The notes below the pieces were generated by a model that saw only the letters and a list, made by a program, of their open reading frames with translations, did not search any database and was not told the origin of the DNA. A stretch of DNA of 36,317 nucleotides from a virus. The stretch is from positions 1 through 36,317 of IMG/VR virus record IMGVR_UViG_3300020283_000009; one strand, 5' to 3'. The translations under genes were made by a program, and so were the position numbers. Shown in pieces: positions 1 to 36,317 of the stretch (position 1 is the stretch's first letter; every line of letters starts with the position of its first letter).

Positions 1-3
1 GGC

Positions 4-768
4 TTATTTGGGCTTTTTATATTGGCTCGCTTCAACTGAGCTCGCGTTTAACCTGCCTTGAGATCTTCCCATGTCCCCAGCTATATGATGGCGAATTACG
101 GCTCGCGGGCTGAGCTGGCCCATAAACTGATCGAGCTGCTCCGAATCGCTAAGCTGCTGATCCGATTCTTTAGTCGCTTCCCATTGCCTGCGTACATTGT
201 GATAAGCAGCATAACATCCGCCCGACTCGTCGAGCTGTCCTGCAGCTCGCTTGCCAGCTCCATGACCAGAAAAGATCACGGGATAATTACGATCGCCACG
301 TGCACATAACGGTTTACCGTCCCCGCAATCAAGACAACTGAAATTGTCCAGATATTCGGCTGGACATCTGACAAGAGTCGTCCCGTTAAAATCCCCTGAT
401 CTATACGACTTAGATTCGCGCCAAAATGATTCATCAACAATAGACACGGCGGGCTGGCCCCGTTTGATCCACCGCACGGCCTGCTGAAAAGAATCAGCAG
501 AAAAGTTAATCACTGTCTTAGCTGGGCTCAGCAGCTCTTTATACCATTTTGGATGAAAGTGAGAGTAAGTCATAGATTCACCCGCGCGAGGCTTAGCATT
601 TAACACTGAGGCCATGTAAACCAGATCAGGCATATCTGACCCGCAGCCGCTAGGATTCAAGCTGCAGCTCTTTGGGCAAGTGTCAAAAACAGACTGATCG
701 CCCGCCCTATATGTCACCGCGCAGCCCTTAGTTTTTTTAGCTTTGCTTATTTCGACTGTCTTTAACAT
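4..768 (-). CDS. Cysteine-rich phage protein of unknown function
   Basis: A 254-residue protein rich in cysteines. It has a TCPKSCSL motif about residues 31-38 and a CLDCGDGKPLC cluster about residues 145-155, followed by a conserved-looking SGHGAGKR segment. The spacing suggests a metal-binding fold, possibly zinc or an Fe-S cluster, but I cannot name the metal or the reaction. It loosely recalls the phage 'gene product 88' type of cysteine protein; that is an impression only. The start ATG lies at 766-768 inside the end of the upstream gene (762-995), with GGAG nine bases before it, so the two are probably translationally coupled. It is the last complete gene at the left edge and ends in TAA at 4-6. 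Confidence 0.75.
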   Translation of the reverse strand: MLKTVEISKAKKTKGCAVTYRAGDQSVFDTCPKSCSLNPSGCGSDMPDLVYMASVLNAKPRAGESMTYSHFHPKWYKELLSPAKTVINFSADSFQQAVRWIKRGQPAVSIVDESFWRESKSYRSGDFNGTTLVRCPAEYLDNFSCLDCGDGKPLCARGDRNYPVIFSGHGAGKRAAGQLDESGGCYAAYHNVRRQWEATKESDQQLSDSEQLDQFMGQLSPRAVIRHHIAGDMGRSQGRLNASSVEASQYKKPK

Positions 769-995
769 TGCTCAATTCTCCGCCCATACTGGTCGAGCTG
801 CGTGTAAACATTGCCCTGAATCAATTCCACAATATCTGCAGTTTCATATTGATCGGGCTTGTCGTAAACATCGAGCTGCCAAAATTTCCCCGCGTATTCC
901 ATCACGACTCCAGTTTCATCACCGTGAATTGGATGTTCATAAAACTTGCGGCCTGATACTTTAAAAAGCGGTTTAAAGTCTGTTATTTTGTGCAT
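762..995 (-). CDS. Small hypothetical protein
   Basis: A 77-residue acidic to neutral protein with many aromatic residues and no motif I recognise. The ATG at 993-995 follows a GGAG ribosome-binding site. It is the first gene after the promoter at 1035-1063 and overlaps the next gene (4-768) by seven bases, so it heads a two-gene transcript. An intrinsic terminator at 1071-1098 separates it from the upstream DUF932 gene. No signal peptide or membrane segment is visible. Confidence 0.7.
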   Translation of the reverse strand: MHKITDFKPLFKVSGRKFYEHPIHGDETGVVMEYAGKFWQLDVYDKPDQYETADIVELIQGNVYTQLDQYGRRIEQC

Positions 996-1034
996 TTTTG
1001 AATCTCCATTAATTGCACTGTTTCAATTGATATA

Positions 1035-1063
1035 AGATTAAGCCCATATATGACCCATGTCAA
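1035..1063 (-). promoter_or_regulatory. Sigma70-like promoter for 762-995 and 4-768
   Basis: On the minus strand TTGACA (1063-1058) is followed by a 17-base spacer and TAATCT (1040-1035). It lies just downstream of the terminator of the preceding gene and about 40 bases before the first ATG, the expected place for a restart promoter. Confidence 0.65.
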
Positions 1064-1064
1064 A

Positions 1065-1098
1065 AAATAAAAAAGCCCGCCAATATAAGCGGGCTTTT
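1065..1098 (-). terminator. Intrinsic terminator after DUF932 gene
   Basis: On the minus strand a perfect stem AAAAGCCCGC / GCGGGCTTTT (1071-1080 with 1089-1098, 8-base loop) is followed by a run of T. It sits just after the TAA of the DUF932 gene and before the next promoter. Confidence 0.85.
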
Positions 1099-1120
1099 CT
1101 GAATGTTTAGGCTGCTGCTG

Positions 1121-2269
1121 TTAAGCTGCTAAGCTGGCCCGACTCACGCTGGCCCAATTGGCGGGGCTCATATTCAAAACATCACCGCCTAGCCGTTGCC
1201 AATCGTCGACATGATCAGCTTCTGCATTATTCGCGCAAGCTGTCACAGCGTTCATAAGGGTTGCACGGCTTATAGGCTGGCCCTGCTCATAGCCTGACTG
1301 TCCGATCGTATTTAAAAGCCCGTCAAAAATCGTGCTAGTTTGCTTTTTTGGAATCGCAAGCACCTTGCCAAGCTGCTCTACCGCGCCCTGCGTGTAAGTC
1401 CCTTCTATCACGTCACCTGCAGCAGCTTTCATCTGCTCAAGCACAGCGTCAAAAGATTCGCGGCTGGCATAGTTGCGGGTGATGTCCCGCAGCTTCAGAC
1501 CCAATGCTGCATTATCTGCATTTTTTGCTTCATCAGATAGAATGCTCCATGTGTCATCATCACCACGAGCTGACGTAATGTGCGAGCTGCGCGACCTGTT
1601 TTGTGTTTGCATCCCGTTCAAGCAGGCCAGTGTCCAGTTAATCTGAAAAACTTGAATAGAGCCCTGACCGACTTCAGAATTGCTGATGCCGATTCCCAGT
1701 GCCATGATGTCACCGACATTCGCACCTTCGCCCAAAATGGTTTCAGATTTGAATCTGGCGTAAAGCCTTTTTTCTGTAATGTCTGCATTTTGGATTTTCC
1801 ACTGAGCTTCTGATTCCATCAGCTCAGGCAAAACAGTTTCAATGAGGTGCACATTGTCAAAAGTCTTAAACTTGTCAGAAACAAAAGCCCGGGCAATTCC
1901 GAAGCGTTCATCATTCATATGCGTTCTGATCATGCGGGTGACGGGCTCGTTTTGCCATATGGCGTTGACCAATCCGTCCCACTGCTCAGGATAGCTGCCC
2001 TGCAGCCGCCTTGCAGTCCGCACGTCTATTCCAGCACGGGTTGCTATCTGGTCAAAAGCAACATCATTTACCTGTAAATGACGGGTTGGTTCACCGCCCT
2101 GCCCCTCAAGAATTATGCCAGATATGTTTTTATCTTCTGCATATTCTGAAGTCTTATAAAAAGCCTGATCGGTTGGTACTAAAAAGTCCTGAGACCTAGC
2201 CGCCTGATCCTGCACTTTCCGCATAAGAGCCTGTAATGTGAAGCCTTCATTTTCAATAGTATGTGTCAT
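1121..2269 (-). CDS. DUF932 family phage/plasmid-like protein
   Basis: A 382-residue protein matching the DUF932 (phage/plasmid-like, TIGR03299-type) pattern. Residues about 65-180 carry 'FDQIATRAGIDVRTARRL..YPEQWDGLVN', then 'RTHMN...ARAFVSDKFKTFDNVHLIETVLPEL' and 'KRLYARF', the family's recognisable order. The function of the family is not established. Members are found on phages and plasmids, often near recombination or repair genes. It is monocistronic here: it has its own promoter (2305-2333), a GGAG ribosome-binding site before ATG 2269, and an intrinsic terminator at its end. That independent unit, with a palindrome over the transcription start, suggests separate regulation from the neighbouring operons. 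Confidence 0.85.
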   Translation of the reverse strand: MTHTIENEGFTLQALMRKVQDQAARSQDFLVPTDQAFYKTSEYAEDKNISGIILEGQGGEPTRHLQVNDVAFDQIATRAGIDVRTARRLQGSYPEQWDGLVNAIWQNEPVTRMIRTHMNDERFGIARAFVSDKFKTFDNVHLIETVLPELMESEAQWKIQNADITEKRLYARFKSETILGEGANVGDIMALGIGISNSEVGQGSIQVFQINWTLACLNGMQTQNRSRSSHITSARGDDDTWSILSDEAKNADNAALGLKLRDITRNYASRESFDAVLEQMKAAAGDVIEGTYTQGAVEQLGKVLAIPKKQTSTIFDGLLNTIGQSGYEQGQPISRATLMNAVTACANNAEADHVDDWQRLGGDVLNMSPANWASVSRASLAA

Positions 2270-2287
2270 GTGTAAATCTCCATTATG

Positions 2288-2333
2288 ACAGTTGAACTGT
2301 AATGGTTATAAGCTTTGTCTTATATAGTGTCAA
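2288..2333 (-). promoter_or_regulatory. Sigma70-like promoter with operator-like palindrome
   Basis: On the minus strand TTGACA (2333-2328), a 17-base spacer and TATAAC (2310-2305) form a strong promoter for the DUF932 gene. A 13-base odd palindrome, ACAGTTGAACTGT at 2288-2300, covers the expected transcription start and could be a repressor site. Confidence 0.7.
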
Positions 2334-2342
2334 TTGAATTTT

Positions 2343-2374
2343 TAAAAAAAACCCCTGCCAGAATATGGCAGGGG
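2343..2374 (-). terminator. Intrinsic terminator of the 2381-5092 gene group
   Basis: A perfect 9-bp stem CCCCTGCCA / TGGCAGGGG (2352-2360 with 2366-2374) with a 5-base loop is followed on the minus strand by eight or more T. It lies just after the stop codon of the 31-codon gene 2381-2476. Confidence 0.9.
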
Positions 2375-2380
2375 CAAAAA

Positions 2381-2476
2381 TCATTTTTTCTTTTTCCATT
2401 CATACCGACTTTTTACTTTTTCGATGTCGGAGCTGCCATAGAGCAGCCAATAATAAAGCTTGGCAAAAATTATCAT
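2381..2476 (-). CDS. Hidden 31-residue basic, hydrophobic peptide gene
   Basis: A 31-codon frame beginning MIIFAKLYYWLLYG and ending in a KKKK tail. Its ATG (2476-2474) overlaps the TGA of the upstream gene in an ATGA junction, and a GGAGG ribosome-binding site lies seven bases before it, inside the upstream gene's last codons. It ends two codons before a strong intrinsic terminator. The N-terminal half is hydrophobic and aromatic and could touch or cross the membrane; the C-terminal half is strongly basic. The coupled junction, good Shine-Dalgarno and terminator placement argue that it is real. Function unknown. Confidence 0.6.
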   Translation of the reverse strand: MIIFAKLYYWLLYGSSDIEKVKSRYEWKKKK

Positions 2477-2949
2477 TCAGCAGCCTCCAGCTCGACCTTT
2501 TCATTGTATTCTTCATCGTAATGCTGGCGGGCTTCCTTTGTCACGATAAAGCCCTCGCGATTCACATAATGATCGGGATTAGTAAACGTCCACATAACGC
2601 CTTCCTCAGTGTCTGTGATGATGACTGACCAAATATGTTTTAAAGCACTCATTCTCCATTCGGTTGTCATGTCTGAGATAAACACGTTTTGCATGTCTGC
2701 TATTTTGGCAAAAGCTGCACCAAGTGATAGGAAATAGTCCCCGTGAGAATCCCTTATTTCCTCATAAGGAAATTCTGTAGCTTCAATGACGTTACTTTCA
2801 ATTGTGAAGTCGTGCCCGTCATCAGTCCGTTTCCATTCAAATTCATCAGGATTGTAATTTGCCTTTTCAAAAGCCTCTTCTTCACTTTCGGCAATTACAA
2901 TGGTCTCATATCCAACATCTTTTGTTGCTGATACTAAAAAACTTTTCAT
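2473..2949 (-). CDS. Hypothetical acidic protein
   Basis: A protein of about 158 residues beginning MKSFLVSATKDVGYETIVIAESEEEAFEKA. This looks like the small beta-alpha start seen in many uncharacterised phage proteins with an 'ESEEEA' helix. ATG 2949 is chosen because it forms an ATGA overlap with the TGA of gene 2946-3224; an in-frame GTG lies 12 bases upstream. The protein is acidic with no membrane segment or recognised catalytic motif. It is coupled at both ends, to the gene before it and to the 31-codon gene after it. Confidence 0.7.
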   Translation of the reverse strand: MKSFLVSATKDVGYETIVIAESEEEAFEKANYNPDEFEWKRTDDGHDFTIESNVIEATEFPYEEIRDSHGDYFLSLGAAFAKIADMQNVFISDMTTEWRMSALKHIWSVIITDTEEGVMWTFTNPDHYVNREGFIVTKEARQHYDEEYNEKVELEAAE

Positions 2950-3224
2950 GTCAGTGCCCACCTTTCCCGCAGCTCAGAAATTGCCCTCAACACTTTTCTC
3001 ATTCGTTCGATTTTATCAAATTCTGCATCATCACTTATGTGCGGAAGCGAATCGTCTAGAGTGTTATAAATTTTTGTTGGGGATAAGATCCCAATTCCAG
3101 AATATTCCCCTTCACCAGTTACATTTTTATCATAAACTTGAAAAATCTGTTCCAAGTCTTTTATAGCTTTCAGAACATTACAGAGCCTCATTTCATCTGA
3201 AGCAACTAAAACTGTTTTATTCAT
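2946..3224 (-). CDS. Hypothetical protein with helical C-terminus
   Basis: A 92-residue protein. The preferred start is ATG 3224, seven bases after a full AGGAGG ribosome-binding site; a GTG one codon earlier is too close. The C-terminal third (EFDKIERMRKVLRAISELRERW) looks like an amphipathic helix. No family recognised. It overlaps the next gene by ATGA and begins 13 bases after the gene upstream. Confidence 0.7.
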   Translation of the reverse strand: MNKTVLVASDEMRLCNVLKAIKDLEQIFQVYDKNVTGEGEYSGIGILSPTKIYNTLDDSLPHISDDAEFDKIERMRKVLRAISELRERWALT

Positions 3225-3236
3225 CACGATGCCTCC

Positions 3237-3515
3237 TTATCTTTTGTACCAATACCCTTTTAACACCCCTGTTTTTTCGAGATGCTCTTCGAGCTGCGGC
3301 AGCATATCTGAACTGTGATATTTTTTAGGCAAGTCTGCCGCACGACAGCCAGTAATTTTCGCCACTTTTGTGCGATACTTACGCAGCAGGTGGTAGTGAT
3401 TTATGACTGCCTCCTCATTGCCCCAGAAATCCACACTGTTCAACGCAATCCAAATCATGCAGATTTCAGCATCCTTTTCATTTTGGGGGTCAAAAGCTTT
3501 AAGATCTTTCGCCAT
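3237..3515 (-). CDS. Hypothetical protein
   Basis: A protein of about 92 residues starting MAKDLKAFDPQNEKDAEIC. ATG 3515 is preferred because GGAG lies seven bases upstream; an ATG six codons earlier (3533) has a poor site. The sequence is largely helical (IWIALNSVDFWGNEEAVINHYHLLRKYRTKVAKITG), and the segment TKVAKITGCRAADLPKKY could be a helix-turn-helix-like or simply helical element. I recognise no family. It overlaps the end of the zinc-ribbon gene 3499-3699 by 17 bases. Confidence 0.65.
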   Translation of the reverse strand: MAKDLKAFDPQNEKDAEICMIWIALNSVDFWGNEEAVINHYHLLRKYRTKVAKITGCRAADLPKKYHSSDMLPQLEEHLEKTGVLKGYWYKR

Positions 3516-3699
3516 TTTCTTTCTCCTCTTCATATTCTTCTTTTTTCATCACATCGACTTCGACTTCACATTTGTGACACCAAAATTCTATTTCATCAGG
3601 CAACCAATACTTTTGTCTGTTGTGGAAAGTTTGATTGCTATGCCACTCATCACTGCCACAACTGGCACAAACATGAGGTGTTTTTTCAAAGCTAAACAT
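3499..3699 (-). CDS. Small zinc-ribbon protein
   Basis: A 66-residue protein with two CxxC knuckles: CASC at residues 11-14 and CHKC around residue 41. This is the layout of a treble-clef or zinc-ribbon fold binding one zinc ion. The C-terminus is a highly charged tail with MKKEEYEEEKENGE. ATG 3699 follows GGAG by eight bases. Such small ribbons in phages may bind nucleic acid or host proteins; which applies here cannot be told. Confidence 0.75.
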   Translation of the reverse strand: MFSFEKTPHVCASCGSDEWHSNQTFHNRQKYWLPDEIEFWCHKCEVEVDVMKKEEYEEEKENGERS

Positions 3700-3901
3700 T
3701 TTGGGTCTCCAAATACCATTCTTTATATTTTTTGTAGGCCAACAGCTTGTAGGCGTACAAGTCTGCGAACTCCCAATCTGCTATGGGGTCAAAATCATCA
3801 AAGAGTGTTTCTATTTCACTCTCCAGCATGACCATCAATGCGTTAGCCTCTGAGGCCGTTAAGTGGATCAGGGGTTTATTAATTTTCTGTGTTGTTTTCA
3901 T
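3692..3901 (-). CDS. Hypothetical small acidic protein
   Basis: A 69-residue helical, acidic protein (ASEANALMVMLESEIETLFDDFDP). It has no recognised motif. It overlaps the gene before it (3898-4158) by four bases in an ATGA arrangement and the zinc-ribbon gene after it by eight bases, so it is part of the same coupled chain. Confidence 0.65.
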   Translation of the reverse strand: MKTTQKINKPLIHLTASEANALMVMLESEIETLFDDFDPIADWEFADLYAYKLLAYKKYKEWYLETQNV

Positions 3902-4158
3902 AGTAAACCTCCAGACATATAAGTCATAAAATCATCTTGCTTTGTGATGACGCCATCTGAATATTCATAGATGCCATGCAGCTCCATGCCATCACGTTTC
4001 TTCTTACAAACGTGGATCATGTCACCATTTTTTAGACTGTCTGGAAATACGGAAAGGGTGTGGGCTAAAGCGGGCCCGATGTCAGAAATTTTATTTGCTT
4101 TGGAATAAATAGAAAAGCCGCTGCTACGCTGCTTTGGGGTTGCATACCAATAAGTCAT
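3898..4158 (-). CDS. Hypothetical protein
   Basis: An 86-residue protein starting MTYWYATPKQRSSGFSIYSKANK. ATG 4158 is preferred: GGAG lies six bases upstream, whereas the in-frame ATG two codons earlier directly abuts the ribosome-binding site. The pattern of alternating strands (MIHVCKKKRDGMELHGIYEYSDGVIT) suggests a small beta-rich fold. No family recognised. Confidence 0.65.
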   Translation of the reverse strand: MTYWYATPKQRSSGFSIYSKANKISDIGPALAHTLSVFPDSLKNGDMIHVCKKKRDGMELHGIYEYSDGVITKQDDFMTYMSGGLL

Positions 4159-4200
4159 GCTCATCTCCTTCAGTTTCTGTTGATAACTAAAGGATAAGTC

Positions 4201-4626
4201 TTATACCACAAATGTCAAGTCTAAAAATTCTTGCCAGTTCACCGGATTAGAAAATTTAAACTGGGGCTCTAACAACAATCCTCTGTCTACCAGTTCAATC
4301 GCTTGTTCCCCGTTATAGACAAAAATGTCTGCATTTTTTGTGTGCACAAAAATGTAAGTTGGAGCATGTTTATGCTGGGTCATCCAAGACACTTGATGAG
4401 GAGATAGACGGACAGCAAAGCCTTTTGTTGTCTTCAGCTCTACAAAATAAAATTTTCCCAGTTCAGAACAAACGACAAGATCAGGAACACCAAGAGAAGC
4501 CCAGCTCTCCAGACGGGTGAGTCGGATGTTAGGCCGACACTTCTTCTGGTGTTTCCGAAATTTCTGATAAAAGCTCGACTCCAGATTTTTCTTCTTCTGG
4601 GGTAATGTTGATAATATCATGTCCAT
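4201..4626 (-). CDS. VRR-NUC type nuclease
   Basis: A 141-residue protein with the core of the VRR-NUC branch of the PD-(D/E)XK nucleases: GVPDL with D49, then FVELK with E63-x-K65, then LSPHQ with Q78. These are the expected metal-binding and catalytic positions, so it is probably an active endonuclease. The family includes phage stand-alone members proposed to act on branched DNA or in genome maturation. The frame starts inside the terminase-like gene and overlaps it by 98 bases with no good ribosome-binding site, so translation probably depends on coupling; the exact start is uncertain. Confidence 0.8.
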   Translation of the reverse strand: MDMILSTLPQKKKNLESSFYQKFRKHQKKCRPNIRLTRLESWASLGVPDLVVCSELGKFYFVELKTTKGFAVRLSPHQVSWMTQHKHAPTYIFVHTKNADIFVYNGEQAIELVDRGLLLEPQFKFSNPVNWQEFLDLTFVV

Positions 4627-5092
4627 GCTGGTCTTTTAATTCCTGCAAAGCCTTTTCAACTTCTTCACGAGACATGCTGTCAATCGACCCGTGTCTGATT
4701 TCAGATTTATTGATGTAAATATTGCCCTGAGCCTGCCCCCTGCGATACTCAGCCTGGACGGCTGCAGAGTATGCTCCATTTTCGATAGCCAAATCGCGTA
4801 TGCGCTGCATGTCACGGACATGACGAGCAAAAGTAATGCCGTACTTTTCATCCAGCTCTGCCCTATATGCTTTAATGGCGGCTACAACATTTGGATGCAT
4901 GTTCGGGTTGGTGAGCTCAGAAGCTTTCACATGTGCGGACTTTTCAGGATAGCCTGCGTTGATAGCTGCCTGACGTTTTGTAATCATACCGTCGTTTGCG
5001 ACAAACTCTTTCACAAACTTCTCTTGTTTGGGCGTCAAAGGAGTTTCTATGCTTTTACGAGGTCTACCTCTAGATTTTTTAACAACTTGCAT
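4529..5092 (-). CDS. terS: Terminase small subunit-like DNA-binding protein
   Basis: A 187-residue protein with 'LTPKQEKFVKEFV....TKRQAAINAGYPEKSAHVKASEL....NVVAAI' at about residues 19-68. This is the Terminase_2 small-subunit pattern, a helix-turn-helix that recognises the packaging site. The N-terminus carries an AT-hook-like SRGRPRKS. The C-terminal part is acidic and helical. It is followed by a VRR-NUC nuclease rather than by a large terminase subunit. ATG 5092 follows AGGG by seven bases. A TATATAA about 20 bases upstream is a possible -10. It could also be a TerS-like regulator rather than the packaging subunit, because no terL is next to it. Confidence 0.7.
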   Translation of the reverse strand: MQVVKKSRGRPRKSIETPLTPKQEKFVKEFVANDGMITKRQAAINAGYPEKSAHVKASELTNPNMHPNVVAAIKAYRAELDEKYGITFARHVRDMQRIRDLAIENGAYSAAVQAEYRRGQAQGNIYINKSEIRHGSIDSMSREEVEKALQELKDQHGHDIINITPEEEKSGVELLSEISETPEEVSA

Positions 5093-5385
5093 TGTGGCCC
5101 TTTATATAGCTTCCTACCATAAAACTAAATCAAATAAGCTATTTTGGCAACCAATAGGGAAAAAGTTACATGTTACATAAAAAGTTACAAAATTATTTTG
5201 GTATATATATGTTATTATTGTAGAAATTACCTGTGTAACATTTTGATCATTTGAATCACCTAAAAAAAATGAAAAAAATATTTTTTTGTTAAATCTGTAC
5301 ATATATAAGTTTCACAGCAAACAACCCCTTATCCAGCAAGGGCTGCAGCGTAACTTTTTTGTGTTTGAAAAGTGTTACAAAAGTT

Positions 5386-5421
5386 ACACCCTGCTCTGGT
5401 CATCGCAACAGAACAGGGTGT
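5386..5421. repeat. Hairpin-forming inverted repeat
   Basis: ACACCCTG (5386-5393) and CAGGGTGT (5414-5421) form a perfect 8-bp stem, with an inner CTG/CAG. There is no T-run on either strand, so it is not a typical terminator. It overlaps the last GTTACA repeat. Confidence 0.55.
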
Positions 5422-5426
5422 AATTG

Positions 5427-5439
5427 TCAATCAACAGCA
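5427..5439 (+). repeat. Leader direct repeat, copy 1
   Basis: TCAATCAACAGCA here recurs exactly at 5637-5649. Both copies are followed within a few bases by a GGAGAT ribosome-binding-site-like sequence. Confidence 0.6.
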
Positions 5440-5441
5440 GA

Positions 5442-5540
5442 ATGGAGATTCGTGCATACATAACCCTAGTCCGTGGGCCGTGCACCGTCAAGTTTTTTCT
5501 TCAGCTCGACTGTCAAAAAAATGACACGTCAAAAAATTGA
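5442..5540 (+). CDS. Possible 32-residue leader peptide
   Basis: A 32-codon frame (ATG 5442, TGA 5538-5540) beginning MEIRAYITLVRGPC. It follows the same 13-base leader sequence that precedes the acetyltransferase start. No clear ribosome-binding site lies before its ATG, and it overlaps the first two palindromes of the operator array, so it may be chance. Kept as a weak candidate. Confidence 0.2.
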   Translation: MEIRAYITLVRGPCTVKFFLQLDCQKNDTSKN

Positions 5541-5556
5541 CGTCAAATTATTGACT
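5511..5556. promoter_or_regulatory. Array of three tandem palindromic operators
   Basis: Three 16-base palindromes with the common form GTCA-N6-TGAC: 5511-5526, 5527-5542 and 5541-5556. They are directly adjacent or overlap by two bases, and the last one touches the -35 box of the promoter at 5556-5584. Repeats of this type are bound cooperatively by dimeric regulators. The regulator is not identified; the ribbon-helix-helix protein at 8956-9117 is one candidate. Confidence 0.7.
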
Positions 5557-5584
5557 TGACAATGTATGGGCGTTGTGGTATACT
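5556..5584 (+). promoter_or_regulatory. Strong sigma70-like promoter of acetyltransferase cassette
   Basis: TTGACA (5556-5561), a 17-base spacer and TATACT (5579-5584), near consensus. The expected start is around 5591, giving a leader of about 70 bases before GTG 5662. Confidence 0.8.
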
Positions 5585-5636
5585 GTACAATGGAGAATTT
5601 TTTAAAATTTCTTCACGCTATTTGACATCGTAAATA

Positions 5637-5649
5637 TCAATCAACAGCA
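5637..5649 (+). repeat. Leader direct repeat, copy 2
   Basis: TCAATCAACAGCA, identical to 5427-5439, placed directly before the AAGGAG ribosome-binding site of the gene at 5662. Confidence 0.6.
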
Positions 5650-5661
5650 AAGGAGATCCAT

Positions 5662-6258
5662 GTGACTTGCCTTATGATAGAGCCTGTGTCCAATATGATA
5701 GCTAACCATGCTGTCTGTAATTGGCACAGACACAATGACCCGTTGCCCGATTTACATCTGTCGTTTTGTTATGGTCTGTATGAGTATAACAGATTGGCTG
5801 GAGCGGGCATCGGCTGCAAGACCTTGTTAGGTGTTGCTATGGTAGGTAATCCTTGTGGTAGACCAACGGGCCCGGACCGCAAGCTTATCCTTGAAATTAG
5901 AAGGGTATGTTTTAAACCTGGGGTCAAGTTTCATCAGTTGCGTCGTTACTACACAGACAAAATTTTTAAAGATGAAATGTCTAAAAGAGTTATGCCTGTA
6001 TTGGTTCGCAACTTAGACGGGACGCAGCCGTTTGCTCAAGGTAACGCCATCAATGCTTACACCGTGCCAAGCTTCTTTCTTCGCGTCGCAGAGTTTTATG
6101 TAAAACAAAAATTTACAAACATCAAAAAACTGTGGACGTACATACAGGAGACAGAGGACGGCAGGTATATCAGTGAAGCTGGCTATCACATAGACCATTA
6201 TGTGAAGAGCCGTGGGCCGCGACACGTCGCAAAGTTACGGTTTGCTAAAGAACTTTAA
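5662..6258 (+). CDS. XF1762/Mom-like GNAT-fold protein
   Basis: A 198-residue protein with features of the XF1762 family, a GNAT-fold group related to the phage Mu Mom DNA-modification enzyme. The N-terminus has EPVSNMIANHAVCNWHRHNDPLP. A strand-rich LLGVAMVGNPCGRPTGPDRKLILEIRR follows at about residues 67-93, then a helical FFLRVAEFYVKQKF, and finally LWTYIQETEDGRYISEAGY at about residues 159-177. Mom adds a modified side chain to adenine in phage DNA; XF1762 members themselves are not well characterised, so a role in DNA hypermodification is inference. The start is GTG 5662, six bases after AGGAG; ATG 5660 is followed at once by a stop. The gene stands alone between a strong promoter with operator array and a terminator. 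Confidence 0.65.
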   Translation: MTCLMIEPVSNMIANHAVCNWHRHNDPLPDLHLSFCYGLYEYNRLAGAGIGCKTLLGVAMVGNPCGRPTGPDRKLILEIRRVCFKPGVKFHQLRRYYTDKIFKDEMSKRVMPVLVRNLDGTQPFAQGNAINAYTVPSFFLRVAEFYVKQKFTNIKKLWTYIQETEDGRYISEAGYHIDHYVKSRGPRHVAKLRFAKEL

Positions 6259-6300
6259 AAAAGAACGACGGGCGATTTATATTTCACCCGTCGTTTTTTA
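6259..6300. terminator. Bidirectional intrinsic terminator
   Basis: ACGACGGG (6265-6272) pairs with CCCGTCGT (6287-6294). A run of T follows on the plus strand, and A6 precedes it, giving T6 on the minus strand. It lies between the convergent genes 5662-6258 and 6331-6603. Confidence 0.85.
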
Positions 6301-6330
6301 TTTCTTAAACGCGACCAGTCAAAGCGTCGT

Positions 6331-6603
6331 TTAGTGGACCGTTTCATCTGGTAGGTCTGCTGCTTTACGTGCAAAGCTGTCTGCGACTGCTATCATTTCG
6401 GACACGTTCTCAGGATCAGCGCAGCTTCGATAAGCACATTCGATAATTACTGTGAGCAGCCCGACCATGACCAACGGTTCGTGTTGTGCGTCTCCTGCCT
6501 TTGTAGCTTTAGAAATTTCTTCAAGAGCATCGACACCCATGTGATACCCGTGTTCGAAATCTTTACTGTCACTATCGACTATAAGGCGCACTAATTCGGT
6601 CAT
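6331..6603 (-). CDS. Hypothetical acidic helical protein
   Basis: A protein of about 90 residues, MTELVRLIVDSDSKDFEHGYHMGVDALEEISKATK. The start ATG 6603 overlaps the TGA of the upstream gene in an ATGA junction; an in-frame TTG seven codons earlier lacks a ribosome-binding site. It is the last gene of a three-gene leftward operon ended by the terminator at 6259-6300. No family recognised. Confidence 0.65.
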   Translation of the reverse strand: MTELVRLIVDSDSKDFEHGYHMGVDALEEISKATKAGDAQHEPLVMVGLLTVIIECAYRSCADPENVSEMIAVADSFARKAADLPDETVH

Positions 6604-6806
6604 CCCTGCAGTATCCTGTTCCAATGTTTATTTATTACAGAAACTTCTTGATGTGCTTCGCGAGTAAACCCACGGTCACGCAGCAAAGTTTGATTATGCA
6701 GGTTCACCACCTTTTGAATGGCTTCCATCGACTCATGCCATTGAGGGCGCAGGCCCTCTACATAACCCGCTTTATTGACCATATCTTTTACGGTTTCATC
6801 ATCCAT
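6600..6806 (-). CDS. Hypothetical small protein
   Basis: A 68-residue protein (MDDETVKDMVNKAGYVEGLRPQW). It is predicted helical and has no recognised motif. An AGGA lies ten bases before ATG 6806. It is coupled to the next gene through ATGA and begins 12 bases after the stop of the AT-hook-like gene upstream. Confidence 0.6.
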   Translation of the reverse strand: MDDETVKDMVNKAGYVEGLRPQWHESMEAIQKVVNLHNQTLLRDRGFTREAHQEVSVINKHWNRILQG

Positions 6807-6818
6807 ATGCTTATATTC

Positions 6819-7100
6819 CTATTTTTCAGACTTTTGATCAATTAGTATTATTTTATGCATCAAATCACCAAACAGGTCATCAAGCTTTGCAACTGCAGTC
6901 ATATCCTGATATTTGATATCTTCTTTATTCAAATAACGCAGATGCAAAGTGGTCAACAAATTTCTGGTGTTTCGCAAAATGTTTAAATCAGTTTCAGTAA
7001 AAACCACACCTTGTGGGCGGTCTGACTGTTTAATTACTTCGCCCGCAACTTTCAGCTCGACTTTACGAGGGCGACCAGCTTTCTTTTTATCTTCTGTCAT
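6819..7100 (-). CDS. Small protein with AT-hook-like N-terminus
   Basis: A 93-residue protein beginning MTEDKKKAGRPRKVELK. The GRP core flanked by basic residues resembles an AT-hook, which binds the minor groove of AT-rich DNA. The rest is helical (LNILRNTRNLLTTLHLRYLNKED). The start ATG 7100 follows AAGGAGAACAGA, the same ribosome-binding site as the upstream gene 7097-7417, and overlaps that gene's TGA in an ATGA junction. A longer in-frame reading from 7163 lies inside the upstream gene and is not preferred. A regulatory or DNA-binding role is inference. Confidence 0.65.
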   Translation of the reverse strand: MTEDKKKAGRPRKVELKVAGEVIKQSDRPQGVVFTETDLNILRNTRNLLTTLHLRYLNKEDIKYQDMTAVAKLDDLFGDLMHKIILIDQKSEK

Positions 7101-7417
7101 TCTGTTCTCCTTATCTTTTTCGATAAAATATTTCTGTGCATCTCCTGCAACTTTAAGATCCACTCGAAATCTTCAGACCAATATTTGTTGGCACTAAATA
7201 TCGGGCGGAAAGCCTCACCTACATCCATCAGGTTGTCAGGAATTTCATCCCAGTTAGTATTAGTGTCTCTTAGGTCTCCAAGCGTGATGCGCCCTTTAAG
7301 GCCCATGTAAACATTTTGCAAAGCCACAAAGGCAGCATCTTTTTCTTCTGGTTTAAGGTAAACACGACTATTTAATTTTTCAGCAATCTTTCGATTAGTT
7401 CGAATTAAATCTTTCAT
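7097..7417 (-). CDS. Hypothetical protein, first gene of a three-gene operon
   Basis: A 106-residue protein starting MKDLIRTNRKIAEKLNSRVY. ATG 7417 is chosen because AAGGAG lies seven bases before it; a longer reading from 7450 would begin inside the promoter region. It is rich in charged helices with no known motif. It is coupled to the AT-hook-like gene downstream and transcribed from the divergent promoter region at 7428-7481. Confidence 0.65.
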   Translation of the reverse strand: MKDLIRTNRKIAEKLNSRVYLKPEEKDAAFVALQNVYMGLKGRITLGDLRDTNTNWDEIPDNLMDVGEAFRPIFSANKYWSEDFEWILKLQEMHRNILSKKIRRTE

Positions 7418-7427
7418 TCTGTTCTCC

Positions 7428-7481
7428 TTGACAACCATTGAATAGGTCACTAGTATATAAGAGTTATTTTATATAAGTCAA
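7428..7481. promoter_or_regulatory. Overlapping divergent promoters
   Basis: Plus strand: TTGACA (7428-7433), 17-base spacer, TAGTAT (7451-7456). Minus strand: TTGACT (7481-7476), 18-base spacer, TATACT (7457-7452). The two -10 boxes overlap, so the promoters for the operons at 7417 and 7494 probably compete. The plus -35 also contains part of the ribosome-binding site of gene 7097-7417, so the plus promoter is less certain than the minus one. Confidence 0.55.
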
Positions 7482-7493
7482 GAGGAGTTTTAT

Positions 7494-7709
7494 ATGAACG
7501 CCGCAGACATGAGCGTAGAAGAATTTGAAAAGCATCTGGCGGACATGCGCGACAGGCTTTTCTATTATAAAAATTATAGTAAAGAGACGGGCTCGAAGCG
7601 TGATGACCCAAAAAGTAAACGCACCTATCTGACCCAGAAGCGCGGGCAGGGGTTAGCGAGCGGTTCGCTAAAGCGTCGTAAGCCTATGCGTCATCAGCGT
7701 CCATACTAG
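7494..7709 (+). CDS. Small basic hypothetical protein
   Basis: A 71-residue protein (MNAADMSVEEFEKHLADMRDRLFYYKNY) with an acidic helical N-terminus and a strongly basic C-terminus (KSKRTYLTQKRGQG..SLKRRKPMRHQRPY). The basic tail suggests nucleic-acid or membrane contact. AGAGGAG lies seven bases before ATG 7494. It is the first gene of a plus-strand cassette whose second gene is a DNA methyltransferase; its TAG overlaps the possible GTG start of that gene by one base. Confidence 0.65.
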   Translation: MNAADMSVEEFEKHLADMRDRLFYYKNYSKETGSKRDDPKSKRTYLTQKRGQGLASGSLKRRKPMRHQRPY

Positions 7710-8398
7710 TGCGGTTAATATGTAGATATGTTTGTGTCGATGACCCTGTACCGGAAGGCTGGACGTTACACAAACTATATGGTCATCATGGTGCAAATGG
7801 ATATGGAGTAATTACAATGCCTGACAACAGAGAGAAGGATGATTTCTATCCAACGCCTCCTGAAGCTACAAAAGCCATGATGTCCCGTTGTCCGTGGTTG
7901 AAGTTCCCTGAAGAGGGGAACGAGTATGCCATATGGGAGCCAGCGTGTGGCGAAGGTCATATGTCAGAAGTTTTTAAAGAAGCAGGGCTGAGCACATACA
8001 GCACGGATCTCGTGGACCGTGGGTATGGTGACGCACACGGTGTAGATTTTTTAATGGAGCAGAAGAGCTTTGCTCCGTGGATAATTACAAACCCTCCATA
8101 TAAGCTTGCCAATGAGTTTGTGAAACATGCTTACAAACTCCAGGTTGAGAATAAGCAGGGCGAGGGGTTTATATTTTTGTTGCGACTAGCATTTCTAGAG
8201 GGACAAGCACGGTATAAAGAAATTTTTAAAGATATGCCGCCCAGTAAAGTGCTAGTGCATACAAAGAGGCTGACCTTGATTCGGGGCGACCACGAAGAAT
8301 CGTGGTACGGTTCGGGAAAGACAGCTATGGCGTGGTTTGTCTGGGAGATAGACCCGTTTACAAAAGAAGGGGCTGCGCCCCGCATTCAATGGTTATAA
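7709..8398 (+). CDS. Orphan DNA N6-adenine methyltransferase-like protein
   Basis: An S-adenosylmethionine-dependent amino-methyltransferase. Counting from ATG 7817, it shows DFYPTPPEA near the N-terminus, motif I PACGEG at about residues 41-46 and the catalytic NPPY at about residues 92-95. NPPY is typical of enzymes that methylate the N6 of adenine or N4 of cytosine. No restriction enzyme lies beside it, so it may protect phage DNA or mark it for packaging or regulation. The start is uncertain: GTG 7709 gives 229 residues with no ribosome-binding site, while ATG 7817 follows GGAG by eight bases and gives 193 residues, nearer the usual length of phage enzymes. The extra 36 residues look protein-like, so both forms are possible. 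Confidence 0.8.
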   Translation: MRLICRYVCVDDPVPEGWTLHKLYGHHGANGYGVITMPDNREKDDFYPTPPEATKAMMSRCPWLKFPEEGNEYAIWEPACGEGHMSEVFKEAGLSTYSTDLVDRGYGDAHGVDFLMEQKSFAPWIITNPPYKLANEFVKHAYKLQVENKQGEGFIFLLRLAFLEGQARYKEIFKDMPPSKVLVHTKRLTLIRGDHEESWYGSGKTAMAWFVWEIDPFTKEGAAPRIQWL

Positions 8399-8408
8399 GG
8401 AGACCAAC

Positions 8409-8582
8409 ATGTTGCAGAAGTTTTTAAAATTGTTCTTTCCGTGCTTTGCGAAGTCGGAGAAGCTAGAGCCGTTCAAGCATCCGCAAGAGGATAAGGTTCA
8501 GGATATATTGAACAAAGAGCGGGAGAAAAAGATGAAAGCCGCACCGAAGAAGAAGCGGGGCAGGCCAAAGAAAAAGAAATAG
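8409..8582 (+). CDS. Hidden 57-residue basic AT-hook-like protein gene
   Basis: A 57-codon frame starting MLQKFLKLFFPCFAK and ending in KKKRGRPKKKK. AAGGAG lies six bases before ATG 8409, directly after the methyltransferase stop, so it belongs to that transcript. The N-terminus is an amphipathic, aromatic helix; the C-terminus has an AT-hook-like RGRP core in a lysine-rich tail. It may bind AT-rich DNA, or attach DNA to a membrane or protein partner through the N-terminal helix; both are inference. Confidence 0.6.
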   Translation: MLQKFLKLFFPCFAKSEKLEPFKHPQEDKVQDILNKEREKKMKAAPKKKRGRPKKKK

Positions 8583-8625
8583 GGCAGAGATATTTGGGAT
8601 CGGCTTATTAAAACTTTCTCTGCCC
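8582..8625 (+). repeat. Inverted repeat after the methyltransferase cassette
   Basis: GGGCAGAGA (8582-8590) pairs with TCTCTGCCC (8617-8625) around a 26-base loop. It begins at the stop codon of 8409-8582 and lies just before the real terminator. It may protect the transcript's 3' end. Confidence 0.45.
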
Positions 8626-8645
8626 CCATCATATACGAATTTTTT

Positions 8646-8676
8646 AAAAGAGCAGCCTAATTGGTTGCTCTTTTTT
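8646..8676. terminator. Bidirectional intrinsic terminator
   Basis: AAAAGAGCA (8646-8654) pairs with TGCTCTTTT (8666-8674), with inner CC/GG pairs and a T-run on the plus strand. On the minus strand it overlaps the stop codon of gene 8657-8893. It serves two convergent transcripts. Confidence 0.8.
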
Positions 8677-8893
8677 CTTGTTCTGTATAGGGGTTGTCGT
8701 CTTGCATAAGCAAAGAAGCTGTAACGCCAAGATTATATAACGCCTCTTGCATTGGATTGTCGGAAGCTTTGCCCCGTTCAGATAGAAAAACCTCGATAGG
8801 TTGGCCTGTCTTTGGATGATAACTTACAGTTACAGACAGCCCCATGCCAACTTCCTTTGTTACACAAGGTCTACGGGTAGGTAAATCCAACAT
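8657..8893 (-). CDS. TSCPD-like small protein
   Basis: A 78-residue protein with 'GMGLSVTVSYHPKTGQPIEVFLSERGKASDNPMQEALYNLGVTASLLMQ'-type order (residues about 16-64). This resembles the TSCPD domain: two strands, a 'G-x-P-x-E-V-F' segment, then a helix. In ribonucleotide reductases that domain is an accessory C-terminal part, and it also occurs as stand-alone small proteins. The cysteine typical of the domain name is not in the expected place, so the assignment is tentative. GAGGAG lies six bases before ATG 8893. Confidence 0.5.
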   Translation of the reverse strand: MLDLPTRRPCVTKEVGMGLSVTVSYHPKTGQPIEVFLSERGKASDNPMQEALYNLGVTASLLMQDDNPYTEQEKRATN

Positions 8894-8955
8894 ATTTCAC
8901 TCCTCATTTGTTTGATTCTATCAGTCTATAGAGAAGGTGAAGTTGAATCTAGATA

Positions 8956-9117
8956 TTAATCTGTCTCTTTTATCTCATACCCTTCTGCTCTGCAAAACAC
9001 GTCAAACATGACGCGGAGCTGACCAGATATACTTCGGTTTTCTAATTCTGCGATTTTCTTGATGCCTTTGTATACTTTGATAGGCACTAACACTGATTTC
9101 CATTTCGACGTATCCAT
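8956..9117 (-). CDS. Ribbon-helix-helix DNA-binding protein
   Basis: A 53-residue protein, MDTSKWKSVLVPIKVYKGIKKIAELENRSISGQLRVMFDVF and an acidic end. A short strand (SVLVPIKV) followed by two helices around 'ENRSISGQL' is the Arc/MetJ-type ribbon-helix-helix pattern, which binds DNA as a dimer, usually cooperatively on tandem sites. ATG 9117 follows GGAG by nine bases; in-frame ATGs upstream (for example 9132) are possible. Its leader contains a large stem-loop (9141-9194) and a possible promoter. It is a plausible regulator for the tandem palindromes at 5511-5556; that link is inference only. Confidence 0.65.
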   Translation of the reverse strand: MDTSKWKSVLVPIKVYKGIKKIAELENRSISGQLRVMFDVFCRAEGYEIKETD

Positions 9118-9140
9118 AAGACCCTTCTCCATAATTCCCC

Positions 9141-9194
9141 GGCAAGGACAGGGCCTCAAGTGTCTGGCTGGAGGGTTGGACCCCTGCCCTTACC
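9141..9194 (-). promoter_or_regulatory. Large stem-loop in leader of ribbon-helix-helix gene
   Basis: On the minus strand GGTAAGGGCAGGG (9194-9182) pairs with CCCTGTCCTTGCC (9153-9141): a 13-bp stem with two G-U pairs when read as RNA and a 28-base loop. There is no T-run after it, so it is not a standard terminator. It ends about 24 bases before ATG 9117, close to the ribosome-binding site. It may control translation, stabilise the PolA mRNA end, or act as an attenuator. Confidence 0.6.
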
Positions 9195-9212
9195 TGTAAG
9201 ATAATATAGGAG

Positions 9213-9218
9213 ATTATA
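9213..9218 (-). promoter_or_regulatory. Possible -10 box for ribbon-helix-helix gene
   Basis: TATAAT on the minus strand (9218-9213), just after the PolA stop codon and upstream of the leader stem-loop. No good -35 box is visible 16-18 bases upstream, so this is a weak call. Confidence 0.35.
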
Positions 9219-9239
9219 CTAGAAATAGCAAGAGAAAAC

Positions 9240-11135
9240 CTACATACTCTCGCCCCAGTTGTCTCCTATTTCGATATCTGTCTTCATTGGCACTTCTAAT
9301 TCTATCGCATCACACATAATCTCTGCGATATTCTTTGCGACTTGCTCATGTTCTACGCTAAAAGCGAGCTCGTCATGCACCTGCAACAAGGGCAGGCATC
9401 CCTCTTTGTACAGGTCTACCATTGCTTTCTTTGTCATATCGGCAGCCGACGCCTGTATTAAACGGTTTAAAGCTTTGTATGCCTTGGACCGTTGCAAAGG
9501 GACAGTGGGCCCATAATGTGCGCGGGCCTCATCATATTTCATGGCCTTGTGCATACCAAACTTGGTAGGCTCAAAGTCTGGAAATCTACACTTGCGGCCC
9601 AACAGGGATCGAATAGAGCCCTCTTCGTTGCCGTTCTGCACACGGTCTTGCACAACCTTCATAAGCTTTTTAACAAACGGCACTCGCTCATCATATTGCC
9701 GTGTCAGCTCTTTTGCTTCTTCGCCTGACAGGTCCAACTGGTCACCCAGCTTACCAACACCCATGCCGTACATCATCCCTAGATTTATAACTTTTGCTTG
9801 CTTGCGCGGTATGTCCGCCATGTCAGCAACCATCGTATGGAAGTCCATGTCTGGGTTGTTCTTATAACCGTCAACAAATTCATTGACCTTGGGCATAAGC
9901 TTGCCTGTTCGCTTCTGGTACAGAGCTGCAAAGTGTACAAGAATGCGAGGCTCTTGCTGTGAGTAATCTATCGACGCCCACTTCTCCTCTTCGTTTGGTA
10001 CAAAAACGGACCTAATCAAAGGTCCTAGTTTTGGATGGCGGGCGGGTATCTGTTGAAGATTGGGGTTGTTCATAGAAATTCGTCCCGAAACGGTCCCACC
10101 ATCATCAGATCTAATCTGGTTTATGTGCCCGTGCACTCTGCCGTCACGACCTATGTGCTTCTGCAGCCCGTCGATAAACGTGCCTTTGCTTTTATTAAAT
10201 TCTCTTGCCAACAGGATCTGCTTTGGCAACGGGTGTTTGTGCGTGTTTAAAAAGCTTTTGGTAAAAGACGGTGCGTCCTTTGCCGTCCTGGGGTAGTCAA
10301 GCTCTAGCTTGTCAAAAGCCTTGGCGATAGAAGCTGCGGCCCATATCTCCACGTCAAAGCCTACGAGCTTGTGCAACTCCTCTCGCGCTTTCTTCTCTTC
10401 TGACAGCATGAACTGGGTTGCCCGCTCCATCGCATCTTGGTCCACCCGTATGCCCTGCATGGTCATATCAACAAGACAGGGCAATAGGTCCCGTTCAAGC
10501 TCGTGAACCGTGGTCAGTTCTTCGCGTTCTATCTGAACTTTAAAAAATTTCCACAGCTCCAGTGTAAGCACCGCATCCTGCTCTGCGTATTCACCTACAA
10601 AGTTGGCAGGCATACGCCACATTTCGCCCTTGGGGTCAAAGCCAAACTCTTTCGCAGCCTCGACCAAGGCACGTTCTGATTTGGTTTTGTTGATATGGTC
10701 ATACGCAACAGCGTTCAGACTGTAGCTGAAACGGTTTTCATCCAGCAGCGCAGCCACGACCATTGTATCTATGATGTTGCCATTAACTTCAAAGCCGCTT
10801 GCTTTTAGCCAGCCAAGGTCATATTGAGCGTTATGCATGACCTTATCGGCAGGGCAGGCGAGCACCTTTTTCATATAGTTTCCCACGATTCGCTCGTCCA
10901 AGTTGCCCCCACCTTCATGCTTTATAGGCAGGTAGCCCTGCCAGCCGTCTACAGCGAGGGCAAAGCCGACAATATAACCGTCCTTGCGGGGCCAACCGGG
11001 GCCCAGCGTTTTGATGTTTGGGTCACATGTTTCGAGGTCAATCGCTATTTCTTTTGCGTCTGTCAGGTCTGGCAGCTCAAAAGGCGGAGCCCACTCAAAA
11101 CTTTTTAACGGAGACATAAACTCAACTTCATTCAT
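9240..11135 (-). CDS. polA: Family A DNA polymerase with 3'-5' exonuclease domain
   Basis: A 631-residue replicative DNA polymerase of the Pol I family. The exonuclease domain shows ExoI AIDLETCDP (D33, E35), ExoII HNAQYD and ExoIII YAEQD. The polymerase domain has motif A SIDYSQQEPR near residue 388, motif B RKQAKVINLGMMYGMG near residues 443-458, and motif C VHDE near residue 587. The position equivalent to E. coli Phe762 is Leu452 (codon 9780-9782). There is no 5'-nuclease domain, as usual for phage PolA. ATG 11135 follows AGGAGAG and overlaps the TGA of the DUF3310 gene by eight bases. It acts with the primase, helicases and SSB-like protein of the same operon. Confidence 0.95.
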   Translation of the reverse strand: MNEVEFMSPLKSFEWAPPFELPDLTDAKEIAIDLETCDPNIKTLGPGWPRKDGYIVGFALAVDGWQGYLPIKHEGGGNLDERIVGNYMKKVLACPADKVMHNAQYDLGWLKASGFEVNGNIIDTMVVAALLDENRFSYSLNAVAYDHINKTKSERALVEAAKEFGFDPKGEMWRMPANFVGEYAEQDAVLTLELWKFFKVQIEREELTTVHELERDLLPCLVDMTMQGIRVDQDAMERATQFMLSEEKKAREELHKLVGFDVEIWAAASIAKAFDKLELDYPRTAKDAPSFTKSFLNTHKHPLPKQILLAREFNKSKGTFIDGLQKHIGRDGRVHGHINQIRSDDGGTVSGRISMNNPNLQQIPARHPKLGPLIRSVFVPNEEEKWASIDYSQQEPRILVHFAALYQKRTGKLMPKVNEFVDGYKNNPDMDFHTMVADMADIPRKQAKVINLGMMYGMGVGKLGDQLDLSGEEAKELTRQYDERVPFVKKLMKVVQDRVQNGNEEGSIRSLLGRKCRFPDFEPTKFGMHKAMKYDEARAHYGPTVPLQRSKAYKALNRLIQASAADMTKKAMVDLYKEGCLPLLQVHDELAFSVEHEQVAKNIAEIMCDAIELEVPMKTDIEIGDNWGESM

Positions 11136-11352
11136 TGGTCTCTCCTATCTCATACTGTAAACGTGTTAAATAAAACTGTGCTTTGGCAAGGTCCTCAGCA
11201 GGGTTGCCCTTGTGCTCGTACCGCCATATGTATTTGATTATCGCGCCCTGCAGGTAGTATTTGTAGCCCGGACCTAGAGCCGCTTTGATTGCATCAAGGC
11301 ATTCTACCTTGCCAAGCGTGTAATGCTTGGGGCTGTTAACCATGTCGCTCAT
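11128..11352 (-). CDS. DUF3310 family small protein
   Basis: A 74-residue protein that fits DUF3310 (SaV-like, sometimes called a nucleotide-kinase-like domain). It carries VNSPKHYTLGKVECLDAI near the start, then IIKYIWRYEHKGNPAEDLAKAQFYLTRL-type sequence. The family is widespread in phage replication modules; its biochemical role is not settled. It is sandwiched between the helicase gene (ATGA junction) and polA (8-base overlap), so the three are probably made together. Confidence 0.9.
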   Translation of the reverse strand: MSDMVNSPKHYTLGKVECLDAIKAALGPGYKYYLQGAIIKYIWRYEHKGNPAEDLAKAQFYLTRLQYEIGETNE

Positions 11353-12881
11353 ATTTGGTAGCTCCTTATGCCGTCCATAGGCGAAACGATAAACAGGTTT
11401 TGCTTTGACCGTGTCACGCCTACATAAAATAAACGGTGTAGATCATCTAACATTCGGCGACCTTCGCGTGTGTCTGAAGATATAGATTGGTCAGATGCAT
11501 TTGATATGTCTGTGTACAGAACAACATTGGTAGCCTCGCCGCCTTTTGTGCCGTGTATAGTAGAGACCTTGATCCGTGGTGCGCGGTTTAAGTCCTCTCC
11601 TCTACGAAGCAGAGCAGCGATATAGGTTTTGTTGTCTTCGGATATCTTGTCCATAGCCACGTCCCACGTCATGTCTTTAGTTGCAAGCAGCCCCATGTTT
11701 TCCTGCAAGCTGTCCAGCGTGAACATATCGTCAGCCTGTGTGTTAGGTAAATTTTTAAAACCTCGCTTTATGCGGGTGATAGATTTCATAAAGTAGTACA
11801 GGTCTTTCACCGCATTGGCAGTGACTTCTTCGCCTTTGACGAGGGACTTCCAAGTATCCAAGGCAATAGCTAACTTCAAACTAATGCTTCTGTAGCCCCT
11901 GTTCTCGAAGTAAAAACCGTGTTGTTTCAACGATTCGCACACCTCGTTGAGCATATAGTTGCACTGAGCCATAATCATCCAATCGCCTTTTTTAAATTTT
12001 TCTATGTCAGGCTCAAATATGTGATGGACAGTGCCATCCTCTGGCTTTGGGTTATAATGCTTTGGGCGACGGACAGTGATACGACTGGCAATCCGCTGCG
12101 CTACCTTATGCACTGTGCGGGGCACACGATAGGATTGCGAAAGAACTTCTGACCCCTCTTCTACATTTAAAAAATGCTCAACGTCAGCCCCAGCCCATCT
12201 ATAAATTGCTTGGTCATCATCGCCTGCGGCATACATACGTCTGGATTTTTCGTTAAGAACGTGGGCTATCTCCCACTGCAAAGGTGATAAATCCTGCGCT
12301 TCATCAAGAAATGTAACGTCAAAGCGTGGGCAGACCCGTGATCCGTTTTCAGAGAACCATTCTAATATGTCGGTGTAGTCATACAGGCGGTTTGCTTTCT
12401 TGTACTTGCGGTAACACTCATCTATGTATTTTACTGTCGTGAGCGGTTCCTCGATGCCACTATGCCTATATGTCTCGTCAATTACCTCTTTCTTGAGCCG
12501 TGAGAGCTGTATGAGCTGCATAATGGGGTTGTCCCTAGCTGCAGCACCTATGTCGTCCTCCTCGCTCACTGACGAGGCTTTAAGGTTGAATCCAATCGTA
12601 TTGCCTAGCTCAACTAGATGTTCTGATGCCAGAAGCTGGTCTCGTTTTATGTCTGACAGGTTGTAACAGAAGCTGTGCAGGGTACGAAAAAAGTACAAAT
12701 CGTGCTCAGAATCTAGATTAAACCGTGACGCTGCACGTTCTCTGGCCTCCCGCGCTGCCTTACGAGTGAAAGCAAGGAAGGCTATTTGCCCTGGAGGCGT
12801 TCCGTTTTCTATGGATTTTTCAACCATATCAAGGAGCGTAGTTGTTTTGCCCGTACCTGGCGGGCCATATATCACAAACAT
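11349..12881 (-). CDS. UvrD/Rep-like superfamily 1 DNA helicase
   Basis: A 510-residue ATP-dependent helicase. Walker A is GPPGTGKTT at residues 6-14, motif II is LDEAQD near residue 194, motif III GDDDQAIYRWAG near 220, motif IV SYRVP, motif V VSTIHGTKGGEA near 440 and motif VI YVGVTRSKQNL near the C-terminus. All key SF1A motifs are present, so it should be active. It is shorter than bacterial UvrD (about 720 residues), lacking parts of the 1B/2B subdomains. It overlaps the primase stop by one base (TGATG). With no DnaB-type helicase visible, it is a candidate for the replicative or accessory helicase. Confidence 0.92.
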   Translation of the reverse strand: MFVIYGPPGTGKTTTLLDMVEKSIENGTPPGQIAFLAFTRKAAREARERAASRFNLDSEHDLYFFRTLHSFCYNLSDIKRDQLLASEHLVELGNTIGFNLKASSVSEEDDIGAAARDNPIMQLIQLSRLKKEVIDETYRHSGIEEPLTTVKYIDECYRKYKKANRLYDYTDILEWFSENGSRVCPRFDVTFLDEAQDLSPLQWEIAHVLNEKSRRMYAAGDDDQAIYRWAGADVEHFLNVEEGSEVLSQSYRVPRTVHKVAQRIASRITVRRPKHYNPKPEDGTVHHIFEPDIEKFKKGDWMIMAQCNYMLNEVCESLKQHGFYFENRGYRSISLKLAIALDTWKSLVKGEEVTANAVKDLYYFMKSITRIKRGFKNLPNTQADDMFTLDSLQENMGLLATKDMTWDVAMDKISEDNKTYIAALLRRGEDLNRAPRIKVSTIHGTKGGEATNVVLYTDISNASDQSISSDTREGRRMLDDLHRLFYVGVTRSKQNLFIVSPMDGIRSYQI

Positions 12882-14422
12882 CAGAAAGGTATATCCTGTT
12901 CATCCACCTCAAATTCTGGGGACTTCACTGTGGTGTTAGAGATTTCGTAGGCAGGGATGGCCCACACACGGACGACACGTCCGCTAATTCTTAGTATTGT
13001 AGATTCACCGCCGATGTCCCGCAACCTCTGTGAGATTTGGTGTGTCTTGAATTCAAAGAACCGCTGTCTTTTTAAAAAGTTCTCTAAGTCACGCAGCCGA
13101 AAGAAGGTCTGTTTTTTCTCTTCATCAGTCCACGGGCGACGCAGAAGGATCTCCTCTTTGTCCGCAGCGGTCTGCATGTTGCGGCAGAAGTCTTCCAAGT
13201 AATCATAGAACGCACCGTCAATGGACGAATCTTCTGACGCTTCCATGACCCCACCTTCGGTCTCTGTCATGTCCCGCAGCAATGCTGCAACACGGTTCTC
13301 CCAGATGTTCTTACTGACAGTAGGTGGCATGACGTTAAGCTGTTCGATACAGCTCTTCTGAAACGCAGCTTGGCTCTGCAGGCCCTCTGTAGATAACTCC
13401 AGTGGCTCGCCATTTACGTCCATGAACCAGATGGGCGGCTTTGAATTGTATTTGCGTAAGTTTGCAACAGAGGCAGATTGCCCGACGTTGCCTACACCAT
13501 ACTTCCGGGTCAGGCACTTGTCCTTGTCACAGAACTCATTGATAGGGGCGTCTGAGCATTTGTACTGGTAGTCCTTACGGTTGAGCTGCCTGACCAATAT
13601 GTTGACCTCTGCCAAGGGCAGCGGTGGGTCAAAGTGCGCCATGTTATATTGCATCAGCTCATTCTCCCATGTATCTGGGAACGCTTTGCGTAAGTAAACA
13701 CCAACATTGAAAAGACCATTGTTGCGAGTGCCCTCTGGAAAGCCTTGGTTGCATAGATGTTGCAGACAAGGTGGGCCATCTTTAATCGGTGTGCGGTCCT
13801 GTTTCTCTACGCTCAGAGCTTCTATCTGCTCTACTGTTTGGACAGCCGCTTCATACAAACCGAAGAACTCTTCGAGAGTGGCAGCGGAACCATCTGCCTT
13901 AAATGCATAGCGCAAACTCTCTTCATGGTTATAGTAGGGAAGGTTAAGAAAGTTTCCGACATCTCCCCTATCGAGTTGTAGTTTAATCTGCTTTGGAAAA
14001 ATTTCGCTTCCAGCATAACCCAATGCTGCTGAAATAGAGGTAAGCGTATCTTGTAGAATTTTTGCACTAATCCAATCTTTAGAAAAAAGAAAAACATGTG
14101 CACCCCCTGATTTAGAACGACACACAACCAAAGGCAGCTTCATCTCTACAATCTTGTCCAACAGCTCTTTGTGGTTGAAGCCAGTGTACTGGTCTATGTC
14201 GATACAGCCCCATTTGCAGTTGTTGTCAGCATTGATGGGAATGATACCAATTGCTGGGCCCTTGCCAGACAAATGACCTTCCCATGTTTGTGCAGTCCTG
14301 GGAGAACGCAAAACACTGGCTTGACCTGACTGCTTGCCATTGACCTGCTGTTTCTGGATCTCGTAGGTGCCATACGCCTCTTCGAGCCCAGAGAATATTT
14401 TTGAGAATTTATCTGCGGACAT
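12881..14422 (-). CDS. AEP-type DNA primase with PriCT-like domain and SSB-like tail
   Basis: A 513-residue protein of the archaeo-eukaryotic primase superfamily, resembling the primase domain of TOTE-type systems and phage primase-polymerases. CIDID (catalytic D-x-D) is at about residues 74-78 and SKSGGAH (nucleotide-binding histidine) near residue 105. EIFPKQIKLQLDRGDVGNFLNLPYY follows. A PriCT-like segment with EGTRNN lies near residue 231. A YKC...FCDKDKC cysteine set at about 286-304 could bind zinc. The C-terminus is EVDEQDIPF, like the SSB-binding tail. ATG 14422 is preferred with GGGGTGAT before it; a TTG four codons earlier is unlikely. A hairpin at 14443-14471 separates it from the SSB-like gene. 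Confidence 0.82.
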   Translation of the reverse strand: MSADKFSKIFSGLEEAYGTYEIQKQQVNGKQSGQASVLRSPRTAQTWEGHLSGKGPAIGIIPINADNNCKWGCIDIDQYTGFNHKELLDKIVEMKLPLVVCRSKSGGAHVFLFSKDWISAKILQDTLTSISAALGYAGSEIFPKQIKLQLDRGDVGNFLNLPYYNHEESLRYAFKADGSAATLEEFFGLYEAAVQTVEQIEALSVEKQDRTPIKDGPPCLQHLCNQGFPEGTRNNGLFNVGVYLRKAFPDTWENELMQYNMAHFDPPLPLAEVNILVRQLNRKDYQYKCSDAPINEFCDKDKCLTRKYGVGNVGQSASVANLRKYNSKPPIWFMDVNGEPLELSTEGLQSQAAFQKSCIEQLNVMPPTVSKNIWENRVAALLRDMTETEGGVMEASEDSSIDGAFYDYLEDFCRNMQTAADKEEILLRRPWTDEEKKQTFFRLRDLENFLKRQRFFEFKTHQISQRLRDIGGESTILRISGRVVRVWAIPAYEISNTTVKSPEFEVDEQDIPF

Positions 14423-14442
14423 ATCACCCCCCAAACAAAAGT

Positions 14443-14471
14443 CCTCTGGTCAGCACACTACTGACCAGAGG
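14443..14471 (-). terminator. Strong intra-operon hairpin (attenuator or processing site)
   Basis: CCTCTGGTCAG (minus, 14471-14461) and CTGACCAGAGG (14453-14443) form a perfect 11-bp stem with a 7-base loop. The following sequence is ACTTTTG, a weak T-run. It lies after the SSB-like gene and before the primase ribosome-binding site, so it probably reduces expression of the primase relative to the SSB-like protein. Confidence 0.65.
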
Positions 14472-14484
14472 TGATGTTATTTGT

Positions 14485-15309
14485 TTAGAATGGTAGATCG
14501 CCGTCTGAGTCGTCAGCAGTCTCTCCACGAGATTCTCCAGTATCTTCAGCAGGTACAGGATCATGCTCATGTTTGACTGTAACTTCACCCTTTTCAATAG
14601 AGGCGTTAAACTCTTTCGCCGCTTTATACTGGTGCTTTTCAGATATTGGGCCATCGAGGCTCATTTCCCAACCGTGCCAACTTCCTTTGCTGTTTTCTTC
14701 GCTCACAGTCTTCAAAAGATAAATGTGGCTAAACATCGGCGGCGTGAAGGGTCCGTTTTCCCCATTCATCTCACGCGACATAATCATGCTCATCCACTTA
14801 CGAGACTTTTTGAGTTGTGTAGATTTCATTGCAATCAACGCATTGGTCATGCCGCCCTCTGGGTTTATAACTTTGACATACCACTGAGCTGTCTGCTCAA
14901 CATAATCACCTGACCCGTCATCGACATATTCTTTATTGTCATTTGGGTCTCTATTTGTTTTAGGCAAATTTGGGTCATTAGGCTCGTGTATCATTACTGG
15001 TGCCGCGATACCCGTGCCTCGTGGTTGCCACCGTATGAACTTACGCTGATAAGCGCACGGTATAACCTTAATGCCGTCTTTGCCTTTATAGACTTCACCT
15101 GTAACAGTATTAACGATATCGCCTTTGCGTACATCGTCACGCTCATCAAGAATACCGTCCAAGCCAGATACAATTTTCAAGAAAGGCAAAGCCATATCTT
15201 CATTAGATACATTCTGGATACCTGCGCTTGCGTCTGCCTCAAACATAGAAGTGTCGAACTCCGCTACCGCAGTTGCCTGCTCCTTTTTTACAACTTGCTT
15301 TTCAGTCAT
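14485..15309 (-). CDS. SSB-like phage protein with acidic DLPF tail
   Basis: A 274-residue protein, MTEKQVVKKEQATAVAEFDTS at the start and ADDSDGDLPF at the end. The middle carries ALPFLKIVSGLDG...GDIVNTVTGEVYKG..GIKVIPCAYQRKFIRWQPRG, a pattern common in an uncharacterised phage family found in replication or recombination modules. The acidic tail closely mimics the C-terminus of bacterial SSB, which recruits replication and repair proteins. I infer an SSB or SSB-associated role. ATG 15309 follows AAGGAGG and overlaps the upstream TGA (ATGA). A longer open frame to 15567 runs through the preceding gene and is not used. Confidence 0.7.
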   Translation of the reverse strand: MTEKQVVKKEQATAVAEFDTSMFEADASAGIQNVSNEDMALPFLKIVSGLDGILDERDDVRKGDIVNTVTGEVYKGKDGIKVIPCAYQRKFIRWQPRGTGIAAPVMIHEPNDPNLPKTNRDPNDNKEYVDDGSGDYVEQTAQWYVKVINPEGGMTNALIAMKSTQLKKSRKWMSMIMSREMNGENGPFTPPMFSHIYLLKTVSEENSKGSWHGWEMSLDGPISEKHQYKAAKEFNASIEKGEVTVKHEHDPVPAEDTGESRGETADDSDGDLPF

Positions 15310-15887
15310 TTTTTTGCCTCCTTGATTAATGCCCGTTGACCGATATGTGCCCCAAATAACTCCATAGGGAAAGGCTCGCCTTTTTCTGTTTGGTCTTTTA
15401 CCCAAGCTCTCAGTGTTGATGAGTGGACGCTTTCTGCCTGTTCTGGCGATAAGCCCTGTTCTGAGACCTTTGACAGAAATTCTGCTGCTTTTTGGTCTTC
15501 CCCCATGCCGAAGTTTACTGACACGATATTTTTTACCATGTCCCCATGTCCATTCTGCCGCAACCATTCAAATGCCTCCTCTCTTTTGTCCACTGGTATT
15601 GATGCTCCATACGTTTTTTTGATTTCAACTTCAGAACCATCTTGCAGCTTAAAAGAAGATACACCCATTTCCATAAGCATTTGTGGCAGCTCATGGTCAG
15701 ACATTTTATACAAATCTTTCTTCGCCTCTCTAACCTTTTCTTCAAGATTCTTGACGAGATTTTGTTGGTCTGTAATTTGTTGGGCTAATTTTGCGACACC
15801 TTTCAGATTGCTATCATCAAACGTGCCAAGCGGTGATTTGGAAGGGGACTTTGTATCCTCTTCCATCAGAGACGTTAAGTCACTCAT
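15306..15887 (-). CDS. Conserved phage protein with N-terminal coiled coil
   Basis: A 193-residue protein. Residues about 28-62 (LKGVAKLAQQITDQQNLVKNLEEKVREAKKDL) form a probable coiled coil. This is followed by ELPQMLMEMGVSSFKLQDGSEVEIKKTYGASIP, EEAFEWLRQNGHGDMVKNIVSVNFG and a C-terminal ELFGAHIGQRALIKEAKK. I recognise this order from phage replication clusters, where it sits beside the SSB-like gene, but its function is unknown. It is the first gene of the leftward replication operon. AGGAG precedes ATG 15887. Confidence 0.75.
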   Translation of the reverse strand: MSDLTSLMEEDTKSPSKSPLGTFDDSNLKGVAKLAQQITDQQNLVKNLEEKVREAKKDLYKMSDHELPQMLMEMGVSSFKLQDGSEVEIKKTYGASIPVDKREEAFEWLRQNGHGDMVKNIVSVNFGMGEDQKAAEFLSKVSEQGLSPEQAESVHSSTLRAWVKDQTEKGEPFPMELFGAHIGQRALIKEAKK

Positions 15888-15908
15888 TTCTTTCTCCTGT
15901 CGTCGTTG

Positions 15909-15926
15909 AGTGTTTATTTAAACACT
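15909..15926. promoter_or_regulatory. Operator-like palindrome between divergent operons
   Basis: AGTGTTTATTTAAACACT is an 18-base perfect palindrome (8-bp arms, TT centre). Its right end meets the -35 box of the helicase promoter, and it lies about 22 bases before ATG 15887 of the replication operon, so one bound protein could affect both directions. Confidence 0.6.
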
Positions 15927-15954
15927 TGATATATCCTATATAGCCGTATATATT
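15926..15954 (+). promoter_or_regulatory. Sigma70-like promoter of SNF2 helicase cassette
   Basis: TTGATA (15926-15931), a 17-base spacer and TATATT (15949-15954), about 20 bases before ATG 15976. The palindrome at 15909-15926 abuts it. Confidence 0.6.
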
Positions 15955-15975
15955 TATATAGTCAAGGAGATAAAT

Positions 15976-17430
15976 ATGCAAAAATATAAGTTCAAAACCA
16001 AACCGTATGAGCATCAGAAAACGGTTTTGGAAGATTCGTGGTCCGCGAGCAATTATGCTTTGTTCATGGAAATGGGTACAGGCAAATCGAAGATTGCAAT
16101 AGACACCATTGGAGCTTTGTTTGAGGACGGTAAGATCGACACAGCGTTCATTGTTGCTCCAAAAGGCGTATTTCACAACTGGTCACAAAAAGAAATTGTA
16201 GCGCATTTGCCAGACCACATACAGCGCAAGGTTCTTAGTTGGCAACCTAACATTACAAAAACTTTTAGAAGTCAGTTTGAAGAGTTTTGTAAGGATACTG
16301 ATGAGCTGCGTATATTTGTTATGAACGTAGAAGCGTTTAGCACGAGTAAAGGAGCTACGACGGCTGAATGGTTTGGGAAGAATTTCGGTGAAAAGGGTAT
16401 GATGGTTGTTGATGAGTCTACAACAATAAAAAACCGAAAAGCTGCCCGGACTAAAGCTGTTGTGAAGACGGGGGAGTTATTCGCATATAGGCGTCTCCTG
16501 ACAGGCTCCCCCGTCACCAAATCACCTATGGACCTTTACTCTCAGTGTGAGTTTTTGGGCCAAAGCATGTTGGGTTTTCCAAGTTATTTCGCGTTCCAGG
16601 GTAGATATGCGGTTCTGCAAAGACGCACAATGGGGCATAGATCTTTCCAACAAATCGTTGGCTTTCAAAGATTAGAAGAGCTCAATGCCAAGCTCGATGT
16701 ATTCAGCAGGCGTATTCTGAAAAAAGAATGTTTGGACCTGCCCGAAAAGATATATGTCAGACGAGAGGTGGACCTTACAGACGAGCAGAAAAAACTGTAT
16801 ACACAGATGTCAAAGCTTGCACTTGCTCAATTGCGGGACGGCAGTCTGGTCAGCACTAACAATGTTTTGACACAAATTATGCGCTTACAGCAGATTTGCT
16901 GTGGGTTTATTAAAAATGATGATGACTTGATTAGTGAAGTAAAATCCAATCGACTTCACGAGCTTGTGAATATCTGTGAAGAAACCACAGGAAAAGTCAT
17001 TATATGGGCGACTTTTGTTCACGATATTGAAAAAATTTGTGACATGCTCACAAAAGAATTTGGCATAGAAAGTTTTGGTGCGTTTTACGGGGCAACCGCG
17101 CAGGAGCAAAGGCAAGAGATTGTAGATCAGTTTCAAGACCCCAATTCAAACATGCGCTTCTTCGTAGGCAACAGCCGCACGGGTGGGTTTGGTTTGACCC
17201 TGACAGAGGCCAGCACCGTGGTGTATTACAGCAATAATTATGACCTCGAAATACGGCTGCAGTCAGAAGATAGAGCGCATCGCATTGGTCAAAAGAATAA
17301 CGTGACTTACGTGGACCTCGTCAGCCCTAAAACAATTGACGACAAGATATTGACGGCTTTGCAAAATAAACAGAACATTGCAAATATGGTACTGGGGGAG
17401 GAGTTGAAGGAATGGTTCAATACAGAGTAG
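15976..17430 (+). CDS. SNF2-type superfamily 2 helicase/ATPase
   Basis: A 484-residue DNA-dependent ATPase. Walker A MGTGKS is at residues 33-38, motif Ia VAPKGVFHNW near 60, motif II DEST near 146, motif III LTGSP near 175, motif V in GGFGLTLTEAS, and motif VI QSEDRAHRIGQ near residues 426-438. These are the SNF2 motifs, including the diagnostic HRIGQ, and the protein is close to a bare SNF2 core. Phage members are thought to remodel or clear proteins from DNA, or to assist replication or recombination. AAGGAG lies seven bases before ATG 15976. It is transcribed away from the replication operon with the zinc-ribbon gene overlapping its end. Confidence 0.92.
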   Translation: MQKYKFKTKPYEHQKTVLEDSWSASNYALFMEMGTGKSKIAIDTIGALFEDGKIDTAFIVAPKGVFHNWSQKEIVAHLPDHIQRKVLSWQPNITKTFRSQFEEFCKDTDELRIFVMNVEAFSTSKGATTAEWFGKNFGEKGMMVVDESTTIKNRKAARTKAVVKTGELFAYRRLLTGSPVTKSPMDLYSQCEFLGQSMLGFPSYFAFQGRYAVLQRRTMGHRSFQQIVGFQRLEELNAKLDVFSRRILKKECLDLPEKIYVRREVDLTDEQKKLYTQMSKLALAQLRDGSLVSTNNVLTQIMRLQQICCGFIKNDDDLISEVKSNRLHELVNICEETTGKVIIWATFVHDIEKICDMLTKEFGIESFGAFYGATAQEQRQEIVDQFQDPNSNMRFFVGNSRTGGFGLTLTEASTVVYYSNNYDLEIRLQSEDRAHRIGQKNNVTYVDLVSPKTIDDKILTALQNKQNIANMVLGEELKEWFNTE

Positions 17431-17603
17431 AAGATGGGCCTATTAAGAAAGCTTTGGACACGGGCCGTTGTCCGCGTTGCTTGTGCCAGATGCAGCCCGT
17501 AGATGTTCATGGGCATCAACAATGCGCTGTGTGCAAATTTTATATTGTTGAATGTTGTGACGGCGAAACGTGTTCAACTAGTAATGCGGTTCAAGAAGCT
17601 TAA
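17412..17603 (+). CDS. Small zinc-ribbon protein
   Basis: A 63-residue protein with CPRCLC at about residues 20-25, DVHGH, then CAVC and a CC pair near residues 38-49. This gives a likely C4 zinc ribbon. GGAGGAG lies about eight bases before ATG 17412, within the last codons of the helicase gene (19-base overlap), so it is coupled to it and may be its DNA-binding or regulatory partner. Its 3' end overlaps the stop of the oppositely oriented gene 17574-19109 by 30 bases. Confidence 0.7.
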   Translation: MVQYRVEDGPIKKALDTGRCPRCLCQMQPVDVHGHQQCAVCKFYIVECCDGETCSTSNAVQEA

Positions 17604-19109
17604 AAATTCTCCCGCCCCCATGTCTTTACCTTGAAGTGGCCTTCTAAACTCAATACGCGGATTGTCAGGGTCTAATGTAAATTCTAAATCGCCTCCAAAA
17701 ACTTTAGTTGAGGCACGAGGACCACCACTCGTCGCCATTTCCATTAGTTCCGAAAGGGTGGGATAGTCCAAACCAGCTAATGCTGTGCTATCTCTCAAAT
17801 CTCTTGTTGGGGCTTGCGACTGTTCATACGGGCCAAGCTCTGGTTCAGGTGCGAATAGCTCTAGGAAATCTTGACGGCTTAAACCAACATTAGGAGCGTT
17901 TCTTGGGAAATCTTGACGGCTTAAACCAACATTAGGAGCGTTTACTAACTCAGGTGGTTTTGCCGCTATAGAATCTAACTCTTCTGAAGGAAATAAGCTC
18001 TGGAATGAAATTGTGTCTATCTCATCCATAGGGCGAGAAGTAACGGTGTCAATCTCAGTCACTGGTGAATCAAAACGACGACCTATAGGTGTGGGCACGT
18101 CTACTACACGAGATTCTCTCAACATTTCTGCCGTTGTGTTATCAGAAAGTCTTGAGTCGCTTTCCGCAGGCATACCTTCAGCAGGGAGCATTTCAGCAGG
18201 CATCATTGCCATTGCGGCAACTTCATCCTGATTGGTTAGGCCCACAGGAATAGTTTGTGCTAAAGGTCCAATTTCCCTGCTTGGGTCTATTGACCCCATT
18301 GCAGGTCTGCTTGCAACCGGGGCTTGAGCTGGTTGCTGGTTACCAGAGGCTAAACCTTGCAACCGTTCAATCATGCTTGATCCTTTATTGGCAATAGACT
18401 CAATTGTGTCACCTAAATTCAAGCCACCTATTAGTTGTTCAGCAAGGCTTTGGTTCTCTCGTGCCCTCATTTCATCAGTGACTTTACTTGAAAGATAAGG
18501 ATCTTCTGTGCCTATTCCACTTAAAAAAGACCCTGCGAAAGGAACAGATCCAATACCTGCTCTGACTAATTGCTCACCCGGACCCATTTCACGAGTGACC
18601 ATTTCGACAGGACCTTGGTATGTGCCTCTACCCGCGCGGTCAATGCCTCCACTTCTAATTCTGCCATCAGCAGTAATGTCAGGATTTCTATAAAGATCAT
18701 ACTGTCTTTGTCTAAATCGAGCTGCACTAGTGCCCGGTCTTCTATTATGAAGACGATCTAGGTCACGAAACTGCTGGCTGTAATCTACGCCTTTGCCGCC
18801 CAGTGACCGACTAAACTTATCTAAAAATGCTGCAAAACCTGATGGTCTTCTTCCAAAGGGATTTCTATCGGTAATACCGTAAGTTTTTTCAAACTGAGCT
18901 TTTGTCAAGCCAGCTCCTGGACGAGCAATAAATCTGTTGTTATCGTCGCCGTCGCCCCCGCCGCCACCATAAACTTGGTCAGAAGTATATCCCAATTGAG
19001 ATGCAGCAGTGCCTCTACCCGGTCCGCCCGTAGAAACGTAAGTACTTTCCCCTGTTGCGGGGTTTACACCACCGACATCAAACGGATCGTATTCGTCTTG
19101 CATTGCCAT
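17574..19109 (-). CDS. Virion-operon protein of unknown function with tandem duplication
   Basis: A 511-residue, low-complexity protein rich in Gly, Pro, Ser and Met, with a polyglycine patch GGGGGDGDDNN near residue 50 and long disordered-looking stretches. It is the last gene of the virion operon. A short hydrophobic stretch (LVRAGIGSVPFAGSFLSGIG) lies near residue 185. An exact tandem duplication gives NAPNVGLSRQDF twice near residue 400. I recognise no family. Its place after the ejection-protein and lysozyme genes suggests a virion-associated or release role. The ATG at 19109 follows GAGG by nine bases. Confidence 0.65.
   Translation of the reverse strand: MAMQDEYDPFDVGGVNPATGESTYVSTGGPGRGTAASQLGYTSDQVYGGGGGDGDDNNRFIARPGAGLTKAQFEKTYGITDRNPFGRRPSGFAAFLDKFSRSLGGKGVDYSQQFRDLDRLHNRRPGTSAARFRQRQYDLYRNPDITADGRIRSGGIDRAGRGTYQGPVEMVTREMGPGEQLVRAGIGSVPFAGSFLSGIGTEDPYLSSKVTDEMRARENQSLAEQLIGGLNLGDTIESIANKGSSMIERLQGLASGNQQPAQAPVASRPAMGSIDPSREIGPLAQTIPVGLTNQDEVAAMAMMPAEMLPAEGMPAESDSRLSDNTTAEMLRESRVVDVPTPIGRRFDSPVTEIDTVTSRPMDEIDTISFQSLFPSEELDSIAAKPPELVNAPNVGLSRQDFPRNAPNVGLSRQDFLELFAPEPELGPYEQSQAPTRDLRDSTALAGLDYPTLSELMEMATSGGPRASTKVFGGDLEFTLDPDNPRIEFRRPLQGKDMGAGEFLSFLNRITS
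17864..17943 (-). repeat. 38-base exact tandem repeat, 42-base period
   Basis: 17864-17901 and 17906-17943 are identical over 38 bases, separated by four bases. The period of 42 bases adds exactly 14 codons, keeping the reading frame of gene 17574-19109. Confidence 0.9.
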
Positions 19110-19110
19110 C

Positions 19111-19629
19111 TTATGCTTCCCTCATTTCAAGCGCAGCTTCTAGGGTTTCTTCGTTGCGACGCAGCCAACCTTTACCAAAGGTATCAAAGGTTTTTAAAGA
19201 GCGATAGTAGTCCGCACGATTTTTTGCCAGTGCATTTAGAAGAATAACAGTGTCTGTGTCCTTAATACGAGCCATTGTCTTTGGTCCGATAACACCGTCC
19301 TCTTTGGCCCCAACCAAGGACTGTAACACACGGGCGGGGCGTCCTGGTCCGCTGTTCACGGCCCAATCAAAAGTGGCTAGGTCTAACCCTGTGTCAAGCT
19401 CATCCGCCATGACACGGTCCCAATAATTCTTTTTATAGATTTCCTGCACATGCTCTTCAGGAATGTTTTTCAGTTCATCTACATCTTCTAAAGGACGACC
19501 CAAAAACTCTGCATAAGTTTTGTGTGTTATGCCCTTGTTGGTTGCGCCACCGGGATCTTCAGGATGATCGACAAATCCTCCTTCGTGGTGAAGTATCAAG
19601 CTTAAACTGTAAAAGAAGTTTGCTTCCAT
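19111..19629 (-). CDS. GH108 family endolysin (lysozyme)
   Basis: A 172-residue peptidoglycan hydrolase. The N-terminal glycoside hydrolase 108 domain has LILHHEGGFVDHPEDPGGATNKGIT, with catalytic Glu16 in HEGG. NYWDRV and DLATFDWAVNSGPGRPARVLQ follow. The C-terminal half (DGVIGPKTMARIK.., residues about 112-172) matches the PG_binding_3 domain. It lacks a signal peptide, so it needs a holin for release; none is recognised in this window. Its ATG overlaps the TAA of the 1419-residue gene (TAATG), which suggests expression with virion proteins and possible use in entry as well as lysis. Confidence 0.93.
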   Translation of the reverse strand: MEANFFYSLSLILHHEGGFVDHPEDPGGATNKGITHKTYAEFLGRPLEDVDELKNIPEEHVQEIYKKNYWDRVMADELDTGLDLATFDWAVNSGPGRPARVLQSLVGAKEDGVIGPKTMARIKDTDTVILLNALAKNRADYYRSLKTFDTFGKGWLRRNEETLEAALEMREA

Positions 19630-22600
19630 TAGGCTCGCCTTGCAGCTAACAAGCTTGTTATTCCATCACCAGGAAAAGCTGCAGCCATTTGAGTTCTTAG
19701 ATTAGGATTAGCAGGTGCCTGCGCCAGAATACCCGTTGAAGGGGTTCGAACAGGCATCGGCGCAGGCGTAGGCACCCTGGGAGGAGGGGGTGCCATGCTT
19801 ACAGGTCCAAGCGGTTGCCCGGAAGTTGCGGGCGTGTCATCTATTCTTGGACGCATGATTTTTGCGGCGTCACCCCTAAGGGGGTCAGGTCTGTCAAAAT
19901 ATTCCTGTGTCTCTGCAGGTATATCAGATTCAGGTAATGTTAAACCTGCCCCTATTAAATAAGTTCGAGCAATGCCTGCTAACCTTTGCGCTTCTTCCTG
20001 TTTTTTTGCTTTTGTCAAAAGCAATGTCATAAAGTCTTTATCTAAAACAGCTTTTTCAAGCATTTTTATCTGCATGTTTGCAGGCACGTCCCCAAAAAGC
20101 TTTTGAGCCATTCTTGCACCAATGCCTGCTTCAACGAGACCCTGTGGTCTCAAACCGGGCATTTTTTGTGCTGCGGTAGAAACAACAGAAGAACCTAAAA
20201 TTCTGACTAAGCCAGACATAAGAAAATTCATTTCCTCTGCTAACTTCCCAGCAGCTTTTCCGCCAGCATCTGCAACTTGTACATTTTTACCTGCTTCAAA
20301 AATATACCGCAGACGATCCATTTCTGCTCTTGTAAACACGCCCTCGTCCACAAGCATATCAGAAAATGGAATACGATCCGCTAGACTTTTTGCATCCTTT
20401 GCAGAACGAACAGCGGCTAAATTTTGACCTGCACTAATTGGGGCACTGCCTTTTAAAGGTTTGAAAAGAGTTTCAAGCATGACGCTAAAGTTTTTATCAT
20501 CACCGCCTCTAGCAAAGATTGTCGAAATGATAGAACTTTTTAATCCTTCCATTGCATCTAATTTTGCTCTTTCAAACTGATTTGCAGAACGAGCAGCTCC
20601 GCTTGGTGTTAACCTTGTTACCCCTTTTAAATTTTCAGGATCTCCCGCGACTACTGATTGAGTAGAAGGAAATACATCAAGATCGCCCATGTACTTAGCG
20701 TCTTTAATCTGACTTACTAACTGGCGAAGCTGTTCTCTTGGGTTTTCAGCGTCCAAAAGTTTTGATATTGCAAGCTCTGGGTTTTCTCCACGCAACAAAG
20801 TGCCTAAAGCCGTTTGTTGTTTTACAACTTCGGAAACTAAGTTTTGATTTGCCTGAGTCTCTGCAAGTTTTCTTGCGACTTCAAAACTTTGCCCATCTTG
20901 TAATTCAGCTCGAAGATTTGGGAATAACCGCAGTAATTCTTGATTATCAGGTGACTCTAAAAACTCTGCAGCCCGTCTTGGGTCAATGCTTAAAAACCCA
21001 TCCTCGTCTGCGACCATGACTTTTCGTGCTATTAAACGTGCAGCGTTTTCAGAAGCAGAAAAAAGACTATCCGCAGGAACAGGCTCAAAGCTTCTAGTTA
21101 TGTCAGGAACAACAGAGGTTGGTGCAATTACCTCCTGTGGGGCGTCTAAATTGCCAGGTCGAGGCACCCGCAATTCTTCTGCAACATTTAAATCATCCAA
21201 CATTCTTTGCACAACAGTGCCAGAATTGATTATTTCTTTAAGCTTTACAGTAGCAGGCCCAACTCCCCCACGCAAAATCTCATCAAACAGTAGGTCTGCA
21301 TGATATGCACCACCTCCTGCGGTATCCGTTACAAGCGGGGAGCCGCCAAATGTTCTTATAATTGCTTTTTGTCTACCGCTTGAAAAAGCTTTAGCTGCGG
21401 CATACGCTTGCGCGGCTGCATTCGATGGGTCAATTGCTTCAATCGCTTCATCCATTTGCTGGTCAATTGCGCCAATTAATTCTCCAAGTCCTGCGGCTAG
21501 TTCATTATTAGGCACCCCACCTTGAGACGGGTCTCCTGCCGCAGCAGCCGCAGCAGCTCGTCGAACCGTGCTACGCATCTTTTTTAAATCGTTGAAGGTG
21601 TAATCAATTTCTGGTTTTTGAAAAAATGCAGACTCTGGGTCTAACTTTTCAAGTTGAAGCTCAATTTTAACTGTTTTTTCAAGGTCAGCTATCTGCCTTT
21701 TTGAAGCGGCAATTGCAGCTTTTGCATTGGTAACTGCTTCTGTAGGAGCAAAAGCACCCCCTGCAGCTTCTCTCAACTCTGCGTCGGACATTCTCATGAC
21801 CTCAGAAAGTTGGCCTTTTCTTGCTTCAATCAAAAGCAACATGTTTTCAGCTTGTGACTTGGTGTCATCATAAATGAAGTCAGGCGCAAAACCTTGCCCC
21901 TTACCTATACCAGACAAATTATCTAAAGCGTCATCCCCAGGACGAGGTGCATTCAAAAAGCGTTGCCTGTTAACTTCAGGTATTACGTTTTGACCCGCTC
22001 TATTTTTTCCAAAAGCAAGTTCAACTATGGTATCATAGGTGCCTCTAACATCTTCAGGCAATGCATCTAAGGCTGCTCGTGCCTTTATAAGCTCCTCTGA
22101 TTCACCTAATCCAAAATTTATACCATATTCGCTTTGTAGTTTGCCAAGCTCAGCTCTTACATTCGACGGCATTTCTGTGCCAGGAGACAAATATTTTTGG
22201 CGTATAAAAGGTAAAGCATTTGCAATGAAATCAACATTGTCTACAGGGATGCCCGCCCCATCAATTTGTTGATAAAGGACCTGTTCCTGCCGTCTAGCGT
22301 TATTATTTACTTGTTCTAATAATGTAAACAATCTACGGCTGACTACCGCGCTGTTTTCTGCGCCCCTTTGTAGTCTATCAACTGGGCCTGCTGCCCGTTC
22401 TTGAGCTCGTATTAACTGCAACTCATATTTCATTGCCTGAAATTCGCTGGCGATGGTGGCTGCTGTTTTTAAATCTTCTTGTGAACCAGAAGCCCGCAAA
22501 CCTTGAACAAGGCGAGCAACAAAATCTTCTCCCTCTGCAACTCGCTTATCAATTTCATCTGGGAAAGAAGAATCAGGGTCCAACTTAGCAGTAGCTGCAG

Positions 22601-23888
22601 ATACATCTCTTTGCAGCCTTCCTAAAATAGGAGAACCTGTTACGGCAGCGGGGGTTAAATCTTGTGGATAAAGGCTTTCATCACCAAAGATATCATCTGC
22701 AATTTGTCTTAACATTGCAGGGTTTTCTTCAAGGGCGGTTAAAATTTCTTCTACAGTTTCACCATTACTGCGTTCTTCAATAATCCTTTTTAGTCGTGTG
22801 CCTACATTTGTTAGCTGGGCGTCTTCACCCATTCCTGTTGAAACACGTCGTAAAATGGTGGGTGCAAAACGCAATATCAAAGAACTTGGAGTAAAAGCTC
22901 CTATAAAACCGCCCCCTATCTCACCAATAACTTGCGAACTTTTATCCCCAGGGTCAACACTTTCAGCGATCATACCACCTGTGGTCGCGCCTATACCCAT
23001 AGCTGTTTCAGAACCGAAAAACTGAAACTTTTGCATAGGCCCTAGCTCGCCCCTCGCGGCTGCACCAGCTTTTTCTAAACCCTTTTCAAGGGTCCGTGAA
23101 GCGCGGAAAGGTATTCGCGCTGTAGCGGCAAGATTACCTTTTGCTTGCAACAAAGCATCATTAACCAACATGCCTGAGAAAGTGTTGTAAGCTTTTTTCG
23201 GTAGTAAATAAGGAGATGAATATATTGCGCTTGCATTGAAACCAGCAATATCGCCGCCAACTTTATAAATCCTTTCTTCAGGACGAACAGGTCGGCCTTC
23301 GAATATACCCGCGCTTTGCCCCTCCCGCGCTATTCTCTCTGCTACAGTATCGCCAAGGACCAGCCCGCCAACAAAACCCGCTAAAGCAGCGGGTTTTTTC
23401 AAACGACCTGGAGCTACTTCAGAAGCAACTTTTGCGCCCGCTACGGCAGGAGCAAGAGTAGCAGCACCTTTAGTAGCACCCTCTAAAAAAAATTGTGTAA
23501 AGCGAGACAAAGTGCCTTGCATTGGGGCTACATTAGAATATCTATATAAAAATTCTGTAGGGCTTATATCCCCTGCCAAAACTCCCTTATCGTACTTTTC
23601 TGTAGCTGCTTCTGCGCGGGCGTTTATTTCTGCTGGGTCTGTAATACCGTCTTCATTTGCTTTATCCATAGCAATGAATTTAACAAGTGCGCGGGCTATT
23701 TCTTCCGTTCCATACTGATTTCCGCCTGTAGGCGGTTCCATTTGAGCTAACGCATCAAAATTAATGTCATAAAGCTTGTCTGCTTTTGTAACATTTACAT
23801 TTTCGGCAAAGTCCATACCGTATGGCCCCTCAATACGAGGTCCATAGGTATCTAAAACAGATTGATCTACTTGACCGATATCTACCAT
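19629..23888 (-). CDS. Large internal virion (DNA ejection) protein
   Basis: A 1419-residue protein, the longest in the window. It is alanine-rich and mostly helical, with hydrophobic glycine/alanine segments about residues 140-185 (FFLEGATKGAATLAPAVAGAKVASEV, ALAGFVGGLVLGD) and 290-345. The C-terminal region is proline-rich with PPPPRVPTPAPMPVR. These traits, its size and its place before the lysozyme match the internal virion or ejectosome proteins of podovirus-like phages, which leave the capsid and form a conduit through the cell envelope. I see no lytic transglycosylase motif. It starts immediately after the stop of gene 23889-26219 (TAAATG). Confidence 0.65.
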   Translation of the reverse strand: MVDIGQVDQSVLDTYGPRIEGPYGMDFAENVNVTKADKLYDINFDALAQMEPPTGGNQYGTEEIARALVKFIAMDKANEDGITDPAEINARAEAATEKYDKGVLAGDISPTEFLYRYSNVAPMQGTLSRFTQFFLEGATKGAATLAPAVAGAKVASEVAPGRLKKPAALAGFVGGLVLGDTVAERIAREGQSAGIFEGRPVRPEERIYKVGGDIAGFNASAIYSSPYLLPKKAYNTFSGMLVNDALLQAKGNLAATARIPFRASRTLEKGLEKAGAAARGELGPMQKFQFFGSETAMGIGATTGGMIAESVDPGDKSSQVIGEIGGGFIGAFTPSSLILRFAPTILRRVSTGMGEDAQLTNVGTRLKRIIEERSNGETVEEILTALEENPAMLRQIADDIFGDESLYPQDLTPAAVTGSPILGRLQRDVSAATAKLDPDSSFPDEIDKRVAEGEDFVARLVQGLRASGSQEDLKTAATIASEFQAMKYELQLIRAQERAAGPVDRLQRGAENSAVVSRRLFTLLEQVNNNARRQEQVLYQQIDGAGIPVDNVDFIANALPFIRQKYLSPGTEMPSNVRAELGKLQSEYGINFGLGESEELIKARAALDALPEDVRGTYDTIVELAFGKNRAGQNVIPEVNRQRFLNAPRPGDDALDNLSGIGKGQGFAPDFIYDDTKSQAENMLLLIEARKGQLSEVMRMSDAELREAAGGAFAPTEAVTNAKAAIAASKRQIADLEKTVKIELQLEKLDPESAFFQKPEIDYTFNDLKKMRSTVRRAAAAAAAGDPSQGGVPNNELAAGLGELIGAIDQQMDEAIEAIDPSNAAAQAYAAAKAFSSGRQKAIIRTFGGSPLVTDTAGGGAYHADLLFDEILRGGVGPATVKLKEIINSGTVVQRMLDDLNVAEELRVPRPGNLDAPQEVIAPTSVVPDITRSFEPVPADSLFSASENAARLIARKVMVADEDGFLSIDPRRAAEFLESPDNQELLRLFPNLRAELQDGQSFEVARKLAETQANQNLVSEVVKQQTALGTLLRGENPELAISKLLDAENPREQLRQLVSQIKDAKYMGDLDVFPSTQSVVAGDPENLKGVTRLTPSGAARSANQFERAKLDAMEGLKSSIISTIFARGGDDKNFSVMLETLFKPLKGSAPISAGQNLAAVRSAKDAKSLADRIPFSDMLVDEGVFTRAEMDRLRYIFEAGKNVQVADAGGKAAGKLAEEMNFLMSGLVRILGSSVVSTAAQKMPGLRPQGLVEAGIGARMAQKLFGDVPANMQIKMLEKAVLDKDFMTLLLTKAKKQEEAQRLAGIARTYLIGAGLTLPESDIPAETQEYFDRPDPLRGDAAKIMRPRIDDTPATSGQPLGPVSMAPPPPRVPTPAPMPVRTPSTGILAQAPANPNLRTQMAAAFPGDGITSLLAARRA

Positions 23889-26219
23889 TTAATTTGTTCC
23901 GGTTGTTGTGCTAAAGATAGAATCATAGACATTGTCCGATCCCCTTGTGGGTTCGCCTGTACCAGTTTTACCCATCAACAAGTTTCCAAGAGTTCTATAA
24001 GCCTCTTCTAAGTAATTCATTTCAACGATTTGAGATCTTAACTTTGCCCTCACCTTGGTGTTGCCACTAGTGGGCTCTATTGCGGCTAATTCTTTCTGCG
24101 CGAGTTGACTTTTTAAATTCCATTGATTTGCTGTTCTATATGCTGTGTCAGCGACTTGGCCTGGGGATGCAGTTATACTGTCCACTTTGGGTAGTGTATC
24201 TGTGAAAGCATCAACTTGAGCCTGTGTCTGTCTTCCGGGCAACGCTAAATAAGCTTGTTGAGAATAATTATTTAAAGCGTTTACAGTCGCTTTAACTTTA
24301 TATGCATCTTCAAAAATTGCCTTAGATCTTAAGCCTAAAACATTTTGAAGTGGTATAGCAAACGCATCAAAGCTTCTTTTAAGAACGCCTTTTACTCCAA
24401 GATTTGCATCAGAAAAGTCTGTAATTCCGTCTACAATTTCCAGCAATTCTACATCTATAGCTTTGGTCTCTCCAGTTAACAGGCCATAATCAGGGAATTG
24501 TGGGTCGAAGGTCCGTATTTGCTCAATTGCCTGCAATGCAATACGAGGCACCACAGGATTTTCAGAAACAAAATATCCGCCTTCTTGCCCAGGAGCTGCA
24601 AGATTAAATCCTGGCTTAGACATGATAGTGGACATAAGTTGGTCAAATCTGTTCAGTGTTTCTGAATCTTTTGCTCCTTTAACAATCTCTTCTGCAACAC
24701 CTGTGAGATCACGGCGAGCAACAGAAACTGTAAGCTTTTCAGCTTTTGTTTCTGTTCTTTTTGGTTCAAATAATCCGGTGCCCTTTTCAACATCCTGTAG
24801 TATTTCGGATTCAGTTCGGAGCACATTTTTATTGTCTGCAGTGCTAAATACTTCTTTTAATTTGTTTGAAGTATCAGGTTTCTTTGGCCCATATCTTTCT
24901 GGCTCTTTGTTATAATCTGCCTCTGAAACCAATTCATTTTGTCCGGTTTCGTTGTCAAAATAAACTGATGGCTTTGTCGGTTTATCTGGCTTTGGAACTA
25001 AATTCCCGCCACTCTTCTCAATTTCAGAGTCTGTGGCAAATTCCATTTCCTTTGTTGTTTTATTAAAGACTGCTTTCTTTGCCTTACTGTCTTCACTTAA
25101 ATTATAAAGCTCAGGTTTGGCATTATAATCTGCTTGGGGTATGCGGACTTTAACCCCATCAGATTTGCGGAAAGCATCAACATATTCAGTTGCTGCGAGA
25201 TTATAATCACCGGGCTTAGCATTGTATTCAGATAAAGGTATTCTTACTTTTACCCCTGGGTTGTCCTTTTTAAATACATCAATAGTTTTAGGGGCGGATA
25301 AATCATATAAATCTTGACTTGCGTTATAATCAGCGCGAGGAATACTTACTTTGACCCCATCAGACTTTCTAAACGCCTCAACATATTTTATTTCGGGTTT
25401 ACCTGTCTGTAAGACTGTTCCATCACCCTTAATATATGTTTTTTTCGGGTCCATTTCCGTAATTTTTTGGGCCGCTGTATACTGATCGCCTGCCATGTCC
25501 AGAGCAGCGGCTTTAGCAGCAGCTTCACGCTTGTTTTTTAACTCTCTTACTGAAGCACCAGAGGTAGCCAGTAGCGGACCAATGGGCATCAAAGCCTCTG
25601 CAATGGGAACACCTTGTGCTATCTGCAATCCTGCAGGTGCTAAGCCGCCTAACAGAAGGTTAGCCAACGCCTGTTTCCTGTCTGCCTCTTCATCCCCACC
25701 GTAAATCTGACGAGCTAACTCTAAGTTTTTATTATAAAAATCCATCATGCTAGATGGAGAGGATGAGCCAGTTTTTTTGCCGCCGCCTGCCATGCCCTGC
25801 TGTATTGCGTTCATCAAAGGCTGCGTTATTGTCCGGGCTTGACCCCCGTTACTAAACTTTTGCACAATGCCTTGTGTCATCTCCTTGGTCACAGGAGTGT
25901 TCATAGCCCGTTGCGCGACCTGACCAATGCCTTGGTCAACAGGGGCCTGTGCCTCACGCATCTGCATTACAGGCTGTACTAGCGTAACTACAGATTCAGG
26001 TGTCCTGTTGGCATCCTTCATGCCCACAATGCCGCCAAGCTCCTGCCTGCGCTCCTTCATGGTGCGCTCGTCACCGCGCATCGCGTTCATCAATTCTACA
26101 GGGTCCTTTGCTGCAGCAATGCCGCCCATTGCGTCAGACATGACTTTTTCGCCAGCCTTTTTCATCAGCACTTCTGTGGGCCGTGAACCGCGAAACATGT
26201 TTCTGTCATAAACAGACAT
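23889..26219 (-). CDS. Repeat-containing virion protein, possible ejection protein
   Basis: A 776-residue protein. Residues 1-250 are helical and Met/Ala-rich. Residues about 278-490 hold about six related units of roughly 33 residues, best in the first three: (V/D)AFRKSDGVKV(S/R)IP..DYNA.P..YNLS. Residues 490-776 are helical again (SVARRDLTGVAEEIVKGAKDSETL...). I do not recognise a named family. The position between the putative injection protein 26219-27043 and the 1419-residue protein suggests an internal virion or tail role. It is coupled upstream through TAATG. Confidence 0.65.
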   Translation of the reverse strand: MSVYDRNMFRGSRPTEVLMKKAGEKVMSDAMGGIAAAKDPVELMNAMRGDERTMKERRQELGGIVGMKDANRTPESVVTLVQPVMQMREAQAPVDQGIGQVAQRAMNTPVTKEMTQGIVQKFSNGGQARTITQPLMNAIQQGMAGGGKKTGSSSPSSMMDFYNKNLELARQIYGGDEEADRKQALANLLLGGLAPAGLQIAQGVPIAEALMPIGPLLATSGASVRELKNKREAAAKAAALDMAGDQYTAAQKITEMDPKKTYIKGDGTVLQTGKPEIKYVEAFRKSDGVKVSIPRADYNASQDLYDLSAPKTIDVFKKDNPGVKVRIPLSEYNAKPGDYNLAATEYVDAFRKSDGVKVRIPQADYNAKPELYNLSEDSKAKKAVFNKTTKEMEFATDSEIEKSGGNLVPKPDKPTKPSVYFDNETGQNELVSEADYNKEPERYGPKKPDTSNKLKEVFSTADNKNVLRTESEILQDVEKGTGLFEPKRTETKAEKLTVSVARRDLTGVAEEIVKGAKDSETLNRFDQLMSTIMSKPGFNLAAPGQEGGYFVSENPVVPRIALQAIEQIRTFDPQFPDYGLLTGETKAIDVELLEIVDGITDFSDANLGVKGVLKRSFDAFAIPLQNVLGLRSKAIFEDAYKVKATVNALNNYSQQAYLALPGRQTQAQVDAFTDTLPKVDSITASPGQVADTAYRTANQWNLKSQLAQKELAAIEPTSGNTKVRAKLRSQIVEMNYLEEAYRTLGNLLMGKTGTGEPTRGSDNVYDSIFSTTTGTN
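24750..25388 (-). repeat. Region coding six degenerate 33-residue repeats
   Basis: Within gene 23889-26219. The units are recognisable by a 'F-(R/K)K-x-(D/N)GVKV-x-IP-x-(A/S)(D/E)YNA' core; the last three are more divergent (for example VYFDNETGQNELVSEADYN). Confidence 0.7.
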
Positions 26220-27043
26220 TATCCAAATAACCCTAACTGTTGAGCACCTGACGCGGCAGACAATCCTGCAATGCCGTAACCAAACAATTCTTGCATTGGG
26301 CTGGGCGCATTAGGAGCAGTGCCCTCTGTAAAGGTCATCGCGCTACTTGGCGCACCTTGATAGATGTCAGATAGGAACCCAATTCGTTGGTAAGGTTCAA
26401 GCATTTGTTGTGTTTGGGTTTGACGCAAAGTATCAAGTTCAGCTTGTTTTTGTGCCTGTTCTCTTGCACCTAAATCAAATTGGAAGCCGATGCCACTTTG
26501 GTCTGCGCCTTGTTGGACTTGTCCTAAACTTGCAATGCCAGTAGCCGCCTGACCCAAACGATTCAAAGCATCGTTATACCCTTGTGAACGCAACCTCGCC
26601 CCTAAGTCTCCCGCATCTCTTGCAGCCTCTGCCGCAAGAACACCTTGTAATAATGCACCACGAGCCCCGCCATAAGCCCCTTGGCCCATTGCGGCGTCTT
26701 CAAACTGTTTTGACTGTTGTCTTGCTTGGTCAAAAATATCTTGTTGAGACCGTTCAATCACCTCCCCAATGTAAGGGTCCATAGCCGCCTGTATCGCCGC
26801 AGGGTCTGCGCCAACGGTGGCTGCAAGGTAATCTCTAGCTAAATCAAAGTCGGCTGTCGGATCGAACATAGTGTCGCCCCGCAGCAGAGCTTCTTTTTGC
26901 AACTCAGTTAGCCCAGCAATTTCGTAATCGGGTAGATCTAATTGAATATCAGCTAATTCTTTAGCTGAGTCCATCAACCCAAGTTTACGAGCCTCTATCT
27001 CTGGGGCTTCCTTTGTTATTTGCCTTATTTCTTGTGAAGACAT
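26219..27043 (-). CDS. Putative injection/tail protein with AYGGARGAL motif
   Basis: A 274-residue protein with DPYIGEVIERSQQDIFDQARQQSKQFEDA, then AMGQGAYGGARGALLQGVLAAEAARDAGDLGARL and SQGYNDALNRLG. This helical pattern, with a GGxR turn between helices, recurs in virion proteins of many marine phages and in proteins called injection proteins. The function is inferred from that and from position. Both ends show TAATG coupling. Confidence 0.65.
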   Translation of the reverse strand: MSSQEIRQITKEAPEIEARKLGLMDSAKELADIQLDLPDYEIAGLTELQKEALLRGDTMFDPTADFDLARDYLAATVGADPAAIQAAMDPYIGEVIERSQQDIFDQARQQSKQFEDAAMGQGAYGGARGALLQGVLAAEAARDAGDLGARLRSQGYNDALNRLGQAATGIASLGQVQQGADQSGIGFQFDLGAREQAQKQAELDTLRQTQTQQMLEPYQRIGFLSDIYQGAPSSAMTFTEGTAPNAPSPMQELFGYGIAGLSAASGAQQLGLFG

Positions 27044-28503
27044 TATGCTCTAGCCTCTAAATTACGCATTAAACCATACATATTATCTATGCCTTTATCT
27101 ATACTCCCTCCGCCCGCAGCTTTTACAGCATCACGGGTCATTACAAACTCACCGTCCATCAACATAGCAGGCACGTCATCTTTTGTGCCAGAACCTTCTC
27201 CCGGCCCTATGCCCCCTGTCCGACGAGGAAAGAAATCAACTTCGCCGCCATCTTTGAAATTCATCATTGGCATGAAGGGGCGTCCTGCTGCCATAGCTCC
27301 AAGGCCCTTGAAAAGAGGCTGAGGGGCCGGGTCTCCATGTGTCGATGGCATATTTCTATCCAACTGGCCTTCCATAGGCCGACCAAACTGATCCACTCCC
27401 TGCCCTGTTTCCATTGGCATATACTGTGGAGTTGGAAAACCAAGAGAAGCCATGTCCCCCAAAGAAAGTTGAGGGGTCTGCGAGGAAGGTATTGCCCTAT
27501 CAAGAATTGGGAGAGAAGACATACCCCCCATTATTCCGCCACCACTAGACCCAGTGGTCATATTACGCAAACCGTCCGCCATTTGCCTGCTTTGGTTAGA
27601 TAAATCCATCAAACCTCCAACTACGCCTCCTTGAGCATACTTTGCGGCAAGCTTGGGAGAAATCTTTTGTTGTACTTTCTCAGGAAGTTTGGAGAACCCT
27701 TTGTATTTATTAGGAACTGAGGTAGGGCCCCCGTCTTCAAAGTTGCGAATGGAGGGTTTGAGAATATCTTCCATCGTAGATCTGTATGCGTAAGGGTCTA
27801 AATTTGCGACTTTAAATTGATCTGAGTCCACTTTTTCAAGAGGGCTCAAACCTTCGTCTTCTTCCTCGTCTTCGCTAAACAACGTCATCGCACCTAAACC
27901 TAACGCAGCCGGGATTCCGAAACGCTGTACAAGACTTGGGGTAAGTTCTTTTTGCAACTCCGCCATAGCCTGCGTATCAGTAGCCCCTGCAGCTATTTTA
28001 TCCGCATAATTTTGCGACGCCCTTATAGCGTCAGCATCAGGGGTTCTTGGCATGAAGAGACTAGTATCTTTCTCTAAAGTCGGTTTAACTAAACCTAATC
28101 CTTCATCAGATGTAGCTGCTTCAAACGCTTGCGCTCTTCCTGCTTCCGTTTGAAGCGGGTCATACTGGAAAGGCTTTTGCGTACCACCAACTAAAGTAGA
28201 AGCACTTTCACGCAAAGGACGAGAGAATACGCCTCTTGTAGCGTCGAAGTCTGCTCTAAGATTTTCTGCAAAACTTCCCTGTTTGCCCAAGAAACCAACC
28301 TTCAGAGCACCAATGCCCCCGCCAAGAGCGGCTGACTTCAAAGCATCCTTTGCATCACCACCCTGTAACAGGGTGCCAATACCCGCGCCAAGGGCACCAG
28401 ATGCAACCGTGCCTAATCCCGGTAGAAAGGCATTTATAGCTACAGGCAATACAATTGGGGCTATGTCCCCAATTACATCTTTGATTTTATCGAAAAGACC
28501 CAT
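27043..28503 (-). CDS. Virion protein with glycine-zipper start and GEGSGTKDD end
   Basis: A 486-residue protein. Residues 12-70 (APIVLPVAINAFLPGLGTVASG and following) form a hydrophobic glycine-zipper-like region able to insert into a membrane. The middle is Gly/Met/Pro-rich. The C-terminus has GIGPGEGSGTKDDVPAMLMDGEFVMTRDAV and NMYGLM, a conserved ending I recognise from many marine phage structural proteins of unknown function. The combination suits a DNA-ejection or tail-tip component. TAATG junctions lie on both sides. Confidence 0.65.
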   Translation of the reverse strand: MGLFDKIKDVIGDIAPIVLPVAINAFLPGLGTVASGALGAGIGTLLQGGDAKDALKSAALGGGIGALKVGFLGKQGSFAENLRADFDATRGVFSRPLRESASTLVGGTQKPFQYDPLQTEAGRAQAFEAATSDEGLGLVKPTLEKDTSLFMPRTPDADAIRASQNYADKIAAGATDTQAMAELQKELTPSLVQRFGIPAALGLGAMTLFSEDEEEDEGLSPLEKVDSDQFKVANLDPYAYRSTMEDILKPSIRNFEDGGPTSVPNKYKGFSKLPEKVQQKISPKLAAKYAQGGVVGGLMDLSNQSRQMADGLRNMTTGSSGGGIMGGMSSLPILDRAIPSSQTPQLSLGDMASLGFPTPQYMPMETGQGVDQFGRPMEGQLDRNMPSTHGDPAPQPLFKGLGAMAAGRPFMPMMNFKDGGEVDFFPRRTGGIGPGEGSGTKDDVPAMLMDGEFVMTRDAVKAAGGGSIDKGIDNMYGLMRNLEARA

Positions 28504-28727
28504 TATGCAACCTTTATTGTGCCACCATCATTATACAGTGCCCCTGTCTCAAGTCCAGTGGCAGAAGTTGGTAAGTCAGTCAAAGTAATGGTAGAAGCTC
28601 TTATTGGCCCAGGATTACGCTCTTGCTCAATAAAGGTTTGTACTGCCCGAACTAAATCCACCAGGTAACCCTGTTCATATTCTGGGGGCGGTTCAGGTAA
28701 TCTTGGAGGGGGTTGAGTACTAGCCAT
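28503..28727 (-). CDS. Small conserved tail-region protein
   Basis: A 74-residue protein: proline-rich start (PPPRLPEPPPEYEQGYL), a short helix (LVRAVQTFIEQER) and a conserved ending TDLPTSATGLETGALYNDGGTIKVA. The 'LPTSA-GL-GALY-DGGT' ending recurs in small marine phage proteins encoded beside the large tail protein, and probably marks an accessory tail or fibre-attachment piece. TAATG coupling on both sides. Confidence 0.6.
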   Translation of the reverse strand: MASTQPPPRLPEPPPEYEQGYLVDLVRAVQTFIEQERNPGPIRASTITLTDLPTSATGLETGALYNDGGTIKVA

Positions 28728-31700
28728 TATCTCCTGCCATCTTGTTTAACATCTACCCTTGGGCTACCTAGCTTCCATTTAGACCCTAATGCATCTGATT
28801 CTACACGAAGTGCAAAGGAACGTCCACGAACTCTTACATCTAATTGATTTGTGAAAGTTTCAACAGGAACAGAGGCGGTGCGAATCGCCGTCCCTGCTGA
28901 ACTTTGTTCAAAATCCGCTCCAGGATAATTACGACCTTTTATGGTAAAAGTTGCCTGCGGAGAAGACGCAGATACAGAACCTTCAAATGTTAAATCAGGT
29001 ATAACCCTGTTTACAAAAGAAAATCTTTCTCCGTCAGCGATATCTATACCTGCGGACTCAATAAATGAGTTCATAGCTATGCCGTCATCGTCATAGCCAA
29101 GCTCATGATTGTAAAGATACCCATTTGCTGTAGCCAAGGGAAAGGTCCGTGTGCCGCGATCCAACCACGCTGTCCTGCTAAGTGTGCCAAAATACCAAAC
29201 TTTTTCGCTATAATTGAACGTTACATACTTGTCATTTTCAGTGGCATTTGCAGATGGATAAAACCAAATTACCTCACTAAACTCTGTGTTAACTCCCGCC
29301 ATGACTTTACTTCGTTCTTCAAGGTTGAAATTTAAAAAGACTTTGTCTCTGACAGTGCAAGGAAGGGTTTGAGTACGACCGTCATAAACATAAAAAGTAT
29401 CAATCCCCATCCAGAAAACAAAATCTTCTGTTGCTGCGGCTGCGTTGGGGCTCATAATAGTAATGTTACTTGAAATTTGTTGTAGACCGAATACGTTTGG
29501 CTCTCCTACAAATCTCATTGACGTAAGCGCAGTGTCTGTCCAGACAAGTATTTCACGTTTTGTTTCAATAGCTTGCATGAAAGTTGACCCTGCACCTAAA
29601 GGTAGAGTTCCTGCCGTATTGTTTACAGTAGGGAAAAAATCTGTGGGCAATTCTCTTGATGAAAATCTTATTAAAAGAGGATCTTGTATACCATTACCGT
29701 TGATGTCAGAAGCACTTGATCCTATGTCATCTGCACCAAAAGCAATGACATGACGTTGGGTGTCTGAAACTAGAACCTGTTTACATTTGGTAGGTATGCT
29801 TGTTCTCGTTCCCGGTCGCGTATTCAACGGTATCGCACGAGTATTCAAGTTATTTGTTCTGTCCCAATAGTATATTTGGTCATCTCTTGGATTTAATATT
29901 AAATCTTCAACAAAGTTATCGTGAGACCATAATCTTATTTGATTACGGGTGGTCACCCCGCCAGATGCAGCGTCACCCCACCCTGCAAAGTCATTTATTG
30001 GGTCAGCATTACCTTTTGCTAATCGCACAACAGAACCATCAGCGTGAGTTGCGGCTACAGTCGGGCCAAAAGTATTGACGTTGGAGCTTGTTAAAGTTCC
30101 TGCGTAACCTCTTGTACATCCTGTTAAATCATTTGTGATTGCTGTAACCGTAAAAGTTACGTCATTAAGAGGGGTTGCCCCACCTAACGTGTTACCAGCT
30201 ATTGTAATTGTGTCTCCAACTGCGTAACCACTCCCAGCGGTGGTTGCAGTGACTGACGTGTATGTCGTCGTCGTCGCAACAACAGTAAATTCTGCGCCCG
30301 TGCCGCTTCCACTTGTACTTGCTTGAGATTTACCTGTATACGTAGCGGCGGTTCCAGCCGATCCGCCAGAAGTTACAATATTTCCAACTGTTTGGACACC
30401 AGTGCTTGATACGCCGCCCACAAGTATTAGCTCGTTGTCTATTAAGACTACATCCCCGGCAACTATACCAGTTGTATCAGTCAGCGTAAGTGTAGTGTCA
30501 GAAGAGCTAAGAGTTCCACCCTCATTTAAAGTGGTTTGTAAAGCAGCCGAAGTAACCCCGTAATATTGCCCAGCACCCCAACCTGTACCTCCCACCGTTG
30601 TATTTAGACCTACGTTAATCTGATATTCTGCCACAGTATTATTTATAAGACTGTCGACTGTAAATGTTTTTGCTGAACCAGGAACGCCATGACCAAAGTT
30701 TGCAAAAACAGAATAAACAATTTGATCTCCTACTCTATATCCGCTTCCTCCACTGGTCACAGAATTAAAAACGTATTCGTATAAAAATGAATACGTGAAA
30801 TTTTGTACTCCTCCTATTGACACTATGGTTGTATTAACGCCTACTGTATTTTCTGTAAAATTTGCGACGAAGCTAGTTGTTCCTGCGGGGAAGGATGTAA
30901 TAACTGAACTAGAATCATTTGGGTCTATAGCCACGTCAAATGTGTGAGGTTCCACAGAAGTTATGTTCAAAACTAAATCATTTGCTGTCGTTGCTCCTCC
31001 AAGACTTGTTCCTGGAATGGTAATGGTAATTTGTGCCCCGTTTCCAGTAACAGTAGAATAACGAGTTCCGCCGTCTGTAACAGCGTCTACTGCATATCCC
31101 CCAGAACCGTCTGTTGTAATTGTAAATTTCGCTCCACTTCCATTACCACTAGAGACCGTACCCGTGACGTTTGTGAACGTAGCACTGCCTGTAGAAGTCC
31201 CAGAGGCAACACTTACTGTTTTTATGGGATTATCATTCAAAGAAGGATTCATACCATCATTTACAGGGGTAGTAGTTTGAGGTCCAATGCCATTGCTAGC
31301 TGCTTGTGCTTGTGATGTAATTGTTAATGTTTTAACTCCGCTGGTTGCCCCGTCTAAAATATCTCCGTCAAGTGAAGTCACTGTAATGGTAAGATTATTA
31401 GCTGGTGTAGAGCCGCCAAGAGAAGCACCGGGAATGGTAATAGTGTCATTTACTGCGTAGCCAGTGCCTATGTTCGTCACAGTAACAGACGTGTAACTTG
31501 AGGAACCTGCAACTACTGTAAACTCCGCCCCTGTCCCACTACCACTTGTTGCGCTTTGTGTTTTTCCAGTGTGCGTGGCTGCACCAGCAGAGGTGCCAGC
31601 AAGAGTTGTTTGTCTTACTCCAGTAGTATTAGCTGTCGCAGTCAATGTAATCTGATAATTATCAGCATCAAGCACAGCAGTAATTTGATGTTCTGTATTA

Positions 31701-32134
31701 AGTAAAGCTGCTGTTATATTTGGGCCTAAAGATTCTGCTCCAGAAAAAGTAACAAAATCATTTTGTGCTGCACCGTGTCCAGCATTCGTTACTTTAATGA
31801 TGTTTGAATCGTCAGTGGCTGTAAAAGTCACCTGTCCTGCGGAAGTTGTGGTTCTTACTGGGGTGATATCATTAAAGATTTGTCCCTCTTCAATATAGTA
31901 CTTAATATGTGACCCTAATCCTAAAAAGTCAGAGCCATCTAAGGCTATCCAGTTGTGAAGGCCACGAACAGTGCCTAAATAAGTGCTATCACTATACTTT
32001 GACCACCCTCCCATTTTTTCAGGATAGCCAAACCGAAACCTGATTTTGTCACAATCGCGCCACCCACCTTCATTGGAATAAGAGGTGATATCAGTGTTAA
32101 TACCGGGTTGAAATTGTAATTTTGTCAACGCCAT
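28727..32134 (-). CDS. Large tail protein with repeat-domain insertion
   Basis: A 1135-residue protein. The N-terminus (LQFQPGINTDITSYSNEGGWRDCDKIRFRFG) and the C-terminal 440 residues belong to a tail protein family common in marine podovirus-like phages, possibly related to P22 gp10. C-terminal landmarks include LWSHDNFVEDL, ILVWTDTALTSMRFVGEPNVFG, FWMGIDTFYVYDG and SRTAWLDRG. Between them, about residues 180-700, lie Gly/Thr/Ser-rich repeats with GSGTGAEFTVV and GSGYAVGDTITI cores that look like beta-sandwich or adhesin-like units. The function is inferred as a tail tube, hub or head-tail stopper with surface-exposed decoration. Confidence 0.75.
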   Translation of the reverse strand: MALTKLQFQPGINTDITSYSNEGGWRDCDKIRFRFGYPEKMGGWSKYSDSTYLGTVRGLHNWIALDGSDFLGLGSHIKYYIEEGQIFNDITPVRTTTSAGQVTFTATDDSNIIKVTNAGHGAAQNDFVTFSGAESLGPNITAALLNTEHQITAVLDADNYQITLTATANTTGVRQTTLAGTSAGAATHTGKTQSATSGSGTGAEFTVVAGSSSYTSVTVTNIGTGYAVNDTITIPGASLGGSTPANNLTITVTSLDGDILDGATSGVKTLTITSQAQAASNGIGPQTTTPVNDGMNPSLNDNPIKTVSVASGTSTGSATFTNVTGTVSSGNGSGAKFTITTDGSGGYAVDAVTDGGTRYSTVTGNGAQITITIPGTSLGGATTANDLVLNITSVEPHTFDVAIDPNDSSSVITSFPAGTTSFVANFTENTVGVNTTIVSIGGVQNFTYSFLYEYVFNSVTSGGSGYRVGDQIVYSVFANFGHGVPGSAKTFTVDSLINNTVAEYQINVGLNTTVGGTGWGAGQYYGVTSAALQTTLNEGGTLSSSDTTLTLTDTTGIVAGDVVLIDNELILVGGVSSTGVQTVGNIVTSGGSAGTAATYTGKSQASTSGSGTGAEFTVVATTTTYTSVTATTAGSGYAVGDTITIAGNTLGGATPLNDVTFTVTAITNDLTGCTRGYAGTLTSSNVNTFGPTVAATHADGSVVRLAKGNADPINDFAGWGDAASGGVTTRNQIRLWSHDNFVEDLILNPRDDQIYYWDRTNNLNTRAIPLNTRPGTRTSIPTKCKQVLVSDTQRHVIAFGADDIGSSASDINGNGIQDPLLIRFSSRELPTDFFPTVNNTAGTLPLGAGSTFMQAIETKREILVWTDTALTSMRFVGEPNVFGLQQISSNITIMSPNAAAATEDFVFWMGIDTFYVYDGRTQTLPCTVRDKVFLNFNLEERSKVMAGVNTEFSEVIWFYPSANATENDKYVTFNYSEKVWYFGTLSRTAWLDRGTRTFPLATANGYLYNHELGYDDDGIAMNSFIESAGIDIADGERFSFVNRVIPDLTFEGSVSASSPQATFTIKGRNYPGADFEQSSAGTAIRTASVPVETFTNQLDVRVRGRSFALRVESDALGSKWKLGSPRVDVKQDGRR
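30150..31590 (-). repeat. Region coding three related 65-75-residue beta-rich repeats
   Basis: Units at about 31400-31590, 30960-31170 and 30150-30345. The first and last share TGK(T/S)Q(S/A) followed by SGSGTGAEFTVV, then (T/S)GYAV(N/G)DTITI and LGG(S/A)TP-N; the middle one is more divergent. A further partial unit (VTSGGSGYRVGDQIVY) lies near 30700-30775. Confidence 0.7.
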
Positions 32135-32136
32135 GT

Positions 32137-33162
32137 TTATAATCCTGTCACTGTACCGTTTGAAGCACCACCTGTTAAAACACTCAGTATACTGCCTCTA
32201 ACACTATTACTTGGAGACAAACTAACAGACACCCAAAAAGATTGCGCGTAAGTCATAGTGCTGCCCAAAGTCATAGTGGTGTTGCTTTTGTTATTTGACG
32301 CAAACCAAAATTCACGATTACCATTTATTACTTTAGAACCAAATGCTAAATCTCTGGCGTCTCTTCCGTAATAATTATAAACGGTTTGCGTAACATACTC
32401 ATTAGTATCGGTGGTATCTAATGCGCCAGAACTTAAAAGAGGAAAAATGGAAGATATATTAGTGGAACCTGCTCCTGTATTATTGTAGTCTAATTCGTTA
32501 TATGTCCAACTTACTATAAATTGGTTGCCAGAACGAGTAAGTTTACAGAAGAAATTCCCACTATAATCTGAGTGTCGTATATCAGGCGCAGACGCACCAC
32601 CTTGTCCCCCAATAAATCCAATTTTTGCAGACCCATCACCAGAAAAAGTAGAATTAAAACCTTCGCTATTAGTTCCAGTAACAGATCCATTGTTTGTAAC
32701 TGCAACAGTTTCTAAACTTAAATTATTGATTGCATACGCACCAGTACCAGTAATTGTTCCATTGTTAATGATTGTAAGTGTTCCAACCGCACCAGACGGG
32801 TACTTGATAGCGTCAGTACCAACATCCCCTGATACTGTAACATTTGAATCAACGACAATTATTTTAGGATAGTTTACAGTATAATCATCACCAAAAATCG
32901 TTGCTACGTTTTGATTAGTAGCATCAGAAGTGAAGGTCTGCTTAAAACCTTTTTCTTGAGAATAAAAGTCACCTAAAGAAACTGTTCCACTTGTAGGCAC
33001 ATTAGCAGATAAATTTACACCGTTATTGTTTGACGCTTTTGCACGAACTAATGACCCACCTCTACGATAATCCGCAAACGAAATAGCTGTGTTGCTGCCT
33101 GTGTTGTATTCGGTTCTTAGGTCAGCAAAACTTATAGCGTTTCCAGATGCTGGTAGAGCCAT
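32137..33162 (-). CDS. Tail fibre or appendage protein (LPASG type)
   Basis: A 341-residue protein starting MALPASGNAISFADLRTEYN, then a second 'AISFADYRRGG'. The 'LPxSGxISFxDLRTEY' start is typical of marine phage appendage proteins and probably attaches to the tail. Residues about 100-190 are beta-helix-like (VTVSGDVGTDAIKYPSG, ITGTGAYAINNLS), with GGQGGASAPD following. The C-terminal domain is Asn/Ser/Thr-rich and probably exposed to the host surface. A receptor-binding role is inferred. Confidence 0.65.
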   Translation of the reverse strand: MALPASGNAISFADLRTEYNTGSNTAISFADYRRGGSLVRAKASNNNGVNLSANVPTSGTVSLGDFYSQEKGFKQTFTSDATNQNVATIFGDDYTVNYPKIIVVDSNVTVSGDVGTDAIKYPSGAVGTLTIINNGTITGTGAYAINNLSLETVAVTNNGSVTGTNSEGFNSTFSGDGSAKIGFIGGQGGASAPDIRHSDYSGNFFCKLTRSGNQFIVSWTYNELDYNNTGAGSTNISSIFPLLSSGALDTTDTNEYVTQTVYNYYGRDARDLAFGSKVINGNREFWFASNNKSNTTMTLGSTMTYAQSFWVSVSLSPSNSVRGSILSVLTGGASNGTVTGL

Positions 33163-33821
33163 TATGGTGATCCAAAAGCTGTAACATTGTCAGAAGCGAC
33201 TACGGCTCCTGTGCTGGATAATTTAAATACTGTTGTGCTATTATATTTGAACAACAAATCATTATCCCCTGTATCCAGTACAATTTCCCACTTACTTGTA
33301 CCAAATTTTATGGACTGATTACCCATCAGAATATCGTTGCTATTTGCGTCTAAATCACCGCCAAGTTGAGGGGAGGTGTCATTTACTAAATCTGTTGGTG
33401 CAGCCAAAACACTTGTAAAATCTGCCACTGCTGCACCAGTTCCTTTACCATCAGCGTAAATAATCGCAGATTCACCGTTGTTGACAGTTGCGTTTGCGCC
33501 ACCGCCTTGTGAAAAAATAGCGTTCTGACCAGAGTTATTTTGTACAAAAAACAATTTTTGTTGGTCATTAGGGCTGATGGTAATGGTATTTGCACCGGAT
33601 GGCGTACCGCCCAAAATTAACACTTTATAGTGTCCCTCAGAAAGCTGACCGTCTGTGGTGGTTAGGGTATGAGTTGTTCCCGACAATGTTATTTCACCAA
33701 CGCCGCCAGTAATACGGTCAAGAATGTCGAAATTCCGATTAACAGTCGAACCCCAAGCACCTGCCTGTTCACCAGAACCAGGTTGCTCTATGCCAGAATT
33801 GGAAGTATAGGTACTTGCCAT
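33162..33821 (-). CDS. Tail fibre-like protein
   Basis: A 219-residue protein with STYTSNSGIEQPGSGEQAGAWG and VNRNFDILDRITGG near the N-terminus. This start is common in small marine phage fibre proteins. A Gly/Thr-rich beta region and a C-terminal LVNDTSPQLGGDLDANSNDI segment resemble trimeric fibre repeats. It is coupled downstream to the LPASG gene by TAATG and is separated from the repeat gene upstream by a directly adjacent stop/start (TAAATG). Confidence 0.65.
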   Translation of the reverse strand: MASTYTSNSGIEQPGSGEQAGAWGSTVNRNFDILDRITGGVGEITLSGTTHTLTTTDGQLSEGHYKVLILGGTPSGANTITISPNDQQKLFFVQNNSGQNAIFSQGGGANATVNNGESAIIYADGKGTGAAVADFTSVLAAPTDLVNDTSPQLGGDLDANSNDILMGNQSIKFGTSKWEIVLDTGDNDLLFKYNSTTVFKLSSTGAVVASDNVTAFGSP

Positions 33822-34556
33822 TTATACCACCTTGTTTGTCCATGTTTCAGACGACGTTCCTGCGTTTATTTGAGTCCAGGTATCGCCAGTGTGTGTGACT
33901 TGTGTCCAGTTTTCTGATGTTGCACCCGCATCAATTTGCTCCCACAGTATATCACCATTTGCTGTTATCACAAATACACTGTTAATTTCTATCGGCCCTT
34001 CGCCTGCGCCAGGGTAGATTATTAAAAGACCACCCAGAGATGATAAGTCAAATTGTGAGTCCATATCAACTGTAGCAAGAGTCAACAATCCTCCTAATGG
34101 GTCTATCTCAAACTCAAAATCTTGTGTGCTTATAAGATCTAACAACACATTAGATGCTGTGGTCTGTGTGAAGTTTGCATCTAACTGAGCGACACCTACA
34201 GCTATCAGGGTTTGTGTGGTGGTCTGTGTGAAGTTTGCGTCTATTGCCGCAACTCCAGAGGCGATAAAGTTAGCAACAGTAGTTTGGTCAAACTGAGCGT
34301 CTAGTGAAGCAGAAGTTATAGCAAAACGCACACCATCTGTGGTTTGAGTGAAGTTTGAAGAAATATCAATTTCAGCGACAAGTATCCCTGACGCTGCTGT
34401 AAGCTTGGAGAAAAAAGCATCAACAGTCATGCTCCCAAGAAAAATGCCAGACAGGTTTGTAGACTGTGTAAAATTTGCGTCAAGCGTTTGGCTTCCAAAA
34501 AGCACAACGCCGTCCGTAGCAATACTGTTTTCAGATATTGCCTGAGAACCAAACAT
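33822..34556 (-). CDS. Repeat protein with (D/S)ANFTQTT units, probable fibre component
   Basis: A 244-residue protein whose first 180 residues carry seven to eight units of roughly 20-27 residues centred on LDANFTQST, VDAFFSKLT, ISSNFTQTT, LDAQFDQTT, IDANFTQTT, LDANFTQTT and MDSQFDLSS. The C-terminal 65 residues differ, with tandem ENWTQVTHTGDTWTQINAGTSSETWT. The regular units suggest a beta-solenoid or fibre shaft. No family name recognised. TAATG coupling joins it to the gene upstream. Confidence 0.65.
   Translation of the reverse strand: MFGSQAISENSIATDGVVLFGSQTLDANFTQSTNLSGIFLGSMTVDAFFSKLTAASGILVAEIDISSNFTQTTDGVRFAITSASLDAQFDQTTVANFIASGVAAIDANFTQTTTQTLIAVGVAQLDANFTQTTASNVLLDLISTQDFEFEIDPLGGLLTLATVDMDSQFDLSSLGGLLIIYPGAGEGPIEINSVFVITANGDILWEQIDAGATSENWTQVTHTGDTWTQINAGTSSETWTNKVV
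34060..34520 (-). repeat. Coding repeats for FTQTT units
   Basis: Degenerate repeats inside gene 33822-34556. The nucleotide core 'GTCTGTGTGAAGTTTGC' occurs at least twice, at about 34163-34180 and 34221-34238, showing that some copies are recent. Confidence 0.65.
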
Positions 34557-35107
34557 TATCCAGCTATTTCCATGACTGTAATTGACGACACACCTCTTGA
34601 CCCATAGTCGGCATCAGCGTCATTCTTTGTCCTATTTAAATAAAATGTTCCGTTATAAGTAGAACCTAAAGTGCCTTGCATCTTGTAAGTCGTAGCTGAT
34701 GTTGTCGCAGGAGAATCTAAAAACATTCCACTAAGTTCTCCCATTTCAAAATTATATGGATCTGCCTGTGATCGGAGCACACTAGTTGACCCAAACCTAT
34801 TTCCAGAACTATCCCCCACCGAAATTGCAGTACTACCCCTTACTAGTCGAATATGTGCTGTTGCAGTAGTACTTTGCGAAATATTACAAGAAAATATAAC
34901 AAGTATTTTATTGCTTGATGAAGTTGGTGTAATGCTTACAGACATACCGCTTATGTCAACAAAAGTGTTTGTATTTGATGAAGTAAAGCTAGCTACGTCA
35001 GTTTTAGTCGTACTAACTACCTGAAGAACAGAACCAGCAGGCTGTTTAGAAGACGGAACTGTAGTGCTTGTGCCTAACAGATTAGCAAGATTACGGGCAT
35101 TACTCAT
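34556..35107 (-). CDS. Tail fibre-like protein (ARNLANLLG type)
   Basis: A 183-residue protein with MSNARNLANLLGTSTTVPSS near the start, GSVLQVVSTTKTD, then a beta-rich C-terminal domain ending VSSITVMEIAG. The ARNLANLLG start followed by VLQVV is frequent in marine phage fibre proteins. The C-terminal 100 residues resemble those of the gene at 36004-36317, so the two are paralogues. It probably forms part of the receptor-binding complex. Confidence 0.7.
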   Translation of the reverse strand: MSNARNLANLLGTSTTVPSSKQPAGSVLQVVSTTKTDVASFTSSNTNTFVDISGMSVSITPTSSSNKILVIFSCNISQSTTATAHIRLVRGSTAISVGDSSGNRFGSTSVLRSQADPYNFEMGELSGMFLDSPATTSATTYKMQGTLGSTYNGTFYLNRTKNDADADYGSRGVSSITVMEIAG

Positions 35108-35110
35108 AGC

Positions 35111-35509
35111 TTACTCCGGCTTATCAGGCCACACCACATCGTCAAGTGATGAGAATGTTTTAGTTATATCTCGCAGTGCTTGACGATAGGCTGTGCGTTC
35201 TGCGGACATAGTAAGGTCAGACGATGCCCACCAATCTGTTTCAGCGATACGGCGATTACGCTCTTCGCGCAATAGCTTTAATGGTTCAGCATTATTTAAG
35301 TTCGTTAGCTCTCTGTCTACTAAAGCCCAAGTAATACCGTTATCTTGCCAAACTTTAGGGTCAGTTTCTAAAATTGCTGACCCGCTTTCGTCAACACCAA
35401 TTACAAGGCGAAAGCATTTATCAAAAGATTGTGCGCTCGTAGGCTCACCGTACAGTACGAACTGGCAGTTTGGGTCTAATGCTAAAATTGCTTCTGATAC
35501 TGATGCCAT
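35111..35509 (-). CDS. Phage tail assembly chaperone-like protein
   Basis: A 132-residue protein with LREERNRRIAETDWWASSDLTMSAERTAYRQALRDIT at about residues 80-116, the hallmark of the Phage_tail_APC (PF16778-type) family. The N-terminal half (AILALDPNCQFVLYGEPTS) is variable. Such proteins are encoded among fibre genes and are thought to help fibre assembly or attachment. It is separated from the flanking genes by only three bases on each side. Confidence 0.8.
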   Translation of the reverse strand: MASVSEAILALDPNCQFVLYGEPTSAQSFDKCFRLVIGVDESGSAILETDPKVWQDNGITWALVDRELTNLNNAEPLKLLREERNRRIAETDWWASSDLTMSAERTAYRQALRDITKTFSSLDDVVWPDKPE

Positions 35510-35512
35510 AAT

Positions 35513-36007
35513 TTACCCTATAAACGTATATGTTGCCCAGTTATAGGGAACATCTGTAGTTTGATAATAACTAATATTATTGTTTTGCTGTAAATATAGT
35601 TTATCATTTGCAGAACATTTTATGGTCATACTACCTTGAACTGACCTATTTTGAGTATAAACCCTACCAAGAGCAGTTGCAGAGCCGCCCGTCTCTCTAT
35701 AAAAAAGCCAAGCCTGCACTTGATCAACACTTTGCGATAAGGTTGAAAGTTCTACTCTATAAAGTCCAGCTACTGGACAAGTAAATTTATATGTAGAGGT
35801 GTCATAATGATTACCGTCATTAACAAAAGCGTAAGAAAAATCAACTATCGTATTAGCTGTTTTTGCTACATAACTATCAGTTCCAGGGAAACCCACAAAA
35901 GCAAAAGGAATAACAGGTCTTGAAACCCTACCACTGCTGTCAATCGTTAGTGCAGTGTTTGAGTTTGTTGGGTCTTGGATTTCAGTGACTTTTAATATGC
36001 TAGTCAT
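35513..36007 (-). CDS. C1q/TNF-like tail fibre tip protein
   Basis: A 164-residue protein. The N-terminus MTSILKVTEIQDPTNSNTALTIDSSGRV is a typical marine phage fibre attachment segment. The C-terminal domain has YDTSTYKFTCPVAGLYRVELSTLS and ends YNWATYTFIG, the beta-jellyroll pattern of C1q/TNF-like domains often used as receptor-binding tips. ATG 36007 overlaps the TGA of the gene upstream (ATGA). Confidence 0.75.
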   Translation of the reverse strand: MTSILKVTEIQDPTNSNTALTIDSSGRVSRPVIPFAFVGFPGTDSYVAKTANTIVDFSYAFVNDGNHYDTSTYKFTCPVAGLYRVELSTLSQSVDQVQAWLFYRETGGSATALGRVYTQNRSVQGSMTIKCSANDKLYLQQNNNISYYQTTDVPYNWATYTFIG

Positions 36008-36317
36008 CCGCCAATCTCCATAACAGTAAGTGTTGATACACCATTAGCATCATAGCCGCCTGAATAATCTAAATTTCTATGGCTTCTATTAATATAAGCT
36101 ACTTGAGAACCAGAATCTGACCTTTTAGCAAATTGAACTTTATAAGTAACAGCAGATGTAGTATTAGGTGAATCAAGATGTTGCGCTGGAAGATGCAAAA
36201 TTATATAAGCACTCCCGCCAACAACACTAGATGCATAACTAAAATGAGACGTACTTCTATTGCTACCTGTGTCGTCAGGGGTTAGTAAAGCTACTCCATT
36301 TCTTACCAATCTAAGAT
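36004..36317 (-). CDS. Tail fibre-like protein, 5' end outside window
   Basis: A partial gene. The frame continues through the right end of the window: codons before TTG 36309 read on without a stop, and that Leu aligns with 'IRLVRGS' of the paralogue at 34556-35107. So the apparent TTG start is not the real start. About 100 residues are visible, with HLDSPNTTSAVTYKVQF and the ending VSTLTVMEIGG shared with the paralogue. Probable receptor-binding or fibre protein. Confidence 0.7.
   Translation of the reverse strand, partial: LRLVRNGVALLTPDDTGSNRSTSHFSYASSVVGGSAYIILHLPAQHLDSPNTTSAVTYKVQFAKRSDSGSQVAYINRSHRNLDYSGGYDANGVSTLTVMEIGG

What the first reader, a model, noticed from the sequence alone, without database searches (positions are those of the whole stretch)
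5556..6300. Stand-alone XF1762/Mom-like cassette: candidate DNA hypermodification system
A GNAT-fold protein with the XF1762 signature sits alone between its own promoter, operators and bidirectional terminator, oriented against its neighbours. Mom-type proteins chemically alter adenines in phage DNA to escape restriction. Together with the orphan methyltransferase cassette 1.2 kb away, the phage may carry a two-step or paired modification strategy.
Basis: partly seen in the sequence, partly recalled or inferred. Interest (0 to 1): 0.75.

Follow-up and report, generated by a model that had tools for sequence, protein, structure and literature searches.

The report
Mom-like gene in swappable phage cassette
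This marine phage carries a distant relative of phage Mu's DNA-disguising enzyme Mom on a small unit with its own switch that near-identical phages lack, so it is probably an optional tool for hiding phage DNA from bacterial defences.

Summary
The observation largely holds. Window 5662-6258 (+, GTG, 198 aa) encodes a GNAT-fold protein whose best solved-structure match is phage Mu Mom and whose profile aligns to phage XF1762 proteins over both halves. By curated cut-offs it is not a member (XF1762 42.4 bits against 50; no Pfam Mom hit). Its clade is a divergent sister with about 45 extra residues before helix 3, near the presumed cofactor loop.

It stands alone behind a strong sigma70-like promoter and three GTCA-W6-TGAC palindromes (0.01 expected). 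New here: palindromes, promoter and gene form one 766-bp cassette (5493-6258), cleanly absent from a sibling phage contig whose flanks match at 96-98%. The terminator remains in the empty site, so it belongs to the locus. Related phages carry other single genes near this site behind similar palindromes.

The proposed pairing with the nearby methyltransferase is not supported: siblings without mom keep it, and mom-carrying relatives lack it.

Most likely function, inferred only: a mom-type accessory gene that modifies phage DNA against restriction. Chemistry and regulator are untested.

The parts
5493..6258 (+). Cassette: palindromes, promoter and mom-like gene; absent as one block from sibling phages
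   Evidence: L185 aligns to 4000-5492 (98%) and 6259-7708 (96%) with 10 bp in place of the cassette; the same empty junction in L181, L189, L192 and, with one base changed, L195
5512..5555 (.). Three GTCA-W6-TGAC palindromes (5512-5525, 5528-5541, 5542-5555), putative operators
   Evidence: 3 found, 0.01 expected; recur upstream of the gene in most syntenic relatives; none in four cultured relatives without mom
5556..5584 (+). Sigma70-like promoter TTGACA-17-TATACT with extended -10 and TATGGG in the spacer
5650..5655 (+). Ribosome-binding site AAGGAG
   Evidence: sequence
5662..6258 (+). Mom-like GNAT protein, 198 aa, GTG start
5917..6054 (+). Codons for the extra segment (about residues 86-131) between strand 4 and helix 3; limits approximate
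   Evidence: absent from XF1762-type proteins; partly low confidence in the model
6264..6295 (.). Terminator hairpin of the locus, also present where mom is absent
7709..8398 (+). Small DNA methyltransferase (phrog_799, NPPY motif); neighbour, not part of the cassette
   Evidence: distribution independent of mom

Best explanation
The unit is a moron: an accessory single-gene cassette with its own promoter. Its product is a divergent Mom-type GNAT enzyme that most likely transfers a small group to adenine N6 in phage DNA before packaging and so protects the DNA from host restriction. A near-consensus host-type promoter would drive it strongly, and a protein that binds the GTCA-W6-TGAC palindromes beside the -35 would hold it back or time it. 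Shown here: family relation, fold, cassette limits, unusual promoter and palindromes. Inferred: DNA as substrate, adenine as target, the group added, the sign of regulation and the identity of the regulator.
For: Mom-like profile match; XF1762 model matched below its cut-off with both halves matched in relatives; profile-profile P 98.1 to XF1762 phage proteins and P 95.5 to Mu-type Mom; Mu Mom is the first PDB hit for this model and for an XF1762 model; shared invariant His22, Glu78 and Arg81. Cassette shown by empty sites. Palindromes and promoter found at this locus.
Against: Curated thresholds of XF1762 and Pfam Mom are not met. Mu-type Mom aligns by profile only over the N-terminal half. 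In the structural re-ranking Mom is tied with unrelated GNATs (Z 13.2). The equivalent of Mom's Ser124 is uncertain: S137 by helix position, A143 by one alignment. No biochemical data on any protein of this clade.
Confidence: 0.6

Rival explanations
1. A GNAT that modifies a host protein or small molecule, for example RNA polymerase as reported for the phage GNAT Rac, or a defence component.
For: The model is about as close to protein N-acetyltransferases as to Mom; phage GNATs of that kind are described (PMC7824862).
Against: Sequence profiles lead to Mom and XF1762 proteins only; the invariant WHRHND and E-x-x-R positions align with those families.
Confidence: 0.2
2. A Mom descendant with a changed chemistry: the segment before helix 3 alters cofactor use, so a different group or a different base is modified.
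For: About 45 extra residues at the presumed cofactor-binding loop throughout the clade; the Ser124 equivalent is uncertain.
Against: Position of the segment rests on a model of moderate confidence (pLDDT 79, under 50 at 92-103); core family residues are kept.
Confidence: 0.13
3. The Mom-like protein and the methyltransferase form a paired or two-step modification system.
For: Same strand, about 1.45 kb apart, in the window and in G001-G003.
Against: Siblings with an empty mom site keep the methyltransferase; mom-carrying G006 and G007 show none.
Confidence: 0.04

Closest known systems
Phage Mu Mom (Pfam PF25680; PDB 8bv8)
   Same: GNAT fold, first PDB hit; conserved His at the HY/HR position, Glu and Arg of the ELNR/EIRR motif; single late-lying accessory gene in a phage.
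   Different: No Pfam hit; extra segment before helix 3; lacks Mu Mom's C-terminal part (198 against 231 aa); no com gene and other control sites.
XF1762 family proteins of phages (NCBIfam NF045478; e.g. Streptomyces phage Samy, Pelagibacter phage HTVC034P)
   Same: Both halves align in order, P 98.1; HRH, E-x-x-R, T-Y and E-x-G positions invariant.
   Different: Below the curated cut-off; about 45 extra residues; alone in its own cassette, whereas in the examples viewed it lies within gene runs.
Operator-controlled accessory genes such as anti-CRISPR loci with Aca regulators (comparison from general knowledge)
   Same: Strong promoter with adjoining palindromes, and varied single-gene cargo near one site in relatives.
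   Different: No regulator gene inside the cassette; no anti-CRISPR relation tested.

Membership tests
Mom (PF25680) | GNAT fold | tested here: met
   AF2 model, Mom first PDB hit
Mom (PF25680) | Score above Pfam gathering cut-off | tested here: not met
   No Pfam hit for the window protein; best relative L030 18.2 bits against 27.1
Mom (PF25680) | Conserved His and E-x-x-R positions | tested here: met
   H22, E78, R81 invariant in the eight-protein alignment with Mu Mom
Mom (PF25680) | Serine whose mutation inactivates Mom (S124 of 8bv8) | tested here: inconclusive
   S137 by helix position, A143 by MAFFT
Mom (PF25680) | Modifies adenine N6 in DNA | not testable with these tools
   needs nucleoside analysis
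XF1762 family (NF045478) | Score above curated cut-off of 50 bits | tested here: not met
   42.4 bits, E 5.9e-11
XF1762 family (NF045478) | Both halves of the family profile present, in order | tested here: met
   hhalign over both halves; hmmsearch two domains per relative; NCBIfam 2-68 and 88-121 in relatives
Moron (accessory phage unit) | Present or absent as one block between close relatives | tested here: met
   empty sites in L181, L185, L189, L192, L195
Moron (accessory phage unit) | Own promoter | tested here: met
   near-consensus promoter inside the cassette; no transcription data
Moron (accessory phage unit) | Own terminator inside the unit | tested here: not met
   hairpin lies outside the cassette and is present in the empty site
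DNA methyltransferase-linked modification system | Co-occurrence of both genes | tested here: not met

The most novel reading that the evidence does not exclude
The region beside the small-terminase gene is a cargo slot in this group of marine phages. Interchangeable single genes, mom among them, are held by a common regulator through GTCA-W6-TGAC and TGYGACA-N3-TGTCGCA palindromes, and the other, unknown cargo genes are further counter-defence functions. The Mom variant there has a new segment at the cofactor site and may make a new modified base.
Probability: 0.2. Interest if true: 0.7.

Novelty: new variant of a known kind. Interest (0 to 1): 0.45.

Why it matters
Mom-like genes are common in phages (284 phage records match Mu Mom), but little is known of how they spread and are controlled outside Mu. 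Near-identical phages with and without the gene offer a natural comparison for what DNA hypermodification gives a phage. The recurring palindromes also point to neighbouring genes of unknown function as candidates for counter-defence.

Tried and rejected
Pairing with the methyltransferase: rejected by distribution. Regulation through GATC methylation as in Mu: only two GATC sites lie in 5092-5662, none in the palindromes. A small protein at 8956-9159 looked like a ribbon-helix-helix regulator (Pfam RHH_5 E 0.19, not significant) and was shared by mom carriers but not by four cultured relatives; it proved common in phages without mom (29 of 33 contigs that reach TerS have no mom), so it is not tied to mom, though it may still be the regulator. 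Relatives in bacterial genomes: none confirmed. Direct relatives in named phages by tblastn with the window protein: none. tRNA near the gene: none in the window. PADLOC: nothing for the protein, the methyltransferase or three cargo proteins. Literature: no paper on XF1762; the Mu Mom mutational paper I looked up is not held; papers on HTVC023P-type and CHAB-I-5 phages searched do not mention Mom. Whether the empty site is ancestral or a loss was not decided.

Full report
WHAT WAS CHECKED. The ORF at 5662-6258 (+) is real by position, ribosome-binding site and conservation: relatives at 76-99% identity were aligned first, divergent ones at 43-64% followed. The promoter at 5556-5584 and the hairpin at 6264-6295 are as described. 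GTCA-W6-TGAC occurs three times in a row at 5512-5555 and nowhere else in the window; 0.01 were expected and none of 100 shuffles reached three.

WHAT THE PROTEIN IS. PHROG phrog_1384 ('Mom-like DNA modification protein') matches residues 4-87 at E 2.2e-8. The NCBIfam XF1762 model gives 42.4 bits, below its cut-off of 50, and Pfam gives nothing. In relatives both halves of the XF1762 model are matched, in order, with a gap between. Profile-profile comparison joins the clade to 24 phage XF1762 proteins over both halves (P 98.1, E 9.5e-14) and to eight Mu-type Mom proteins over the N-terminal half (P 95.5, E 1.5e-8); the two reference sets also match each other. The AF2 model (mean pLDDT 79) has Mu Mom as first PDB hit; VIA-align gives Mom Z 13.2, rmsd 2.4 over 142 residues, tied with several other GNATs. 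A model of an XF1762 protein also finds Mom first. So it is a GNAT-fold, Mom-related protein outside the curated limits of both named families.

WHAT IS DIFFERENT IN IT. Between strand 4 (ending in EIRRVCF) and helix 3 the clade has about 45 extra residues, partly of low confidence. In GNAT enzymes the loop before this helix holds the cofactor's pyrophosphate (general knowledge), so the segment lies near the presumed cofactor site. The serine changed in the inactive Mom crystal structure is at NSE-S-RAIS and aligns with S79 of the XF1762 proteins. In the XF1762 model S79 lies 12 residues before the helix end and 17 before strand 5; the same distances in the window model point to residues 138-139, closest to the invariant S137. 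MAFFT instead places A143 there. This remains open.

THE CASSETTE. Comparison with close relatives is the main new result. L185 aligns to window 4000-5492 at 98% and to 6259-7708 at 96% and lacks everything between. L181, L189 and L192 have the same empty junction, CCGTCAAG then CCCTAAAAGC then the terminator, and L195 differs from it by one base. The cassette is therefore 5493-6258: palindromes, promoter and gene. The terminator is present in the empty site and so belongs to the locus. Whether the empty state is ancestral or a loss was not determined. Of 33 contigs found through a shared small gene and reaching TerS, 29 had no mom.

CONTROL REGION. Across syntenic relatives the gene is kept while the control region changes by modules: three strict GTCA palindromes in the window and G001; two in G002 and G003; two plus a 17-bp palindrome TGCGACA-N3-TGTCGCA in L020; both kinds in L021, L022, L024 and L026; only the second kind in L010 and L011. 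Neither kind occurs in four cultured relatives without mom. The promoter form with TATGSG in its spacer was found only at this locus in the window and in G006 (there also for the divergent gene), and not in the other G001 stretches fetched nor in those four relatives. In G001 and G002 one further GTCA palindrome lies upstream of the large-terminase operon, kept between the two phages within partly differing sequence; G006 has none there. This suggests, without proving, a regulator shared with late genes. In phages without mom such palindromes stand before other single genes in this region: 113-aa, 96-101-aa, 128-aa and about 241-aa proteins; those tested have no PHROG match.

METHYLTRANSFERASE. 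The 229-aa protein at 7709-8398 matches phrog_799 and has an NPPY motif. It is kept by empty-site siblings and not found in mom-carrying G006 and G007. No functional tie is supported.

THE PHAGE. The window is a 36.3-kb virus record. Its DNA polymerase is 55% identical to that of phage DSL-LC04, 54% to phage 023Pt_psg01 and 52% to Pelagibacter phage HTVC023P. These relatives have no phrog_1384 match. The host is unknown.

HOW IT PROBABLY WORKS. Shown: family relation, fold, cassette limits, control elements. Inferred from Mu Mom: transfer of a small group to adenine N6 of phage DNA, protecting it from restriction (PMC7824862 describes Mom as a GNAT acting on adenine N6). Inferred from the strong promoter and abutting palindromes: repression or timing by a DNA-binding protein not identified here.

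Noticed in passing
window 5165-5390: Cluster of GTTACA/TGTAAC repeats between the TerS start and the cassette, also visible in the mom-less siblings; could be packaging or regulator sites.
   Followed up: no
window 8956-9159 (-): 67-aa protein resembling a ribbon-helix-helix regulator (Pfam RHH_5 E 0.19, not significant); conserved beside the DNA polymerase gene in this phage group, with or without mom.
   Followed up: partly
L161 295-1028 (Microbacterium phage Appa): A tRNA-Gly gene lies just after a Mom-like gene, and a ParB-like nuclease gene just before it; Arthrobacter phage GravityBall (L160) has a ParB-like gene one gene upstream of its Mom-like gene.
   Followed up: no
L042 2974-3469 (Vibrio phage 10N.286.55.F1_PE001): A tailless Vibrio phage in which the Mom/XF1762 region is annotated as two consecutive short genes.
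   Followed up: no
L010 3545-3997 (-): 150-aa protein with helix-turn-helix repressor matches (phrog_4 E 3e-5), convergent with the mom-like gene of this relative.
   Followed up: partly
L237 9332-10057, L255 6298-6639, L026 5228-5614: Other single genes of unknown function behind the same palindromes in related phages.
   Followed up: partly
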